The notes under the pieces are model-generated. The model had not been told where the DNA came from and did no database searches. It saw nothing but the letters and a program-made list of their open reading frames with translations. Positions 1 to 50,266 of a stretch of 50,266 nt of DNA are shown piece by piece. Source of the stretch: a virus; the IMG/VR virus record IMGVR_UViG_3300023174_000238, positions 1 through 50,266 of that record. One strand, given 5' to 3'. Made by a program: the position numbers and the translations under genes. How positions within the stretch are numbered: the first letter of the stretch is position 1; each line of letters begins with the position of its first letter.

Positions 1-9
1 CAACAGCGT

Positions 10-273
10 ATGGTTGACTACAAGCAGTATCTTGCTGAGGTCAAGGAAAGCAACATCATTCACAAACTAGATAACTATGGTGGGTCTATGTCTTATGACT
101 ACCACTTCTATGCATTGAATGCTCTACTAAGATTTCAAATGGGTTCGTGGTCTCACGACAGTTGGTTCTATGATTTCATTACCGACAGCACTAACGCTAC
201 CCACATTCTTAGCAAATTAGACAACAACGAGGGCGAAAACTTTTACCTTGTCCCTATTGACTTCCACTTCTAA
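10..273 (+). CDS. Hypothetical protein, 5' end possibly outside window
   Basis: No recognisable domain. The protein is rich in aromatic residues (Tyr, Phe, Trp) and His. The first ATG is at 10, but the frame is open to base 1, so the true start may lie upstream. It ends in a TAA at 271-273, followed by a 40-base gap before the next gene. It is the first of a rightward run of small unknown genes and could be an early small protein. Function unknown. Confidence 0.55.
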   Translation: MVDYKQYLAEVKESNIIHKLDNYGGSMSYDYHFYALNALLRFQMGSWSHDSWFYDFITDSTNATHILSKLDNNEGENFYLVPIDFHF

Positions 274-313
274 ACCTGCTACACTATTATCCTAAGAGAA
301 AGAGAAAACGCAA

Positions 314-520
314 ATGGCATTATTCAAAGTATCCCTATCATTCCACTTTGACGACGAATATGAAGTAAACGCAGATAATTATGAAGAAGCAGAGCAGTTG
401 GCTTTGGAAATGGCTGAAGAGTGGAAACCTTATTCTTCCGAGAAGGGCGTTACCTACGATTGGTATTCCGTAGATGTAGAAGGTGTTTACACAGACGAAG
501 AGTTGCCTGAAGATGAGTGA
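314..520 (+). CDS. Small acidic hypothetical protein
   Basis: A 68-residue acidic protein whose C-terminal third is dominated by Asp and Glu. A beta-strand-like opening (residues 1-12) is followed by an acidic helix, compatible with a small alpha/beta fold. An AGAAAGAGA purine stretch precedes the ATG. The last 8 bases (ATGAGTGA, 513-520) contain the start of the next gene, so the two are probably translationally coupled. No family recognised. Confidence 0.65.
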   Translation: MALFKVSLSFHFDDEYEVNADNYEEAEQLALEMAEEWKPYSSEKGVTYDWYSVDVEGVYTDEELPEDE

Positions 521-686
521 GTGTGATTGCGACAAAGTTGTTTGTCCTAAGCACCACGGCAGTTTTGACTGCAATTCTTTTTGCGACATTTGCGAAGGTA
601 ATACAGAATACTGCCCTACCCACGATGAGTATTCAGATATACAAGCAAAGATTTATCTAAACACCTATAAGGAAGAAAATGCCTAG
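513..686 (+). CDS. Small Cys/His-rich putative zinc-binding protein
   Basis: A 57-residue protein starting at the ATG inside the preceding gene's end (ATGAGTGA), rather than at the upstream in-frame ATG at 483. It holds clustered metal-ligand residues: CDC near residue 4, CPKHH, then C..FCDIC and YCPTH. Two CxxC/CxxH-like knuckles suggest a small zinc-ribbon fold. It ends by an 8-bp overlap (ATGCCTAG) with the next gene. Function unknown; a regulatory or protein-binding role is only inference. Confidence 0.6.
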   Translation: MSECDCDKVVCPKHHGSFDCNSFCDICEGNTEYCPTHDEYSDIQAKIYLNTYKEENA

Positions 687-1092
687 ACTTACCTATGACG
701 AATGGTTTGACACGTTCAAGCCTATCAGGAACAAACACAGTATTGATAGTGATTACTCTGGCATTACCGCTTTCGAAACCTATGGTGACGAACTAGCATT
801 TGTACTAGAACAACCAGAGAACACTATCTGGACTGAGATGGATGGTGACAGTGGCGTATCTATTGTCGAAGGCTATCACCTAGTAAACCGTATTCAGTAT
901 TACATTACCGAAGTTCCCTATGACCCTGAGCAGTCGTATGAGATACCTATCAGTATTGATAAGGAATGTGATTGTATGTCCGACGGTGATGCTAACATTG
1001 ATTGTGATGAATGCCGTGGCAATGGCTACATCACTATTTGGATTGACACACGAGAAGAAATGGAAGAAATTTATGGAACCGAGAATGTTTGA
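679..1092 (+). CDS. Hypothetical protein with C-terminal DnaJ-like zinc knuckle
   Basis: A 137-residue acidic protein. Near residues 96-115 it has CDC followed by CDECRGNG, which resembles one CxxCxGxG unit of the DnaJ/anti-TRAP zinc-finger family. The N-terminal 90 residues match nothing I recognise. Its start overlaps the previous stop (ATGCCTAG), and its own end overlaps the next start (ATGTTTGA), so it belongs to a tightly coupled run. A metal-binding role is likely; the cellular role is unknown. Confidence 0.6.
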   Translation: MPRLTYDEWFDTFKPIRNKHSIDSDYSGITAFETYGDELAFVLEQPENTIWTEMDGDSGVSIVEGYHLVNRIQYYITEVPYDPEQSYEIPISIDKECDCMSDGDANIDCDECRGNGYITIWIDTREEMEEIYGTENV

Positions 1093-1276
1093 AGAATGGC
1101 AGATTGACAAAGAGAACTTTGAGAGTTTTCTGGACGCTGACCTTGTAGAACTACCACTATCGGATGAACTATGGGAAACTATCATTAGCGACGTAGAAGG
1201 TCAAGTTGCTAACTATCTTGATGAACTTCTACAGCGTATTGCTCTAGATGTAACAGAGGGTGTATACGATGAATAA
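1085..1276 (+). CDS. Hypothetical acidic helical protein
   Basis: A 63-residue, mostly helical acidic protein. The start at 1085 is chosen because it gives the same 8-bp overlap (ATGTTTGA) as the two upstream junctions. An in-frame ATG at 1073 and a much longer reading to 920 are also open but would overlap the previous gene heavily. No domain recognised. Its last 8 bases (ATGAATAA) again contain an ATG, which opens only a 15-codon frame. Confidence 0.5.
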   Translation: MFEEWQIDKENFESFLDADLVELPLSDELWETIISDVEGQVANYLDELLQRIALDVTEGVYDE

Positions 1277-1409
1277 GGATTGGGACCCAGGTCCTTCTAT
1301 CTCTACCCTCAGCTGAAACGGTAGATGCAAAGGACGTACTAGAATTGGTAGGTTGAGCTTGCTCCCTATCATAGTAGAGAATATCTAAGGGGTTGGGTAT
1401 GGCTCTACA

Positions 1410-1450
1410 GGAGGACTGGGACTTCTTTCCTTTCTTGGTCCTAGTCCTCC
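1410..1450 (+). other. Strong RNA hairpin in gene-free gap 1277-1515
   Basis: The 239-base gap 1277-1515 has no gene I can support. It contains a 13-bp stem (1410-1422 with 1438-1450, one G-T wobble) closing a 15-base pyrimidine-rich loop. No T-run follows, so it is not a standard intrinsic terminator. A weaker 6-bp stem lies at 1302-1307/1320-1325. The gap may hold a structured leader or small RNA upstream of the 1516 gene. Confidence 0.5.
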
Positions 1451-1462
1451 AAACATCTTCCC

Positions 1463-1489
1463 TATAATGTCTGGGGTATCAAGTATAAT
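1463..1489 (+). promoter_or_regulatory. Tandem -10 boxes for the 1516-1985 gene pair
   Basis: Two perfect TATAAT hexamers (1463-1468 and 1484-1489) lie upstream of the gene at 1516, which has a TAGGAG ribosome-binding site at 1506-1511. Neither has a convincing -35 or an extended TG motif, so activity is uncertain. Confidence 0.35.
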
Positions 1490-1515
1490 CGAAGAGATAA
1501 CTAAATAGGAGTAGT

Positions 1516-1716
1516 ATGAGAAGAATAATAACACCAGAACAGAAGGTAGCGACCAAGATAGCAAATCTAGTTAGTGATGTAACGATTGACTTAGAACAAG
1601 TAGGTATCTCAATCGCAAGAGATAATCCCAATGTAGTCTATCGAAGATTACAGGAAATCGCAGAAGTAGCAGAACACGATAAAATGTCGAAGGGTCAGGG
1701 TATAATAGAAGTATGA
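1516..1716 (+). CDS. Hypothetical helical protein
   Basis: A 66-residue, predicted all-helical protein with a good TAGGAG site 5 bases before its ATG. It overlaps the next gene by ATGA (1713-1716), so the two form a translationally coupled pair. The charged N-terminus (MRRII) and heptad-like spacing suggest a small helical bundle. No family recognised. Confidence 0.6.
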   Translation: MRRIITPEQKVATKIANLVSDVTIDLEQVGISIARDNPNVVYRRLQEIAEVAEHDKMSKGQGIIEV

Positions 1717-1985
1717 ACACACCAATAGAAACACAAACAGAAATCCTAGCAGAACTATGGATGGACTATCGAACAGAGCCATACTTTACCGAGTTTGTAG
1801 AGTATGCTGACTTGGGGCTACCCCTAGCATACAGCATTACCAGCGGTATCGTAAAGCCAACAGAACAGAGTAATAGGTTTATCGAAGATACTTGGAGTGT
1901 ATTTCTTGGTATCTGTGGACACAATGAAGATACAGGCTTTGAAAACTTGGCAGAGATGCTTGCTACTTTAGATATAGAAGAGTAA
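1713..1985 (+). CDS. Hypothetical acidic protein
   Basis: A 90-residue acidic protein coupled to the upstream gene through an ATGA overlap. The pattern of Trp, Tyr and Phe spaced among acidic helices resembles many small early phage proteins, but I recognise no domain. It is the last rightward gene before the gene-free region 1986-2580, where leftward transcription from the other side converges. Confidence 0.6.
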   Translation: MNTPIETQTEILAELWMDYRTEPYFTEFVEYADLGLPLAYSITSGIVKPTEQSNRFIEDTWSVFLGICGHNEDTGFENLAEMLATLDIEE

Positions 1986-1987
1986 CT

Positions 1988-2010
1988 AGGTTCCCCTTAA
2001 TTGGGGACCT
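1988..2010 (+). terminator. Weak hairpin after the rightward genes
   Basis: AGGTTCCCC and GGGGACCT pair with one bulged T around a TTAATT loop, directly after the stop codon at 1985. It is followed by TGGGG rather than a T-run, so it may be only a stabilising 3' hairpin. It could serve transcripts arriving from either side. Confidence 0.35.
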
Positions 2011-2031
2011 TGGGGCACCACACCTTATCCC

Positions 2032-2424
2032 ATTTGTCAAGTATTAAATATAACAAAATGATTACGATATTACGATGGTATCCCCAAATCCCCAAATAAA
2101 CTATTTATCATATACAGACATTACGATGGAAGTTAAAAAATCCCAGAATGTTTTATATATACCTATAGGGATAATGTCAATGGATATCTTGGATACCCCC
2201 ACGTAGTGGCTGGCTATGCCAGGGTATGTAGAGAATATCTCTTGATTTCCCCTAGTAGAAATACATATAATAAAAACATTACGATATGAGTATATTTTCC
2301 CCAAAAAGGTATATGTTTTTATCTATTTAGATAGTGTTTGTGCATATATATACCACATATTTGGCTATTTGTCAAGGGTATTTATATGTTTGGATATGGG
2401 GGTTTGGGGCTAAAATGATTACGA
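2032..2424. repeat. ATTACGA iteron-like repeats in the candidate origin
   Basis: ATTACGA occurs five times in the same orientation (2061, 2069, 2120, 2278, 2418). Two copies sit in a 13-bp direct repeat AAAATGATTACGA (2055-2067 and 2412-2424). Each of these is preceded by a copy of ATTTGTCAAG (2032-2041 and 2367-2376). CCCCAAAT-type and GGGGTTT-type runs lie near the two ends in opposite orientation. The block is AT-rich and has no believable gene. Iteron-like spacing suggests a protein-binding array. Confidence 0.55.
2347..2375 (-). promoter_or_regulatory. Leftward promoter inside the gene-free region
   Basis: On the minus strand TTGACA (2370-2375) is followed after exactly 17 bases by TATATA (2347-2352), with TGG just upstream of the -10. 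No convincing gene lies downstream. It would start an RNA at about 2340 running left across the ATTACGA repeats. Confidence 0.5.
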
Positions 2425-2509
2425 GTTTTAAGATATATGGGCACAATTACCCATACCACTTCTCTCCATTTCTCTCCACAATGACTATCAAAACAATCAG
2501 TAAGATTTA

Positions 2510-2529
2510 TGTGGATAAAATGTGGATAA
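2510..2529 (-). promoter_or_regulatory. Two perfect DnaA boxes
   Basis: TGTGGATAA at 2510-2518 and 2521-2529 is the exact complement of the DnaA-box consensus TTATCCACA, twice in tandem, 11 bases apart. They lie at the right end of the AT-rich repeat region. Host DnaA binding here would fit a replication origin; a DnaA-regulated promoter is the alternative. Confidence 0.6.
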
Positions 2530-2580
2530 CTTGTGCATATGTCTGTTGAAAACAGACTAAGGCGAAGCCATAACTTTACC

Positions 2581-2949
2581 CTATTTCAGGTTATATTCGA
2601 CTATATCTGAAAGCTTAATCAAGTATCCTTTTGATGGATTAGGTGGGATATTACACTCTATAGGTTTACCTTTAGTAGATGTTATTTCTACTAGGTCTGA
2701 AGTTGCTACTATTACTACCATACCCTCCAAAACAAACGCATAGTGAGTAGCTTTAGATACAGACAAACCTGATGGTTCCCATGACTGAGAACTGTTATAC
2801 CAACATTCAGTTTCAATATATAGATTACCTGTTTCTTTCCAACGAGCATCTCTCTTGACTTCTACTGTATCTATACTAAGTAGATTGGCTACTGTGTTCT
2901 CACCTTCTACCCCAAATTTTAAGTCAAGGTCAAAGTCAGACTTCTTCAC
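2581..2949 (-). CDS. Putative PD-(D/E)XK nuclease
   Basis: A 122-residue protein starting at GTG (2949). Residues 10-50 read as a small PD-(D/E)XK nuclease core: a GVEGE helix, then a strand with the EVK catalytic motif, and a GNLYIETE strand. This layout matches small phage-encoded endonucleases of the restriction/Holliday-resolvase fold. It is the last gene of a leftward operon headed by a pyrimidine-dimer glycosylase, which suggests DNA repair or host DNA breakdown. The fold assignment is inferred from motif order. Confidence 0.6.
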   Translation of the reverse strand: MKKSDFDLDLKFGVEGENTVANLLSIDTVEVKRDARWKETGNLYIETECWYNSSQSWEPSGLSVSKATHYAFVLEGMVVIVATSDLVEITSTKGKPIECNIPPNPSKGYLIKLSDIVEYNLK

Positions 2950-3091
2950 TCTTCTCCAATAACTCCTGTATACGCTGATACTGAATAAATCCTAGCTTAG
3001 TACGCTTTTGTTCTTCTTCTAGTAGTTTTGTAATCTGTAAGTTTGCGTATCGCATTCCAGCTACAAACATTACATCATCTGTTAGTGCCAT
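2936..3091 (-). CDS. Small helical protein (51 aa)
   Basis: A 51-residue protein from the ATG at 3091, with sequence beginning MALTDDVMFVAGMRYA and ending in a long charged helix rich in Glu, Lys and Arg. It overlaps the upstream gene by 10 bases and the downstream GTG start by 14, so it fills an otherwise empty slot in the operon exactly. No family recognised. The overlaps at both ends are the main support. Confidence 0.6.
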   Translation of the reverse strand: MALTDDVMFVAGMRYANLQITKLLEEEQKRTKLGFIQYQRIQELLEKSEEV

Positions 3092-3318
3092 CCAACTGGT
3101 TCCTTATCTGCTACGTGTTCCTTTACGATAGGAACAATATCTTTCAATTCAATTGGTTCTTCTTTCAACCAATCTACCCCATGAATATTGCTATTCAATA
3201 GGTCTATAATCTGTTTATGCTGTTCATCCATACCTGCCTGGTATCCGTGCTTCCAACCTAGGTCATATCCTTGCTGTACGAGCCGTACACGCCATTTGAG
3301 TATCTTAGGCAACTTCAT
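3082..3318 (-). CDS. Small GxxxG-rich helical protein
   Basis: A 78-residue protein with YDLGWKHGYQAGMDEQ at residues 18-33. The spaced glycines are shared with 8207-8455 and, more weakly, 6105-6290. It has no transmembrane segment and the glycines sit in a charged context, so it may be a soluble helix-packing or nucleic-acid-associated protein. It overlaps the glycosylase gene upstream by 14 bases. Function unknown. Confidence 0.6.
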   Translation of the reverse strand: MKLPKILKWRVRLVQQGYDLGWKHGYQAGMDEQHKQIIDLLNSNIHGVDWLKEEPIELKDIVPIVKEHVADKEPVGWH

Positions 3319-3811
3319 TATAGCTCATTTCGTGAGTTACCCAAAAGTACTGGCATGGAGTCTTTTTGTCTTGGCAACATGGCTTATTGTATTCACTTAG
3401 TTTTGCTAAACCAAACTGGTAATAATACATTGGGTCTTTGCGATATAGGTTAACTTGGTGAGTAGTAGTTACTTTAGCAATGGTATCTTTATTACGATAC
3501 CACTGTGGAATTTCCCTACCCCAGTTATCTTGGGTAGCATCACGAAGAGCAATAAGGTTCTCCATGTTTTTATCAGTTTTAATACCACGATTATTTGCTT
3601 CTAGCACCATTGCGGTAATGTAATTCCATAGACCCATCTCATGCCCACGCCACATCTTTACAGCAGGGTGGTTACGCCAAGCAGCACTTGGGTCTGGATT
3701 GTTTAGGACTTTTAGGATTTGGTAGCCTTCAAGAATTTGCTTGTTAAGGCGTTTATTATCTAATGCTCTTGCAGACTTGGCAAAAGACTTATATGGTAGA
3801 AAGGTTTGCAT
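3305..3811 (-). CDS. Pyrimidine dimer DNA glycosylase (endonuclease V family)
   Basis: 168 residues. The N-terminus MQTFLPYKSFAKSARALD, then KRLNKQ.LEGYQIL and WRNHPAVKMWRGHE, is the signature of the Pyr_excise family (PF03013) found in many actinobacteria and phages. Members excise UV pyrimidine dimers. The C-terminal HQVNLYRKDP motif is also present. It is the first gene of the leftward 2581-3811 operon, behind a consensus promoter and a GAAGGA ribosome-binding site. In a sunlit aquatic host, repair of UV-damaged phage DNA would be useful (inference). Confidence 0.85.
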   Translation of the reverse strand: MQTFLPYKSFAKSARALDNKRLNKQILEGYQILKVLNNPDPSAAWRNHPAVKMWRGHEMGLWNYITAMVLEANNRGIKTDKNMENLIALRDATQDNWGREIPQWYRNKDTIAKVTTTHQVNLYRKDPMYYYQFGLAKLSEYNKPCCQDKKTPCQYFWVTHEMSYNEVA

Positions 3812-3841
3812 TCGATTCCTTCGTTTAATGGACCTATATAT

Positions 3842-3870
3842 ATTATAGTGGATGGTCGCTTGCTTGTCAA
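3842..3870 (-). promoter_or_regulatory. Consensus promoter of the glycosylase operon
   Basis: Minus strand: TTGACA (3865-3870), exactly 17 bases, TATAAT (3842-3847), a perfect vegetative-sigma promoter. The expected start is near 3835, about 24 bases before the ATG at 3811. Confidence 0.85.
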
Positions 3871-3901
3871 GCGTTTGTACTCTATTTTACCGCCAAGCTT
3901 A

Positions 3902-3910
3902 TGCTATAAT
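3902..3910 (+). promoter_or_regulatory. Extended -10 promoter, leaderless
   Basis: TGCTATAAT ends at 3910. Six bases later comes the ATG at 3917, so the expected transcription start coincides with the A of the start codon. There is no Shine-Dalgarno sequence. Confidence 0.75.
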
Positions 3911-3916
3911 TTTACT

Positions 3917-4027
3917 ATGGCAGCCAAAAAAACAAACACTCGCAATAGCAACCGTCAGAATGGTAAAGCATCTAAAAAACGTCCTAAGATGTTTGACCCA
4001 TCAAAGCGTAGACTAATTAGTCTCTAG
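3917..4027 (+). CDS. Small, very basic protein (36 aa)
   Basis: A 36-residue protein, almost a third Lys and Arg with many Asn and Ser, resembling a disordered nucleic-acid-binding or ribosomal-type tail peptide. The start at 3917 is fixed by an extended -10 box placed 6 bases upstream, giving a leaderless mRNA. A longer in-frame reading to 3806 crosses that promoter and is rejected. Its end overlaps the convergent gene 4013-4309 by 15 bases. Confidence 0.6.
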   Translation: MAAKKTNTRNSNRQNGKASKKRPKMFDPSKRRLISL

Positions 4028-4309
4028 AAAAATTGCACCTACTGGGACATTGCCCTTGTATTCTTCATCATAGTATACAGGGTGTGCTTTATCTAGCCTA
4101 CCAGTAATGATGTCTACAATCTCATTCATTGACCACATATACTCTGCTCCGTCTTGCTTACCATAAGCAGCCCAAGCATTGAGCAATCGTTGTTTAACTA
4201 AATCAATAGCCAAGTCTCTGTGATGATTTGCAAACTCATTAATCGCATCTACATCTTCTTTTGTGGCTGTGCTATCTAGCACCAGCATTCCATTTTCAAA
4301 TTTAATCAT
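4013..4309 (-). CDS. Hypothetical protein
   Basis: A 98-residue protein with a good AAGGAG site before its ATG. The N-terminal strand-turn (MIKFENGMLVLD) is followed by helices. No family recognised. Its promoter (TATAAT 4334-4339) faces that of the HAD gene at 4432 across a 9-bp inverted repeat, so the two may be co-regulated. The 3' end runs 15 bases into the convergent small basic gene. Confidence 0.65.
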   Translation of the reverse strand: MIKFENGMLVLDSTATKEDVDAINEFANHHRDLAIDLVKQRLLNAWAAYGKQDGAEYMWSMNEIVDIITGRLDKAHPVYYDEEYKGNVPVGAIFLETN

Positions 4310-4333
4310 TGTATCTCCTTTGTTTGTAGTTCT

Positions 4334-4339
4334 ATTATA
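4334..4339 (-). promoter_or_regulatory. -10 box for gene 4013-4309
   Basis: Perfect TATAAT on the minus strand, with the start expected near 4327 and AAGGAG before the ATG. No good -35 is visible; the inverted repeat 4362-4395 covers the -35 region. Confidence 0.5.
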
Positions 4340-4361
4340 GGGTTACCCTCAGACATTTAAA

Positions 4362-4395
4362 AACCACGCTAGGAAATTAATCGACCAGCGTGGTT
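4362..4395. promoter_or_regulatory. Inverted repeat between divergent promoters, possible operator
   Basis: AACCACGCT (4362-4370) and AGCGTGGTT (4387-4395) form perfect 9-bp arms around a 16-base centre. The repeat lies almost midway between the -10 boxes at 4334-4339 and 4420-4425, over both -35 regions. That placement fits a shared operator better than a terminator, as the genes diverge. Confidence 0.45.
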
Positions 4396-4416
4396 ATTCA
4401 TTAAGTATATCATGTA

Positions 4417-4425
4417 TGTTATAAT
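4417..4425 (+). promoter_or_regulatory. Extended -10 promoter, leaderless
   Basis: TGTTATAAT ends at 4425, six bases before the ATG at 4432. Expected start at the A of the start codon. Confidence 0.75.
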
Positions 4426-4431
4426 TGATAA

Positions 4432-4800
4432 ATGGCAACAATTGTAGACATTGATGATACCCTGCTTCGCAACGGCACTCAACCAATTCAGCGAACCATT
4501 GAGTATATCAAAACACTAAAAGGACCAATCTACATTGTCACAGGTCGCAGCCCTAAACAGCGTATAGAAACTGTTAAAGCCTTAAGGTCTGCTGGTGTCC
4601 GATATTCCGCATTATATATGAATCCTGGTCCTATGTCCGATAATGAGTACAAAGGGGAAATGGGAAAGAAACTCAAATCTCGTGGTGCTACGCTTGCAAT
4701 TGAAAATAATCCAGATGCTAGGGCTGCCTACAGTAGAGCAGGACTGGCTACAAAAGACCCTGCAACATTACCAGATGTATCTAAGATGTGGATTTTTTAG
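4432..4800 (+). CDS. HAD-family phosphatase
   Basis: 122 residues with the full haloacid dehalogenase signature. Motif I is DIDDTLL (nucleophile Asp, residues 6-12), motif II is VTGRS, the motif III lysine is in GKKLKSR, and motif IV is near IENNPDA. The length suits a capless HAD phosphatase acting on a phosphorylated sugar, nucleotide or nucleic-acid end. The substrate cannot be read from sequence. It is transcribed alone as a leaderless mRNA and faces other sugar-phosphate genes. Confidence 0.8.
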   Translation: MATIVDIDDTLLRNGTQPIQRTIEYIKTLKGPIYIVTGRSPKQRIETVKALRSAGVRYSALYMNPGPMSDNEYKGEMGKKLKSRGATLAIENNPDARAAYSRAGLATKDPATLPDVSKMWIF

Positions 4801-4868
4801 TATGGCATTCACACGAACACTCTAAGTTCCAAGATGTTTTAAACAAACAATCTTTATGGTAGCCTGTG

Positions 4869-5609
4869 CTACACCATCCAAACATTGGCAAGGAACTTCT
4901 CTACTCTCTCAACTGTATCTTGTGGCTCAACAACTCTAAGACAAGTTACCCCAGCAAGAAGAGCAGGATAGTCATTCTCTCCTGGACGGAACTTGTCACC
5001 AACATATAGGATTTCTGATGTGTCAAGCTTTCTATATTTCATTAATTGTTTTAGTGCAAACTCTTTGTCTATACCTGGCAACGAAATGTCTATACTACTA
5101 GTACCACCAAGTCTAATGCTATAGTCTGGTAGAACCTTCTTCAAGGCAGCAATCATTTCTTTACGCTTAGTTCCCCTTGGGTCCCAAGCAGACTTGTCTT
5201 CTAGTTTTGCCTTTTGTCCTAATGCAGAAAATGTAATCTGAGCTTTTCTATCTTCAATGATTTCTCCTGCTGGATTTTCTTCTAGAAGTCCCATGCTCTC
5301 TGCAGTAACTTTAACAATACTTTTAATAATATCTCGTTGTATCAATGGAATTTCTTCCTTGTATATTAAAGTTCCTTGTGCCTCATAGGTAGCACCAGAG
5401 CAAGACATTAAATATAGTTTTGTTTGTACCCAGTCTGGTATTCTTTCCAATACTTGAGTTTCAATTTGTTTTAGTGTACCGCCAGTAATAATAGCAATAT
5501 CATAATCATAAGCAAGTTTAGTGATGAACCTTGCTGTTCTTTCATCTAATGGTTGTTTTGATTCCGTCAAGGTGCCATCAAGGTCAAAGGCTATTAGTTT
5601 ATACATCAT
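4869..5609 (-). CDS. HAD-IIB hydrolase, phosphomannomutase-like
   Basis: 246 residues. FDLDGTLT near residue 8 is motif I, TGGT is motif II, and GDKFRPGENDYP is motif III/IV with its acidic pair. The central EDRKAQITFSALGQ and WDPRGTKR segments closely resemble the cap region of eukaryotic-type phosphomannomutases, so hexose phosphate mutase or phosphatase activity is likely. It overlaps the nucleotidyltransferase gene by 11 bases. With the mannose-6-phosphate isomerase cupin at 22728 it suggests a phage-supported mannose-phosphate route (inference). Confidence 0.75.
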   Translation of the reverse strand: MMYKLIAFDLDGTLTESKQPLDERTARFITKLAYDYDIAIITGGTLKQIETQVLERIPDWVQTKLYLMSCSGATYEAQGTLIYKEEIPLIQRDIIKSIVKVTAESMGLLEENPAGEIIEDRKAQITFSALGQKAKLEDKSAWDPRGTKRKEMIAALKKVLPDYSIRLGGTSSIDISLPGIDKEFALKQLMKYRKLDTSEILYVGDKFRPGENDYPALLAGVTCLRVVEPQDTVERVEKFLANVWMV

Positions 5610-6036
5610 TCTTCCATTCTTTTAAAATCCAACTAGAGCTATTCTTTTTGTCATTACCACCAACACCAAAGACAAAAGCAACTCTATCGCTTTGTAAATC
5701 CATTTCTGGGATATTGTCTCTACCTCTATCTCCACCATTAGCAAAGATAATCATGGCATCTTCGTAATACCACAATACCTTTTGAATAGCATCTTTGGCA
5801 GAGTTATCAGAATCATCAAACATAATAACTTCATCGACACAACGCAACTCTGAGATAACTATTTCACGTTCACTGTATGGCATAAAAGGCTTTCCCTTTT
5901 TGCGAGTAAGCCAAGCATCACTATTTAAACCAACAACAAGCCAATCACCTAGTTTTGCTGCTTCTTTAAAATAACTGATGTGACCTGAATGAATAGGGTC
6001 AAAGCCACCAGTAACCAAAACAATCTTACGCATCAT
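5599..6036 (-). CDS. Cytidylyltransferase-family nucleotidyltransferase
   Basis: 145 residues with GGFDPIHSGHISYF at residues 10-23, the HxGH signature of the cytidylyltransferase superfamily (TagD, RfaE C-domain, ADP-heptose synthases). VVGLNSD and the YSEREIVIS segment follow as in RfaE-like enzymes. It would join CTP or ATP to a phosphorylated alcohol or sugar. It is coupled to the phosphomannomutase-like gene downstream and to a 30-residue membrane peptide upstream. The exact nucleotide and sugar are not determinable. Confidence 0.8.
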   Translation of the reverse strand: MMRKIVLVTGGFDPIHSGHISYFKEAAKLGDWLVVGLNSDAWLTRKKGKPFMPYSEREIVISELRCVDEVIMFDDSDNSAKDAIQKVLWYYEDAMIIFANGGDRGRDNIPEMDLQSDRVAFVFGVGGNDKKNSSSWILKEWKNDV

Positions 6037-6118
6037 CGTCCTTATTGTCTGTAGCCCATGCTAAAAGCAAAAGTAGGGGTAGACCAACAATTAATATAAT
6101 CCACTCAAGAACGCTCAA
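6026..6118 (-). CDS. Single-transmembrane mini-protein (30 aa)
   Basis: A 30-residue frame from TTG at 6118, preceded by GGAG 8 bases upstream. It has a hydrophobic core (WIILIVGLPLLLLAW) and a charged tail ending in NKDDDA. Its stop overlaps the start of the nucleotidyltransferase and its start overlaps the end of gene 6105-6290, as in the other coupled junctions. Likely a small inner-membrane peptide; role unknown. Confidence 0.4.
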   Translation of the reverse strand: MSVLEWIILIVGLPLLLLLAWATDNKDDDA

Positions 6119-6290
6119 CGCTTGCTCCACGGTTAATGCCAGCAATGTAGCCAGCCTGGAAAGATTTAATCTCTCCTTCTGTTGGAAGTTCTGTCAATGT
6201 GACAATCCAATCTTCCATATCTTTTTTAGCTTTGCGTTTCACTGAGTTCAGAAGTCTTTCGTTCTGTCTCTTTGTTTTTCTGTCCATCAA
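6105..6290 (-). CDS. Small basic protein with GxxxG-like C-terminus
   Basis: A 61-residue protein from TTG at 6290 (ATG at 6287 is equivalent). The basic N-terminal half is followed by FQAGYIAGINRG near residue 48, reminiscent of the glycine-spaced motif in 3082-3318 and 8207-8455. It overlaps gene 6226-6396 by about 65 bases, which is long for this genome. A later in-frame start at the internal Met (DMEDW) is possible. Function unknown. Confidence 0.45.
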   Translation of the reverse strand: MMDRKTKRQNERLLNSVKRKAKKDMEDWIVTLTELPTEGEIKSFQAGYIAGINRGASVERS

Positions 6291-6396
6291 TAATTCTTTC
6301 TACTATTTCTTTACCGCTAATTTCAATTTGTTTTTCAGCTATTTTAAATACATAAACTCTTTCTGGGTATAAGAAATAGCGAAACTTGTCTTTCAT
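6226..6396 (-). CDS. Small hypothetical protein, leaderless (56 aa)
   Basis: A 56-residue protein beginning MKDKFRYFLYPERVYVF. The start at 6396 is fixed by an extended -10 box (TGGTATAAT on the minus strand) exactly 6 bases upstream. The N-terminal half is a beta-type stretch and the C-terminal half a charged helix. It heads the leftward operon to 4869 that includes the nucleotidyltransferase and phosphomannomutase-like genes. No family recognised. Confidence 0.6.
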   Translation of the reverse strand: MKDKFRYFLYPERVYVFKIAEKQIEISGKEIVERIIDGQKNKETERKTSELSETQS

Positions 6397-6402
6397 TTAT
6401 TA

Positions 6403-6431
6403 ATTATACCAGATAGAGCAGACATTGTAAA
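6403..6431 (-). promoter_or_regulatory. Leftward leaderless promoter of the 6396-4869 operon
   Basis: Minus strand: TTTACA (6426-6431), 17 bases, TATAAT (6403-6408) with TGG before it. Six bases later comes the ATG at 6396. Confidence 0.75.
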
Positions 6432-6435
6432 GATT

Positions 6436-6444
6436 TGATATAAT
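6436..6444 (+). promoter_or_regulatory. Rightward leaderless promoter
   Basis: TGATATAAT ends at 6444, six bases before the ATG at 6451. Its -10 is only 30 bases from the oppositely directed -10 at 6403-6408, so the two polymerases probably compete for the same stretch. Confidence 0.75.
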
Positions 6445-6450
6445 TGTTTA

Positions 6451-6615
6451 ATGGATGAAAATCTAAAAATACCACAAGAATATACAGATGGAATGAATGA
6501 CCAACGCATAATATTTTTTGAAAAACTAAGAGAGCTGATTTTAGAAAAAGATATGAGTAATGATTTGGTAGCTGCTGCTGTTCTTGGATGGGCATACGAA
6601 CGATTGGCTGATTAA
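6451..6615 (+). CDS. Small helical protein, leaderless (54 aa)
   Basis: A 54-residue protein beginning MDENLKIPQEYTDGMND and ending in an amphipathic helix (LVAAAVLGWAYERLAD). Its ATG lies 6 bases after an extended -10 box. Its TAA shares a base with the ATG of the next gene (TAATG), coupling it to the Stealth-type protein. It has no recognised family; it may be a partner or regulator of that enzyme. Confidence 0.6.
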   Translation: MDENLKIPQEYTDGMNDQRIIFFEKLRELILEKDMSNDLVAAAVLGWAYERLAD

Positions 6616-7289
6616 TGGATTTAGTTTACATCTGCAGAGATGGAGACAATGAAGAGTTAAGATACTCTATTAGGTCTGCTGTAGCAAATCTTCCTCACGA
6701 TAATATTTGGGTATTTGGTGGTAAACCAGATTGGTATATTGGAAACCATGTTAGACTAAAACAAAATACAAATAAATATGATAATGCTAGAGCTAATCTT
6801 TCTGCTATTACCAGACATTACGATGTGTCAGAAAACTTTGTGCTGATGAATGATGATTTTTTTACTGTTAGACCTGTTGAAGAAATTAAAAACTATCATC
6901 GTGGACCAATGGCTGACCATATTGAAATGGTTAAATTTAGTGTTGGATATCGTGCATTGCTTGAAGAGACTCAGGATGTTCTTAACTATCTTGGCTATGA
7001 TAATCTACTTAGTTATGAACTTCATGTTCCAATGATAATGAACAAAATTAATCTTGCTAAGGTTGTTAGAACTTTGGGATTGTGGCGTTCTAACTATGGC
7101 AATATGTATAATGTTGGTGGAGAAAAGCATGATGATGTTAAAGTTCATAATCACGTTACCCTGGAACAAATTATAACCAATCCACTTCCATATATTTCTA
7201 CAAATGATGATACATTTGAAGGTGTTTTAGAAGGTTATCTAAAAGATGCTTTCCCAGAACCAAGCAAATACGAAAAGTCCCCTCAGTAG
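6615..7289 (+). CDS. Stealth-type sugar-phosphate transferase
   Basis: 224 residues. The opening DLVYICRDGDNEELRYSIRS, then IWVFGGKPDW and ENFVLMNDDFFTV near residue 78, match conserved region 2 of the Stealth family (capsular hexose-1-phosphate transferases). The NDD motif is the expected metal/donor site. Stealth enzymes make phosphodiester-linked glycans, and phage copies probably modify host or virion surface polymer. The family's other conserved regions are missing or diverged, so this is a short form. Its last 11 bases overlap tRNA-Arg on the other strand. Confidence 0.65.
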   Translation: MDLVYICRDGDNEELRYSIRSAVANLPHDNIWVFGGKPDWYIGNHVRLKQNTNKYDNARANLSAITRHYDVSENFVLMNDDFFTVRPVEEIKNYHRGPMADHIEMVKFSVGYRALLEETQDVLNYLGYDNLLSYELHVPMIMNKINLAKVVRTLGLWRSNYGNMYNVGGEKHDDVKVHNHVTLEQIITNPLPYISTNDDTFEGVLEGYLKDAFPEPSKYEKSPQ

Positions 7290-7350
7290 GATTCGAACCT
7301 ACGACCTACAGATTAGAAGTCTGTTGCTCTATCCACTGAGCCATGAGGGG
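7279..7350 (-). tRNA. tRNA-Arg (UCU)
   Basis: 72-base cloverleaf. Acceptor CCCCTCA/TGAGGGG is fully paired, D-arm GCTC...GAGC, anticodon stem ACAGA/TCTGT with loop CTTCTAA (anticodon TCT), T-arm GTAGG TTCGAAT CCTAC. CCA is not encoded. Reads AGA/AGG. Confidence 0.92.
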
Positions 7351-7355
7351 TAATG

Positions 7356-7442
7356 CTACTTATTCTTAAAATAATTAATTAAATTAATAATGGTGTTTAC
7401 CCATACACCAACTAATACCATAGATTCAATATATACTATCAT
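7356..7442 (-). CDS. Candidate single-transmembrane peptide (28 aa)
   Basis: A 28-residue frame that is almost entirely hydrophobic (MVLVGVWVNTIINLINYF) with a lysine tail. It lies in the 145-base gap between tRNA-Arg and gene 7496-7741. An AAGG lies 11 bases before its ATG, a weak site. The remainder of the gap holds only a 13-codon frame coupled by TAATG to the upstream gene. Could be chance. Confidence 0.3.
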   Translation of the reverse strand: MIVYIESMVLVGVWVNTIINLINYFKNK

Positions 7443-7495
7443 TGATGCAATGCCTTAAAAGTTTGTGGAAATGCTTGATGCGATTATCCAATACA

Positions 7496-7741
7496 TTAAT
7501 TTTGCTTGAGTTCATTAATGTTTTCCAATTTTAGAATTGCACCCTGTAGATTAATTCCACTAGGGTCTTTAGCTAATTCTTTTAGATAATCAATGATGTC
7601 AATTCGTTCGCTGTCTCTAGCCTGACGCTTGAAGTCTTCTAGAAGGTCACGAGACATTGTTAGATAGTTTTCCATCCCTGGAACTGTGTTGATTGTTGGA
7701 ATACTATCTGTAAATAATTTGTTAAACTTTTCTTCATCCAT
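7496..7741 (-). CDS. Hypothetical protein downstream of GroES
   Basis: An 81-residue, largely helical acidic protein, coupled to the GroES gene by TAATG. A middle segment (SRDLLEDFKRQARDSER) is a charged amphipathic helix. No family recognised. Its place directly after GroES could mean a folding-related role, but operon-mates here are functionally mixed. Confidence 0.65.
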   Translation of the reverse strand: MDEEKFNKLFTDSIPTINTVPGMENYLTMSRDLLEDFKRQARDSERIDIIDYLKELAKDPSGINLQGAILKLENINELKQN

Positions 7742-8031
7742 TAGTTTTCCTCCAATACCGCAAGAATATCACGATATGGTAACACTAGATAGTTCTCTCC
7801 ATCGTGAGCAACCTCTGTGCCACTGTACTTTGCAAAGATAACCTTGTCCCCAATTTTTACATCTAGGTCAACGTGTGCTCCACTTGGAAGCGTAATTCCT
7901 GAACCAACTGCTATTACAATTGCTTCCTGTGGCTTCTCGTCAGTCTTATTAATCAAAAAGCCAGATGCGGTTGCTGAAATATCTTCAACAATTGGCTTTA
8001 CTACTACTCTATCTTCAATAGGTTTTAGCAT
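7741..8031 (-). CDS. groES: GroES-like co-chaperonin
   Basis: 96 residues spanning the GroES fold. MLKPIEDRVVVKP opens the first strand, TASGFLI is the mobile loop (short, around residues 21-29), and GDKVIFAKYSGTEV and YLVLPYRDILAV are the classic C-terminal signature. It should form a heptameric lid on host GroEL, as T4 gp31 does for its capsid protein. No GroEL gene is in the window. AAGGAG precedes the ATG, which is also coupled by TAATG to a small membrane protein. Confidence 0.9.
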   Translation of the reverse strand: MLKPIEDRVVVKPIVEDISATASGFLINKTDEKPQEAIVIAVGSGITLPSGAHVDLDVKIGDKVIFAKYSGTEVAHDGENYLVLPYRDILAVLEEN

Positions 8032-8210
8032 TAGTATTCTCCTTGTTTGTGTGTTACTTTGTGCTTATCGTCAATATACTTGTGAATCTTGCTAAACAGT
8101 TTTGCTTTTGATACCGCAAAAACTGCTATTGCAAATACAGCATTCCAAAAGAATTCTGCAATGATATGGTCAATTCCAAATACAACATCTAAAAGATTAT
8201 GTTCCATCAT
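8031..8210 (-). CDS. Small membrane protein (59 aa)
   Basis: A 59-residue protein with one transmembrane segment (FFWNAVFAIAVFAV, near residues 20-33) and a basic Lys/His tail, beginning MMEHNLLDVV. It is coupled at both ends: ATGA overlap with 8207-8455 and TAATG with groES. Those junctions, and the complete filling of the gap, are strong support. Role unknown. Confidence 0.7.
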   Translation of the reverse strand: MMEHNLLDVVFGIDHIIAEFFWNAVFAIAVFAVSKAKLFSKIHKYIDDKHKVTHKQGEY

Positions 8211-8455
8211 TTACCTTTTCTAATTAGTTCAATGGCTTTGTTCATAGCCCTGTGATATTCTATATTATCCTGTGGAATTTTCTTAGACTGGTCCTGAAGC
8301 AATTTAATAAATACTTTACGAGCCTCTGTTACAGCCTTTTTAGAACCAACTAAAAATCCTTCATCATATCCAACTCTTTGTCCTTCATGGAAACCAAGGT
8401 CATATTTACGTCTAAATGTGCGTTGTAGGCGTTCCGCCCAATCTGGTTTTGTCAT
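8207..8455 (-). CDS. Small GxxxG-rich basic protein, leaderless
   Basis: 82 residues. KYDLGFHEGQRVGYDEGFLVG at residues 17-37 shares the Y-D-L-G-aromatic...G...G spacing with gene 3082-3318, so the two look like diverged paralogs. The flanks are rich in Arg and Lys. Its ATG is 7 bases past a -10 box, with a consensus -35, so the mRNA is probably leaderless. Function unknown. Confidence 0.65.
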   Translation of the reverse strand: MTKPDWAERLQRTFRRKYDLGFHEGQRVGYDEGFLVGSKKAVTEARKVFIKLLQDQSKKIPQDNIEYHRAMNKAIELIRKGK

Positions 8456-8461
8456 ACCTCT

Positions 8462-8490
8462 ATTTTACAGCATAGACCTAGATGTGTCAA
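8462..8490 (-). promoter_or_regulatory. Promoter of the 8455-7496 operon, leaderless
   Basis: Minus strand: TTGACA (8485-8490), 17 bases, TAAAAT (8462-8467), then six bases to the ATG at 8455. The -35 shares the CGCTTGACA context with the promoter at 3842-3870. It overlaps the stop codon of the thioredoxin gene. Confidence 0.75.
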
Positions 8491-8750
8491 GCGTACATGG
8501 ATAGAATTTTTTCTTCGGTAGCAATTCCAGTATGTGAATCAATTAATTCTTCATTCTGAATACTCCAAAAGGTAGGAACAGACATTACAGAACCAAAATA
8601 AGATGTGTACCTATCAAACAGTTCTGTATCTTTTTCAATATTAATTTTAATATAACTTCCTGTATTTTCAGAAATTACTTTGTCAATTACTGGCTGCATT
8701 CTTTTGCAGGGCTGACACCAGTCAGCAGTAAAGTGAATTAGTGTTTTCAT
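8487..8750 (-). CDS. Thioredoxin-like protein
   Basis: 87 residues from the ATG at 8750 (a longer frame to 8819 lacks the family N-terminus). FTADWCQPCKRM carries the WCxxC redox centre (Cys12, Cys15). SVPTF provides the cis-proline facing the active site. It is shorter than classical thioredoxin and resembles phage NrdH or mini-thioredoxins that reduce ribonucleotide reductase or act as disulfide reductants. No ribonucleotide reductase is seen in the window. Confidence 0.85.
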   Translation of the reverse strand: MKTLIHFTADWCQPCKRMQPVIDKVISENTGSYIKINIEKDTELFDRYTSYFGSVMSVPTFWSIQNEELIDSHTGIATEEKILSMYA

Positions 8751-8778
8751 TATTTCTCTTTTCTTTATTGGTAAATTT

Positions 8779-9246
8779 TTATAGTGCGGTTGAACCAGCA
8801 ACAATAGCAACATCGTCAATATAAAAATCTGCTAGTGAGTCAATAAAAATACCGCCATTTGTTGCGGTGCATAACTGATTTTCAATCTTGAAATACTCGA
8901 AAGCAGTAGTAGACGGGTTAATAGTTATTGTTGACCCTGAACCAGTATAAAATGTAACTGTTATTGGAAATCCTGGGTATATTGCTCTTGCCCAAAATGA
9001 TAAAGAATAACGAGTTCCAACAGTAAGCATATTTGCGTTAAAGTATTCCACTGCTTGTGTTTCAGTCGAGGGATAATTAACACTCATCCAGGATGCGGGG
9101 GTTGTTTTAAAAATGCTTGTATTTCTTGAAGCAGCAGTCCAGTTTGTTGTGCTTGTAGTTGTAGCTGAACCATTTAGAACAAGATTGGTAGGCACAACAG
9201 CAGCAGCCTTAACACTACCAATCAAACCAGCAAATACACCAGACAT
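8779..9246 (-). CDS. Virion protein with carbohydrate-binding-like jelly roll
   Basis: 155 residues from the ATG coupled by TAATG to the upstream gene. NLVLNGSATTTSTTNW near the start and FYIDDVAIV at the end are the bookends of CBM4/9-type jelly rolls. Ser, Thr and Ala are abundant, as in tail or head-decoration proteins. It may bind host glycans. The last gene of a three-gene structural set (9934-8779). Confidence 0.55.
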   Translation of the reverse strand: MSGVFAGLIGSVKAAAVVPTNLVLNGSATTTSTTNWTAASRNTSIFKTTPASWMSVNYPSTETQAVEYFNANMLTVGTRYSLSFWARAIYPGFPITVTFYTGSGSTITINPSTTAFEYFKIENQLCTATNGGIFIDSLADFYIDDVAIVAGSTAL

Positions 9247-9647
9247 TAGGTTAGTCCGTTTCCACTGGCAATCCAAGAAGTGGCGGTAATTTTTATAAGT
9301 GTTGCAACGCCGTGAGCAGCAAGAGTTCTTGTTCCAGTTGTTCCAGCATTTGCCAAAAGCAGGGTGTCAGTTGTGATTGCAATAGAAGTAGACACAGAAG
9401 CAGCATTTACAATAGTAATTGCTGTTCCAATTTCAAATGCTACCGAAGAGTTTGCTGGAATAGTTATTGTTTGTCCAGTAACTGTTACATAAATGTGTTT
9501 ACCAGCATCAGATGCCACAAGGGTGTAGGATGCCGACTTAGAATTTTGTGGCATACCAATGTAGCCAGTGCTAGATGCAGCAGCGGTAGCTGCAGGAGCA
9601 GACGGAGAGCCACCAGATGATGGGGCTGGATAAAATGTACTACCCAT
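9246..9647 (-). CDS. Virion structural beta protein
   Basis: 133 residues from the ATG at 9647, after a GGAAGGA site; the longer frame to 9713 overlaps its neighbour without reason. An Ala/Ser/Pro-rich linker (residues 8-28) is followed by a beta domain (KSASYTLVASDAGKHIYVT... TATSWIASGNG) of the type found in phage fibres and decoration proteins. TAATG couples it to the CBM-like gene. Exact place in the virion unknown. Confidence 0.6.
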   Translation of the reverse strand: MGSTFYPAPSSGGSPSAPAATAAASSTGYIGMPQNSKSASYTLVASDAGKHIYVTVTGQTITIPANSSVAFEIGTAITIVNAASVSTSIAITTDTLLLANAGTTGTRTLAAHGVATLIKITATSWIASGNGLT

Positions 9648-9649
9648 AA

Positions 9650-9934
9650 TTATCTTCCTTCCAAGCCAACTTGCAGTACTGAAATATTTACTGTTGTTGA
9701 GCCAATAGCCCAAAGTGTATATGAGCTTGGTAAGTCAATAGCAATAGCAGCACCTGCAACTAACTTAAATCCATAGTTAGATGAGTTTACATCACCATTG
9801 CCACCAATGTAAGCAATATCTGAGGCACTTGAATTTTGAATAGTTAGGGTCATTCCACCGTGTCCACCATTAGGTGTAAGTCTGGTTGCTGTGCTAGAGT
9901 TTAAAGAAACAATTCTGTGTAGTGTATCTGCCAT
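9650..9934 (-). CDS. Small virion structural protein, leaderless
   Basis: 94 residues with repeated short beta strands and Gly/Ser/Asn turns (LTIQNSSASDIAYIGGNGDV) and a LWAIGST motif, a pattern seen in small phage capsid or tail accessory proteins. The ATG lies 6 bases after an extended -10 box (TGCTATAAT), so this three-gene structural set has its own leaderless promoter. Confidence 0.6.
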   Translation of the reverse strand: MADTLHRIVSLNSSTATRLTPNGGHGGMTLTIQNSSASDIAYIGGNGDVNSSNYGFKLVAGAAIAIDLPSSYTLWAIGSTTVNISVLQVGLEGR

Positions 9935-9940
9935 ATAAAC

Positions 9941-9949
9941 ATTATAGCA
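9941..9949 (-). promoter_or_regulatory. Extended -10 promoter, leaderless
   Basis: TGCTATAAT on the minus strand, six bases before the ATG at 9934. No consensus -35. Confidence 0.75.
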
Positions 9950-9953
9950 TATA

Positions 9954-11018
9954 TTATTTGCTTCTTAGTGTGCTTAACTTGTGTCCAACAAGTGTATCTG
10001 TTGGTTTGCCATCTTGGTAAACTCTAATCACAGCAGCAGGGTCTTCCGATGTTCCTGTAATTGTAAAGCTAGAATTTGGTACATTATATTTACCATTACG
10101 AATAATTCTAGTAATTTTACCTGTTGCAGTACCGCCAGAAGAATTCCAAGAAACCATGTCTCCAACACCAACACCTTTAGCAAAAAGTGTTTCATGTGTT
10201 GAATAGTCTGCCCCAAACTCTGAGAACAATGCTTTATCTTTCATTCTATTTACAATGCCACGAGACCAAGAAAAACCTGCGTCTCCACCCCAAGCATCCC
10301 ACATAATTTTACCATTACTAGGATTGCTTCCGTTATTAAAATCTTTGCCCTTCTTGTCTACTTCATGGCGTGAAAAAAAAGAATACATACGTCTAACAAC
10401 ACTAATAGACATTGAGCGTCCTGCTACGATGTCTCTTGCTCTACCCCAACCAACAGGAGTTCCTGCTCCATTAGCCTTGCCTTCTTCTTTCCAACGGATA
10501 GCACGAGCAGCAGCAGCCTTCATACCAGCAGTTGGCGAGTAAGACTCTGCTTTATACATTTCTTCATCCATAGACATTTTCATATCATCTTCCATGTGAT
10601 GTCCCTCTAGGGATTCAAGCTTTGTTGCATCTGAATACATCATGCCAATGCTGTATGCTGTTGGTTCCCACATACCGTCTTCTGATTCTTCATAAACCCT
10701 AACAGACATTGCTGGATTGTCTGGTGGCATAGATTCTAGTGCATACTCGTCACCAGGAGTTCCAAGAATTCCACCCTCTGTCATAATGTGTTCGACACGA
10801 CCATGAACTTCACCGTCCATAGTATTTCCCATTACATAGTCACCTTCTGTAATGTCTGTGGCTGCTTTGCCAATGTTTCCTTCGCTACGATTAATAGCGT
10901 AAATCTGTCCAGCAGCTTCTGCTCTGGTTTTGTGGCAACCCATTACGGTTCCATCATTTTTAACTGCAGGGTATCCGCTACATCCGTAACTTCCCTTTGC
11001 TCCAACTTTATAAGGCAT
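9954..11018 (-). CDS. Virion-associated protein with two Tudor/HVA1-like domains
   Basis: 354 residues. The N-terminal 45 residues form a Gly/Cys region. A domain at about 55-135 (EGDYVMGNT... RVEHIMTEGGILGTPG) and another at 285-350 (GDMVSWNSSGGTATGKITRI) share the HVA1/Tudor-like barrel signature. The middle (WKEEGKANGAGTPVGWGRAR through MWDAWGGDAGFSW) is a conserved block I associate with phage head-maturation or prohead-protease regions. No protease triad is visible. A structural or packaging role is likely. Start is coupled to a short upstream frame by TAATG. Confidence 0.55.
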   Translation of the reverse strand: MPYKVGAKGSYGCSGYPAVKNDGTVMGCHKTRAEAAGQIYAINRSEGNIGKAATDITEGDYVMGNTMDGEVHGRVEHIMTEGGILGTPGDEYALESMPPDNPAMSVRVYEESEDGMWEPTAYSIGMMYSDATKLESLEGHHMEDDMKMSMDEEMYKAESYSPTAGMKAAAARAIRWKEEGKANGAGTPVGWGRARDIVAGRSMSISVVRRMYSFFSRHEVDKKGKDFNNGSNPSNGKIMWDAWGGDAGFSWSRGIVNRMKDKALFSEFGADYSTHETLFAKGVGVGDMVSWNSSGGTATGKITRIIRNGKYNVPNSSFTITGTSEDPAAVIRVYQDGKPTDTLVGHKLSTLRSK

Positions 11019-11054
11019 TAGTCTTTCATCTCCATATTCATTATATAATTAAGT

Positions 11055-11450
11055 TTAAACAATTTTGTTTACACTCCTTGGGTCAAATGACCCATTCCAT
11101 AGTGACTTCATAGCCATTTCAGCTTCTTGAGGCTGTTCTATTAGTTCATCTTCTGGTATAACCCATAGCTTGCAAAGTCCTTCTGGGTCAATCTGACCTT
11201 CTACAACTATGCATTGATTTGCATTTTCATTAAAGAAAATACAATTATAGCATTTAATTCCTTCTGCTTTGAAAGGATTTTTAGAACCATCAAAATAGTG
11301 AGCACCATTGGCGGAAGAGTCTTGCTTAAACATCCCAAATTCCATGGCAAGTTCAGCAGTATTTTCTGCCATTTCTTTTTGTCTATCTGATAGTGCTTCC
11401 CATTCAGACATTTCTTCTTCGGTAGCATCTTTAATAATATCTTCGTTCAT
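11055..11450 (-). CDS. Cys-containing hypothetical protein near head genes
   Basis: 131 residues. The acidic helical N-terminus is followed by KCYNCIFF... QCIVVEGQIDPEGLCKLW, a four-Cys set (CxxC, C, C) seen in small proteins adjacent to prohead-protease or portal genes in other phages. It may bind zinc or an iron-sulfur cluster. It starts at the end of the 11450-11686 gene, so the two are coupled. Confidence 0.6.
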   Translation of the reverse strand: MNEDIIKDATEEEMSEWEALSDRQKEMAENTAELAMEFGMFKQDSSANGAHYFDGSKNPFKAEGIKCYNCIFFNENANQCIVVEGQIDPEGLCKLWVIPEDELIEQPQEAEMAMKSLWNGSFDPRSVNKIV

Positions 11451-11686
11451 TATGCCCCCATACTTCCGCCAGCTCCACCAGAACTAAATGAACCAGATGA
11501 ACTTGCATTGCCATTACTTTGAGACCCCATACGAGCCTTACGTGGCTTTCTAACAATGTTTTTAGACCTGCGAGCAGCAGTTAGACTAGTAGGATATTTA
11601 AGACCAACACCTGGATAAGTTGGGTCTGGGGTTGATGAAGGATTCAGTGCCTTGTTTGAGTCAGGCTCTTCGGTATGATAAGGCAT
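11450..11686 (-). CDS. Small disordered basic protein
   Basis: 78 residues from the ATG coupled by TAATG to the Dps gene (a longer frame to 11770 runs back through Dps and is rejected). The N-terminal half is Pro-rich, the middle is basic (ARRSKNIVRKPRKAR), and the C-terminus is a Ser/Gly tail. The composition suggests a disordered, DNA- or capsid-interior-binding protein. No family recognised. Confidence 0.6.
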   Translation of the reverse strand: MPYHTEEPDSNKALNPSSTPDPTYPGVGLKYPTSLTAARRSKNIVRKPRKARMGSQSNGNASSSGSFSSGGAGGSMGA

Positions 11687-12180
11687 TATGCCCCCTGTGA
11701 AGCATCTTGCTGTGTTGGTGCTTCTGCCATAGGTTCTGGTTTTACTACAGTGCGTAGTTGCCACGTCCATTTCTGATGCATAGTTTGACGGTCTGCAAAA
11801 AAGTTAGCAAGACCATTTTGCTTTGCAGCAGTAGCCATGTCAAATGCCTGAATAAGTTTTGGAGTAACCAATTCAATTGACGCTAGAAGGTCTGCAGACA
11901 TTGCTTCGTGGTCAGTAGTTACTGGATTTTCTGGAACAGTTGACAAAGATGCTAAACGAGATAGTGAGAATGGAGCATACTGTGTATTGTCAACCAAGCG
12001 AATCCACTCTCCAAATGGGTCGATTGCACCTTCAAAATCTTCATAAATTTTTTGGAAGAACTTGTGGTATTGTGGGAAGTCATCTGTCTCTACGTTCCAG
12101 TGATATCCATGTGCCTTAAACTTTAGGGCAATAGTGTCTGCAAGCAACACCTTTAGCATATTAATAAGTTCTTCATTCAT
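11686..12180 (-). CDS. dps: Dps-like ferritin, DNA protection protein
   Basis: 164 residues of four-helix ferritin. The Dps inter-subunit ferroxidase site looks intact: His27 (AHGYHWNV), His39, Asp54 and Glu58 with the expected 12- and 4-residue spacings. ADRQTMHQKWTWQLR is the conserved fourth helix. Dps dodecamers oxidise Fe(II) with peroxide and shield DNA. The C-terminal 18 residues are a Pro/Ala/Gln extension. It is the first gene of its operon on a leaderless mRNA. It may protect phage DNA or ride in the virion (inference). Confidence 0.85.
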   Translation of the reverse strand: MNEELINMLKVLLADTIALKFKAHGYHWNVETDDFPQYHKFFQKIYEDFEGAIDPFGEWIRLVDNTQYAPFSLSRLASLSTVPENPVTTDHEAMSADLLASIELVTPKLIQAFDMATAAKQNGLANFFADRQTMHQKWTWQLRTVVKPEPMAEAPTQQDASQGA

Positions 12181-12186
12181 ACATAT

Positions 12187-12195
12187 ATTATAGCA
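12187..12195 (-). promoter_or_regulatory. Extended -10 promoter of the Dps operon, leaderless
   Basis: TGCTATAAT on the minus strand, six bases before the ATG at 12180. Confidence 0.75.
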
Positions 12196-12196
12196 T

Positions 12197-12220
12197 AAAA
12201 ATGAGGCAGTTTTAACTCAT
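12197..12220 (-). terminator. Short intrinsic terminator of the Hsp20 gene
   Basis: On the minus strand ATGAG pairs with CTCAT around a 10-base loop, followed by TTTTT. The stem is short but has the terminator form. It lies between Hsp20 and the Dps promoter. Confidence 0.45.
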
Positions 12221-12248
12221 GCCCCAGGAGTATATGACTATTAAATTA

Positions 12249-12635
12249 TTAATTGATTGTGACTTGTTTTGGTTTCTTGTCTTCTGGAACATTACGGATT
12301 AAGTCAATAAACAAAATACCGTCTTCAAATCCAGCAGCCTCTACCTCAAAATACTCTGGTAGAGTAAAAGCACGAGTAAACTTACGAGCAGCAATACCCT
12401 TGTGTAGATATGCTTTATCGTCAGCAACTTTGTCTGCCTTAATTGTTAGAATGTTTTTTTCAGTAGTGATAGTAATGTCACTCTTTTTGAAACCAGCTAC
12501 CGCAAATTCCATAACAATTTTGTCTTCGTTAATTTTAACAACATTGTAAGGTGGGAATGCGGTTTGAGTTGGTGATGTTTGGAAAAACTTGTCAATATCT
12601 AGACCAAGTGCTCCGAATGGGTTAGTAATAACCAT
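12249..12635 (-). CDS. Hsp20/IbpA-family small heat shock protein
   Basis: 128 residues from the second ATG, which lies 9 bases after AGGAG (the first ATG directly abuts it). ALGLDIDKFF opens the IbpA-like N-terminus. The alpha-crystallin core follows (EDKIVMEFAVAGFKKSDITI... ARKFTRAFTLPEYFEVEAAGFEDGILFIDL) with the GILFIDL strand. It prevents aggregation of unfolded proteins. Phages of photosynthetic and freshwater bacteria often carry it. Single-gene unit with its own terminator. Confidence 0.88.
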   Translation of the reverse strand: MVITNPFGALGLDIDKFFQTSPTQTAFPPYNVVKINEDKIVMEFAVAGFKKSDITITTEKNILTIKADKVADDKAYLHKGIAARKFTRAFTLPEYFEVEAAGFEDGILFIDLIRNVPEDKKPKQVTIN

Positions 12636-12699
12636 ATATATCATCTCCTATTAAGCGAGTTGTATACCTCCAAATGGCAGGTACTTAAATATTATAACA

Positions 12700-12708
12700 T
12701 GATATAAT
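12700..12708 (+). promoter_or_regulatory. Extended -10 promoter of the glycan operon
   Basis: TGATATAAT ends at 12708. The start is expected near 12715, leaving a short leader with AAAGGA before the TTG start at 12738. Confidence 0.6.
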
Positions 12709-12737
12709 TAATTTAGCTAGTGGTAAAGGAAAAATAA

Positions 12738-13703
12738 TTGGCAAACATAGTATTCTTAGGTAACTTTGATGTTCCCTATAGTAGTGAAAATCATCACGTT
12801 AAAAGTCTTGAAGCACTTGGACACAATGTTCTAAAACTTCAAGAAAGAGTAATGCCTTCAGATAAAATCTATCGTAGAACAACTTGGTTTGAAGCAGACT
12901 TATTCATTTGGGTTCATACTCATGGATGGGATACTCCTGGGGATTTAGAAATGGATGAAGTTCTCAAAAGATTTGAGGCACAAGGCATTAAGACTATGAC
13001 CTATCATCTTGACCTTTGGTTTGGTCTTGACCGTCAAAAAGATTTAGAAGAAGATAACTTCTACAAAACTATTGGACACTTCTTTACAGTAGATAAACTT
13101 ATGGCTGACTGGTTTAATGAGAACACCGATGTAAAAGGTCACTTCCTTACTGCTGGAGTATTTGGTGAAGAATGCTATATAGATAAAGGATATAACAGAG
13201 ATAGTTTTGACTACGATGTAATTTTTGTTGGTAGCAAGAGATATCATCACGAATACCCCTATCGTCCACAATTAATTGATTTCTTGAGAGAAACATATGG
13301 CAATCGTTTCTTGCACGTTGGTGGCGATGGTGATACTGGAACTATCCGTGGAGAACAACTAAATACAACTTATGCCAGAAGCAAAGTTGCTATTGGCGAC
13401 ACTCTTAATCTTGGTTTTAACTATCCTTACTACACTAGCGATAGACTATTTGAGTCTACTGGTCGTGGTGGCTTTACTATCTACCCTCGCATTATGGGAC
13501 TAGAAGAATATTTTGAAGACGGTAAAGAGATTGTTTTCTATGAGCACGGTAACCTACAAGACCTAAAAGAAAAGATTGATTATTACATTATGAATAATGA
13601 CGAAAGAGAGTCAATCAGATTTGCTGGACATGAGCGTACAAAGCGTGAACACACATACAAGCACAGATGGCAAACTATCCTAGAAGAGTTAGATATTAAA
13701 TGA
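12738..13703 (+). CDS. Glycosyltransferase, CgeB-like GT-B
   Basis: 321 residues from a TTG start with AAAGGA upstream. The N-terminal Rossmann half (IVFLGNFDVPYSSENHH) and the C-terminal donor half (VIFVGSKRYHHEYPYRPQL... NLGFNYPYYTSDRLFESTGRGGF) match the CgeB/Glyco_trans_1 type. The acidic-Gly region before GGF sits at the donor-binding site. First gene of a six-gene operon whose products would build or modify a polysaccharide. The sugar is not predictable. Confidence 0.8.
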   Translation: MANIVFLGNFDVPYSSENHHVKSLEALGHNVLKLQERVMPSDKIYRRTTWFEADLFIWVHTHGWDTPGDLEMDEVLKRFEAQGIKTMTYHLDLWFGLDRQKDLEEDNFYKTIGHFFTVDKLMADWFNENTDVKGHFLTAGVFGEECYIDKGYNRDSFDYDVIFVGSKRYHHEYPYRPQLIDFLRETYGNRFLHVGGDGDTGTIRGEQLNTTYARSKVAIGDTLNLGFNYPYYTSDRLFESTGRGGFTIYPRIMGLEEYFEDGKEIVFYEHGNLQDLKEKIDYYIMNNDERESIRFAGHERTKREHTYKHRWQTILEELDIK

Positions 13704-14359
13704 AATATGTAATGTGCCTACCGTTTCGTGTAAAAGAATTTTGTGACGAGTTTATGTCTAACTGTAAGTTGGATGTTTTTGAAATTGACAACACAGAAAA
13801 TAATATTGGGGTAATGGCTAGCCATAATCTTGGTATAAAAAAGATGTATGAAGATAATGCTGATTGGCTTATTATTGCAAGTGCTGCAATTAGATTTGGA
13901 GAACGTGGTGGCTTAGACATTATCGAACACCTATCTAAAACTGATGCTCAAATTGTTGAAGGCAAGCCATTGTTTGGTTGGCACTTAATGGCTTTTAGAA
14001 AAGATGTAATTGATGCAGTTGGTGAATGGGACGAAAACTTTACACCATATGGGTACGATGATTTAGACTATGCAATTAGAATTAAAAAAGCAATTCCAAA
14101 CGTTAAGTGGGAAAAGATTGTTTTTGATGTTTCTGATACGGTTATGGGTCACAGCATTAACCTTGGTGGGGTAAGGTCTAACGACAACATACTTCACCAA
14201 TATTTTTATAACAAGTGGGGACACTATCCTGGTGGAGGAAATCCAACTGAGGAGTATTACGATACCCCATTTAACTTGCCAGATGTTGATATAAAATATT
14301 GTCCCAAAGAGGATGATTTAAATCATGTAAGCAGAATAACTGCAGGAAGGTACAAATAA
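13700..14359 (+). CDS. GT2-like glycosyltransferase
   Basis: 219 residues, coupled by an ATGA overlap. WLIIASAAIRFG lies where the DxD-bearing strand of GT-A enzymes is expected. WDENFTPYGYDDLDYAIRI near residue 115 is the characteristic acceptor/catalytic segment of GT2 enzymes. The N-terminal nucleotide-binding part is compact. Probably adds one sugar in the glycan assembly encoded by this operon. Confidence 0.7.
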   Translation: MKYVMCLPFRVKEFCDEFMSNCKLDVFEIDNTENNIGVMASHNLGIKKMYEDNADWLIIASAAIRFGERGGLDIIEHLSKTDAQIVEGKPLFGWHLMAFRKDVIDAVGEWDENFTPYGYDDLDYAIRIKKAIPNVKWEKIVFDVSDTVMGHSINLGGVRSNDNILHQYFYNKWGHYPGGGNPTEEYYDTPFNLPDVDIKYCPKEDDLNHVSRITAGRYK

Positions 14360-14360
14360 C

Positions 14361-15071
14361 ATGACTGAAATGGTAAAAGCTATTCTTAATGGAGAATGGG
14401 AAATGGTGCTACCAAAGCACAGAGCAGATAGACCAGAATGGTATACAGACAAAGGCTGGGAAAAACTTAGACTAAGGTCAATGCATGAAGGTCTTGGCAA
14501 GGGAGACGTGATGTATTACGTTGGAGCCGAAGAAGGTGAGATGGCTGCTTTGTGCCAGATGTGGGGAGCAGAGGTTGTTTTGTTTGAACCAAATCCAAAA
14601 GTCTGGTCTCATATGCCAGCAGTATGGGAAGCAAATAATCTAGACTTACCTCTTGCCTGTATTCCTGGATTTGCCTCAGACGAAATTAATGAGCTTGCTA
14701 GGGTTTATAAAAATGAGTTTCCGCCAGAAGCAAACCAAGTTATTGAAGCAGCACATGGATTCAAAGAATTGTATCTTGAAGGTGCTAACTATGGTCAAAT
14801 CACTATTGATTCTTGTGTATATGATTATGGGATTAAGCCACCTACCGCCATTACTTTAGATGTAGAAGGTAGTGAGTGGAAAGTCCTTGGTGGAGCATAC
14901 CACGTTCTTAAAAATTACAAACCAAAGATTTGGTTATCTGGACATCCAGAGTTTATGTTCCATCAGTATGGTAAGTATCTTGCAGAACTTCGTTACTGGC
15001 TTAGAGATGAATTTGGGTACGAAGAAACACTGATTGACTACCAGCACGAGGCTCACCTATACTATGAATGA
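14361..15071 (+). CDS. FkbM-family methyltransferase
   Basis: 236 residues. YYVGAEEGEMAALCQMWG is the SAM-binding glycine strand, VVLFEPNP the acidic strand end, and AITLDVEGSEWKVLGGA near residue 165 is the FkbM hallmark (IDVEGxE). The C-terminus PKIWLSGHPEF fits the family. FkbM enzymes O-methylate sugars or polyketides, so here sugar methylation of the glycan is likely. It starts one base after the previous stop. Confidence 0.85.
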   Translation: MTEMVKAILNGEWEMVLPKHRADRPEWYTDKGWEKLRLRSMHEGLGKGDVMYYVGAEEGEMAALCQMWGAEVVLFEPNPKVWSHMPAVWEANNLDLPLACIPGFASDEINELARVYKNEFPPEANQVIEAAHGFKELYLEGANYGQITIDSCVYDYGIKPPTAITLDVEGSEWKVLGGAYHVLKNYKPKIWLSGHPEFMFHQYGKYLAELRYWLRDEFGYEETLIDYQHEAHLYYE

Positions 15072-15921
15072 TATTAAAGCATATCTATTAGCCGTTGATG
15101 GCAAAAGTTTTCCAGACCATAAATGGGATTTTGGTTTTGTTAAAGAAGCATTTGACAAAAATAAAATAACTTATGAAGAAGTATCGTCACTACCTAAAAC
15201 TGATAAAGCCTTTGTGGTTATTTGTGGTTATGAAAATAGAGGACTAACTGAAGAAATATCTAAAGAACTTAGGAAGATAAATAAAGTAGTTTTATTTATT
15301 ACAGGAGATGAACGTGGTACCTTTAAAGCAAATAAAGTTTTTCATAAAAATATTGATATTTGGGTGCAGTCTCCATATCCTGGAAGACATGATGATTTTA
15401 ATAAAATGCCAATTGGTTGCCCATCACACATAAAAGACAATCTTCCAGAGTATACAATAAAAAAGAATGATGCATTCTTTTCTGGTCAGATTACTCACGA
15501 TAGACGAAAGCAACTTTCAGAAGTTATGCCAACTATTCCAAATGCACTTTTTAATCCCACACCTGGATTTACACAAGGATATGAGCCAAAAGAATACTAT
15601 AAACACATACTTGAGTCTAGGATAACTCCATGTCCAGCAGGTACTTCAACAATTGATTCATTTAGATTTTATGAATCTTTAGAAATGCTATCATTACCAG
15701 TTGGTGATATTAGAAGTTCTAGTAATGAAAAATATAATTTTTGGGATTATTGTTTTGACCAAGTTGTTCCTGTACCTAAGACTGCTAACTGGTATACTTT
15801 ACCAGAGATTATGTTAAAAGAATTACACGACTATCCTGCAAATATGCACAGGGCAGTCAGTTGGTGGATTAGGTATAAAAGAGATTTTGCGTATAAAATT
15901 ATGGAGCAATTAAATGGATAA
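15064..15921 (+). CDS. Exostosin-like (GT47-type) glycosyltransferase
   Basis: 285 residues. The start at 15064 gives an 8-bp overlap (ATGAATGA) with the FkbM gene and is preferred to 15034. Near residue 205, CPAGTSTIDSFRFYESLEM followed by LPV is the exostosin-type motif (SFRxYEaLexGxIPV) that binds the donor. The N-terminal half is a diverged Rossmann fold. Likely a retaining or inverting glycosyltransferase of the operon's glycan. Confidence 0.65.
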   Translation: MNDIKAYLLAVDGKSFPDHKWDFGFVKEAFDKNKITYEEVSSLPKTDKAFVVICGYENRGLTEEISKELRKINKVVLFITGDERGTFKANKVFHKNIDIWVQSPYPGRHDDFNKMPIGCPSHIKDNLPEYTIKKNDAFFSGQITHDRRKQLSEVMPTIPNALFNPTPGFTQGYEPKEYYKHILESRITPCPAGTSTIDSFRFYESLEMLSLPVGDIRSSSNEKYNFWDYCFDQVVPVPKTANWYTLPEIMLKELHDYPANMHRAVSWWIRYKRDFAYKIMEQLNG

Positions 15922-16687
15922 AAAAGATATCACGGTTATATTGGTTACATCAATTATTCCAAGTCACCCAGAAACACATATTGTCGAAGAAACAATTAAA
16001 AGCATTAGACATCACCTACCAAATAGTGAAATCATTCTTCAGATTGACGGTCTTAGAGAAGAACAGGCTCACCGCAAAGAACAGTATGATGAATACAAAA
16101 CAAGAATGCTTTGGAAATGTTTGCACGAATATGAAAATGTTTTACCAATTATTTTTCAAGAACATTCTCACCAAAGCACAATGATGAAACAAACAATTGA
16201 TTTAATCAACACTCCTTTGATGGTTTATATTGAGGGTGATACTCCTTTAGTGATTGATGAACCAATTGACTGGGATGCTTGTGTTGACATTATTGATTCT
16301 GGCAAGGCTAATACCGTTCGTTTTTATCACGAGGCTGTTGTTCCAGAAGCACACGACTGGCTAATGCTAGACATAGTTGGAGATTTCTTACAGACAGTTC
16401 AATGGAGTCAACGTCCGCATCTATCTAAAGTTTCTTACTATAAAGAAATAGTTTTAGCTGATATGCCAGAAAAAACTTTTATTGAAGACTATATGCATAG
16501 CGTTGCCTATGAAGAATACATTATTCCTTGGAGAAATAATAAGTCTAGAGAAGGTTGGGAAAAACATAAACTTTGGATTTATTATCCAAACAAGACAAAT
16601 AACAAACGGTCTTATCACACAGATGGTCGTCAGGGTCTAAAGAAATTTACTGATGATGATATTTCATGGGGATTGACAGAAGCATGA
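15914..16687 (+). CDS. GT-A glycosyltransferase (GT2-like)
   Basis: 257 residues, overlapping its neighbour by 8 bases. ITVILVTSIIPSHPETHIVE is the first GT-A strand with the start-of-fold Pro/Ser loop. PLMVYIEGDTPLV near residue 100 carries the DxD-like EGD metal-binding site. Fold order fits a family-2 glycosyltransferase. Sugar unknown. Confidence 0.7.
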   Translation: MDKKDITVILVTSIIPSHPETHIVEETIKSIRHHLPNSEIILQIDGLREEQAHRKEQYDEYKTRMLWKCLHEYENVLPIIFQEHSHQSTMMKQTIDLINTPLMVYIEGDTPLVIDEPIDWDACVDIIDSGKANTVRFYHEAVVPEAHDWLMLDIVGDFLQTVQWSQRPHLSKVSYYKEIVLADMPEKTFIEDYMHSVAYEEYIIPWRNNKSREGWEKHKLWIYYPNKTNNKRSYHTDGRQGLKKFTDDDISWGLTEA

Positions 16688-17718
16688 GATTAGGAATAAT
16701 TGCAAGAGCAGATAAAACTGGTCTTGGAAATCAAACAAAAGAACTGGTTGATATGTTAAAACCAGACAAGATTCTTCTTATTGACTCTTCACATTTTAAT
16801 GGCAATAAACAACATCCAGAATGGTATGAAGGATATAATGTTCAAACCACTACTGAGGGTTTTGCAACATACTCTGAAGTTGGTGAATTTTTAACTGACA
16901 TAGATGTAGTAATTAGTTGTGAAATATTTTACAGCCACAGACTTTCCAACCTGGCACATAGACGTGGAATAAAAACAATTCTACAATATAACTATGAATT
17001 TTTTGAATACTTTATTCACGAAGGAATTAGGCAGCCACACATATTACTTGGACCAAGTTTATGGAACATAGATAAAATAAGACAAGATTTTGGTAGTCAT
17101 TCTAGAATAATCCATTTGCCACCACCGACATCACCAGAAATATTTGAAGAGGCAAAAAAAATTAATCAAGCTAAGACTCACAAACGAATTCTTCATGTTG
17201 CTGGAAAGAGGGCAAACAATGATAGAAATGGTACGGATATAGTTATTGAAATGCTTAAGTATTCTAAAGCAGATTATGAATTGGTTATTACTAGTCAGAG
17301 TGATTATAATCCAAATTGTGATGACCCTAGACTTACTATAGATAGCAGTAATCCAGATGATAGGTCTGCTCTTTATTCTGGATTTGATTTTATGGTTCTA
17401 CCTCGTAAATATGGTGGGCTATGCCTTCCTATGAACGAAGCTTTGCTAAGTGGACTACCTGTTATTATGACAAATATATCACCTAATAATACCATCCTAC
17501 CTCTGGAATGGCTTGTAGAGGCTTCCTATGACCGCACAATTAACTTTAAAGGTCCAACTGATTCTTACGAGACAGACCCACAGAAATTAGCAGAACTTGT
17601 TGATAACTTTATTAACAACTATAACATTCCAGCAACTAAGCAACAGGCATATGAAATTGGTTATAGTAATTTTGCACCAGATGTATTAAAAGATAAATAT
17701 TTATCTATCATTGGGTAA
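16684..17718 (+). CDS. GT4-family glycosyltransferase (GT-B)
   Basis: 344 residues. Start at the ATG that shares ATGA with the previous stop (16684), preferred to a TTG-led extension at 16666. The N-terminus MRLGIIARADKTGLGNQTKE is the acceptor-domain glycine loop. GLCLPMNEALLSGLPVIMT near residue 240 is the E-x7-E type donor-binding motif of GT4. Last gene of the operon, ending 7 bases before a strong terminator. Confidence 0.85.
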   Translation: MRLGIIARADKTGLGNQTKELVDMLKPDKILLIDSSHFNGNKQHPEWYEGYNVQTTTEGFATYSEVGEFLTDIDVVISCEIFYSHRLSNLAHRRGIKTILQYNYEFFEYFIHEGIRQPHILLGPSLWNIDKIRQDFGSHSRIIHLPPPTSPEIFEEAKKINQAKTHKRILHVAGKRANNDRNGTDIVIEMLKYSKADYELVITSQSDYNPNCDDPRLTIDSSNPDDRSALYSGFDFMVLPRKYGGLCLPMNEALLSGLPVIMTNISPNNTILPLEWLVEASYDRTINFKGPTDSYETDPQKLAELVDNFINNYNIPATKQQAYEIGYSNFAPDVLKDKYLSIIG

Positions 17719-17724
17719 AAGAAA

Positions 17725-17750
17725 AGCCAGGATAAAAACCCTGGCTATCT
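17725..17750. terminator. Bidirectional intrinsic terminator
   Basis: AGCCAGG (17725-17731) pairs with CCTGGCT (17740-17746), followed rightward by TATCTTTTT. Leftward it is followed by TTTTCTTTTA, so it can stop both the glycan operon and the converging 17762-18025 gene. Confidence 0.85.
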
Positions 17751-17761
17751 TTTTACTCTTA

Positions 17762-18025
17762 CTACTTCTTTGGAGTAGTCTTTTTGGCTGGAGCCTTTTT
17801 AGGGGTAGCCTTTGCAAGTGCTTCCGCAACCTCTTCAACCTTTGGTGTTCTACCAAAAGCTGGGTCGTTTGGATTTACATAACGCAATCCAACAGGTAGT
17901 ACAGCAGCCACTAGAGACCATAGAAGGTCCATTGGGTCAGTTACTCCTGCTAGGTAAAGTGCTGCAGCAGCAGATAGAACTGAACGTCCATAAGATGCTA
18001 CGAGTGCCTTTAGTTGTGCATTCAT
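17762..18025 (-). CDS. Small membrane protein, holin-like
   Basis: 87 residues with two hydrophobic segments (about 15-28 and 34-50), then RYVNPNDPAFGR and a Lys/Ala/Pro tail. This layout is common in small actinophage membrane proteins that sit near lysis genes, and a holin role is possible. AAGGAG precedes its ATG. Lysin is about 3 kb away, with two other holin candidates beyond it. Confidence 0.6.
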   Translation of the reverse strand: MNAQLKALVASYGRSVLSAAAALYLAGVTDPMDLLWSLVAAVLPVGLRYVNPNDPAFGRTPKVEEVAEALAKATPKKAPAKKTTPKK

Positions 18026-18046
18026 TTTATTTCTCCTTGTTTATGC

Positions 18047-18481
18047 CTAGTTATTAGGCGTTTTGTTATTCTCTGGCAATACTTCTTTTAATTTTTTATA
18101 TGCCACAGAAATTTCTTTAATTTTATCTGCGTGTGGATTTTCTCCAATTGTAGTTCCATAAGTTTCATTCCACTTAATAATCTTGGTCATTTGCTTATCA
18201 AACTTAATTAAATTTTCTTGAACAGTCTCAATATATTCAAATGCTTTATCACGAGAATCAGAAAGAAACCTAATAAAATCATCTGATTTTTCCAGCTTTT
18301 TATTTTCTAATTCTTGAACTACCCTAGAGTATTCCGTTGCTATGATATCTTTATTAATCTGTGCCTGTATTTTATCAGCAATGGTGTTATGCAGTGTATT
18401 TCTTAGAGATAAATTTTTAAATCCTAAATACGCAATAAGTGTTGTTAGTAATACATAGATAACGATGCTAAAAATATCCAT
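18047..18481 (-). CDS. Membrane-anchored coiled-coil protein
   Basis: 144 residues: an N-terminal transmembrane segment (IFSIVIYVLLTTLIAYLGF), then about 90 residues of charged helix (LENKKLEKSD... YIETVQENLIKFDKQ) suited to a coiled coil. This single-anchor topology could serve as a spanin-like or structural membrane protein. No family recognised. Coupled to the upstream gene by TAATG. Confidence 0.6.
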   Translation of the reverse strand: MDIFSIVIYVLLTTLIAYLGFKNLSLRNTLHNTIADKIQAQINKDIIATEYSRVVQELENKKLEKSDDFIRFLSDSRDKAFEYIETVQENLIKFDKQMTKIIKWNETYGTTIGENPHADKIKEISVAYKKLKEVLPENNKTPNN

Positions 18482-18723
18482 TACTCTACAGCCCTTCTAG
18501 TTAACTGAACGATTGCACCATTATCTTCTAGTGCTTTCTTTACTCGTATCATATATTCTACAGCACTACGCTTATCTTCGTCAAGTAGTTTTATAAATTT
18601 ATATTCATCTGCTACAATTTCAATAAAGAATAATCCTTCTACATTGTGTTCATACAACTCAACTTCAAAGTTGGGTGGTGGCGTAATAGAGCGAAAGGCT
18701 CTTTTCATTTCTAATGTATACAT
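18481..18723 (-). CDS. Hypothetical protein
   Basis: An 80-residue alpha/beta protein (FEVELYEHN, LFFIEIVADE strands, then an amphipathic helix RSAVEYMIRVKKAL). No family recognised. AGGAATAAG lies before the ATG; it ends into the next gene by TAATG, and its start is 3 bases after the WhiB stop. Confidence 0.6.
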   Translation of the reverse strand: MYTLEMKRAFRSITPPPNFEVELYEHNVEGLFFIEIVADEYKFIKLLDEDKRSAVEYMIRVKKALEDNGAIVQLTRRAVE

Positions 18724-18726
18724 ATC

Positions 18727-19017
18727 TTATTCCTGTTCCATTGTTAGATTTTGCCAAGTGTTAGCCCAATCAACTTTTAATTTATGTCTATTAAATTCTC
18801 TAGATACTTTACCAGCATCCAAATAAACTCCACCCCAAACACCATATTCTTTGCTTGAGATACCTACAGCAAAACACATTTTAGCTACAGGACACATAGA
18901 ACACATTTCATCAATTGCTGGTCTTAGCTCAAGGTCTTCTTCATATTTGTCAAAGAAGAGTTGTGTGTCAAAATCTTTACACTGAGCATCGTTTTTCCAT
19001 TCATCCTTGTGAGCCAT
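18727..19017 (-). CDS. WhiB-family iron-sulfur transcription factor
   Basis: 96 residues. Four cysteines in the WhiB order (Cys13, Cys39, Cys42, Cys48; CSMCPVAKMC) bind a 4Fe-4S cluster. YGVWGGVY is the G[VI]WGG turn that contacts the principal sigma factor. WhiB proteins are almost confined to Actinobacteria and their phages, so this marks the host. A phage copy may redirect host transcription or block superinfection, as TM4 WhiBTM4 does in mycobacteria. The basic C-terminus (FNRHKLK) could touch DNA. Confidence 0.9.
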   Translation of the reverse strand: MAHKDEWKNDAQCKDFDTQLFFDKYEEDLELRPAIDEMCSMCPVAKMCFAVGISSKEYGVWGGVYLDAGKVSREFNRHKLKVDWANTWQNLTMEQE

Positions 19018-19234
19018 TCTTTACCACCAATCGTTTTGGGATATCCCAACCATTGGCTCCTGGCTCATAACGTTTCTGTACAATCCAATTGCCATTTACA
19101 AATGCACCAAGTTTATTGATGAACCCATCTGTCTTTGAATCGCTTTCAATTACTGTCCAGCCATTCCATGATAGAACTTCGTTATTCTCTACGATAGTTT
19201 CCATCTCATTAAGTGATTTAATTATCATCATCAC
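19001..19234 (-). CDS. Hypothetical protein
   Basis: 77 residues, with mixed strands and Trp-rich motifs (LSWNGWTVIE, GANGWDIPKRLVV). AAGGAG precedes a run of three ATGs, so the exact start may vary by two codons. It overlaps the deaminase gene upstream (17 bases) and WhiB downstream (17 bases). No family recognised. Confidence 0.55.
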   Translation of the reverse strand: MMMIIKSLNEMETIVENNEVLSWNGWTVIESDSKTDGFINKLGAFVNGNWIVQKRYEPGANGWDIPKRLVVKNGSQG

Positions 19235-19586
19235 TCCTTGTGTAGATTACCTTTTTGATTTGAGTCTCCTCAATAACCACGTTGCAGCGGTCACAGGGCT
19301 TGCTATATCTATCTTTGCCAAAGCGATTTACTCTAGCCACATAAAGTACAGCACCCCTTACGTTCCATCCTGCATCTCGGATAGCCTCAACTTCAGCATG
19401 AACTGAACAATGAGTTTTAATGTGCTCTGGTGAAACATTGTCGGGGTGGTTTCTGTCCTTGTTGTATCCTGTTCCTAGAACACTACCGCCCTTGACAATA
19501 ATCGCTCCGTGCTTATGCTTTGATTCTGATTTAGAAGCAAGGTATCTAGCAACAGAGAGAAAAGATTCTTCTCGCTTACTAAGTAT
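19218..19586 (-). CDS. Deoxycytidylate/cytidine deaminase with non-canonical start
   Basis: 122 residues of a clear zinc deaminase: LSKREESFLSVARYLA, then CSVHAEVEAIRDAGW (catalytic His63-x-Glu65) and KPCDRCN (Cys98, Cys101 zinc ligands). The frame has no ATG, GTG or TTG before the domain. The family start falls on ATA at 19586, in a TAATA junction where other genes here have TAATG. An ATT at 19592 lies 7 bases after GGAG and is the alternative. The protein would convert dCMP to dUMP for dTTP supply. A G-to-A change in the start codon or an assembly error would explain it. Confidence 0.75.
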   Translation of the reverse strand: MLSKREESFLSVARYLASKSESKHKHGAIIVKGGSVLGTGYNKDRNHPDNVSPEHIKTHCSVHAEVEAIRDAGWNVRGAVLYVARVNRFGKDRYSKPCDRCNVVIEETQIKKVIYTRSDDDN

Positions 19587-19936
19587 TAAAATCTGTAAAC
19601 TCCAACTTCAATATCTTTGGCATCTGCCAATTCAACAATTTCTGGCAGGGATTCTTTTGGCTTACTAAAATAAGCAAGATAGTTAATTTCATTAAGATTT
19701 TCTTTAATCCAACTGGGTGGAATCTTAACAATCTTAATTTTAATACCACGAGCCTTTAGGCTACGCTCAGTAATGTTTGAAAACTCCTGACCAAAAGAAT
19801 TAATCTGAGCAGGACCAGCAGACATGATAGTAATCATTTTATCATCTTCTGGGAGTTGTGTCAATGCTGTATGCATTGCTCTTAGGAAAATATTGTAGTC
19901 ATTAAAACTACGGCTTCCATGGATAGCCACTATCAT
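19586..19936 (-). CDS. SLOG/YspA-like Rossmann protein
   Basis: 116 residues. MIVAIHGSRSFNDY opens a Rossmann strand-loop, and ITIMSAGPAQIN is the second phosphate-loop-like turn, as in SLOG/DprA-type or YspA-like proteins that bind nucleotides or nucleotide sugars. The KIVKIPPSWI strand follows. Ligand not predictable. It lies directly before the deaminase, and some SLOG proteins handle nucleotide-derived signals, which is only suggestive. Confidence 0.5.
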   Translation of the reverse strand: MIVAIHGSRSFNDYNIFLRAMHTALTQLPEDDKMITIMSAGPAQINSFGQEFSNITERSLKARGIKIKIVKIPPSWIKENLNEINYLAYFSKPKESLPEIVELADAKDIEVGVYRF

Positions 19937-20327
19937 TTCCTTTTCCTTCCGTTAATTTTTTTACAATAAATTGAGTCTTCTCTAATTGTACAGTATTCAT
20001 AGTCATTGTGTCAACCATTTTTGTTGTTTCTTTATCAATAGTTCCATCAATTAATTTAGCTACATAAAGTGTTTGTTCGGCAATCCAGTATGCTTCATCA
20101 TCAATAACAATGACCCTGACTTCGGTTGCCTTACTATGCTGTAACGATTGAGTTTTCTTTTGAGGCTTTGGTAAAAATTCTTTTAATATTTTTTGAGAAA
20201 TAAGATTGTCAATATGTGATTGAGAATAGTTTACTTTTTTAATTGGTTTAGAAATAATTTTTGCTGAACGCCTACCGAAATAAGACATAATTAATAAAGT
20301 AATTAAAGACCCAAGAAAGTATTCCAT
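19908..20327 (-). CDS. Membrane-anchored hypothetical protein
   Basis: 139 residues: an N-terminal hydrophobic segment (MEYFLGSLITLLIMSYF), a basic linker (residues 20-65), then a conserved-looking domain (VIVIDDEAYWIAEQTLYVAKLIDG... MTMNTVQLEKTQFIVKKL). The ATG sits 6 bases after a TATAAT, giving a leaderless mRNA. No named family. The extended anchor and cytoplasmic domain suggest a membrane-tethered regulator. Confidence 0.6.
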   Translation of the reverse strand: MEYFLGSLITLLIMSYFGRRSAKIISKPIKKVNYSQSHIDNLISQKILKEFLPKPQKKTQSLQHSKATEVRVIVIDDEAYWIAEQTLYVAKLIDGTIDKETTKMVDTMTMNTVQLEKTQFIVKKLTEGKGNDSGYPWKP

Positions 20328-20333
20328 AAATAA

Positions 20334-20339
20334 ATTATA
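20334..20339 (-). promoter_or_regulatory. -10 box, leaderless geometry
   Basis: TATAAT on the minus strand, six bases before the ATG at 20327. No TG extension or clear -35. Confidence 0.6.
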
Positions 20340-20342
20340 CTA

Positions 20343-20561
20343 CTAGTAATCGTCACGCTGAGATTTATTTTCAATCAAGCGTTCACGCTCGTCAATAATC
20401 TCAAATGCAAATGATTGTAGCTTTTCTCCATCCAAACTATTAAAGTGATGCCCACAGAACATTAAGTCCCCTGCTACCCCTTTGATATGCACATATGCTT
20501 GTGCATCACAAATGTCACAACGGTCTAGTCCTGTGAGCAACCACTCTTTAATCTCTACCAA
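20343..20561 (-). CDS. DUF7455-like zinc-binding protein
   Basis: 72 residues from a TTG start directly after the previous stop. CDICDAQAYVHIKG... LMFCGHH gives the CxxC...CxHH zinc site of DUF7455-like actinobacterial proteins. Function of the family is unknown. It sits between a FmdB-like zinc ribbon and a membrane protein. Confidence 0.7.
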   Translation of the reverse strand: MVEIKEWLLTGLDRCDICDAQAYVHIKGVAGDLMFCGHHFNSLDGEKLQSFAFEIIDERERLIENKSQRDDY

Positions 20562-20738
20562 TTACTTGTCCTTGCTGTAAAAACCGTTACTATTAAATTG
20601 TATTGCCCCTACTGAGTATACACGAGTCATTGGAATTTTGCAAGTATCGCATTTATATCCTGGGTCAGTTTCCATAATGGAGCGAGTTACAGTAAAAACT
20701 GCCTCACATTGAGAACATTTATAATTGTAGCTTGGCAT
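20562..20738 (-). CDS. FmdB-family zinc ribbon protein (58 aa)
   Basis: 58 residues from the ATG at 20738. MPSYNYKCSQCE and KCDTC are the two zinc knuckles, and RVYSVGAIQFNSNGFYSKD is the standard FmdB/CxxC_CxxC_SSSS ending. These are small zinc ribbons common in bacteria and phages, sometimes called regulatory proteins, with no proven role. It fills the gap between the lysin and the DUF7455-like gene and ends exactly where that TTG start begins. Confidence 0.75.
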   Translation of the reverse strand: MPSYNYKCSQCEAVFTVTRSIMETDPGYKCDTCKIPMTRVYSVGAIQFNSNGFYSKDK

Positions 20739-20740
20739 TA

Positions 20741-21283
20741 TTACTCTGCTTTAGCTTTTGGTGTTACGATTGGCTTGGCTGGTGCTGCATCGGCTACAGG
20801 TGCTGCAGCCTTTACAGGTTTTGCATTGTCGTCAATGTGCTTGTGAACATCAACAAGGTCATCGTATGCCACTAGGTGAACATCTTTACCATGTGCCATT
20901 GCTGTACCTGCCATATGTAGGTGGGCTCCAGTACTGGCGGACCCACTTGGTGTCTTTTTACCTCCACCAACTTTACCAATAACTGACTTGCCACCATCAA
21001 GAGGTGAGTCAATTTCAAGGTCTGGCTTTTCTGCAAGGTGTGCATATAGCCAATAGAAACCATCGTCTGAAGACTGCACTAGGCAGTGTCCTAGGACATC
21101 GGTCCAGAAAATCTTCTTAACCTTTCCATCAGTAATAGCCTTGATTGGCTTTAATTCAATTGCTGCTTTTGCTCCCCAGTCAGAACCACGGTGTGGGTGT
21201 TTTCTGTATGAAGCCATGTTTCCGAGTTCATCTCCACGATTTTTTGGGAATGGGTCGAAATATTGTGCTGGTTTAACTGCCAT
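20741..21283 (-). CDS. M23-family peptidase, endolysin
   Basis: 180 residues. HRGSDW (His31, Asp35) and TGAHLHM (HxH) are the zinc ligands of lysostaphin-type M23 endopeptidases, which cut peptidoglycan cross-bridges. GLGHCLVQSS-like and WLYAHLAE strands between them complete the fold. The C-terminal 25 residues are an Ala/Pro/Lys tail without a known cell-wall module. No signal peptide, so release needs a holin. AGAAGGAG precedes the ATG and a 5'-hairpin leader lies upstream. A virion-borne lysin is a possible alternative. Confidence 0.85.
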   Translation of the reverse strand: MAVKPAQYFDPFPKNRGDELGNMASYRKHPHRGSDWGAKAAIELKPIKAITDGKVKKIFWTDVLGHCLVQSSDDGFYWLYAHLAEKPDLEIDSPLDGGKSVIGKVGGGKKTPSGSASTGAHLHMAGTAMAHGKDVHLVAYDDLVDVHKHIDDNAKPVKAAAPVADAAPAKPIVTPKAKAE

Positions 21284-21299
21284 TTTTATTCTCCTTCTA

Positions 21300-21331
21300 T
21301 GTAGAATATTATCTACAAATATATTTTACCA
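21300..21331 (-). promoter_or_regulatory. Lysin promoter and 5' leader hairpin
   Basis: Minus strand: TGGTAAAAT (21323-21331), with the start expected near 21316. The leader opens at once with a perfect 6-bp hairpin (TGTAGA/TCTACA, 21300-21317), then AGAAGGAG and the lysin ATG. A 5'-terminal stem of this kind often stabilises mRNA. Confidence 0.55.
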
Positions 21332-21340
21332 CTAATTCGA

Positions 21341-21410
21341 GCCTCGCAACAGAGTCGAACTGTTCTCCACGCTTTACAAGAGCGTTGTTTTACCGATAAA
21401 CTAGCAAGGC
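21341..21410 (-). tRNA. tRNA-Thr (UGU)
   Basis: Acceptor GCCTTGC/GCGAGGC (one wobble), D-arm GTTT...AAAC, anticodon stem ACGCT/AGCGT with loop CTTGTAA (anticodon TGT), T-arm AACAG TTCGACT CTGTT. CCA is not encoded. Its first 10 bases overlap the end of the HNH gene. Confidence 0.88.
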
Positions 21411-21829
21411 ATTTTGTTGGTCCATCCGAACTGCTTTGCCGTTTTTCTTCTATGACAATTTGCACAACGAACTTCACATTTTTGTATTTCTTTAACAATA
21501 GACTTTAAACCATTTCTTTTTAAAGTAGATATTGCTTCTTTTTTGGTTCCAGATACATGGTCAAATTCTAAAACTATTGGGTCAGTCTCTCCACAGTCAA
21601 CACATGGATGTAGCATAAGATAGTCAAGAATATAAGCCTCTGCATCTTGTTTTGCTTTTTTTCTATTTTTAGTTATATATATTTTTCTATTTGGGTTGTT
21701 TAAATAATATTTATTATCATACTCTCTTTTACATGGTTTACAGGTTCCTGTATACCCATCTTTTGCAGATGCTCTTTTTTGAAAATCATCTAATGGTTTT
21801 TCTATGTTACATGATATGCATATTTTCAT
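21401..21829 (-). CDS. HNH endonuclease, tRNA-abutting
   Basis: 142 residues. An N-terminal zinc knuckle (CISCNIEKPLDDFQKR... CKPCKREY) is followed by an HNH core: CVDCGETDPIVLEFDHV and CANCHRRK. The pattern fits homing-type HNH nucleases. Its stop codon lies inside the 5' end of tRNA-Thr on the same strand. It has its own leaderless promoter between it and tRNA-Asp, as expected for a self-contained mobile gene. DNA target unknown. Confidence 0.8.
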   Translation of the reverse strand: MKICISCNIEKPLDDFQKRASAKDGYTGTCKPCKREYDNKYYLNNPNRKIYITKNRKKAKQDAEAYILDYLMLHPCVDCGETDPIVLEFDHVSGTKKEAISTLKRNGLKSIVKEIQKCEVRCANCHRRKTAKQFGWTNKMPC

Positions 21830-21835
21830 ACACTA

Positions 21836-21844
21836 ATTGTAACA
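21836..21844 (-). promoter_or_regulatory. Extended -10 promoter of the HNH gene, leaderless
   Basis: TGTTACAAT on the minus strand, six bases before the ATG at 21829. Confidence 0.65.
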
Positions 21845-21869
21845 CATATTTTGTTTACAAACCACTTGC

Positions 21870-21942
21870 GACTCCAAACGGACTTGAACCGTCAACCTCT
21901 GCCGTGACAGGGCAGTGCTCTAACCAATTGAGCTATGAAGCC
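21870..21942 (-). tRNA. tRNA-Asp (GUC)
   Basis: Acceptor GGCTTCA/TGGAGTC (two wobbles), D-arm GCTC...GAGC, anticodon stem CTGCC/GGCAG with loop CTGTCAC (anticodon GTC), T-arm GACGG TTCAAGT CCGTT, discriminator G. CCA is not encoded. Confidence 0.9.
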
Positions 21943-21948
21943 TTGCGA

Positions 21949-22018
21949 GCGAATAGGGAGAATCGAACTCCCATACTCTGCTTGGAAGGCAGAGGTTCTA
22001 CCATTAAACTATATTCGC
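21949..22018 (-). tRNA. tRNA-Gly (UCC)
   Basis: Acceptor GCGAATA/TATTCGC fully paired, D-arm GTTT...GAAC, anticodon stem TCTGC/GCAGA with loop CTTCCAA (anticodon TCC), T-arm GGGAG TTCGATT CTCCC. Only 6 bases separate it from tRNA-Asp. Confidence 0.9.
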
Positions 22019-22022
22019 AGTT

Positions 22023-22180
22023 GAGGTGTCAGACTAATCAGGTCCACACCTCGTGGGTCGTTTCCTAAGACGAGTGACCAACTCCGAACCGATAACGAGA
22101 GATTCCTACACGCTTACTGTGTCGCTGTAAGAGCGTTCATTTGTCCGAAATGAAACGGTTGTGATAGTGATTATCTATCA
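22023..22180 (-). other. Structured spacer between tRNA-Gly and tRNA-Asn
   Basis: No gene or full tRNA. Three clear hairpins: GAGGTGT/ACACCTC (22023-22052); CGTTCATTT with AAATG and AACG (22134-22157, one bulge); TGATAG/CTATCA (22162-22180). They may be processing or spacer elements, or the remains of degraded tRNAs. Confidence 0.45.
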
Positions 22181-22184
22181 TCGC

Positions 22185-22269
22185 TCCTAGAGTAGGAATC
22201 GAACCTACGACGCTCTTGCGAGAACAGATTAACAGTCTGGCGGTACCAGCCAACAGTACCCCTCTAGGA
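22185..22269 (-). tRNA. tRNA-Asn (GUU) with an unusually long variable arm
   Basis: 85 bases. Acceptor TCCTAGA/TCTAGGA fully paired, discriminator G, anticodon loop CTGTTAA (anticodon GTT) on CCAGA/TCTGT, T-arm GTAGG TTCGATT CCTAC. The 5-bp D-stem is GGTAC/GTACC. The variable region is 15 bases with a small CTC/GAG stem, which is class II size. Acceptor end and discriminator are Asn-like. CCA is not encoded. Confidence 0.75.
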
Positions 22270-22274
22270 ATATA

Positions 22275-22706
22275 TTACTTTATATAGTTTATTAATTTTA
22301 ACATCGTTTCTGGATTATCCCTTAAAATTCCTAATGCCAAATTACATTCTCTACAAAGTAATCCACGAATACATTTTCCACAAGAGAAACTTCCATCACA
22401 ACAAGAATGGTCGTGGTCAATATTAGTTCCTTCATTTATTTGACAAGCGTGACACTTCCCAGAATATTCAGCAACTAATTCTTCATATCTATATTGAGTT
22501 ATATTATGACGTTTCCAGTTTGGCTTATAGTATGAATTCATTCTTACTTTTTCAGCTTTTTTATCTGGATTAGTGTTGTAATAATTAATTACATAATCAG
22601 TGTGGCATCTTTTGCAAGTGCCCCTACGACCATCTTTATAATTCTTACCTTTTGCAAATAGGTCAATATCCTTTTCAATACCGCATTTTACGCAAATCTT
22701 TGTCAT
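22275..22706 (-). CDS. Recombination endonuclease VII-family nuclease
   Basis: 143 residues. An N-terminal zinc knuckle ([15 protein letters not shown]... CKRCH) precedes the endonuclease VII core: [39 protein letters not shown] and [13 protein letters not shown]. The family resolves Holliday junctions or acts as a homing nuclease. This copy ends 6 bases from tRNA-Asn and has its own leaderless promoter, so a mobile role is favoured. Confidence 0.85.
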
Positions 22707-22712
22707 ATTAAC

Positions 22713-22721
22713 AGTATATCA
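22713..22721 (-). promoter_or_regulatory. Extended -10 promoter of the endonuclease VII gene, leaderless
   Basis: TGATATACT on the minus strand, six bases before the ATG at 22706. Confidence 0.65.
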
Positions 22722-22727
22722 TACTTG

Positions 22728-23063
22728 TTAATCTACACGACCATAGTCGTCTTCTAATCTTTCGATATCATCTTCACCAAGATATGAACCATATTGAATT
22801 TCAATAATTTTTAGGTCAGTCTTAGAAATAATTCTATGCTCTACATTCTTAGGAACCTGAACTGTGATACCTTGAAATAATGGCAATTTTCCACCACGAA
22901 CAATTGCTGTTCCTGTACCAGAAACTACATACCAAGTTTCGCTACGATATTTATGTTTTTGTAGGCTTAGTCTCTGACCAGCGTGAACATTTAATATTTT
23001 AATTTGAAAGTGTTCACCAGTTTTTACAACTTCGTAATTACCCCAGGGTCTAATAGATTCCAT
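22728..23063 (-). CDS. Mannose-6-phosphate isomerase type II cupin
   Basis: 111 residues, the cupin alone of a type II isomerase or ManC-like protein. RPWGNYEVVK opens it; GQRLSLQKHKYRSETWYVVSG carries the metal-ligand His/Glu set; VPKNVEHRI gives the last His; IQYGSYLGEDDIERLEDDYGR is the standard ending. It likely interconverts fructose-6-P and mannose-6-P. With the phosphomannomutase-like HAD protein at 4869 it could feed GDP-mannose, though no guanylyltransferase domain is attached. The start directly follows the previous gene. Confidence 0.85.
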   Translation of the reverse strand: MESIRPWGNYEVVKTGEHFQIKILNVHAGQRLSLQKHKYRSETWYVVSGTGTAIVRGGKLPLFQGITVQVPKNVEHRIISKTDLKIIEIQYGSYLGEDDIERLEDDYGRVD

Positions 23064-23264
23064 TTATACTAGCCACTTTACTACAGGGCAGCAAGGGTCT
23101 CCGCCCTCTTCCCAATCTGCTTCTTCTTCTGCAGTCATATAATTATCGCCATCATGGGTCATACAGAATCCCTCTGTAATCCAGCCCTTGTCAATCCCGA
23201 TATGTAGCCAAGCAACTGCTTCTTCAATTTCTTCTACTGAGAAATCTTTGTGTTCAATAGTCAT
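23064..23264 (-). CDS. Conserved small acidic phage protein
   Basis: 66 residues. WITEGFCMTHDGDNYMTAEEEADWEEGGDPCCPVVK is a motif series I have seen in small actinophage proteins of unknown role (two Cys pairs, strongly acidic). It has a consensus promoter at 23294-23322, an AGAGAGGG purine tract before its ATG, and is followed by the isomerase gene with no gap. Confidence 0.7.
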   Translation of the reverse strand: MTIEHKDFSVEEIEEAVAWLHIGIDKGWITEGFCMTHDGDNYMTAEEEADWEEGGDPCCPVVKWLV

Positions 23265-23270
23265 AATGAA

Positions 23271-23322
23271 AACCCTCTCTAGGTTGTATATTTATTATAC
23301 AGTATCTAAAGAGGGTTGTCAA
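23271..23322 (-). promoter_or_regulatory. Consensus promoter embedded in a terminator-like hairpin
   Basis: Minus strand: TTGACA (23317-23322), 17 bases, TATAAT (23294-23299). Around the -10 lie 12-bp arms (23306-23317 with 23271-23282, one G-T wobble), followed by TTTTC. The RNA from the upstream holin genes would fold into this hairpin and could stop there, while a new RNA starts in the loop. Confidence 0.65.
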
Positions 23323-23610
23323 TTACTTCTTAGTTTTTGGTGTTTCTTCTGCTACATCTTTAAGTGCAACTGTTTGACGGAATGCAGCATCAATTTCTGC
23401 TCTGCTTAATTTACCGTCTTCAAGGAATGCAAGGGATAGTAGTTCTACAACTTTGGCTACAGCCATAATACCACCCATAGTGGCACTGAACCAAATAGGA
23501 ATATCAAGACCACTGACCTGACCTGCTACCGAACCTGCACCAATAACTCCTAGGGCTGATGCTACAAATGTAGCAATAATACGTCCAACAACGTTTATCA
23601 ATAGTTTCAT
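23323..23610 (-). CDS. Holin-like membrane protein
   Basis: 95 residues from the ATG coupled by TAATG. Two hydrophobic segments (about 5-25 and 38-60) surround a short Gly/Ser turn, followed by a charged tail (LEDGKLSRAEIDAAFRQ). Size, two-span topology and position next to another small membrane protein suggest a holin or antiholin. No signature residue proves it. Confidence 0.6.
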   Translation of the reverse strand: MKLLINVVGRIIATFVASALGVIGAGSVAGQVSGLDIPIWFSATMGGIMAVAKVVELLSLAFLEDGKLSRAEIDAAFRQTVALKDVAEETPKTKK

Positions 23611-23789
23611 TAGTCTTCCTCCTTTTCTGCTGCGTTTCTTAGTGGGTAGGTAATAATCCATAGACCCATCGTGCCCAGAATTGCCCAGCCTACTACATCT
23701 TTTGCTGAACCCTCAAGGACTAGCCATGCAACGAACATACCTAGAAGGGTCCAGGCTTGACCTAGCATATCATTTAAAAATTTCTTCAT
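23610..23789 (-). CDS. Small membrane protein, holin partner candidate
   Basis: 59 residues from the ATG at 23789, after a strong AAGGAGG site. Two hydrophobic spans (about 10-26 and 34-47) flank a short charged turn, and the tail is acidic (AEKEED). The pair 23789/23610 looks like a holin/antiholin set. They follow the exported PA14 protein gene by one base, so all three are one operon. Confidence 0.65.
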   Translation of the reverse strand: MKKFLNDMLGQAWTLLGMFVAWLVLEGSAKDVVGWAILGTMGLWIITYPLRNAAEKEED

Positions 23790-23790
23790 A

Positions 23791-26235
23791 TTAATTCCTC
23801 CTTCTTGATGTTCCACCAGATGAACCACCTGTTAATGCTCCACCTGATGCTGGTGCTGCTGCTGTTAGGGCTGCCCCTGTAGCTGCGTTGACTGCTGCTC
23901 CAACAGCAACAACTGCTGTTACAACAATCTTTTTAGATTCTTCTCGTATTTTTGGAGACATATCGGCTCCAACGTTACCAATAAAGTTAATTGCATCCAC
24001 AAGAGCTGCTGCTCCTGGAATGGCTGCTAATTCTTTTGAGATTACAATGTCGTCTGCCTGGGCTACTACAAATAAGGCTGCAAGTGCCTGTTCATATTCT
24101 GGTGAGCCTTGCTCTGCTGTTTCAAATATTTGCATTGCTGCTTCTGTAAGTTGTTTTACCTGTGCTTCTGTTAGATTTGTTGCGACTACCGCTTCTAGAT
24201 TAACCTTTGTTAGGTCTTCAATAATCTCTGGTATGTTTGGGTCTCCAGTTGGTTTAGGGGTTGGGTTTGGCTCTGGGGTTGGTTTTGGCTCTTGTGTAGG
24301 TTCTTCTGTTGGTTTAGGTTCTGGCTTTGGGTCTATAATTGGAATTTCTGGATTTGGAAGATTAGTTAATTTTTTAATTGCATTAGCTAGTAATGCGGAA
24401 GCACTAGAAACCACTCCTTCTTGTGCAATTATTTTTGTTGTGACTGATTGTGCTCTGACTATAATTGATTCTACTTTTTGTGTAGCAGTTGATAACTGTA
24501 TTGTTTTTGTATTTAGATTTGTTTCAGTTTGTTGTTTAATTTTAGTTTCATCATCTAATGCATTTTGTAATTGGTCAACTAATGTTATTGTACTATCTAT
24601 GTCTGTCCTTACTTGAGTTAGATTATCTTTAAGCAATTCTAATGCAAGGTTTGCCGATGTTAGGCTAGATTGATTTTGAGCCACTACTAATTGTTGTTGT
24701 GCACAAGATACCCTGGCTTCTTGTAATGATATTTCTGCTTTATTTATTAATTCATCTGAGCTAATTATGCCCCTATTTGCATCAATTTTATCTTGTTCTG
24801 ATTGTGATAAATCTTTTTGTTTTGTTTGCCAAATAGAAACTGCAATATTGTATTCATCTATTGCATTCAAATATGCTGCATTTGTAGTAGATGAAGTTGT
24901 AAGTGATTGAGAATAATTTGATTGTGCTGTTGTTAGTAAAGATTGTTTTTGTTGTAATATTGATAATAATGCTGGGTCTTGTTGATATGTAGGCTGGGCT
25001 GGTTGATTCTTTGTAAGCCAAGATGCTGGTACAATTCCCCAATTTGTTTGTGAAGAATAATACAAGAAGTTACAAGCTCCTCCACCATGCTCATACATCC
25101 ATGCATCAATTGCATATGAGCGTCCTGCTTGTAAGGTAAAGTTATTACTCCACCAACCACCGCAACCTTTGAGTGTCCAGTTATCATTAATAACCATGTT
25201 ATCCAGTGTCATGTACCATCCATCGTCAACATTAGCAAGGAATTGATAATTCATTGTTTCTGGTACTGTTAAGTAGCCTGTGTAGTGAATAAGGATGTTG
25301 TCTCCTCCACACCCCTCAATGTCTCCGCCACCCCAGTCTTTATTTATTTGTGTAACTGTTATTGTTTTGCAATATGTGTATGCACTTTCTGAACGAGTTG
25401 GATAGTTTGGTGTAGCATTTTTATAAATTTTTGCCTGTAATCCATAAACTGTTGCAGGTGAATTTGCTGGATAAACAGCAATAAGATTATTATTATAGTT
25501 AGCCTGTGCAACATCTACAGCATTTTGAGCACTTGTAAGTTGCTGAAGTTTTGTTTGAACATCTGCTAATGACTGATTGTATATGCTTGATTGGTTGTCA
25601 ACTGCGATTCCTTTATTTTGAACATTTGTAACTGAAGTATTATAGTTTAATAATGCAGAGTTATAGGCTATGTTTGCTAAATTAAATTCATTTTCAAATT
25701 GTTGTTTTTGTAAGTTAAAATCATTTACTCTGTTCTGAGAATCAATTATGCTTTGTGTAGCATCATTTAGCTTTTGTGTTTCTGCTTGTAGTGTAAGTGT
25801 CTTTGCTGTTACCACCGAAGATTGAATAATAATTTGATTAGAAATAGTTTCTATACTGTTTTGCTTATTTTGAAGATTTAGTTTAGCATTTTCTAATTGA
25901 GATAAAGCAGATTGAACAACAATTGATTGCTCTTCATTAGCAGCAACTGCTGCATTGAGGTCTACTTGAGTTTGGTCTACAAGGTTCTGTGAGGCTTGTA
26001 GAGACATTTGTAGTTCATTCTTAGATATATTTAGGGCATCTAATTCAGATTGCTGTATTTCTAATTCATTTTGTGCTGTGGCAATTTCTGCTTGTGCAGA
26101 AGCAACTAATGCATCATATTCTGCTTGCGTTATTGCATAGGCAGGTGATGAATAGGCTAGGGGTAAAAGCAATAATAAAATTGCTAGGGTTGAATTTATT
26201 AACTTTTTGATTTTCCTGTTCTCCTCGTTGAACAT
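23791..26235 (-). CDS. Exported PA14/coiled-coil protein
   Basis: 814 residues. A basic start and long hydrophobic run lead to an AYA signal-peptidase site after residue 34. Residues 36-250 and 420-630 are long Gln/Asn/Ser-rich coiled coils. Between them (about 262-395) is a PA14 domain (GLQAKIYKNA, GGGDIEGCGGDN, ANVDDGWYMTLDN, CGGWWSN), a sugar-binding fold with paired Cys. A Pro/Glu/Lys repeat (about 640-670) is followed by a helical region and a C-terminal hydrophobic span. It would be exported and held across the envelope. No homolog recognised; it heads the holin operon. Confidence 0.7.
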   Translation of the reverse strand: MFNEENRKIKKLINSTLAILLLLLPLAYSSPAYAITQAEYDALVASAQAEIATAQNELEIQQSELDALNISKNELQMSLQASQNLVDQTQVDLNAAVAANEEQSIVVQSALSQLENAKLNLQNKQNSIETISNQIIIQSSVVTAKTLTLQAETQKLNDATQSIIDSQNRVNDFNLQKQQFENEFNLANIAYNSALLNYNTSVTNVQNKGIAVDNQSSIYNQSLADVQTKLQQLTSAQNAVDVAQANYNNNLIAVYPANSPATVYGLQAKIYKNATPNYPTRSESAYTYCKTITVTQINKDWGGGDIEGCGGDNILIHYTGYLTVPETMNYQFLANVDDGWYMTLDNMVINDNWTLKGCGGWWSNNFTLQAGRSYAIDAWMYEHGGGACNFLYYSSQTNWGIVPASWLTKNQPAQPTYQQDPALLSILQQKQSLLTTAQSNYSQSLTTSSTTNAAYLNAIDEYNIAVSIWQTKQKDLSQSEQDKIDANRGIISSDELINKAEISLQEARVSCAQQQLVVAQNQSSLTSANLALELLKDNLTQVRTDIDSTITLVDQLQNALDDETKIKQQTETNLNTKTIQLSTATQKVESIIVRAQSVTTKIIAQEGVVSSASALLANAIKKLTNLPNPEIPIIDPKPEPKPTEEPTQEPKPTPEPNPTPKPTGDPNIPEIIEDLTKVNLEAVVATNLTEAQVKQLTEAAMQIFETAEQGSPEYEQALAALFVVAQADDIVISKELAAIPGAAALVDAINFIGNVGADMSPKIREESKKIVVTAVVAVGAAVNAATGAALTAAAPASGGALTGGSSGGTSRRRN

Positions 26236-26243
26236 TGTTCAAC
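26227..26243. promoter_or_regulatory. Perfect palindrome over the start of the PA14 gene
   Basis: GTTGAACA and TGTTCAAC flank a single central base, covering the expected transcription start and the start codon of the PA14 gene. It is a good operator candidate. The GAAC-GTTC core resembles an actinobacterial LexA site but has 3 rather than 4 central bases. Confidence 0.5.
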
Positions 26244-26249
26244 AAATTT

Positions 26250-26258
26250 ATTATAGCA
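26250..26258 (-). promoter_or_regulatory. Extended -10 promoter of the PA14-holin operon
   Basis: TGCTATAAT on the minus strand, with the start near 26243. The leader is only about 8 bases, within the palindrome. Confidence 0.6.
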
Positions 26259-26260
26259 CG

Positions 26261-26428
26261 TTATTCATAAGACAGGTTTTGGTTTTGATTGTTGGGAGCC
26301 ATTCTAGTTTGATTATTATATTTATTTATACTTAATCTTTGTTGGCTTTTCAGTAAATTTCGTGGTCGTCGCAAGTGTAGGTGTTGACTTTTTTCCATAT
26401 GAAATGGTTTCCAGTTGCGATTAACCAT
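26261..26428 (-). CDS. Small basic protein (55 aa) after terminase
   Basis: A 55-residue frame rich in Arg, Lys, Asn and Gln (MEKSQHLHLRRPRNLLKSQQ). GGAG lies 4 bases before its ATG. A leaderless 5-codon minigene (26438-26421) ends in the sequence ATGGTTAA that contains this start, the same 8-bp overlap seen elsewhere. No family recognised. It may be a small nucleic-acid-binding protein, or a chance frame in the 210-base gap. Confidence 0.45.
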   Translation of the reverse strand: MVNRNWKPFHMEKSQHLHLRRPRNLLKSQQRLSINKYNNQTRMAPNNQNQNLSYE

Positions 26429-26444
26429 GAAACTCCATATTGAA

Positions 26445-26453
26445 ATTATAACA
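26445..26453 (-). promoter_or_regulatory. Extended -10 promoter overlapping the terminase stop
   Basis: TGTTATAAT on the minus strand, six bases before an ATG at 26438. The -10 hexamer spans the TAA of the terminase gene. Confidence 0.6.
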
Positions 26454-28233
26454 TATTAAATTGGGTCAAGTAGTCTTTGGCATCTTCTACAGTTTTTTGT
26501 TCAAAGACAATTGTATTTTTAGGAAGTTCTATTTCTGATTTATTTTTTCTATCTCTAAAGGTATGAATCTCTACCTCTTGATTGGTGTTTCTTGGTGTGT
26601 GAGATAGTGCTCCAAATACAGCACCGCAAACAGCATCAGCTAAGTCCTTGGAAGATTTACGAGGGTGGTCTACACGGTTGTTCTTTACAATTTTAAGTTC
26701 TGTAAGTTCTTCAAATAACAATTCAATATTTGGCATTACTAAACGTTCTTCATATACAAGCATTGCCATGTCTTCATAATGTTTCTTAGCAACAGAAACA
26801 GTATCAGTACGAATACCAACAGCCTTTAGCTCATTCTGGATATCAAATGAGTTCCATCGGTCAAAGCTAACCATTCCTATATTAAATCCAAGTCTTCGTA
26901 AGTTTTGAATCCATTGCTTAACCTCCGAAAGGTTTACAGGACCTTCTCTACGAGGCTCCCACCATGCTACAGCATCTACTACAATCATTGGAACTACTTG
27001 TTCATAGTCTTTCATTACTTGAACAGATACCCACTTTTCAACGTGGGCAATAGCAACAGCACACTTGTCATGTCGCTGTGCAAGGTCAGCATGAACAAAA
27101 TAAGTTTTCTCTTGGTCAGGCTCAAAGGTTTCATCAAAGCGTCTGATGGTGTCCAGTGGATTTCTAATAGTCATACAGGCTCTAACTTTTTCTTGCTGCT
27201 TAAAGAATGCATCGGATGCATAGGTTGGAATACAGGCAAAACGTTGCATGGCATCGCCAAGGTCTGTATAAAAAGCTAATTTAAAATCATCAATTTTTCG
27301 AGTAGGGTTTACTTCCCAAGTTGGTCTTTTAAGTGCAAATACTCCAGGATATTTGTAAGAAACAATTGTATCTTCATCCCACTCAATGTCTAGTGTATTT
27401 CCTTCTGTCTCTTCTGGCAAATCTGGATTCATAATAAACTTGTGAGTCTTTGTTATAACTTCTTTCTCGGCAATAACGGCATCGTATCTTTGGGAAATGA
27501 AGTCTCCTGGGTAGCGAGGGAATGATAGTAGGGCTACCTTGCCCAAGTCTGGAAAACGAGAGTCTACGGAAGCACGGAAGGCTTTATAGATATTGTCTGC
27601 AGTTTTGCCTTGGTCATTTCCAGTATTTACTTCTTGAGCAAAACCAGAAATCTCGTCAAGTACTGCTAGAAGAAGGTTAAGACCCTCGTGAGACTCACGC
27701 TCTGAGTGACCAGAATAAACCGTAATGGCATGGTCAAACTCAATGCTATCTGCTTTAGCATAAAACTTTCCAGCAAACCAAGGCGAACGTTCAATTTTAG
27801 ATTTGAATCCTTTGAAGAATACATTCTTAGCTTGCTGTGCGTTAATAGCAACGTTAATGATGTCAATAGCGTCACCGCTTGGCTTACCAAAATAGCGAGC
27901 AGGGTCTTTAAGGCAAAGTAACTTATAAACAATATAGGCACACGCTACAGTAGATGTAAAGTCCTTACCAGAACCTTTACCAAGTTGTAGGATAACTTCA
28001 TTCTTTGTGTACTTTTTATAGTACCTGCGACCTTCTGTGTCGCCCATGATATCAATCAAATCTTCCAGCTTGTAGATTTGACTCATTGCTTCAACGATAT
28101 CGTACTGAACATCAGACAATGGTGGTTGTCCTAGATAGTCTGCACCTTCTACGAATGTACGAGCATTTACAGGTGTCTCAGCAAAATTGTTATTCTTTAG
28201 AACTTCAAAGAAATCATTGAACATCATTGACAA
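26446..28233 (-). CDS. Terminase large subunit
   Basis: 595 residues. Walker A is LQLGKGSGKD (residues 83-91) and Walker B LLLAVLDEIS (Asp193-Glu194), the DNA-packaging ATPase. The C-terminal RNase H-like nuclease shows HADLAQRHDKCAVAI (first Asp), SFDRWNS and KDLADAVCGAV (last Asp). It cuts concatemers and pumps DNA into the capsid. The N-terminal start is an ATG that overlaps the small subunit by 20 bases. The gene order small-then-large is normal. Confidence 0.92.
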   Translation of the reverse strand: MSMMFNDFFEVLKNNNFAETPVNARTFVEGADYLGQPPLSDVQYDIVEAMSQIYKLEDLIDIMGDTEGRRYYKKYTKNEVILQLGKGSGKDFTSTVACAYIVYKLLCLKDPARYFGKPSGDAIDIINVAINAQQAKNVFFKGFKSKIERSPWFAGKFYAKADSIEFDHAITVYSGHSERESHEGLNLLLAVLDEISGFAQEVNTGNDQGKTADNIYKAFRASVDSRFPDLGKVALLSFPRYPGDFISQRYDAVIAEKEVITKTHKFIMNPDLPEETEGNTLDIEWDEDTIVSYKYPGVFALKRPTWEVNPTRKIDDFKLAFYTDLGDAMQRFACIPTYASDAFFKQQEKVRACMTIRNPLDTIRRFDETFEPDQEKTYFVHADLAQRHDKCAVAIAHVEKWVSVQVMKDYEQVVPMIVVDAVAWWEPRREGPVNLSEVKQWIQNLRRLGFNIGMVSFDRWNSFDIQNELKAVGIRTDTVSVAKKHYEDMAMLVYEERLVMPNIELLFEELTELKIVKNNRVDHPRKSSKDLADAVCGAVFGALSHTPRNTNQEVEIHTFRDRKNKSEIELPKNTIVFEQKTVEDAKDYLTQFNML

Positions 28234-28750
28234 TTGTAATTACCTCTTGCTCTCTGGATACCTGAGAAAGCCTACGCATAATCTCGTCACGAATCTGCGG
28301 ATGCTCACTAGCAATATCACGAAGAATGTTTACAAGAATATCTTGCTTACGCTCAATCTCTAGCATCTCTTCTGCAAGTTCCTTGTTCTCAAGTAGACCA
28401 GCCTTTTGTAGCATATCAATACGCTTAGATTCAATATCAAGCACTAGTTTGATAGCACTTGTTTTAGCAGTTAAGTTTGCAGTTGTTGTAGCATCATCAA
28501 TAACTTCATATGCTTTGCTAATTAGTTTATTATAATGAGCGTCTGCTCCTACCAATGCTTCTTTTGCTCTTGCACGAATAACAGCATTATCAGAAGCCAT
28601 TTGCTTCCATTCATTTAGATACCCAACAACCTTCTGTCGTGGCATACCAAGTTCTTTAGAGATTTGGGTAGGTTCAGCACCTTGTAGATACTTTTCTACG
28701 ACCTTATTTACTTGGTCAAGGTGTTCAATTAATTGTGCTTCCGTTGACAC
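28214..28750 (-). CDS. Terminase small subunit
   Basis: 178 residues from a GTG start. EPTQISKELGMPRQKVVGYLNEW (about 26-48) is a helix-turn-helix for recognising packaging DNA. A long helical oligomerisation region follows (LTAKTSAIKLVLDIESKRIDMLQKAG) and then an acidic helix. Direct overlap with the large subunit supports the call. The packaging site is not identifiable. Confidence 0.75.
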   Translation of the reverse strand: MSTEAQLIEHLDQVNKVVEKYLQGAEPTQISKELGMPRQKVVGYLNEWKQMASDNAVIRARAKEALVGADAHYNKLISKAYEVIDDATTTANLTAKTSAIKLVLDIESKRIDMLQKAGLLENKELAEEMLEIERKQDILVNILRDIASEHPQIRDEIMRRLSQVSREQEVITIVNDVQ

Positions 28751-29030
28751 GCTTACTCCTCTTGCCTCTGGTTGGTATACGCTTTACACGGTCTACCTTG
28801 AAAGAACGAAATACCGATGGAACTTTATTGATAATCTCAAAACAGTCTACCCAGCTGGCTCCAGTCTCAGTGTTGGTTACATAGTAATCAACCTTAAACT
28901 TACCACCGTGTTCATCCTTAATTTTAATTATATCACCACGATTGATTTGAAAATCATTTACAAAAAAAGACTCTTCTCTATTAAACTTGAGTGAAATTGT
29001 TGGTGCTGCATATTTACGTCTGCGACCCAT
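28725..29030 (-). CDS. Hypothetical protein upstream of terminase
   Basis: 101 residues: a basic start (MGRRRKY), central beta-barrel-like strands (RGDIIKIKDEHGGKFKVDYYV) and a basic C-terminus. The RGDIIKIK pattern resembles small SH3-like barrels that bind nucleic acid or other proteins. No named family. Overlaps the small terminase start by 26 bases. Confidence 0.6.
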   Translation of the reverse strand: MGRRRKYAAPTISLKFNREESFFVNDFQINRGDIIKIKDEHGGKFKVDYYVTNTETGASWVDCFEIINKVPSVFRSFKVDRVKRIPTRGKRSKRVNGSTIN

Positions 29031-29269
29031 TACTTGTATTCTCCTTGTAGTCGTTTAATTTCATCTTGAATATAAAACATTGCTTTCTCTAGGTCTTGGA
29101 TAGTCTTAGCTTCATCCTTAAGACCTGCTCTCCACAAATACTTAAATGCATTACCAACATTAAAATTACGATGTCTGGTAATCTGAATACATTCAACTCC
29201 ACTGGGGTCAGAGGTGTAGTGTGGTGGATGGTTTACTTGGTCTACTGTAATCTTTAAATCTTTACTCAA
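29030..29269 (-). CDS. DUF3310 family protein
   Basis: 79 residues from a TTG start that overlaps the previous stop (TTGA). VNHPPHYTSDPSGVECIQI and FNVGNAFKYLWRAGLKDE, ending in a DLEKAMFYIQDEI helix, are the DUF3310 (SaV-like) signature. Family function is unknown, though it is common near phage DNA-metabolism genes. Confidence 0.85.
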   Translation of the reverse strand: MSKDLKITVDQVNHPPHYTSDPSGVECIQITRHRNFNVGNAFKYLWRAGLKDEAKTIQDLEKAMFYIQDEIKRLQGEYK

Positions 29270-29418
29270 CGCTTTGATTTCCTTAATCCGAACTTGGCTA
29301 AATAAACATAGATAGTTTCTACGCTAGTACCGCATTCCTTAGCAATATCTTGTGGTGTTTTCTTGTCAACATGGAACCTCTTGCGAAGCCACATTTCATT
29401 CTGATATAATTTTGACAT
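29266..29418 (-). CDS. Small helix-turn-helix protein (50 aa)
   Basis: 50 residues from the ATG at 29418, with AAGGAG 5 bases upstream. TPQDIAKECGTSVETIYVYLAKFGL (about 26-50) is a clear helix-turn-helix, preceded by QNEMWLRKRFHV. Similar small HTH proteins lie next to phage HNH genes, and this one follows an HNH endonuclease, overlapping its end by 23 bases. It may bind DNA to regulate local genes. Confidence 0.75.
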   Translation of the reverse strand: MSKLYQNEMWLRKRFHVDKKTPQDIAKECGTSVETIYVYLAKFGLRKSKR

Positions 29419-29881
29419 TTAATCTCCTTGCCCAATCATAAAAGTCTTGTTGTGATAAATCGCTTTTGGCTCTGTTACATATTTTACAGCAAGTAACAAC
29501 ATTTGTCAATAGGTAGCCCTGAGAAGAATCTATCCTGTCCAACCCATTATACTTAAAACCATATTCTGAAATCATATTGCCTGGTTTAGAGTCACAATAA
29601 AAACAATTTTGTATTGCTAGTTCTATCCACTGTTCTTCTGTAAGTTCCCACTTAATTGAACGTCTACTGGCGGTTCTAAGTACTAAAAGATATGTTCTGT
29701 GTGCAGGTGTTTGTAGCATACATGAACGACAGCCTTGTGACTTATGAGATGATAAATTAGATATGTAATTCCAAGTCTCATATCCGCACTCACAACGCAT
29801 AAGTGCTTTTCTACTTTTGGGTGGAATATCTAGAATAGTCCATAGACCTTGTTTATATCCATTGTAAAACTTTCTTGCCAT
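29396..29881 (-). CDS. HNH homing endonuclease
   Basis: 161 residues from the ATG at 29881, set by an extended -10 box 6 bases upstream; the longer frame to 29905 crosses the promoter. An N-terminal DNA-recognition part (YKQGLWTILDIPPKS, CECGYETWNYISNLSSHKSQGC) precedes the HNH core: CFYCDSKPGN, YNGLDRIDSSQGYLLTN, VVTCCKICNRAKSDL. The fold and own promoter fit a mobile homing gene. It sits between RuvC and DUF3310. Confidence 0.85.
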   Translation of the reverse strand: MARKFYNGYKQGLWTILDIPPKSRKALMRCECGYETWNYISNLSSHKSQGCRSCMLQTPAHRTYLLVLRTASRRSIKWELTEEQWIELAIQNCFYCDSKPGNMISEYGFKYNGLDRIDSSQGYLLTNVVTCCKICNRAKSDLSQQDFYDWARRLNVKIISE

Positions 29882-29887
29882 AAGAAA

Positions 29888-29896
29888 ATTATACCA
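29888..29896 (-). promoter_or_regulatory. Extended -10 promoter of the HNH gene, leaderless
   Basis: TGGTATAAT on the minus strand, six bases before the ATG at 29881. Confidence 0.75.
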
Positions 29897-29901
29897 TACT
29901 T

Positions 29902-30477
29902 TCAATACCCAAATGCCTTATCCCAGTTTGCCAATGCCCAGTGACCAATTGCACAAGCATCTGCAACATCATCGTCTGTTAGATTTTTATCATAATTAAT
30001 ATTGATATAGTTTATAGTTCTTTGCTTACGAATGTTACGCTCTTCATTTTTAAGCCAGGAAACTGACTTGCCAGGATTTGTTTTTACAATTGCTGCCTTT
30101 TCTTCTTTTGTTATCTTTTTGTTACCAATATAATTTTGCCATGTCATTGGTGACACAGAACCAATCTTCTTTACCCCAGCAAGACCTGCAGCCCCCAGCA
30201 ATGCTCCTTGTAGGGTAGCAAGTTGTGCTGCTGTCTTAGGACTGTTCATAAATACTGTGTGTTCAATAATGATTGCATCAAAATCAAACTTATCAAAGAA
30301 GGCTTTGGTTTTCTTGGCAGCATCCATAACCTTATCAAAAGTTGTTGTTCCTGAAAAATTAATTTTTCCACAATAAACAATTTTATTATCATCAAAGATA
30401 GCAAAGGCTAATGTGTTTGTACTAGCATCAATAGCACAAAACTTTTTAGGTTTGGCTTTTAGTTTATTCAGATTCAC
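29902..30477 (-). CDS. RuvC-like Holliday junction resolvase
   Basis: 191 residues from a GTG start. FCAIDASTNTLAFAIF gives the first catalytic Asp (Asp17), IIIEHTVF the Glu (Glu72), and TDDDVADACAIGHW the C-terminal Asp pair of an RNase H-fold resolvase. It cuts branched DNA before packaging. Located among recombination genes. Confidence 0.85.
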   Translation of the reverse strand: MNLNKLKAKPKKFCAIDASTNTLAFAIFDDNKIVYCGKINFSGTTTFDKVMDAAKKTKAFFDKFDFDAIIIEHTVFMNSPKTAAQLATLQGALLGAAGLAGVKKIGSVSPMTWQNYIGNKKITKEEKAAIVKTNPGKSVSWLKNEERNIRKQRTINYININYDKNLTDDDVADACAIGHWALANWDKAFGY

Positions 30478-30754
30478 CGTCTATCAACTTTCTGATATCT
30501 TTAAGTGCTTTGGATACATCTTTTGGATTAACGTCACATAGTTCGCATAGCTGAGTTTCATTATATATAGACAATAGGTGTCCACAAGATTTACAAAATC
30601 TTTTAACCAATGCCCTCTTTTTTGTTCTCTCCTGTATATAACGTTGAGCAATCTTTTCTTTAGTTGCTAGTTGCCTACAGTCAGCAGAACAATAGATTTG
30701 GTACTTTACTTTTTGTGTGAATTTATTGTCACACCATTCACAATGCTTTATCAT
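30464..30754 (-). CDS. Two-zinc-knuckle protein
   Basis: 96 residues. CEWCDNKFTQKVKYQIYCSADC and CKSCGHLL... CELCD form two four-Cys sites joined by a basic helix (RYIQERTKKRALVKR). This looks like a small DNA-binding zinc protein. It is coupled by 14-base overlap to RuvC and by 17 to the nuclease upstream. No family named. Confidence 0.65.
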   Translation of the reverse strand: MIKHCEWCDNKFTQKVKYQIYCSADCRQLATKEKIAQRYIQERTKKRALVKRFCKSCGHLLSIYNETQLCELCDVNPKDVSKALKDIRKLIDGESE

Positions 30755-31541
30755 CCAATGGCTCCAGAGATTTTATTTTAATCACTCCAGAACCAGCATT
30801 GTCACACGCTTCCCTAATGGGACACGTCTTACAAATTTTAGAATTTGAACGGTAGTTCTTCTCTGGCAGGGTTTTATCTTCCCATGCCTTTCGAACATTT
30901 TTCATCCATTCAAAAGCGTTCTCTACCCACTCAAAATAGTACTGATTTAATTCTACAGGAAAAATTAGAAGTTCGTGGTTATTCTTGTTTTCATAAATCA
31001 GGATTGCCTTGCTCTTATTCAGAATCTTCATATAAATAAGCAACTGAATTAGGTGACCATTTTTTGGTTTACCTGCAATTTTACGATATTCAAAGCCTTC
31101 ATTTGGCATTGTTTTAATTTCACCAAGAAGGTCTGAGCCTTCCCAGTTAAGCATTACGTCACCATATCCAAAGATTGGTGGGTCGTCATAAGTCACTTTA
31201 AACTCTGAGTCTACTAAAAGCCCAGGAACATTTCCCATAGCTTCCTGAATACGCTCGTGAGACTTTGTACCAGCAGTCATGTTAGCACCGCCATAGGCAT
31301 CTGCATTGTCTGTAAAGTTTGCACCCTCAAAAGCTAGGTACCAGTAACGAGGACATTCTCCATGAGAGAATGCAATTGTACTTGGAGCAAAAGACTTTTT
31401 AGTTTGAAACTTATCTACACGATTAATAGTATAGCCAGAATTAATTTTTTCAATTAGGGCTTCCTTGTCAATGAACGATGGACGAGAAGAAACTTTATCT
31501 TCTACCTTGAGCATTACCTGTTGTAATAAACTTTTTGCCAT
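30738..31541 (-). CDS. Cas4/RecB-like PD-(D/E)XK exonuclease
   Basis: 267 residues; start at the ATG (31541) that follows the previous stop by 7 bases, not the longer frame at 31580. CPRYWYLAFEG, GTKSHERIQEAMG, GYGDVMLNWEGSDLLGEIK (Asp and E-x-K) and a C-terminal CKTCPIREACD iron-sulfur-type cluster fit Cas4/AddB-like nucleases. It may degrade DNA ends for recombination. No CRISPR genes are near. Confidence 0.8.
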   Translation of the reverse strand: MAKSLLQQVMLKVEDKVSSRPSFIDKEALIEKINSGYTINRVDKFQTKKSFAPSTIAFSHGECPRYWYLAFEGANFTDNADAYGGANMTAGTKSHERIQEAMGNVPGLLVDSEFKVTYDDPPIFGYGDVMLNWEGSDLLGEIKTMPNEGFEYRKIAGKPKNGHLIQLLIYMKILNKSKAILIYENKNNHELLIFPVELNQYYFEWVENAFEWMKNVRKAWEDKTLPEKNYRSNSKICKTCPIREACDNAGSGVIKIKSLEPLDDKAL

Positions 31542-31548
31542 ATCAACA

Positions 31549-31860
31549 CTAGCGAGTGATATATTTAAGAGCCGATACAAGGTTGTTAATAGCCTCTGCA
31601 GCGGTGTAGTAAATATTCTTTTTCGCTCTGTCTCCTTTATCTACGTTAGTTAGCCATGTGGCTTTGAAGGACATTTTAGCTGCAATTGCTTGCAAGCGTA
31701 CAATCTCCACGGTTGCAACATTTAGTGGAATGTCTGGTTTAATAATTAACTTAGCAATAAAGGCTAGTGCGGTAGTCAGCTCTTCGTCTTCCATGTAGTC
31801 AGCAATTTCTGCCAAACCATTTATCTGTTCAATTGTTGTTTTATGTTCTATTGTTTTCAA
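31549..31860 (-). CDS. Hypothetical protein
   Basis: 103 residues from a TTG start, with AAGGAA upstream. All-helical: an acidic helix (ADYMEDEELTTALAFIAKL) and a long basic helix. It is the first gene of a unit including the nuclease, RuvC and zinc-knuckle genes, so may aid recombination. No family recognised. Its promoter is at 31887-31916. Confidence 0.65.
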   Translation of the reverse strand: MKTIEHKTTIEQINGLAEIADYMEDEELTTALAFIAKLIIKPDIPLNVATVEIVRLQAIAAKMSFKATWLTNVDKGDRAKKNIYYTAAEAINNLVSALKYITR

Positions 31861-31886
31861 TTTAATTCCTTAGTTGTTGTACTTCT

Positions 31887-31916
31887 ATTATACACTATCG
31901 GATAGGATTTGTTCAA
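31887..31916 (-). promoter_or_regulatory. Promoter of the recombination unit
   Basis: Minus strand: TTGAAC (31911-31916), 18 bases, TATAAT (31887-31892). It lies over the end of the upstream gene. The leader includes AAGGAA and the TTG start. Confidence 0.55.
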
Positions 31917-32175
31917 GTAGGGAAAGTTCTATTACTGCAAGCCTTGTCTTGATACCCGAATCACCAAGTACCACGACAATAGCAGGGTCATTTCCATTAC
32001 GAATAGCATCTGTAGTTGCTTTAGCCCAGACATCTTTATTAAGAGTAAAAGATTTGCCAACTTCTTTAAAGTCTACTGTAAAGTTTTCCCAAGAAGCATC
32101 GCCTTTATGAGTTCCACGACCAGAGTTTTTGTGCTGTTTAGCACCAATGCGTTTACTCTCGCTCTTCTCGCTCAT
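31888..32175 (-). CDS. Putative PD-(D/E)XK-type resolvase-like protein
   Basis: 95 residues. The N-terminus is basic and Gly-rich, and WENFTVDFKEVGKSFTLNKDVWAKA includes a D-x-K strand (VDFKE) followed by a helix with conserved Lys. AIVVVLGD gives the next strand. This resembles minimal PD-(D/E)XK or Holliday-junction-resolvase-like phage proteins. It could act with the RecA-like recombinase next door. A fold-level call only. Confidence 0.5.
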   Translation of the reverse strand: MSEKSESKRIGAKQHKNSGRGTHKGDASWENFTVDFKEVGKSFTLNKDVWAKATTDAIRNGNDPAIVVVLGDSGIKTRLAVIELSLLEQILSDSV

Positions 32176-32338
32176 AGTCTTTCCTATTCTTCTTTGTCTT
32201 TAAGTCAACTATGCTGAGGTGCTTTTCTGGACACATCCAAGTTAGTTGTTTTAATTCTGGATAACTTCTTAATGTTCTTACCTCAGCCTTGCAGGTGTGG
32301 CAAACAAATGTTCCAGGATAGATGTTATATTTCGCCAT
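32153..32338 (-). CDS. Small zinc-knuckle protein
   Basis: 61 residues. FVCHTCKAEVRTLRSYPELKQ and WMCPEKHLS give a C..C...C..H zinc site, with a charged helical tail. It lies between the RecA-like gene and the resolvase-like gene, overlapping both. Small zinc proteins in this position are common in actinophages. Role unknown. Confidence 0.6.
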   Translation of the reverse strand: MAKYNIYPGTFVCHTCKAEVRTLRSYPELKQLTWMCPEKHLSIVDLKTKKNRKDYEREERE

Positions 32339-33335
32339 TGACCTGTGCCCTAATTGAATCTTGTAGGTCTAGGTCTTCACGAACACGATTAACAAATGCT
32401 TCTCTACCCTGAAGTTTTGAGCCATCTGGTAGTATGTACCAAGCCCCTGTTCGGCTTACGATACCCATTATCTCTGCAGTATCCACGAGGTCACCAACGC
32501 TATCAATGCCAACGTCCCCACGGAAATAAAAATCGTACTCCCCAGACTGGAAGGCTGGCGATGTCTTGGAAAATTGGACTTCCCAACGAACTTTTCGTCC
32601 AACTTTTTCCTCAATGAGTTTATCTCCAACAGCAATCTTTCCTTTAATAGCCTGATTGTCTGATTCGGAACTGAAAAGCTTGATAACCGTCGATGAATAA
32701 AACTTAGTAGCTTGACCACCGCTAGGCTGCTGAGAAGTATACATAGCACTAATATTATTCCTAGACTGAGAAATAAGAACAAGCATAGTAGGCTTAACTT
32801 TGTTATTAGCATAGTTAAGCATCTTCCAAGCATTGCTAAAGTCCCTTGACTCAGCACCGATTTGCTTAGTGTTTTCCAATTCCTTAAGTTCATCTGTTCC
32901 CTTTTCAAAATAAATTGCTGGTAGAAGTGATGTAATAGAGTCAATAACAATTATATCAACACCTGCGTTCATAAGAGCAGTGCCAACATCTACCATTTCA
33001 TTAATAGTACGAGCCTGTGAAACAATTAAGTTGTCTGTGTCTACCCCAAGTCTTTTAGCCCAATCCTCTGAGTATGACATCTCTGCATCAATCCAGGCAC
33101 ATAGTTTGCCCTCTTCTTGTGCTAGAGCAATCATTTGAAGACATAACGAAGACTTAGCAGAAGACTTGCTTCCCCAAACCAATACCTGACGACCATATGG
33201 CAATCCGCCATTGAGAGCACGGTTGAGACCGTGGCTAGGAGTCTTTTGAAATGTTGTGGTAAATCCTACACCATTTGTAAGACGCTTTCTAATCTTTGGG
33301 TCTAGTGATGCCAAAGCTTCTTCCATAGTTGTCAT
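32325..33335 (-). CDS. RecA/UvsX-like recombinase
   Basis: 336 residues. The core is RecA-type: Walker A at residues 55-63 (GSKSSAKSS), DAEMSYSEDWA, Walker B VDIIVIDSITSLLP, and ISQSRNNISA with the loop-2-like QPSGGQATKF. It differs from RecA by Ala in place of the last Walker Gly. It promotes strand exchange for recombination-dependent replication and repair. Coupled to MazG upstream. Confidence 0.88.
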   Translation of the reverse strand: MTTMEEALASLDPKIRKRLTNGVGFTTTFQKTPSHGLNRALNGGLPYGRQVLVWGSKSSAKSSLCLQMIALAQEEGKLCAWIDAEMSYSEDWAKRLGVDTDNLIVSQARTINEMVDVGTALMNAGVDIIVIDSITSLLPAIYFEKGTDELKELENTKQIGAESRDFSNAWKMLNYANNKVKPTMLVLISQSRNNISAMYTSQQPSGGQATKFYSSTVIKLFSSESDNQAIKGKIAVGDKLIEEKVGRKVRWEVQFSKTSPAFQSGEYDFYFRGDVGIDSVGDLVDTAEIMGIVSRTGAWYILPDGSKLQGREAFVNRVREDLDLQDSIRAQVNGEI

Positions 33336-33670
33336 TAAAACTTTACCCCATGCTTCTGTGGGCGTGACTTGTTAAATGCTGTCTTATTTTCAAATGCTTC
33401 GTCAAGTGATACGTTGGTGTATTCATATTCAAGTAGTCCAGCATACAGGTCAAATGTGCGAATAAGAATATCTGCCACCTCGTCTGCAATTGCTTCTGGA
33501 CCGTGTGACTTACGAATAGCTTCCATAACTTCTACAGCCTCTGATACAATCATCATCAACTGCTTGGTCATAAAGATATCTACCTGCTCTTGTGGAGCAT
33601 CTTTAATCACATCCCAAAAACCTTTTTCTACTGCAATCTCGTGCAGGTGTTGCGATACTTCATTAAACAT
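33335..33670 (-). CDS. MazG-like nucleotide pyrophosphohydrolase
   Basis: 111 residues from the ATG at 33670, sharing an 8-bp overlap (ATGTTTAA) with the polymerase stop, preferred to 33745. ALVSEAVEVMEAI-type acidic helix (SEAVEVMEAIRK) and ADEVADILIRTFD contain the Glu/Asp metal-binding set of the all-alpha NTP pyrophosphatases. It may clear damaged or modified nucleotides, or lower (p)ppGpp, as proposed for cyanophage MazG. Confidence 0.8.
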   Translation of the reverse strand: MFNEVSQHLHEIAVEKGFWDVIKDAPQEQVDIFMTKQLMMIVSEAVEVMEAIRKSHGPEAIADEVADILIRTFDLYAGLLEYEYTNVSLDEAFENKTAFNKSRPQKHGVKF

Positions 33671-36600
33671 TAAATACATCCTCCATAATAGTTGTTCCGT
33701 CTTTAGTTTTACCCAAAGAGAATTTGTATACTCCACCCTCGTCAATTTTCATATAAGCCTTTGGAAAGACTGTAGGGAATACTGTAACGCTGTGAAGTTC
33801 TCTTGCACCGTCTGCTAAAACTAACGAAGCCATTTTCTTACCAGTCTTAGTTACTCGTGGTCTAAATGATACTACAAATAGTTCGTCTTCCTTGTAGGGT
33901 AGCATACGGAAATTAAGAATCTTAATTAGTCCTGTTTGACTTCCCTTAATTTCATCTGCTGGAATAGCAGTAACAATTCTATTATCACTTGCCAAAATAA
34001 TATAAGTGCGACCTGCCTCAATCAAAGATTGCTCTTCGTCAAAAATACCTACACTGCCAGTCTTGTCTAGAATCTCTACACGACTCCAGCCCTTGCCACG
34101 CTTAATGCCCTTAATCATTCCCATAAGAATGAACGAACCCTTTTCTTCATACTCTTCCACGTCATTGATAAAGGCGTGGTAGTGCTGTGGAATAGATACG
34201 TTAAACTCTGGTAGGTTTAGATATTCGTAAAGATTTTCTTTAACCTCTTCATCATTACGAGGATTATCGTCAAAAGTTGCAGCACCAATAAGGCGAAGAG
34301 CCTGAAGGGCACGACTATTAACGCCATTCCCCTTGCCAAAAGTAAACTCCTCAAGTTGTTTGTAGGAGCTAAAAGGGCGAGCGTCAATATACTTAGAAGC
34401 AATGTTGTCAGAAATGTATTTGATTGCTGAAAGTCCAAAGCGGATTCCTTTTCCTTCGATTGTAAAGTCCATACCCGAATCATTAATGTGTGGTAAACGA
34501 ATAGGAATTCCCATACGCTTTGCTTCAATTAGATACTCTGTACGAGCATCCTTGTCACTCTCATTTTTAAGAAGAGAATACATAAATTCAATTGGATAAC
34601 TATTCTTTAGCCATGCTGTCCAGTATGATAGCGTTGAATATGCCACAGCGTGTGACTTATTGAATGAATACCCTGCGTGAGCCTCAAAGTCATGCCATAG
34701 TTCTTCTGCAATGTTTGGAGACAGATAGCGAGAAGCACCTGCAACGAATTGGTCTTGGAATTGCTTAAACTCTTTAGCATCCTTCTTCTTACCAATAATC
34801 TTACGAACTTTATCAGCCTCAGCCATAGTCATACCACCAAGTTCTGTACAAGCAAGCATAACCTGCTCTTGGTACAAGATACATCCATAGGTCTCTTGGG
34901 TGAATGCTTTTAGAATTTGGTGCTTGTAGTCTAGATTCTGCTTACCGTGCTTACGAGCAATATAATCTTTACCAATGGTGTTCATAGCACCTGGGCGAAC
35001 TAGAGCGTTAGATGCTGCAAGTTCTGCAAAGTTCTTGACACCCATCTTGACTATCAAGTTAGTATATGGAGTAGCTTCACATTGGAATACACCCTTGGTG
35101 AATCCGTCAGAAAGCATGGCGTAAACCTTTTTATCTTCCATATCAATCTTATGTAGGTCAATCTTTTCACCAGTTCGTTCTTCAATAATTTTAAGAGTGT
35201 CCTGAATAACAGATAGAGTTTTTAGACCAAGTGCGTCAATCTTAATAAGACCAATGCGTTCTGCTTCTTCCATGTCTACCGCCACAACAGGAATACGTTC
35301 CTTATTACCAGGACTAGTGCGTGTCTCTAGTGGGGCGAATTTGAAGATAGGCTCCTTGGACGTTACAACACCTGCAGCGTGGATACCAGTACCACGAATA
35401 CGACCACGAAGCTGTTCTCCATATTCTTCAATCTCTGGATACTTGTCACGGAATTCTGCGGTTGACTTAGATGTTAGATATTCATCCCAGTCGTCAACAA
35501 GCTTGAGTACTTTATTAACGTCAGGTAGCGGAATATTTAGAACACGAGCTACGTCACGAACAATACCTTTACCCTTAAACTGAAGAAATGTTGCAATGGA
35601 TGCAACGTGGCGATACTGACGAACTAGGTAGTCCTTTACTTCTTCACGGCGTGAGTCTTGGATATCTGTATCGATATCTGGGAAGTCATTACGTTCTGGG
35701 TTAATGAATCGGAAGAATAGTAGACCATGTTGAATTGGGTCTACGTCTGTGATACCAAGAGCATAGCAGAGTAGCGAACCTGCAGCAGAACCACGTCCTG
35801 GTCCTACCATGATATCTTCTTTCTTAGCCCAGTTAATCATATTGCGAACAACTAGGAAGTAAGGACCAAACTTCTTGTCTTTGATAATCTGAAGTTCTTC
35901 GTCAAGACGGTCTGTGTATTCCTGCTTATCTGCCAAGCCACGAGTCTTAAGACCCTCAATGGCTAGTTCATAAAGTTCTTGGTCTGGATTAACATACTGT
36001 GCTGGAAGCAAATCTAGGTGGTCTTGGATATCGTAGTCTTCAATCTGGTCTGCAATGTCCTTGCTGTTTTGATACATATCTTCACGGTCAATGCCTTGAG
36101 CAAGCATGACTGCTCGCATCTCTTCATCAGACAATAGGTGAATCTCAAAGTGCTTAAATGACATCTGACGGTCTGCACCATATAGATAGTCTAGCTTGTC
36201 CATAAGGTTATCATACTTCTGCGTACCTGCAAAAGTCACTTCCTTCTCAGTCTTATTAGAGTAGGAGTTTAGGATAAGCTTTAGTTCCTGAATGTCACGC
36301 TGTGACTTGTCTGCATGGTGGCAGTCTGGAGTAATAACAGGCTTGATACCAAATTCATCAGCAAGGTCAAGAAGCATCTTGTTTACATCTGCTGGGTTGT
36401 GTGGCATTACCTCAATGTAGTAGTTATCCCCAAACTCCTCCTTAGCCCACTTGATGTGTTCCTTGGCAGCAGCAAGATTGTCTGCCTCAATAGCCTTGCA
36501 TAGGAAGCCTGAAAGACATCCAGAAGTAATGACTAGACCATCTTTGTACTTGGCTAGGATTTCCCAGTCCATACGTGGCTTCTTGAAGAATCCTTCTGTC

Positions 36601-36938
36601 CAAGCAAGTTCATTAAGCTTGTTAAGGTTTTCTAGTCCTTGTGAGTTTTTTGCAAGGATAATAAGGTGGTTATAGTTTAGATTTAGAAGGTCTGTTTTAT
36701 CCTTCTCTTCGTGGTCAAAGCGGTCTTTACAGATGTACCCCTCAACACCAAGAATTGGCTTGATACCTGCAGCCTTAGCAGCACGATACATCTCACGGTG
36801 TCCAGATAGTGAACCGTGGTCTGTGATTGAAATAGAAGTCATACCGACAGATACAGCACGGTCAACGTACTCCTGTGGTGTGGCAATGCCATCAAATAGG
36901 CTGTAGTGGGTGTGAACGTGAAGTGGAGCGTAGCTCAT
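33663..36938 (-). CDS. dnaE: DnaE-type DNA polymerase III alpha subunit
   Basis: 1091 residues. The PHP domain is intact (HVHTHYS with His7, His9, His11; TDHGSLSG; SGCLSG; PDCHHAD), so it may have proofreading activity. The polymerase palm has GPGRGSAAGSL and PDIDTD (about residue 418), and the third Asp is in IKIDALGLK (about 568). A C-terminal OB domain begins at KGSFILMGMIKGI (about 925). AAGGAA precedes the ATG. It replicates phage DNA with the adjacent primase and helicase. A replicative C-family polymerase in a phage is less common than the A-family. Confidence 0.95.
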   Translation of the reverse strand: MSYAPLHVHTHYSLFDGIATPQEYVDRAVSVGMTSISITDHGSLSGHREMYRAAKAAGIKPILGVEGYICKDRFDHEEKDKTDLLNLNYNHLIILAKNSQGLENLNKLNELAWTEGFFKKPRMDWEILAKYKDGLVITSGCLSGFLCKAIEADNLAAAKEHIKWAKEEFGDNYYIEVMPHNPADVNKMLLDLADEFGIKPVITPDCHHADKSQRDIQELKLILNSYSNKTEKEVTFAGTQKYDNLMDKLDYLYGADRQMSFKHFEIHLLSDEEMRAVMLAQGIDREDMYQNSKDIADQIEDYDIQDHLDLLPAQYVNPDQELYELAIEGLKTRGLADKQEYTDRLDEELQIIKDKKFGPYFLVVRNMINWAKKEDIMVGPGRGSAAGSLLCYALGITDVDPIQHGLLFFRFINPERNDFPDIDTDIQDSRREEVKDYLVRQYRHVASIATFLQFKGKGIVRDVARVLNIPLPDVNKVLKLVDDWDEYLTSKSTAEFRDKYPEIEEYGEQLRGRIRGTGIHAAGVVTSKEPIFKFAPLETRTSPGNKERIPVVAVDMEEAERIGLIKIDALGLKTLSVIQDTLKIIEERTGEKIDLHKIDMEDKKVYAMLSDGFTKGVFQCEATPYTNLIVKMGVKNFAELAASNALVRPGAMNTIGKDYIARKHGKQNLDYKHQILKAFTQETYGCILYQEQVMLACTELGGMTMAEADKVRKIIGKKKDAKEFKQFQDQFVAGASRYLSPNIAEELWHDFEAHAGYSFNKSHAVAYSTLSYWTAWLKNSYPIEFMYSLLKNESDKDARTEYLIEAKRMGIPIRLPHINDSGMDFTIEGKGIRFGLSAIKYISDNIASKYIDARPFSSYKQLEEFTFGKGNGVNSRALQALRLIGAATFDDNPRNDEEVKENLYEYLNLPEFNVSIPQHYHAFINDVEEYEEKGSFILMGMIKGIKRGKGWSRVEILDKTGSVGIFDEEQSLIEAGRTYIILASDNRIVTAIPADEIKGSQTGLIKILNFRMLPYKEDELFVVSFRPRVTKTGKKMASLVLADGARELHSVTVFPTVFPKAYMKIDEGGVYKFSLGKTKDGTTIMEDVFNV

Positions 36939-36970
36939 TATTTCCTTCGTTAGAATTAAAAGTTTGTGTG

Positions 36971-36991
36971 GGGCAGTTTGCGGAGATGCCC
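36971..36991 (-). terminator. Weak hairpin between SSB and polymerase genes
   Basis: On the minus strand GGGCA pairs with TGCCC around an 11-base loop, and TTTT comes about 8 bases later. It may only be a partial terminator or mRNA stabiliser. Confidence 0.3.
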
Positions 36992-37004
36992 AGCTCAGTG
37001 GTTT

Positions 37005-37670
37005 TTACCAGTCTGTATTGCTTGAGGTTACCGAAGCAGCCTGACCAAAGCCGAAGTAAAAATTCTCCTGCTCTGCATAAGCAACTTCACGAACAACCTT
37101 TTCAAGGTCAAATGACTCAACGGTTCCCCAGGTGTATGGCTCTGAATCTGGCTTGGTTGGAAGTAGGGTGTAGTTGGTTTCAGTTCCCTGACCATTACGC
37201 TTAATCTTCCACTCAAGGTTTGAGATTGAACCAGTCTCTAGAGCATACTCACGGATAGTGTTGAATGCTGATTGCTTTGAGATACCCTGTGACCAGACAG
37301 CCACATAGGCAGCCTCTGTGCCATCATCAATAATGACGTTGCAGTAGAAGCGTAGGCGTGAACGCCAACCAGACTTAGGTTCCTTGCGAGCCATTTCACA
37401 ACCATAGCAACGACCCTCTGAGTCGATAGTACAAGCAGCCTTAAGCTTGTAATCCTTTGGATTGGTGTGTTCTGCGATAACCACTGAAAGTCCACGGTCT
37501 TCGCTGTAGTTTGCTGAGTCTTGGTCTAGCTCCTCAACAAAACGAATCTTAGCAGACTGACCATCGGCTAGTTTTACCCAGCGTACCTTCTGTCCACCAT
37601 TTGCACTGCTATCATATTTTGGCTTATCAACTAATGCACTGATATCTTTTAGCCCTCTAATTACGCTCAT
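37005..37670 (-). CDS. T4 gp32-like single-stranded DNA-binding protein
   Basis: 221 residues. An OB-fold core with VRWVKLADGQSAKIRFVEELDQ leads to a gp32-type zinc site (His68, Cys80, Cys88, Cys91; SEGRCYGCEMAR), and the strand RLRFYCNVIIDDG follows. The C-terminus ends in SSNTDW, a short aromatic tip that could recruit partner proteins. It coats ssDNA for the helicase, primase and RecA-like recombinase. AAGGAG precedes the ATG. Confidence 0.8.
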   Translation of the reverse strand: MSVIRGLKDISALVDKPKYDSSANGGQKVRWVKLADGQSAKIRFVEELDQDSANYSEDRGLSVVIAEHTNPKDYKLKAACTIDSEGRCYGCEMARKEPKSGWRSRLRFYCNVIIDDGTEAAYVAVWSQGISKQSAFNTIREYALETGSISNLEWKIKRNGQGTETNYTLLPTKPDSEPYTWGTVESFDLEKVVREVAYAEQENFYFGFGQAASVTSSNTDW

Positions 37671-37705
37671 ATTTTATTCTCCTTATATGTATTTTTAGCG
37701 GATTA

Positions 37706-38647
37706 CTAGTTTAGCATACTGGCGATAGTATTGTCAAATGATTCTTCAATATTTTTAATTGCATCATCTGACATATCGCCAATATCCTTATATTGTTTAT
37801 CTAATTTAATAACGCTAACACGACTTCCAAGACGCTCTATAAGCTTGTCTTTCATGTTACCGCCAGCTTCATCGTTATCTGCAATGACATAAATCTCATT
37901 GAAATACTTTTGAAGTAGGTCTGTTTGAATTTTGGATACATTTGCTCCAAGTGTTGCTACTGCAGGAAAACCACATTGGTCAAGTCGAATAGCATCAAAT
38001 GATGATTCCACTACATATACCTTGCTAGATGCTTTGACTCTGTGTAGATTAAATAGCACTTTGCTCTTTGGTAGTCCTGGTGTATTTTTAAACTCTTTAC
38101 CCTCTACTGAGCGACCCACAAACCCCACAGAAACGCCGTCAGGGGACGCTACAGGGATTGTAACCATATCTTGCTTCTCACTATACCCCAAATCAAATTT
38201 GCGTATTGAGGCTTCGTTTATAAGCCTTCCTGAGTAATATCTCATTGCTCGTGGTGACTCTAATGCTTGTTGGCTTAGTCGTTTAATTTGCAGTTCATCG
38301 TATGGATTGTAATCTGGCTTAACTACCAATGCTTGATTAATCTGATAAGAAAGGTCAGACTCTGTTTCCTTAGATTTAATAAAGCGTACTGCCTCAAAGT
38401 AGGTGCGATTAGAAGTGTGCATAACAAAAGCAGTTAGGTCACAAACGTGCTGACAGGAAAAACAAAAGAAAAAACCAGAACGTTTATCAATTTCACCAGC
38501 AGGTGAGCGATGGTTGTTGTGAAAAGGGCAGAAAATAATGTAGTCAGAGTCTACTTCTGATTCGACGTTGATTCCTGACCCTGCAAGAATTCGTTTAATT
38601 TGTTCTGGCGTGTATACGCTACTGTTCCGTCTATTCCTGTAATCCAT
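37706..38647 (-). CDS. dnaG: DnaG-type DNA primase
   Basis: 313 residues, smaller than bacterial DnaG. A CHC2 zinc domain (Cys40, His43, Cys62, Cys65; CPFHNNH... CFSCQ) is followed by a TOPRIM domain (VYVVESSFDAI and IADNDEAGG). There is no C-terminal helicase-interaction domain. It makes RNA primers. Its ATG lies 97 bases inside the upstream gene, an unusually long overlap, but later starts would remove the zinc domain. Confidence 0.9.
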   Translation of the reverse strand: MDYRNRRNSSVYTPEQIKRILAGSGINVESEVDSDYIIFCPFHNNHRSPAGEIDKRSGFFFCFSCQHVCDLTAFVMHTSNRTYFEAVRFIKSKETESDLSYQINQALVVKPDYNPYDELQIKRLSQQALESPRAMRYYSGRLINEASIRKFDLGYSEKQDMVTIPVASPDGVSVGFVGRSVEGKEFKNTPGLPKSKVLFNLHRVKASSKVYVVESSFDAIRLDQCGFPAVATLGANVSKIQTDLLQKYFNEIYVIADNDEAGGNMKDKLIERLGSRVSVIKLDKQYKDIGDMSDDAIKNIEESFDNTIASMLN

Positions 38648-38892
38648 TCGCTCTTTCTTCTTCCTACATAAGTTCCATACATTGATAATTGAAATGTAAA
38701 ATATTCTGTTGTACTATTAAATTCTATCGTAAAATCTGGGTCAATGTCAAGTCTTGGAACATATCCAGATAGACGCATTTCTGCGGTGACTAATCTAATG
38801 TATTCAATTTTAAGTCTACCGATAGCTGCATCATCGTGGATTTTGCCATCCAAGAAAAAATGTTTAACTGGTTTGTGGTGTATGTTGACCAT
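38551..38892 (-). CDS. Hypothetical protein between helicase and primase
   Basis: 113 residues, an alpha/beta protein (EFNSTTEYFTFQLSMYGTYVG). Its ATG is 5 bases past a TATAAT, close to leaderless. It overlaps the primase by 97 bases. No family recognised; a replication accessory role is possible from the position. Confidence 0.55.
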   Translation of the reverse strand: MVNIHHKPVKHFFLDGKIHDDAAIGRLKIEYIRLVTAEMRLSGYVPRLDIDPDFTIEFNSTTEYFTFQLSMYGTYVGRRKSEWITGIDGTVAYTRQNKLNEFLQGQESTSNQK

Positions 38893-38904
38893 ACCCCATT
38901 ATAA

Positions 38905-40125
38905 CTAGTTTTCTTCAAAATCCTTGTATCGGTAATAACCCTTGTCAAAGTCTGCCTGAACAATAAACTCACCCATAAAACCATTACGGTTTTTACGGAA
39001 CACGCATTCAATAATGTCAGAGTTAGTGGCACGACCTAATGCAAGCACCCAGTCAGCATCATAGGCAATCTGGCGTGACCATGCAGTTTGTCCCAAAGTC
39101 GGAACAGTGTCTAGTTTGTTGACATCATCTGGTGTTGCAGACGAGATAGCAATGATAGGCATCTCTTCGCTAATAGCCATAAGCTTTAGTTCACGAGAAA
39201 GATTCTTCATACGTACCGTCTCGTTATCTGACTTTTGATTAGGTGACATTAGTTGCAAATAATCTACAATAACTAGGTCTGGCTTATACTGGTCAATCTT
39301 TCCACGAATAACTGATGGTGTAACTTCTCCACCATTATCGTTAGAGATGATATGGAACTCTGGCTTACCAGCAAGTTCTTTCTTATGCCAACGCTTTAGG
39401 TCCTCAATCTCTACCTGACCATTGCTCATTTTACGGTGTGACCAAAGACCTTCACCCATAATTGTAAATACACGGTTACGAACTTCTGTCTCTGACATTT
39501 CAAGTGAAATAATTAGTGGTGACTTGCCTTGTTTCCAAGCTTGTACCGCAAAGTATAGAGCCATCCAAGACTTACCAATACCTGGATAGGCTAGGAAAAC
39601 ACCTAGCTGACCTGGCATGATACCTGCAGGTAGATAGTTGTCAAAGCCAGCAAGACCAGTCTTAATACCAATGGCACCAAGTTCTTGTTGTCTAGCTAAG
39701 TTTTCAAAGTATGCTACAGCAGAGTCTAGGTCTGTTGCATCAATGTCACGAATGACTGCTGTATTCTTTCGTAGTTCTGAGGTTTTAGCAATTAGGTCTT
39801 CTAGGGCTTTTGTACCCTGACCAGACTGTACATCTGCAGCAGTTGAGCGTAGCACATCTTTAAGGCTATCATTAAGGAATTCAGCCTGTAATTCTTCTAG
39901 GTGATACTTAGTCGCTCCAACACCATCTACAGGAATAAAATCACGGAACTTTTCGACTACCAGCGAGGTAGGAGGAACTGTTCCATTGGCTTCTGAATAG
40001 TTGCGAACAAAAGTCCAAATATCATTGTGTGTTCTAAGAATGTTGTCTACGTTTGCCTGTAGCAATACGTGAACTTGCTTGTCTTGCAAGACTGCCGATA
40101 TTAGTTTTGATTCTGTATTACTCAT
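38905..40125 (-). CDS. dnaB: DnaB-type replicative helicase
   Basis: 406 residues. The N-terminal helical domain is short, followed by the RecA-fold motor: Walker A GVFLAYPGIGKSWMAL (about residue 180), SLEMSETEVRNR (H1a-like), VIVDYLQLM (Walker B), and AISSATPDDVNKLD-type motif H4. It unwinds duplex DNA ahead of DnaE and binds primase. The preceding 102-residue gene may be its loader. Confidence 0.92.
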   Translation of the reverse strand: MSNTESKLISAVLQDKQVHVLLQANVDNILRTHNDIWTFVRNYSEANGTVPPTSLVVEKFRDFIPVDGVGATKYHLEELQAEFLNDSLKDVLRSTAADVQSGQGTKALEDLIAKTSELRKNTAVIRDIDATDLDSAVAYFENLARQQELGAIGIKTGLAGFDNYLPAGIMPGQLGVFLAYPGIGKSWMALYFAVQAWKQGKSPLIISLEMSETEVRNRVFTIMGEGLWSHRKMSNGQVEIEDLKRWHKKELAGKPEFHIISNDNGGEVTPSVIRGKIDQYKPDLVIVDYLQLMSPNQKSDNETVRMKNLSRELKLMAISEEMPIIAISSATPDDVNKLDTVPTLGQTAWSRQIAYDADWVLALGRATNSDIIECVFRKNRNGFMGEFIVQADFDKGYYRYKDFEEN

Positions 40126-40426
40126 TTAACCACTCCTTGGCTTTCGCCCTACGTTCGGCTCTCTCTGCCTGGTCTTGTTTTCTAACTTCAATAGCATCTA
40201 CAATTCGGTCTGCATAATTTGCAAACCATTTCCAGCTTGGGTTTGGACTTGTTTCAAAATAATAATCTAGAATGTCATAGCATTCTGGTAATCCATAGGA
40301 TTCAATAAGGGCATCCGCTGCCCATTGTTCTACATTTAGATTAAGCGTTACTCGCTCTTCATAATGCTTTGTGTGAAGTTTAGCATAGCGAGAGAGCAAA
40401 GCCATTCGGTCTTTGCGTTCAGCCAT
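40118..40426 (-). CDS. Hypothetical protein, possible helicase loader
   Basis: 102 residues, helical, with central WAADALIESYGLPECYDILDYYF and a Glu/Arg/Lys tail. It overlaps dnaB by 8 bases. Small proteins directly before phage dnaB sometimes load it, but no ATPase or loader motif is visible, so this is inference. Confidence 0.55.
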   Translation of the reverse strand: MAERKDRMALLSRYAKLHTKHYEERVTLNLNVEQWAADALIESYGLPECYDILDYYFETSPNPSWKWFANYADRIVDAIEVRKQDQAERAERRAKAKEWLNE

Positions 40427-40641
40427 TATTTGTTTTCAGTCTCCGACTGTGCCTCTGCTACCTTGTCGGTAAGCTTCTTTTCTACAAATGCGTAAACACG
40501 CTCAAATGCGTCATTGGTGTTTTCACCCTCACGCTTGTTATCACTTACGCTAATGTCAATGCGTAGTGATTGGAAGTTGCCTAGGTTCAATGTATATCCT
40601 AGACCAACTGTTACTTTAGTATTCTCGTTCTCCATACCCAT
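40426..40641 (-). CDS. Hypothetical small protein
   Basis: 71 residues: beta strands (TVGLGYTLNLGNFQSLRIDISVSD) then a helix (DAFERVYAFVEKKL). The start may be the ATG at 40641 or the next in-frame one, two codons later. It resembles small conserved phage proteins near replication genes, with no known role. Confidence 0.55.
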   Translation of the reverse strand: MGMENENTKVTVGLGYTLNLGNFQSLRIDISVSDNKREGENTNDAFERVYAFVEKKLTDKVAEAQSETENK

Positions 40642-40650
40642 ACTCTCTCG

Positions 40651-41172
40651 TTAAATTTCTTCGTTCCAAACTGGAATAAAACGACCGTCTTCGGTCCTTG
40701 TATATGTAAGTATACCATCACCCATACGTCTTGTCAACTCCTGTTTTGTAGGAGTTATATCGTTGGTAATTAATTTATCTTTACGTGGTTGTCCAATGTG
40801 GTAGGTAGCTAGTATATCACGAATTTCGTGAACCTGCAACTCTGAATAATAACTTCTTACTTGCCATCCAGTTGCCCCACCTTTTTGACCACCTGTTGGA
40901 TGTGGGATTACACCACGCTTCATAAGATTGGGTAAATACTTTTTGTGTCGATTTACTAGGGTTGCTGTTTCTCCAACAGTATATGCTTTTTTGCGATTGC
41001 GTTTAAAATCAGTAACAAGACAACTTTCAATCTGGTCTTTAATAATATTGTATACAGACATAATTCCGTTAGAGCGATTTAAGTGATGTATTCTTACAAG
41101 GTCTCCATTAAGAAACCAAACCTTTTTGCTGCCTGGAATTACTGGAGCACTGTTATATGCTTCTCTATCCAT
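40651..41172 (-). CDS. Putative DNA-binding protein
   Basis: 173 residues. About residues 61-110, KAYTVGETATLVNRHKKYL, RGVIPHPTGGQKGGA and VRSYYSELQVHEIRDI are laid out like a MerR/excisionase-type winged helix. The C-terminus is basic then acidic. It lies between tail and replication genes and could regulate one of these units. Coupled by TAATG. Confidence 0.55.
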   Translation of the reverse strand: MDREAYNSAPVIPGSKKVWFLNGDLVRIHHLNRSNGIMSVYNIIKDQIESCLVTDFKRNRKKAYTVGETATLVNRHKKYLPNLMKRGVIPHPTGGQKGGATGWQVRSYYSELQVHEIRDILATYHIGQPRKDKLITNDITPTKQELTRRMGDGILTYTRTEDGRFIPVWNEEI

Positions 41173-41627
41173 TAAACACCAACAGGTAAGCCGATAGCAA
41201 TAACATGAATATAAATATTTACATTTCTTGCTTCTGAATTAAAGTAAACAGTTCCCTTAACTTTATTGTTTGTAACTTCATTAATCACAACAGAAACATT
41301 TGATGTATTGCTCTTTAGTCCTGTTGCAGAAGATTGTGGGGTAAAAGTAACAGTTGGTGGATACTTAAAACTTTTATTAAATTCAAATGTAAATGGAATA
41401 ACATCTTTTGTCTTGCTATTGTTATCTGATGTTACCATTACTCTACCAGCTGAAAAAGCTAGGTTTGGTGTTGCTACAGTTGTATCGGCAGCCTGTCTTT
41501 GAGTTGAAACAATAGAGTTTTTTTGTGAACCATAATCTGTTGCAAACTTATTTAATGTCTGAACAATGTTTGATAAGTAGGCAACGTCAATAATTGTGCC
41601 TTGTGCTGGAGTTTCTAAAATAGCCAT
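41172..41627 (-). CDS. Tail-associated beta protein, leaderless
   Basis: 151 residues: an N-terminal helix (NIVQTLNKFATDYGS) then Thr/Asn/Ser-rich strands (PPTVTFTPQSSATGLKSN... NIYIHVIAIG). Composition and position at the end of the tail cluster suggest a virion component. The ATG lies 6 bases after an extended -10 box, so this gene can be made apart from the tail operon. Confidence 0.6.
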   Translation of the reverse strand: MAILETPAQGTIIDVAYLSNIVQTLNKFATDYGSQKNSIVSTQRQAADTTVATPNLAFSAGRVMVTSDNNSKTKDVIPFTFEFNKSFKYPPTVTFTPQSSATGLKSNTSNVSVVINEVTNNKVKGTVYFNSEARNVNIYIHVIAIGLPVGV

Positions 41628-41633
41628 AATGTA

Positions 41634-41642
41634 ATTATATCA
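41634..41642 (-). promoter_or_regulatory. Extended -10 promoter, leaderless
   Basis: TGATATAAT on the minus strand, six bases before the ATG at 41627, overlapping the stop of the upstream gene. Confidence 0.7.
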
Positions 41643-42177
41643 CACCTCCGTCAATGTTACCAGTAACGGCAACATAGGTTGTGGACACTCCCTCCGTACT
41701 TTCTACAAGCTTAACATTATTAGAAATTACTTTATCGTAAGTTGCAATTTGGATTCTTGCCTTTACATAATATGCTCTTGGATTATTTGGAACTGTAAGA
41801 TATGCTTCTGAAGATGATTTTTCTCCAACATATGTCCAATTTGTATCATATACTGGGCTGGCTTCACTATATGCCCATTTTACATAAAAGTCATATTTCA
41901 TATTTGAAAAAAGAGGATTTTTTATTGCATCACTTTTTATCAATACTGCTAGATTGTCATAGGTTGGTGATATGGTTAGATTTATTTGTTGTTCATCAAG
42001 TATGAATTCTGCAGTAGTTTTTTCTGGGTCAGTATTAATAAAAATTTGATACACGTCTGACCAGTCTGATGCAATTTGCTTATTTTCAGTATTCATTCTG
42101 TATCTAATATGATAACTTCCATCTGAAAATATTAGTGGGAACGATTTTGAAGATACACTAAAATTTTTAATAGCCAT
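41635..42177 (-). CDS. Minor tail protein, FN3-like
   Basis: 180 residues of repeated beta strands (SYHIRYRMNTENKQIASDWSDVY, YDFYVKWAYSEASPV, AYYVKARIQIATYD) with the Tyr/Trp pattern of fibronectin type III or Ig-like modules. Coupled by TAATG to the larger tail gene. Likely a tail-tip or baseplate accessory. Confidence 0.6.
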   Translation of the reverse strand: MAIKNFSVSSKSFPLIFSDGSYHIRYRMNTENKQIASDWSDVYQIFINTDPEKTTAEFILDEQQINLTISPTYDNLAVLIKSDAIKNPLFSNMKYDFYVKWAYSEASPVYDTNWTYVGEKSSSEAYLTVPNNPRAYYVKARIQIATYDKVISNNVKLVESTEGVSTTYVAVTGNIDGGVI

Positions 42178-43259
42178 TATGCATCCACTTTAAACCTATA
42201 CTCTATTAGGCTGGCACCATTTTCTTCTTTAATAATTGGTTGAGAATTTGTATTTACAACAACAGTATATCCAGCCAAAGAATATTGTGAATCTATTGCT
42301 GAAAGATTTTCAAAACGTAGTGCGTCAAGTAATAAGTAGTAGGATGTAGAGCTATCTATGTTTGCATAAATTCTTATATACTGTACTTGAGACCATGTAA
42401 ATGTGGCTGTTTTTGTTAATGAATATAGTTTTGTAGACGCTACCTGATATCTAGTTGTTGATGTAACTGTTGGATTTATTTCCCATCTTGCGTATACCGT
42501 TGGTGCAGCGGCATTTGGGTCGTCACTACAAAAATCAATTCCTATTTTTACTGCTGTTGGATTTGATGCGTCAACTGCAGATGTGCTTGCTACTGAAAAT
42601 CCAAGCCTTAGTTCATCTACTACTTCGTTAGCGGTATCAAGTGCTGACAAGTCTACTCCAGATTTATGAATATGTTTTCCAGTATATACAAGTGAACCGC
42701 TAGAAACAGATGAATAGTTTCCTTTAATGGCAATTGACTCATTTAAATATCTTGGCTGTTCTTGTCTTGTAAGTCTATCTCCAGAAAACATTGCATTGTC
42801 TGAATTTAAAATAAACACAGAAACACCACTAGAGGGTGCAATAGAACCAGAAATTTCAACTTGTGATTCAACATCTAGCTGACTAGAGGCGGTATTATTG
42901 TGTGCAATCCATGATTCAGCATTATTAAAATTACTTATCATAGTGCTGTCTACAGAACCTGGGGTATTGCTTTTTTCTGCTGGATAAATTCCAATTTCTG
43001 TAAATGCATATCTATCTGCTGATGGAACTTCTGCTGTAAAAATAACATAAGAATCTGTACCAATAATCCTTACAGCACGAGATGTAATTGGAATACGTAT
43101 CATTTCTAAATCCATAGATGTTTTTGTAGAATAAGTACCAAGTGAGCCAGATGAAGATACTGCATTTGGTCCACAGCCAAGACTAATGTGTGATGCAAAT
43201 GTTGGTAGCTGTCCAGCTATATATTTAGATAAAAGATTTATTCCGCTATTAGTTATCAT
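42177..43259 (-). CDS. Minor tail protein
   Basis: 360 residues. The N-terminal INLLSKYIAGQLPTFASHISLGCG and FTEIGIYP motif set recalls phage proteins of the tail-fibre/baseplate class. The C-terminal half is a jelly-roll-like beta domain (RYQVASTKLYSLTKTATFTW... YYLLLDALRFEN). The ATG sits 6 bases after TGATACAAT, so a leaderless start is possible within the tail region. Confidence 0.65.
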   Translation of the reverse strand: MITNSGINLLSKYIAGQLPTFASHISLGCGPNAVSSSGSLGTYSTKTSMDLEMIRIPITSRAVRIIGTDSYVIFTAEVPSADRYAFTEIGIYPAEKSNTPGSVDSTMISNFNNAESWIAHNNTASSQLDVESQVEISGSIAPSSGVSVFILNSDNAMFSGDRLTRQEQPRYLNESIAIKGNYSSVSSGSLVYTGKHIHKSGVDLSALDTANEVVDELRLGFSVASTSAVDASNPTAVKIGIDFCSDDPNAAAPTVYARWEINPTVTSTTRYQVASTKLYSLTKTATFTWSQVQYIRIYANIDSSTSYYLLLDALRFENLSAIDSQYSLAGYTVVVNTNSQPIIKEENGASLIEYRFKVDA

Positions 43260-43900
43260 GTATATATTGTATCATCATTCAAAGAACTGAATGTAATGAA
43301 TTCTACCTCTACCCCTTCGTTATTGAATATGTTAGAAGCATTAATGATAAACGAATTGGTAGATGGTTCATAATATAAATAATATTTTTTATAACCTGCA
43401 TCCAAGGCATTAAGTTCTGTGTCTGTCGGTATATATGATGATAGTAAAATAGAAAAGGTATCGAAAAAATCTATTGTACTATTTGGATTTGGTGCAATAT
43501 TTATTGGAGAGTTAGCAAGTAAAGTAGCACTAATATTTTTAATTGGTGAATATTTTGGTGCTGTAATTCCAATTAAGCTGTCATGTCTAGATAAAGTAAG
43601 CAGTTCTCTACCGCCAATATCTTCAAGAATTAAATCTTCAAAAGCTTCAGGGGTCATGGTTTGTTCGTTAAAATTTATTTGATTAATACTAGTTTCTCTA
43701 GATGGAGTGATTACACCATTAGTATCTGGTTTTTTAGTTTCTTTATCATCCGATGGTAAGTCTGGAACATTTTTAATACCCAAAAACTCGGCAAGTGGAT
43801 TATTTGGCACAGGTGGACGTAATAGAAATTTGGGGATAGAATTTCCATTATTTATACTGTTGTTAAAAGATGGATTATTATTGTCATTTGAATTTGCCAT
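43256..43900 (-). CDS. Hypothetical tail protein
   Basis: 214 residues. The N-terminal 80 residues are Asn/Pro/Ser-rich and probably disordered (NDNNNPSFNNSINNGN). The C-terminal part has beta strands ending YYLYYEPSTNSFIIN. It lies between two large tail genes and is coupled to the upstream one by TAATG. Likely a connector; no family recognised. Confidence 0.6.
   Translation of the reverse strand: MANSNDNNNPSFNNSINNGNSIPKFLLRPPVPNNPLAEFLGIKNVPDLPSDDKETKKPDTNGVITPSRETSINQINFNEQTMTPEAFEDLILEDIGGRELLTLSRHDSLIGITAPKYSPIKNISATLLANSPINIAPNPNSTIDFFDTFSILLSSYIPTDTELNALDAGYKKYYLYYEPSTNSFIINASNIFNNEGVEVEFITFSSLNDDTIYT
43266..43274 (-). promoter_or_regulatory. Extended -10 box inside the tail operon, leaderless geometry
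   Basis: TGATACAAT on the minus strand, six bases before the ATG at 43259. Confidence 0.55.
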
Positions 43901-46900
43901 TACTGCACCTCACTTAAGTATATAGTTTGTTGTGGACCATTTTCTGAATAGTTATATTCAGATGAATAAACAACATATCTAGAATCTGATGTTAATGATA
44001 TTTGATTAACATTATCTTCATCAACATAATCAACTGTAACAATATCTCCCAATTGGGCATATGGAACTCCAAAAACTTCAACTCCAACAGCTTTTCTAGG
44101 TTTTGAAATTTTAGATATTAGCCAACCCATAAGTTCATTAGCAACATCTTGGTCTTGTATATACTTTGCATTAATGTCAAACTCTTTTATGCCATATGTT
44201 GTTCTACTGTTTTTAATATCTATGTATTGATTATATAGGTCAACGGTTTCCAACTTTGTACCGCTAAATGTTGGATTAGAAAAGTCTGACCTTTTATTAT
44301 AATAATCATCTACAGTCAATGTTGTGGCAACTTCGTCGGTCAAAGTTACTCCCTGAATTCTTAAATAGTTTCCAGTATCTGGACCAACCATAAGAATTGT
44401 GTCTGTACAGTTAAATACCATAAATTCTGCACCATAAGCATTTGGAGTAAATTTAGAAACGGTATAACCCTTGAAAGAACTTATTGTTGGACTCATTTTT
44501 GCAGTTAATGCTGGATATGCCTTATCATATTTAATATTAAAATATGCTGCTTCTCGCATAATAGTTCCAAATTCATCAAAATATAAATTGTGTTCTGCCC
44601 CTGAGCCACCAACATTTGATAAGAATGTTTTTTGAACCATTCCACTAATTGCATACTTAGTCAATCCTTCATTTGTTGAGATAGAATCATCATCAAAAAT
44701 TGTTCTAGATTGTATTGGGGGTGCAGAAATAATTGAATTTGGATTTTTTTCATATCGTTTTCTAATTGCATAAATATTTTCAAACATTGCTTTTGTAGTA
44801 CCTCGTACAAACATTGCCATATTCTTTTTAATTGGTAGAGAATCTTTATCATCTACCACCGCAATTAATGAATTATTTATGTATAAATAAAATCTTTTCC
44901 ATTTTGAACTAAGTGTTTCATACTCTACTGCTATGTCATAAACAGTTGGATAGTCTTCAGCCATAGTTCTTGATTGACCAACAAACTCTCCTTGGTCTAC
45001 CAAAATTGTTGCTTGACCACTATATAAATAAACTGGTATTGCATTAGAAGAGCCTGTATCTTTTTTTACTTTATAAAAGAAAATGTTGTCAAGGGTAGTA
45101 GATTTATCTGTTCCATCATATGACAATGCTGCTATTTCAAAATAATAACCATTGTTTGTGCTTGAACTTTTATCTAACATAAAGGCTAGTCCAGCAGAGC
45201 CACCAGTTATTTTTAAACCATTATATAATTTCATACCATTATCTACATTTTGTGTTGTAAGTATTTCTTTTTTTCCAGGAGTTTGAACTGGACTTCCCAA
45301 TATTCTTAGTCTTGTTCCAAAATGACGATAAGTTTCATCTAATTGTTTTGGAATGTAGGTAACCATATCTCTAGGTTTAATTTTTTTATTATTTAAATCT
45401 TTTAATGATGGTCCAGAAAACACTAATGCAGAAGATTGAACGCTACCCCCACGCTCTGCTCTTGTTCGTGCTCTTATGCCATCTTGGTTTGACTCTCCAT
45501 CTATAGAAATTAAAACATTTTTAATTTTTTCTTGAATTTTTGCAGATTTTTGAGCAAGGTTTGTTGCGTTTGTTGTAACGCCAGCAGCTCCGTTTTCAGT
45601 AGTTCCTGCAGTTTTATTATCAAAAAGATATTCTGACTTCATTATAAAACCTTTTCGTTTCGTTGAGTCTTTCCAGATATCAGATAAACCTGCAGGGTGT
45701 TCTACAATTTCTGTACCAAATTGTCCTCTACCATGTTGAGCAATAGATGTTCCAGTTTCATCAATCTTTGAATAAATTCTAACTCTTCCTGTTGGATAAA
45801 TCTTTTTACCAAAATCTAATTTTGAGAAATAGTTTGAATATTCTTGAATGCTAGTAATCCATACAAGAGTACTTACTCCACCAATGTCTACTGAATACTC
45901 AACAGCATCATATTTAATAATTTCCCCATTGGCATAAAAATATCCATTATATCTTGGCATCCAATATACACCTTCGCTTAGGTCAAGAATGTTATTTGTC
46001 ATAATAAAATCTGCACTAAATGTTATAGAACCACTTGTGCTGTGTTCAGCATTTGTTATAAATTCTGAACTAGAGATAATCTCAGAAATTTTAACGCCGT
46101 TGCCGAAGGCACCAGTGCCACTATTTTTTGTAAGTGTTTGTCCAACAGCAAAATTGGTTGTTGAGCCAGTGGTTAAAGTTACTGCTCTACTTCCAGCTAT
46201 AAGAGTAGCTACCAATCCTAACGTTGCTGATTTTGGCTGTGGTAGTGTTGTAGACAGGGTTGAATTAAGTGGTATAGCAGTTAGGGCATATCCAGAACTT
46301 TGGTTATTGACCTGATTAATACTTTTTGTATTTTGTTCTGGTGGTGCTTCCCAAAGTAATGTTGGCTGATAAACCCATGTTCTATAATTGTCTACGTTGT
46401 ATGCTTGCTTAATTTCTGCAATAGACCTTCTAATACTTCTTGCACTATAGTTGATTTTTCCAGCATTATATATATCACTAATTTTAGAATTAATACCCAA
46501 GATATTTGCAAGCTTAGAATTTTTAAATTTAATACTATTGTTTAATCCAGTTGATGATGTGTTGTAATCTTGTGAACCATAAAGAGCAAAATCTGTAGAG
46601 CGTTGGTCTACTGTTGGCATTGCGTATTCTTTACTCATAATAATAAAGTTATTGTATTCATCAAAGAACATCATATGCTGAGTAGATACCGCCAAATCTT
46701 GTAATACCTGGGCTACACTTGTTTGTGGTGCAATAAAAAAGTATGGAATAATTGGGTCTTCTGTTCCATCAACTCTTTTAAAAACATAATTAGAAAATCC
46801 AATTGAATCAAATATTGTTGCAATAGCCCAACTTAAAGATACATCTCTCACAAATACTTGTGGTGCTACCATTGACTCAAACATAGTAAACTGGTCACGA

Positions 46901-49083
46901 AGTTGTAGAGTTACGCTTCTATCTGATGCAGAATAATCTGGAAAGCCATCACAGTTCATAGTTTTAATTGGATAATAATAGTCGGAATCATTTACATCTA
47001 CAACAATTTCATATAGCTTAACTTGTAAATTTTTAGCAATAAATTTATTGATAATACTGTTTGTATTGTTTGAATTAAATGCTTGGTCGTAATCAAATAA
47101 GTTTAGGTCTCCAGTACCTGCTAAAAGTTGACCAACAGGCATACCGCTATTTCCTAAATCAGATGCGTGTTTCTTTACGGAAAATCCAGTTGTTTTATCT
47201 GAAAGGTCTACAGCAAGTCTTGGTGATATCTCAATCAAATCAAATGGAATGTTTCCTTTTGTCATTTCTTCTACAACAATTCTTAAACCTTTTATATAAT
47301 CAAACTCACGGTAAAGACCTGAACCATATGTTGATGGATTTGTTAAATCTTTTGCAAATGGGGTAAATCTATTTATAGTTTCTTCGTGAAGTCTCCAGCT
47401 ATATGATGCGGTAACTGGAGAATCATATGTACTGCCATTATAAATATACCATTGTCCAGGAGTTGAAGAACTTGCTCCAACCAAATATCCATATCCAACA
47501 TTGGATGCAACTGGAAGACTAGATGCTGTAGCATAATCTCCAGCATAATAAAATGTAGTTTCATATCCAGAAGGAATAACAAGACCATATTCAAGCTCTA
47601 CATAACCGTCTTCTTTAATTATTGGAGTCTCGCCATCATCACGAGTTTGTCCTGGATAAAAATACTCTAAAGTTTGCCATTTATCAGACACAGTAGCTGT
47701 TCCATTGGAATCAGTTACCGTCGCAGTTGTAGCATTAGCAACAACAAAATAACTTGATGTTCTTGCTGTAATTGTAAAAGTTCCGTTATATCCAGAAGGA
47801 GCAAGACCAGTAATTACTACAGTATCTCCAACAGAAAAATTATTGTTTGCAGTATATCTAACGCTTCCAGCTGATGGGGTAGATGGAGACACAGCAGTAA
47901 TTGTTGAATCTAGTGAATCTAATTTTTGGATTGACCAACCTGCTGGAGCTTGTTTGTTATAATCTCCATAAAACTGGTCTCCACTAGCCCCATTACTCAT
48001 ATCATATGTTCCAATATGAGTTTGCATTTTTACTACAATTCTATTTGTTGGAACAGCTTCTGCATATACAACAAATGGTGCTGCATCATCAATATAATAT
48101 CCATACCCCGATGAATTTGATTCGGAAACACCACGAGCAATATCATCTGAAATGGCTGTTCCATTTTGATTTATTAATGATGTTGTTGATGAATTTACAA
48201 CAGTAAAGGTAGTGCTAGTGCATTCTACAATAGTAAAAGTTCCATTATATTCTGAAGGAGATAGATTACTAATGTGCACAGTTTGATAAGGAACAAAATT
48301 ATTATTTGCAGTGTATGTAACATTGCCAGCAGATGGTGTAGCCCTAGATACTCCAGTAATTGTTGCACTTAAAACTTCTGTTCTAAAAGATGACCAATAT
48401 TTAAAATTATCATCTTTACTTGCAACATAATATCTTGGTCTTTGTGCCATATGCTCATTACTTGAAGGAATATTTCTTGCAGTTGGGAAAAACATTAATT
48501 TATTAATTCCAGAACGTGGTCTATTTTTGCCAAAACAATCTTCTAAAGACATTAAAAGTTTTTGCTGCTCATTTCTTGATTGAGAAAAGTATGGTGTGCC
48601 ATCATCTTCATATCCACCATCAATGAGTATGTCTGCATATGTTGCATTTGTATAATTATTTGCAGTATCATTAGAACTATATGTTGTTGCAATTGTATTA
48701 AACGGACTACTAAAATCTGATGGTCTATAACGATAGTTACCAATTTTAGCAATATTATTTGCTAAATTTAAATTCCACTCTGCAAGAACTAAACTTTGTG
48801 TTCTAATTGTAGACTCACTAATAGTATGATTTTTTACTTCATCGTATATTGCAATACCGCCACTAGAATAGGTTCCTGTTTTTGTGCTTGCAATGGTAAA
48901 ATTTGAGGATGTTCTTGCTGTAATAACTGCATCTGGTATATTAAAGGCTGATGGTGTTATTCCAGAAATATGAATAATATCTCCAACAGCAAAAGTATTA
49001 GTGTCCAAATTTGTATAGACAATTGTAGAACCATTTGAAACGGCATTAGTAATAGTTGCTGTTTTGGTTTCTTGTGTAAACAT
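43900..49083 (-). CDS. Large minor tail protein with repeated beta modules
   Basis: 1727 residues. Three copies of a module of about 70 residues occur at about 8-80, 238-311 and 393-464 (pattern TPSAG..YTANNNF..... PSGYNGTFTI..... F.V). A related element lies near 940-1010. About 1280-1445 looks like a concanavalin/laminin-type lectin domain (YYFEIAALSYDG, KRFYLYINNSLIAVVDD). The N-terminal core (FDLIEISPRLAVDLSD and later) fits tail-tip hub proteins. It probably contacts the host surface. Confidence 0.7.
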   Translation of the reverse strand: MFTQETKTATITNAVSNGSTIVYTNLDTNTFAVGDIIHISGITPSAFNIPDAVITARTSSNFTIASTKTGTYSSGGIAIYDEVKNHTISESTIRTQSLVLAEWNLNLANNIAKIGNYRYRPSDFSSPFNTIATTYSSNDTANNYTNATYADILIDGGYEDDGTPYFSQSRNEQQKLLMSLEDCFGKNRPRSGINKLMFFPTARNIPSSNEHMAQRPRYYVASKDDNFKYWSSFRTEVLSATITGVSRATPSAGNVTYTANNNFVPYQTVHISNLSPSEYNGTFTIVECTSTTFTVVNSSTTSLINQNGTAISDDIARGVSESNSSGYGYYIDDAAPFVVYAEAVPTNRIVVKMQTHIGTYDMSNGASGDQFYGDYNKQAPAGWSIQKLDSLDSTITAVSPSTPSAGSVRYTANNNFSVGDTVVITGLAPSGYNGTFTITARTSSYFVVANATTATVTDSNGTATVSDKWQTLEYFYPGQTRDDGETPIIKEDGYVELEYGLVIPSGYETTFYYAGDYATASSLPVASNVGYGYLVGASSSTPGQWYIYNGSTYDSPVTASYSWRLHEETINRFTPFAKDLTNPSTYGSGLYREFDYIKGLRIVVEEMTKGNIPFDLIEISPRLAVDLSDKTTGFSVKKHASDLGNSGMPVGQLLAGTGDLNLFDYDQAFNSNNTNSIINKFIAKNLQVKLYEIVVDVNDSDYYYPIKTMNCDGFPDYSASDRSVTLQLRDQFTMFESMVAPQVFVRDVSLSWAIATIFDSIGFSNYVFKRVDGTEDPIIPYFFIAPQTSVAQVLQDLAVSTQHMMFFDEYNNFIIMSKEYAMPTVDQRSTDFALYGSQDYNTSSTGLNNSIKFKNSKLANILGINSKISDIYNAGKINYSARSIRRSIAEIKQAYNVDNYRTWVYQPTLLWEAPPEQNTKSINQVNNQSSGYALTAIPLNSTLSTTLPQPKSATLGLVATLIAGSRAVTLTTGSTTNFAVGQTLTKNSGTGAFGNGVKISEIISSSEFITNAEHSTSGSITFSADFIMTNNILDLSEGVYWMPRYNGYFYANGEIIKYDAVEYSVDIGGVSTLVWITSIQEYSNYFSKLDFGKKIYPTGRVRIYSKIDETGTSIAQHGRGQFGTEIVEHPAGLSDIWKDSTKRKGFIMKSEYLFDNKTAGTTENGAAGVTTNATNLAQKSAKIQEKIKNVLISIDGESNQDGIRARTRAERGGSVQSSALVFSGPSLKDLNNKKIKPRDMVTYIPKQLDETYRHFGTRLRILGSPVQTPGKKEILTTQNVDNGMKLYNGLKITGGSAGLAFMLDKSSSTNNGYYFEIAALSYDGTDKSTTLDNIFFYKVKKDTGSSNAIPVYLYSGQATILVDQGEFVGQSRTMAEDYPTVYDIAVEYETLSSKWKRFYLYINNSLIAVVDDKDSLPIKKNMAMFVRGTTKAMFENIYAIRKRYEKNPNSIISAPPIQSRTIFDDDSISTNEGLTKYAISGMVQKTFLSNVGGSGAEHNLYFDEFGTIMREAAYFNIKYDKAYPALTAKMSPTISSFKGYTVSKFTPNAYGAEFMVFNCTDTILMVGPDTGNYLRIQGVTLTDEVATTLTVDDYYNKRSDFSNPTFSGTKLETVDLYNQYIDIKNSRTTYGIKEFDINAKYIQDQDVANELMGWLISKISKPRKAVGVEVFGVPYAQLGDIVTVDYVDEDNVNQISLTSDSRYVVYSSEYNYSENGPQQTIYLSEVQ

Positions 49084-49880
49084 TATGCTTCTTCCAGGGT
49101 TACACTAATGTTCCAAAAATCATAATTAGTGCCACCACGTTTTACAAGAGAATAACTAAAGTCAGAAATAAACATTTCTAGTACCTGACTATATTCTGCT
49201 AGGTGTTTATACTTGTCTCCAGCATTTTCAAAATTAGGATATTTATCATAGGATAGATAAACCCAGAAAGAACCTTTGTTGTTTTCATACCAGTCAAGAA
49301 TTTCTGCACCACCAGCACCGCCATCAGTTGTGTATTGGAATAAATATGTTCCATAGATATTTGGGTCTGCTGTTTTTACACCACCACTATATCCAGTAGT
49401 AGTTACAGCACCAGTAGCTAGATTAAAATTAGGGTCATTTGAGAATGAACGAGATGGAAGCATATCCCAAGAAACAGATATTTGAAGTTTATCGGCGGTA
49501 TGGTATGAACGCATACGACCATTTACGGTTCTTCTTCTATTTTCAATTCTTTGTTGAGAAAAATCAATAGGTGCTCTATTGTCGTCAGAGAGAATAATGA
49601 AGTTATTGGAGGTATCATTTGAATTAATTTCAGTTCCAGTTGGAACATATGATGCTTTTCCAGCAACACCAATAGCATCTGTAACTCCTGCGGTAGTTGT
49701 ATTTGTAACAACAAAAAATGTTGGAGTAACTCCAGTAACTGCATATGTTCCATTATATCCAGCTGGAAGAAGTCCATCAATATTGACAAAATCTCCAATA
49801 GCAAAATTGTTTGCAGCAGTATATTTTACACTACCAACAGCAGGATTTGATGGAGTAACTGCAGTAATATTTGCTGTTTC
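47690..49880 (-). repeat. Repeated beta-module coding units in two tail genes
   Basis: Units at about 47700-47900, 48160-48370, 48860-49060 and 49670-49880 encode the same module (shared words SAG..YTANNNF and GYNGTF). The last lies in the adjacent 298-residue gene, so it has been copied or shared between two genes. Confidence 0.65.
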
Positions 49881-49979
49881 TCTTACTGAAAATGTTCCAG
49901 AATTATCTGCCCAGAGCATTGCTTGTGGACGAGAATATCTTTTTCTACCATTTAAATATTCTGCATAATTATCTGCCAT
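49083..49979 (-). CDS. Minor tail protein (distal-tail-like) with inserted beta module
   Basis: 298 residues. The N-terminal YLNGRKRYSRPQAMLWADNSG and C-terminal WYENNKGSFWVYLSYDKYPN... WNISVTLEEA frame a core like actinophage minor tail/distal tail proteins. The module ITAVTPSNPAVGSVKYTA... GYNGTYAVTGVTPTFF is inserted at about 36-108. Coupled to the tape measure stop by TAATG. Confidence 0.65.
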   Translation of the reverse strand: MADNYAEYLNGRKRYSRPQAMLWADNSGTFSVRETANITAVTPSNPAVGSVKYTAANNFAIGDFVNIDGLLPAGYNGTYAVTGVTPTFFVVTNTTTAGVTDAIGVAGKASYVPTGTEINSNDTSNNFIILSDDNRAPIDFSQQRIENRRRTVNGRMRSYHTADKLQISVSWDMLPSRSFSNDPNFNLATGAVTTTGYSGGVKTADPNIYGTYLFQYTTDGGAGGAEILDWYENNKGSFWVYLSYDKYPNFENAGDKYKHLAEYSQVLEMFISDFSYSLVKRGGTNYDFWNISVTLEEA

Positions 49980-50266
49980 TAAATTCTAGTGCTCCTAATT
50001 TGTTGAGAATCAATCTTTTTGATTTCTCTAATAACTGTTCGTGCAATGTCGCTGGCATTTGAATTAGAACCACCAACATTGATATTTACTCCATAACTAT
50101 TATACACGGAACCATTGTTGTATGTTCCATTATTCATAGCTTTAAGGTTGCTTACCCCATAATCTTTAACCGCCCCAGCATTCATAACAAATTCTTTGTC
50201 GTGTAGTTTAGCAAGCCCACCGCCGACATATCCTGTGCGAAACATTCCGCCAGATTTAAATTGTGG
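49979..50266 (-). CDS. Tape measure protein, C-terminal end (partial)
   Basis: The frame is open to the right edge (reading PQFKSGG before the first Met), so this is the C-terminal 95 or so residues of a larger gene. GGLAKLHDKEFVMNAGAVKDYGV is the glycine-rich G-V-L-x-x-x-E-x-V-x-N motif near the end of tape measure proteins. Its N-terminal body lies outside the window. It sets tail length. Confidence 0.75.
   Translation of the reverse strand, partial: PQFKSGGMFRTGYVGGGLAKLHDKEFVMNAGAVKDYGVSNLKAMNNGTYNNGSVYNSYGVNINVGGSNSNASDIARTVIREIKKIDSQQIRSTRI

Follow-up and report, generated by a model that had tools for sequence, protein, structure and literature searches.

Layout and export of the surface protein

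The virus record analysed here in full (50,266 bases, hereafter the window) contains a long open reading frame, P0001, directly upstream of two small membrane-protein genes. An earlier note made from the sequence had described its product as an exported protein of 814 residues with a PA14 domain, which raises the question of where in the infection such a protein would act and what a phage would gain from it. The parts of P0001 on which the answer depends are the following:

23791..26235, (-) strand: ORF of the surface protein P0001, 814 aa, a predicted exported stalked lectin
25042..25446, (-) strand: PA14 lectin head, from a profile match, conserved residues and Foldseek
23794..24237, (-) strand: family-wide C-terminal anchor region, residues 667-814, about 130 aa, from a 101-member alignment

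From its N-terminus, P0001 consists of a signal peptide, a 213-aa helix, the PA14 head, a 204-aa helix, a Pro/Glu/Lys linker, the anchor region and a transmembrane (TM) segment. The signal peptide ends in ...LAILLLLLPLAYSSPAYA|ITQ, with the AYA site that had been proposed for it, and instead of a lipobox Cys, which is absent after the signal peptide, it is this AYA site that marks cleavage. The two long coiled coils placed by the earlier note on either side of the PA14 domain are borne out by hydrophobic 3.5-residue (heptad) periodicity at residues 36-250 and 415-640, and the Pro/Glu/Lys repeat and C-terminal hydrophobic span that it described lie at residues ~627-668 and 770-788 (KD 1.93, followed by RRRN), respectively. 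Export is supported across the family: 104 of 113 members begin with a signal-peptide-like sequence, compared with 15% among other ORFs, and 97.5% of family members have a hydrophobic C-terminal segment. The basic tail of the surface protein is weaker evidence for its topology because it partly encodes the Shine-Dalgarno sequence of h1, the next gene, which lies inside the surface gene in 70 of 88 adjacent pairs. We consider it very probable that P0001 is displayed on the surface of the infected cell.

A PA14 head on a predicted antiparallel stalk

The PA14 domain was confirmed by profile search and structure prediction, which agree. PF07691 matches residues 264-397 with an E-value of 4.6e-9 and 36.7 bits, above its gathering score of 24, and a GLEYA match stayed below its cut-off. 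The AF2 model consists of a helix (37-249), PA14 beta strands (252-418), a second helix (421-624) and a disordered linker, with pLDDT >90 over most of the helices, and Foldseek relates the head to PA14 structures with an E-value of 4e-9, its matches including MpPA14, RsgI3, Epa1 and Flo5. The best PDB match is the ectodomain of the anti-sigma factor RsgI3. Together, profile match, AF2 and Foldseek support the membrane-anchored PA14 lectin layout. Residues D337-D338 and Trp353 are invariant across 26 relatives, as are the four Cys of the head in the four closest ones. PA14 lectins bind sugar through a DcisD-Ca site, the Asp-Asp pair coordinating both Ca and sugar in MpPA14 (PMC8092209). P0001 has the PA14 fold and the Asp-Asp motif in common with the MpPA14, Flo5 and Epa1 lectins and the RsgI3 PA14 dyad, although these are cellular adhesins or anti-sigma ectodomains and do not carry the family's C-terminal anchor. 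The head of P0001 may bind a glycan of the host surface. Each of 19 records holds exactly one PA14 domain, always in the surface gene, which speaks against a domain shared with the phage's own tail; with no second PA14 found in these 19 records, nothing suggested either that the head mimics the receptor-binding protein of the phage itself.

The lengths of the coils before and after PA14 covary (~0/0, 84/65, 119/99, 143/124 and 205-215/200; Spearman 0.90, n=38), a correlation which, given that the 38 PA14-bearing members are related, represents a few independent events rather than 38. That the helix lengths change together suggests an antiparallel arrangement in which both helices would make up a single stalk, with the lectin at the far end; the AF2 model has a pTM of 0.33. 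The equal-coil rule is broken by members with large N-terminal additions, such as L151 and L176. These two, together with L159 and L187, are very large members of 912-1286 aa whose long N-terminal additions break the rule.

One anchor region carries many ectodomains

Relatives of the whole P0001 protein were found at 4 loci, and the C-terminal region alone was recovered from at least 136 IMG/VR stretches, in proteins of about 370 to 1290 aa. The ectodomains joined to this region are PA14, fn3, GLEYA-like, SUEL-lectin, coiled coil or unassigned sequence; in a sample of 21 members, seven carried PA14, six fn3 and one a SUEL lectin. These counts come from relatives, which are non-independent samples, and the locus searches gave E-values that are relative to the candidates. 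The C-terminal region is poorly predicted by AF2 (pLDDT 54). It has no confirmed match in 84,980 bacterial and archaeal genomes, and as such it occurs in none of 50,697 phage records. In one member (L025, 3342-3818) a frameshift, either genuine or an assembly error, splits the surface gene into two ORFs.

The best viral matches in BFVD (E-value 2.4e-31) are proteins of uncultured Caudovirales labelled 'PA14 domain containing protein' (A0A6J5KND8 and others). They are probably members of this family that had been deposited earlier and named after the domain only, and their entries describe neither function, module nor start codon. A literature search combining PA14 domain, phage and freshwater found nothing. 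As far as we found, the family, the module and its translation start are new, and the sequences themselves are already deposited. The earlier note had recorded neither the family-wide anchor, the stalk geometry nor the unusual start.

Two small membrane proteins accompany the surface protein

Downstream of P0001 lie two short genes and, further on, a candidate endolysin:

23610..23789, (-) strand: h1, a two-TM membrane protein of 59 aa and obligate partner, starting one base after the P0001 stop
23323..23610, (-) strand: h2, a two-TM protein of 95 aa, overlapping the h1 stop by one base, weakly holin-like
20741..21283, (-) strand: M23 endopeptidase-like protein, candidate endolysin, near the surface-protein module

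The close spacing that the earlier note had reported stands, with h1 one base after the stop and h2 overlapping h1, but its description of both as holin-like is weakly supported. Searched alone, h1 turned up in at least 554 IMG/VR stretches, and each of the 79 newly fetched h1 loci has the constant C-terminal region directly upstream of h1 on the same strand; counted by contig name, ~62 of these 79 contigs had not been fetched by the C-terminal search. No h1 was confirmed in the 84,980 bacterial and archaeal genomes, which, together with the lack of a confirmed anchor match there, speaks against a host origin for either, nor was h1 as such found in the 50,697 phage records. It has no significant match to families of known function, and the matches of 13 members at E<=1 include no holin family. 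Members of the h2 family (93-95 aa) show weak similarity to the phrog_443 holin family (6 of 8 members, best 1.5e-5) and match phrog_26427 more strongly. The latter is labelled as a nuclease, probably wrongly, since a nuclease does not fit a two-TM protein of 80-95 aa.

The h2, surface and h1 genes are contiguous, in an order that is permuted among loci. All three are held by 65 of the 75 loci newly fetched in the h2 scan, and the remaining ones lie at the ends of contigs or have broken frames, h2 mostly being accompanied there by an ORF with a signal peptide and coil, so these exceptions do not make h2 an ordinary holin that occurs without the surface protein. The gene upstream of the surface gene differs by clade, being TerL in that of the window and NrdB or others elsewhere, and the linkage is therefore to the module and not to a conserved neighbourhood. 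M23 relatives lie close to the module at 53 of the 80 loci from the C-terminal region search. Two small genes after TerL in the Streptomyces phage Gilson, gp90 and gp91, were considered as h1 and h2 and bear no resemblance to them. The surface protein may form a complex in the membrane with h1 and, probably, h2. None of P0001, h1 and h2 matches an anti-phage defence family of PADLOC-DB (0 matches).

Further genes were noticed by eye at some loci: a small thermonuclease-like (SNase) gene stands between the surface gene and h1 in L043, L044, L046, L068, L070, L075 and L083, and an exported lipoprotein resembling NlpC/P60 is encoded upstream of h2 in L249, L255, L256, L257 and L258.

A probable fusion of surface protein and h1 in phage DSL-LC01

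The module in its usual form is missing from the records of cultured phages. The cultured phage DSL-LC01 has h2 together with an exported protein of 944 aa whose last 55 residues are h1-like, and no separate h1 within the stretch read. Against the h1 profile this tail scores 15.5 bits, whereas none of 922 other two-TM ORFs exceeds 5.4, and its score was reached by 1 of 2000 class-preserving shuffles; hhalign of the tail with h1 gave a P of 1.5e-5. Alignment of the anchor regions of this protein and the surface family was unconvincing. We regard the DSL-LC01 protein as a probable natural fusion of surface protein and h1, which suggests that the two work together and, with the obligate pairing, makes the link to the small membrane gene stronger than the earlier note knew. 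From this fusion, the N-terminus of h1 would be cytoplasmic. A near relative of the fusion protein is present in IMG/VR. The 944-aa protein is encoded at 14385-17219, (-) strand, of L006, and a 966-aa counterpart at 1466-4366 of L263 likewise has an h1-like tail.

Many relatives lack a canonical start codon

The region before the signal peptide of P0001 holds four elements:

26250..26255, (-) strand: extended -10 element (TGc TATAAT) of the gene's own promoter; most relatives have TATAAT in this position
26227..26243, (-) strand: leader hairpin GTTGAAC-AAT-GTTCAAC, adjoining the Shine-Dalgarno sequence
26221..26225, (-) strand: Shine-Dalgarno sequence AGGAG, conserved among relatives
26209..26211, (-) strand: proposed start codon ATC, which is ATT, ATA or ATC in relatives

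In 62 of 108 family members, no ATG, GTG or TTG lies downstream of the in-frame stop and ahead of the signal peptide, and an ATT, ATC or ATA stands 3-11 nt after a Shine-Dalgarno sequence. Most relatives near TerL or NrdB lack an ATG, GTG or TTG start, and several have a stop codon immediately 5' of the ATT, ATA or ATC. A canonical start combined with a Shine-Dalgarno sequence was found in 10 of 79 surface members versus 53 of 59 h1, 46 of 50 h2, 54 of 56 M23 and 15 of 15 NrdB genes, a contrast that holds against these four families, a few other gene families being low too. The h1 gene begins with ATG in 115 of 117 cases. In the window an ATG at 26235 sits in the loop of the leader hairpin, so that an in-frame ATG is still offered. 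Because relatives point to a non-AUG start at the place of the ATC, the window's surface gene probably starts there (26211-26209) and would yield a product of 806 aa; the 814 residues of the earlier note hold for the ORF and probably not for the protein made. Standard gene callers would mis-start or truncate the surface gene, hiding its signal peptide, and this may be the reason that the family had been overlooked.

No good -35 was found upstream of the TATAAT, and a simple promoter scan did not list the element. The hairpin probably sits at the mRNA's 5' end and folds as RNA with -7 to -8.7 kcal/mol (z -2.2 to -2.6). In the alignment, 93% of its cells are paired versus 39-61% in slid controls, and three pairs have changed on both sides, a number reached by 1 of 500 shuffles. 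Hairpins of at least 6 bp abutting AGGAG occur at the leader position in 50 of 64 loci and 28 times elsewhere in 1.2 Mb. We favour less the possibility that the repeat is a DNA operator because the spacing of its arms varies from 3 to 11 nt, which fits RNA better. Starts at AUU and AUA that follow extended Shine-Dalgarno sequences hold expression low under IF3 control in S. aureus (PMC13009471). A nearly leaderless mRNA that carries a 5' hairpin and starts at an AUU-type codon could give low or timed expression of the surface protein.

The host is most likely an actinobacterium

The large terminase subunit of the window is 56% identical to TerL of Streptomyces phage Gilson, and a further gene bears on the host:

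18826..18999, (-) strand: whiB gene (PF02467, E-value 2.5e-13), a marker of an actinobacterial host

A whiB gene is present in 43 of 50 records carrying the surface-protein family, and among 14 control genomes the whiB profile matches Corynebacterium only; from both results, actinobacteria are most likely the hosts of the carrier phages. The window also has two small ORFs, at 21401-21829 and 22275-22706 on the (-) strand, that by eye resemble HNH/zinc-finger endonucleases and lie in or beside its tRNA cluster. Free-standing homing endonucleases often sit in or beside tRNA clusters.

Possible roles at the infected-cell surface

The role that we rank first, tentatively and with somewhat less than even confidence, is surface exclusion or receptor masking. 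The earlier note had suggested a block of adsorption too, beside glycan binding and an anchoring of the envelope for lysis. P0001 would be a type I membrane protein made by the phage, probably late, on the infected actinobacterial cell. Its signal peptide would be cleaved once the protein is exported, the two helices would fold back into a stalk of about 30 nm if straight, with PA14 at the tip, and the P/E/K linker would span the wall, the C-terminal region and TM segment holding the protein in the membrane. The head could then cover or crowd the glycans or receptors used for phage attachment, which would keep out a second phage and spare progeny from being lost on debris at lysis. Heads would follow changes of host and receptor, with anchor and partners staying constant.

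This proposal is favoured by the swappable lectin-type ectodomains on a constant anchor and by two known systems. PrgA is the surface-exclusion protein of plasmid pCF10, anchored to the cell wall on a long stalk (PMC10588982). Foldseek returned its structure (6z9l) for P0001 over 755 columns, mostly long helices, with an rmsd of 23.6, a match over most of the length but with poor superposition, which makes it an architectural parallel only and shows no sequence homology. Both are surface proteins of mobile elements in which a long helical stalk holds a globular domain far from the wall, but the tip of the Enterococcus protein is a putative protease and that of P0001 a PA14 domain; PrgA is wall-anchored and belongs to a conjugative plasmid, whereas P0001 has a TM segment and belongs to a phage and is not a PrgA family member. 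The second precedent is Llp of T5, an exported receptor-blocking protein that changes form with the receptor and blocks superinfection (PMC4728585). In T5 and BF23, too, the exported protein is encoded by a lytic phage, is made in the infected cell and varies with the receptor, but Llp is a small lipoprotein of a Gram-negative host, encoded beside the receptor-binding gene, without stalk, lectin or partner membrane proteins. Against exclusion stand the position of the genes in the lysis/packaging region and the nature of the partners, which resemble lysis proteins more than exclusion proteins.

A broader interpretation, which we find somewhat doubtful, is that of an undescribed envelope system of lytic actinophages, made up of a swappable stalked ectodomain, a constant anchor and two small membrane proteins. 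Through it the infected cell would sense or block its surroundings in a manner tied to lysis, with the conserved AUU-type start and leader hairpin throttling expression. Freshwater actinobacteria have abundant phages, hardly any of them in culture, and a module as common as this one (at least 554 IMG/VR stretches) offers a concrete target for questions about what these phages do at the host surface during infection; the exchange of heads on a single anchor may reflect the surface glycans that matter.

The partners and the location also fit a lysis-timing module, which we rank next after exclusion, as a rather doubtful reading, and which is not mutually exclusive with it. Here the stalked ectodomain would sense superinfecting phage, wall state or glycans and act via h1 on h2. 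The contiguity of the three genes in permuted orders, the h1-like tail joined to the DSL-LC01 protein, the M23 endopeptidase nearby at 53 loci and the weak similarity of h2 to a holin family all point this way, as does the best PDB match of PA14, an anti-sigma ectodomain. The logic would be comparable to that of T4, in which lysis inhibition operates via an exported antiholin (PMC12642591), the exported component, RI, acting on a membrane holin, T. We found no relation between the two systems, however, and RI is small; holin T has one TM segment and a periplasmic domain (PMC12642591), and h1 and h2 have two TM segments. Known antiholins look very different from surface proteins whose changing, lectin-like ectodomains bring them to 370-1290 aa; h1, in turn, lacks a holin match, and a signalling domain is absent.

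The displayed lectin might instead act in trans by holding on to particles or neighbouring kin cells, which would place new hosts close by when the cell lyses. Heads of the PA14, GLEYA and Flo type are adhesins in bacteria and yeasts, the stalk would keep the head beyond the glycans of its own cell, and the low cell density of freshwater would presumably reward binding. Such adhesion leaves h1 and h2 unexplained and, as we know of no precedent for it in a lytic phage, we hold it to be distinctly unlikely. Quite improbable is a lysis helper whose head grips wall glycans and anchors membrane or endolysin for rupture: the lysis neighbourhood and glycan-binding-type heads would suit it, but freely varying head types and stalk helices of anywhere between zero and about 215 aa are unexpected for one conserved wall polymer, and the protein is without a hydrolase domain. 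Finally, although tail fibres can carry PA14 and coiled coils and the gene follows TerL in the window's clade, a virion protein (tail fibre, which the earlier note had named as the refuting finding, or capsid decoration) is scarcely credible given the signal peptide of nearly all members, the C-terminal TM segment, translational coupling to membrane proteins, a position outside the tail cluster, the varying upstream gene (NrdB, others) and the single PA14 per record, always in the surface gene.
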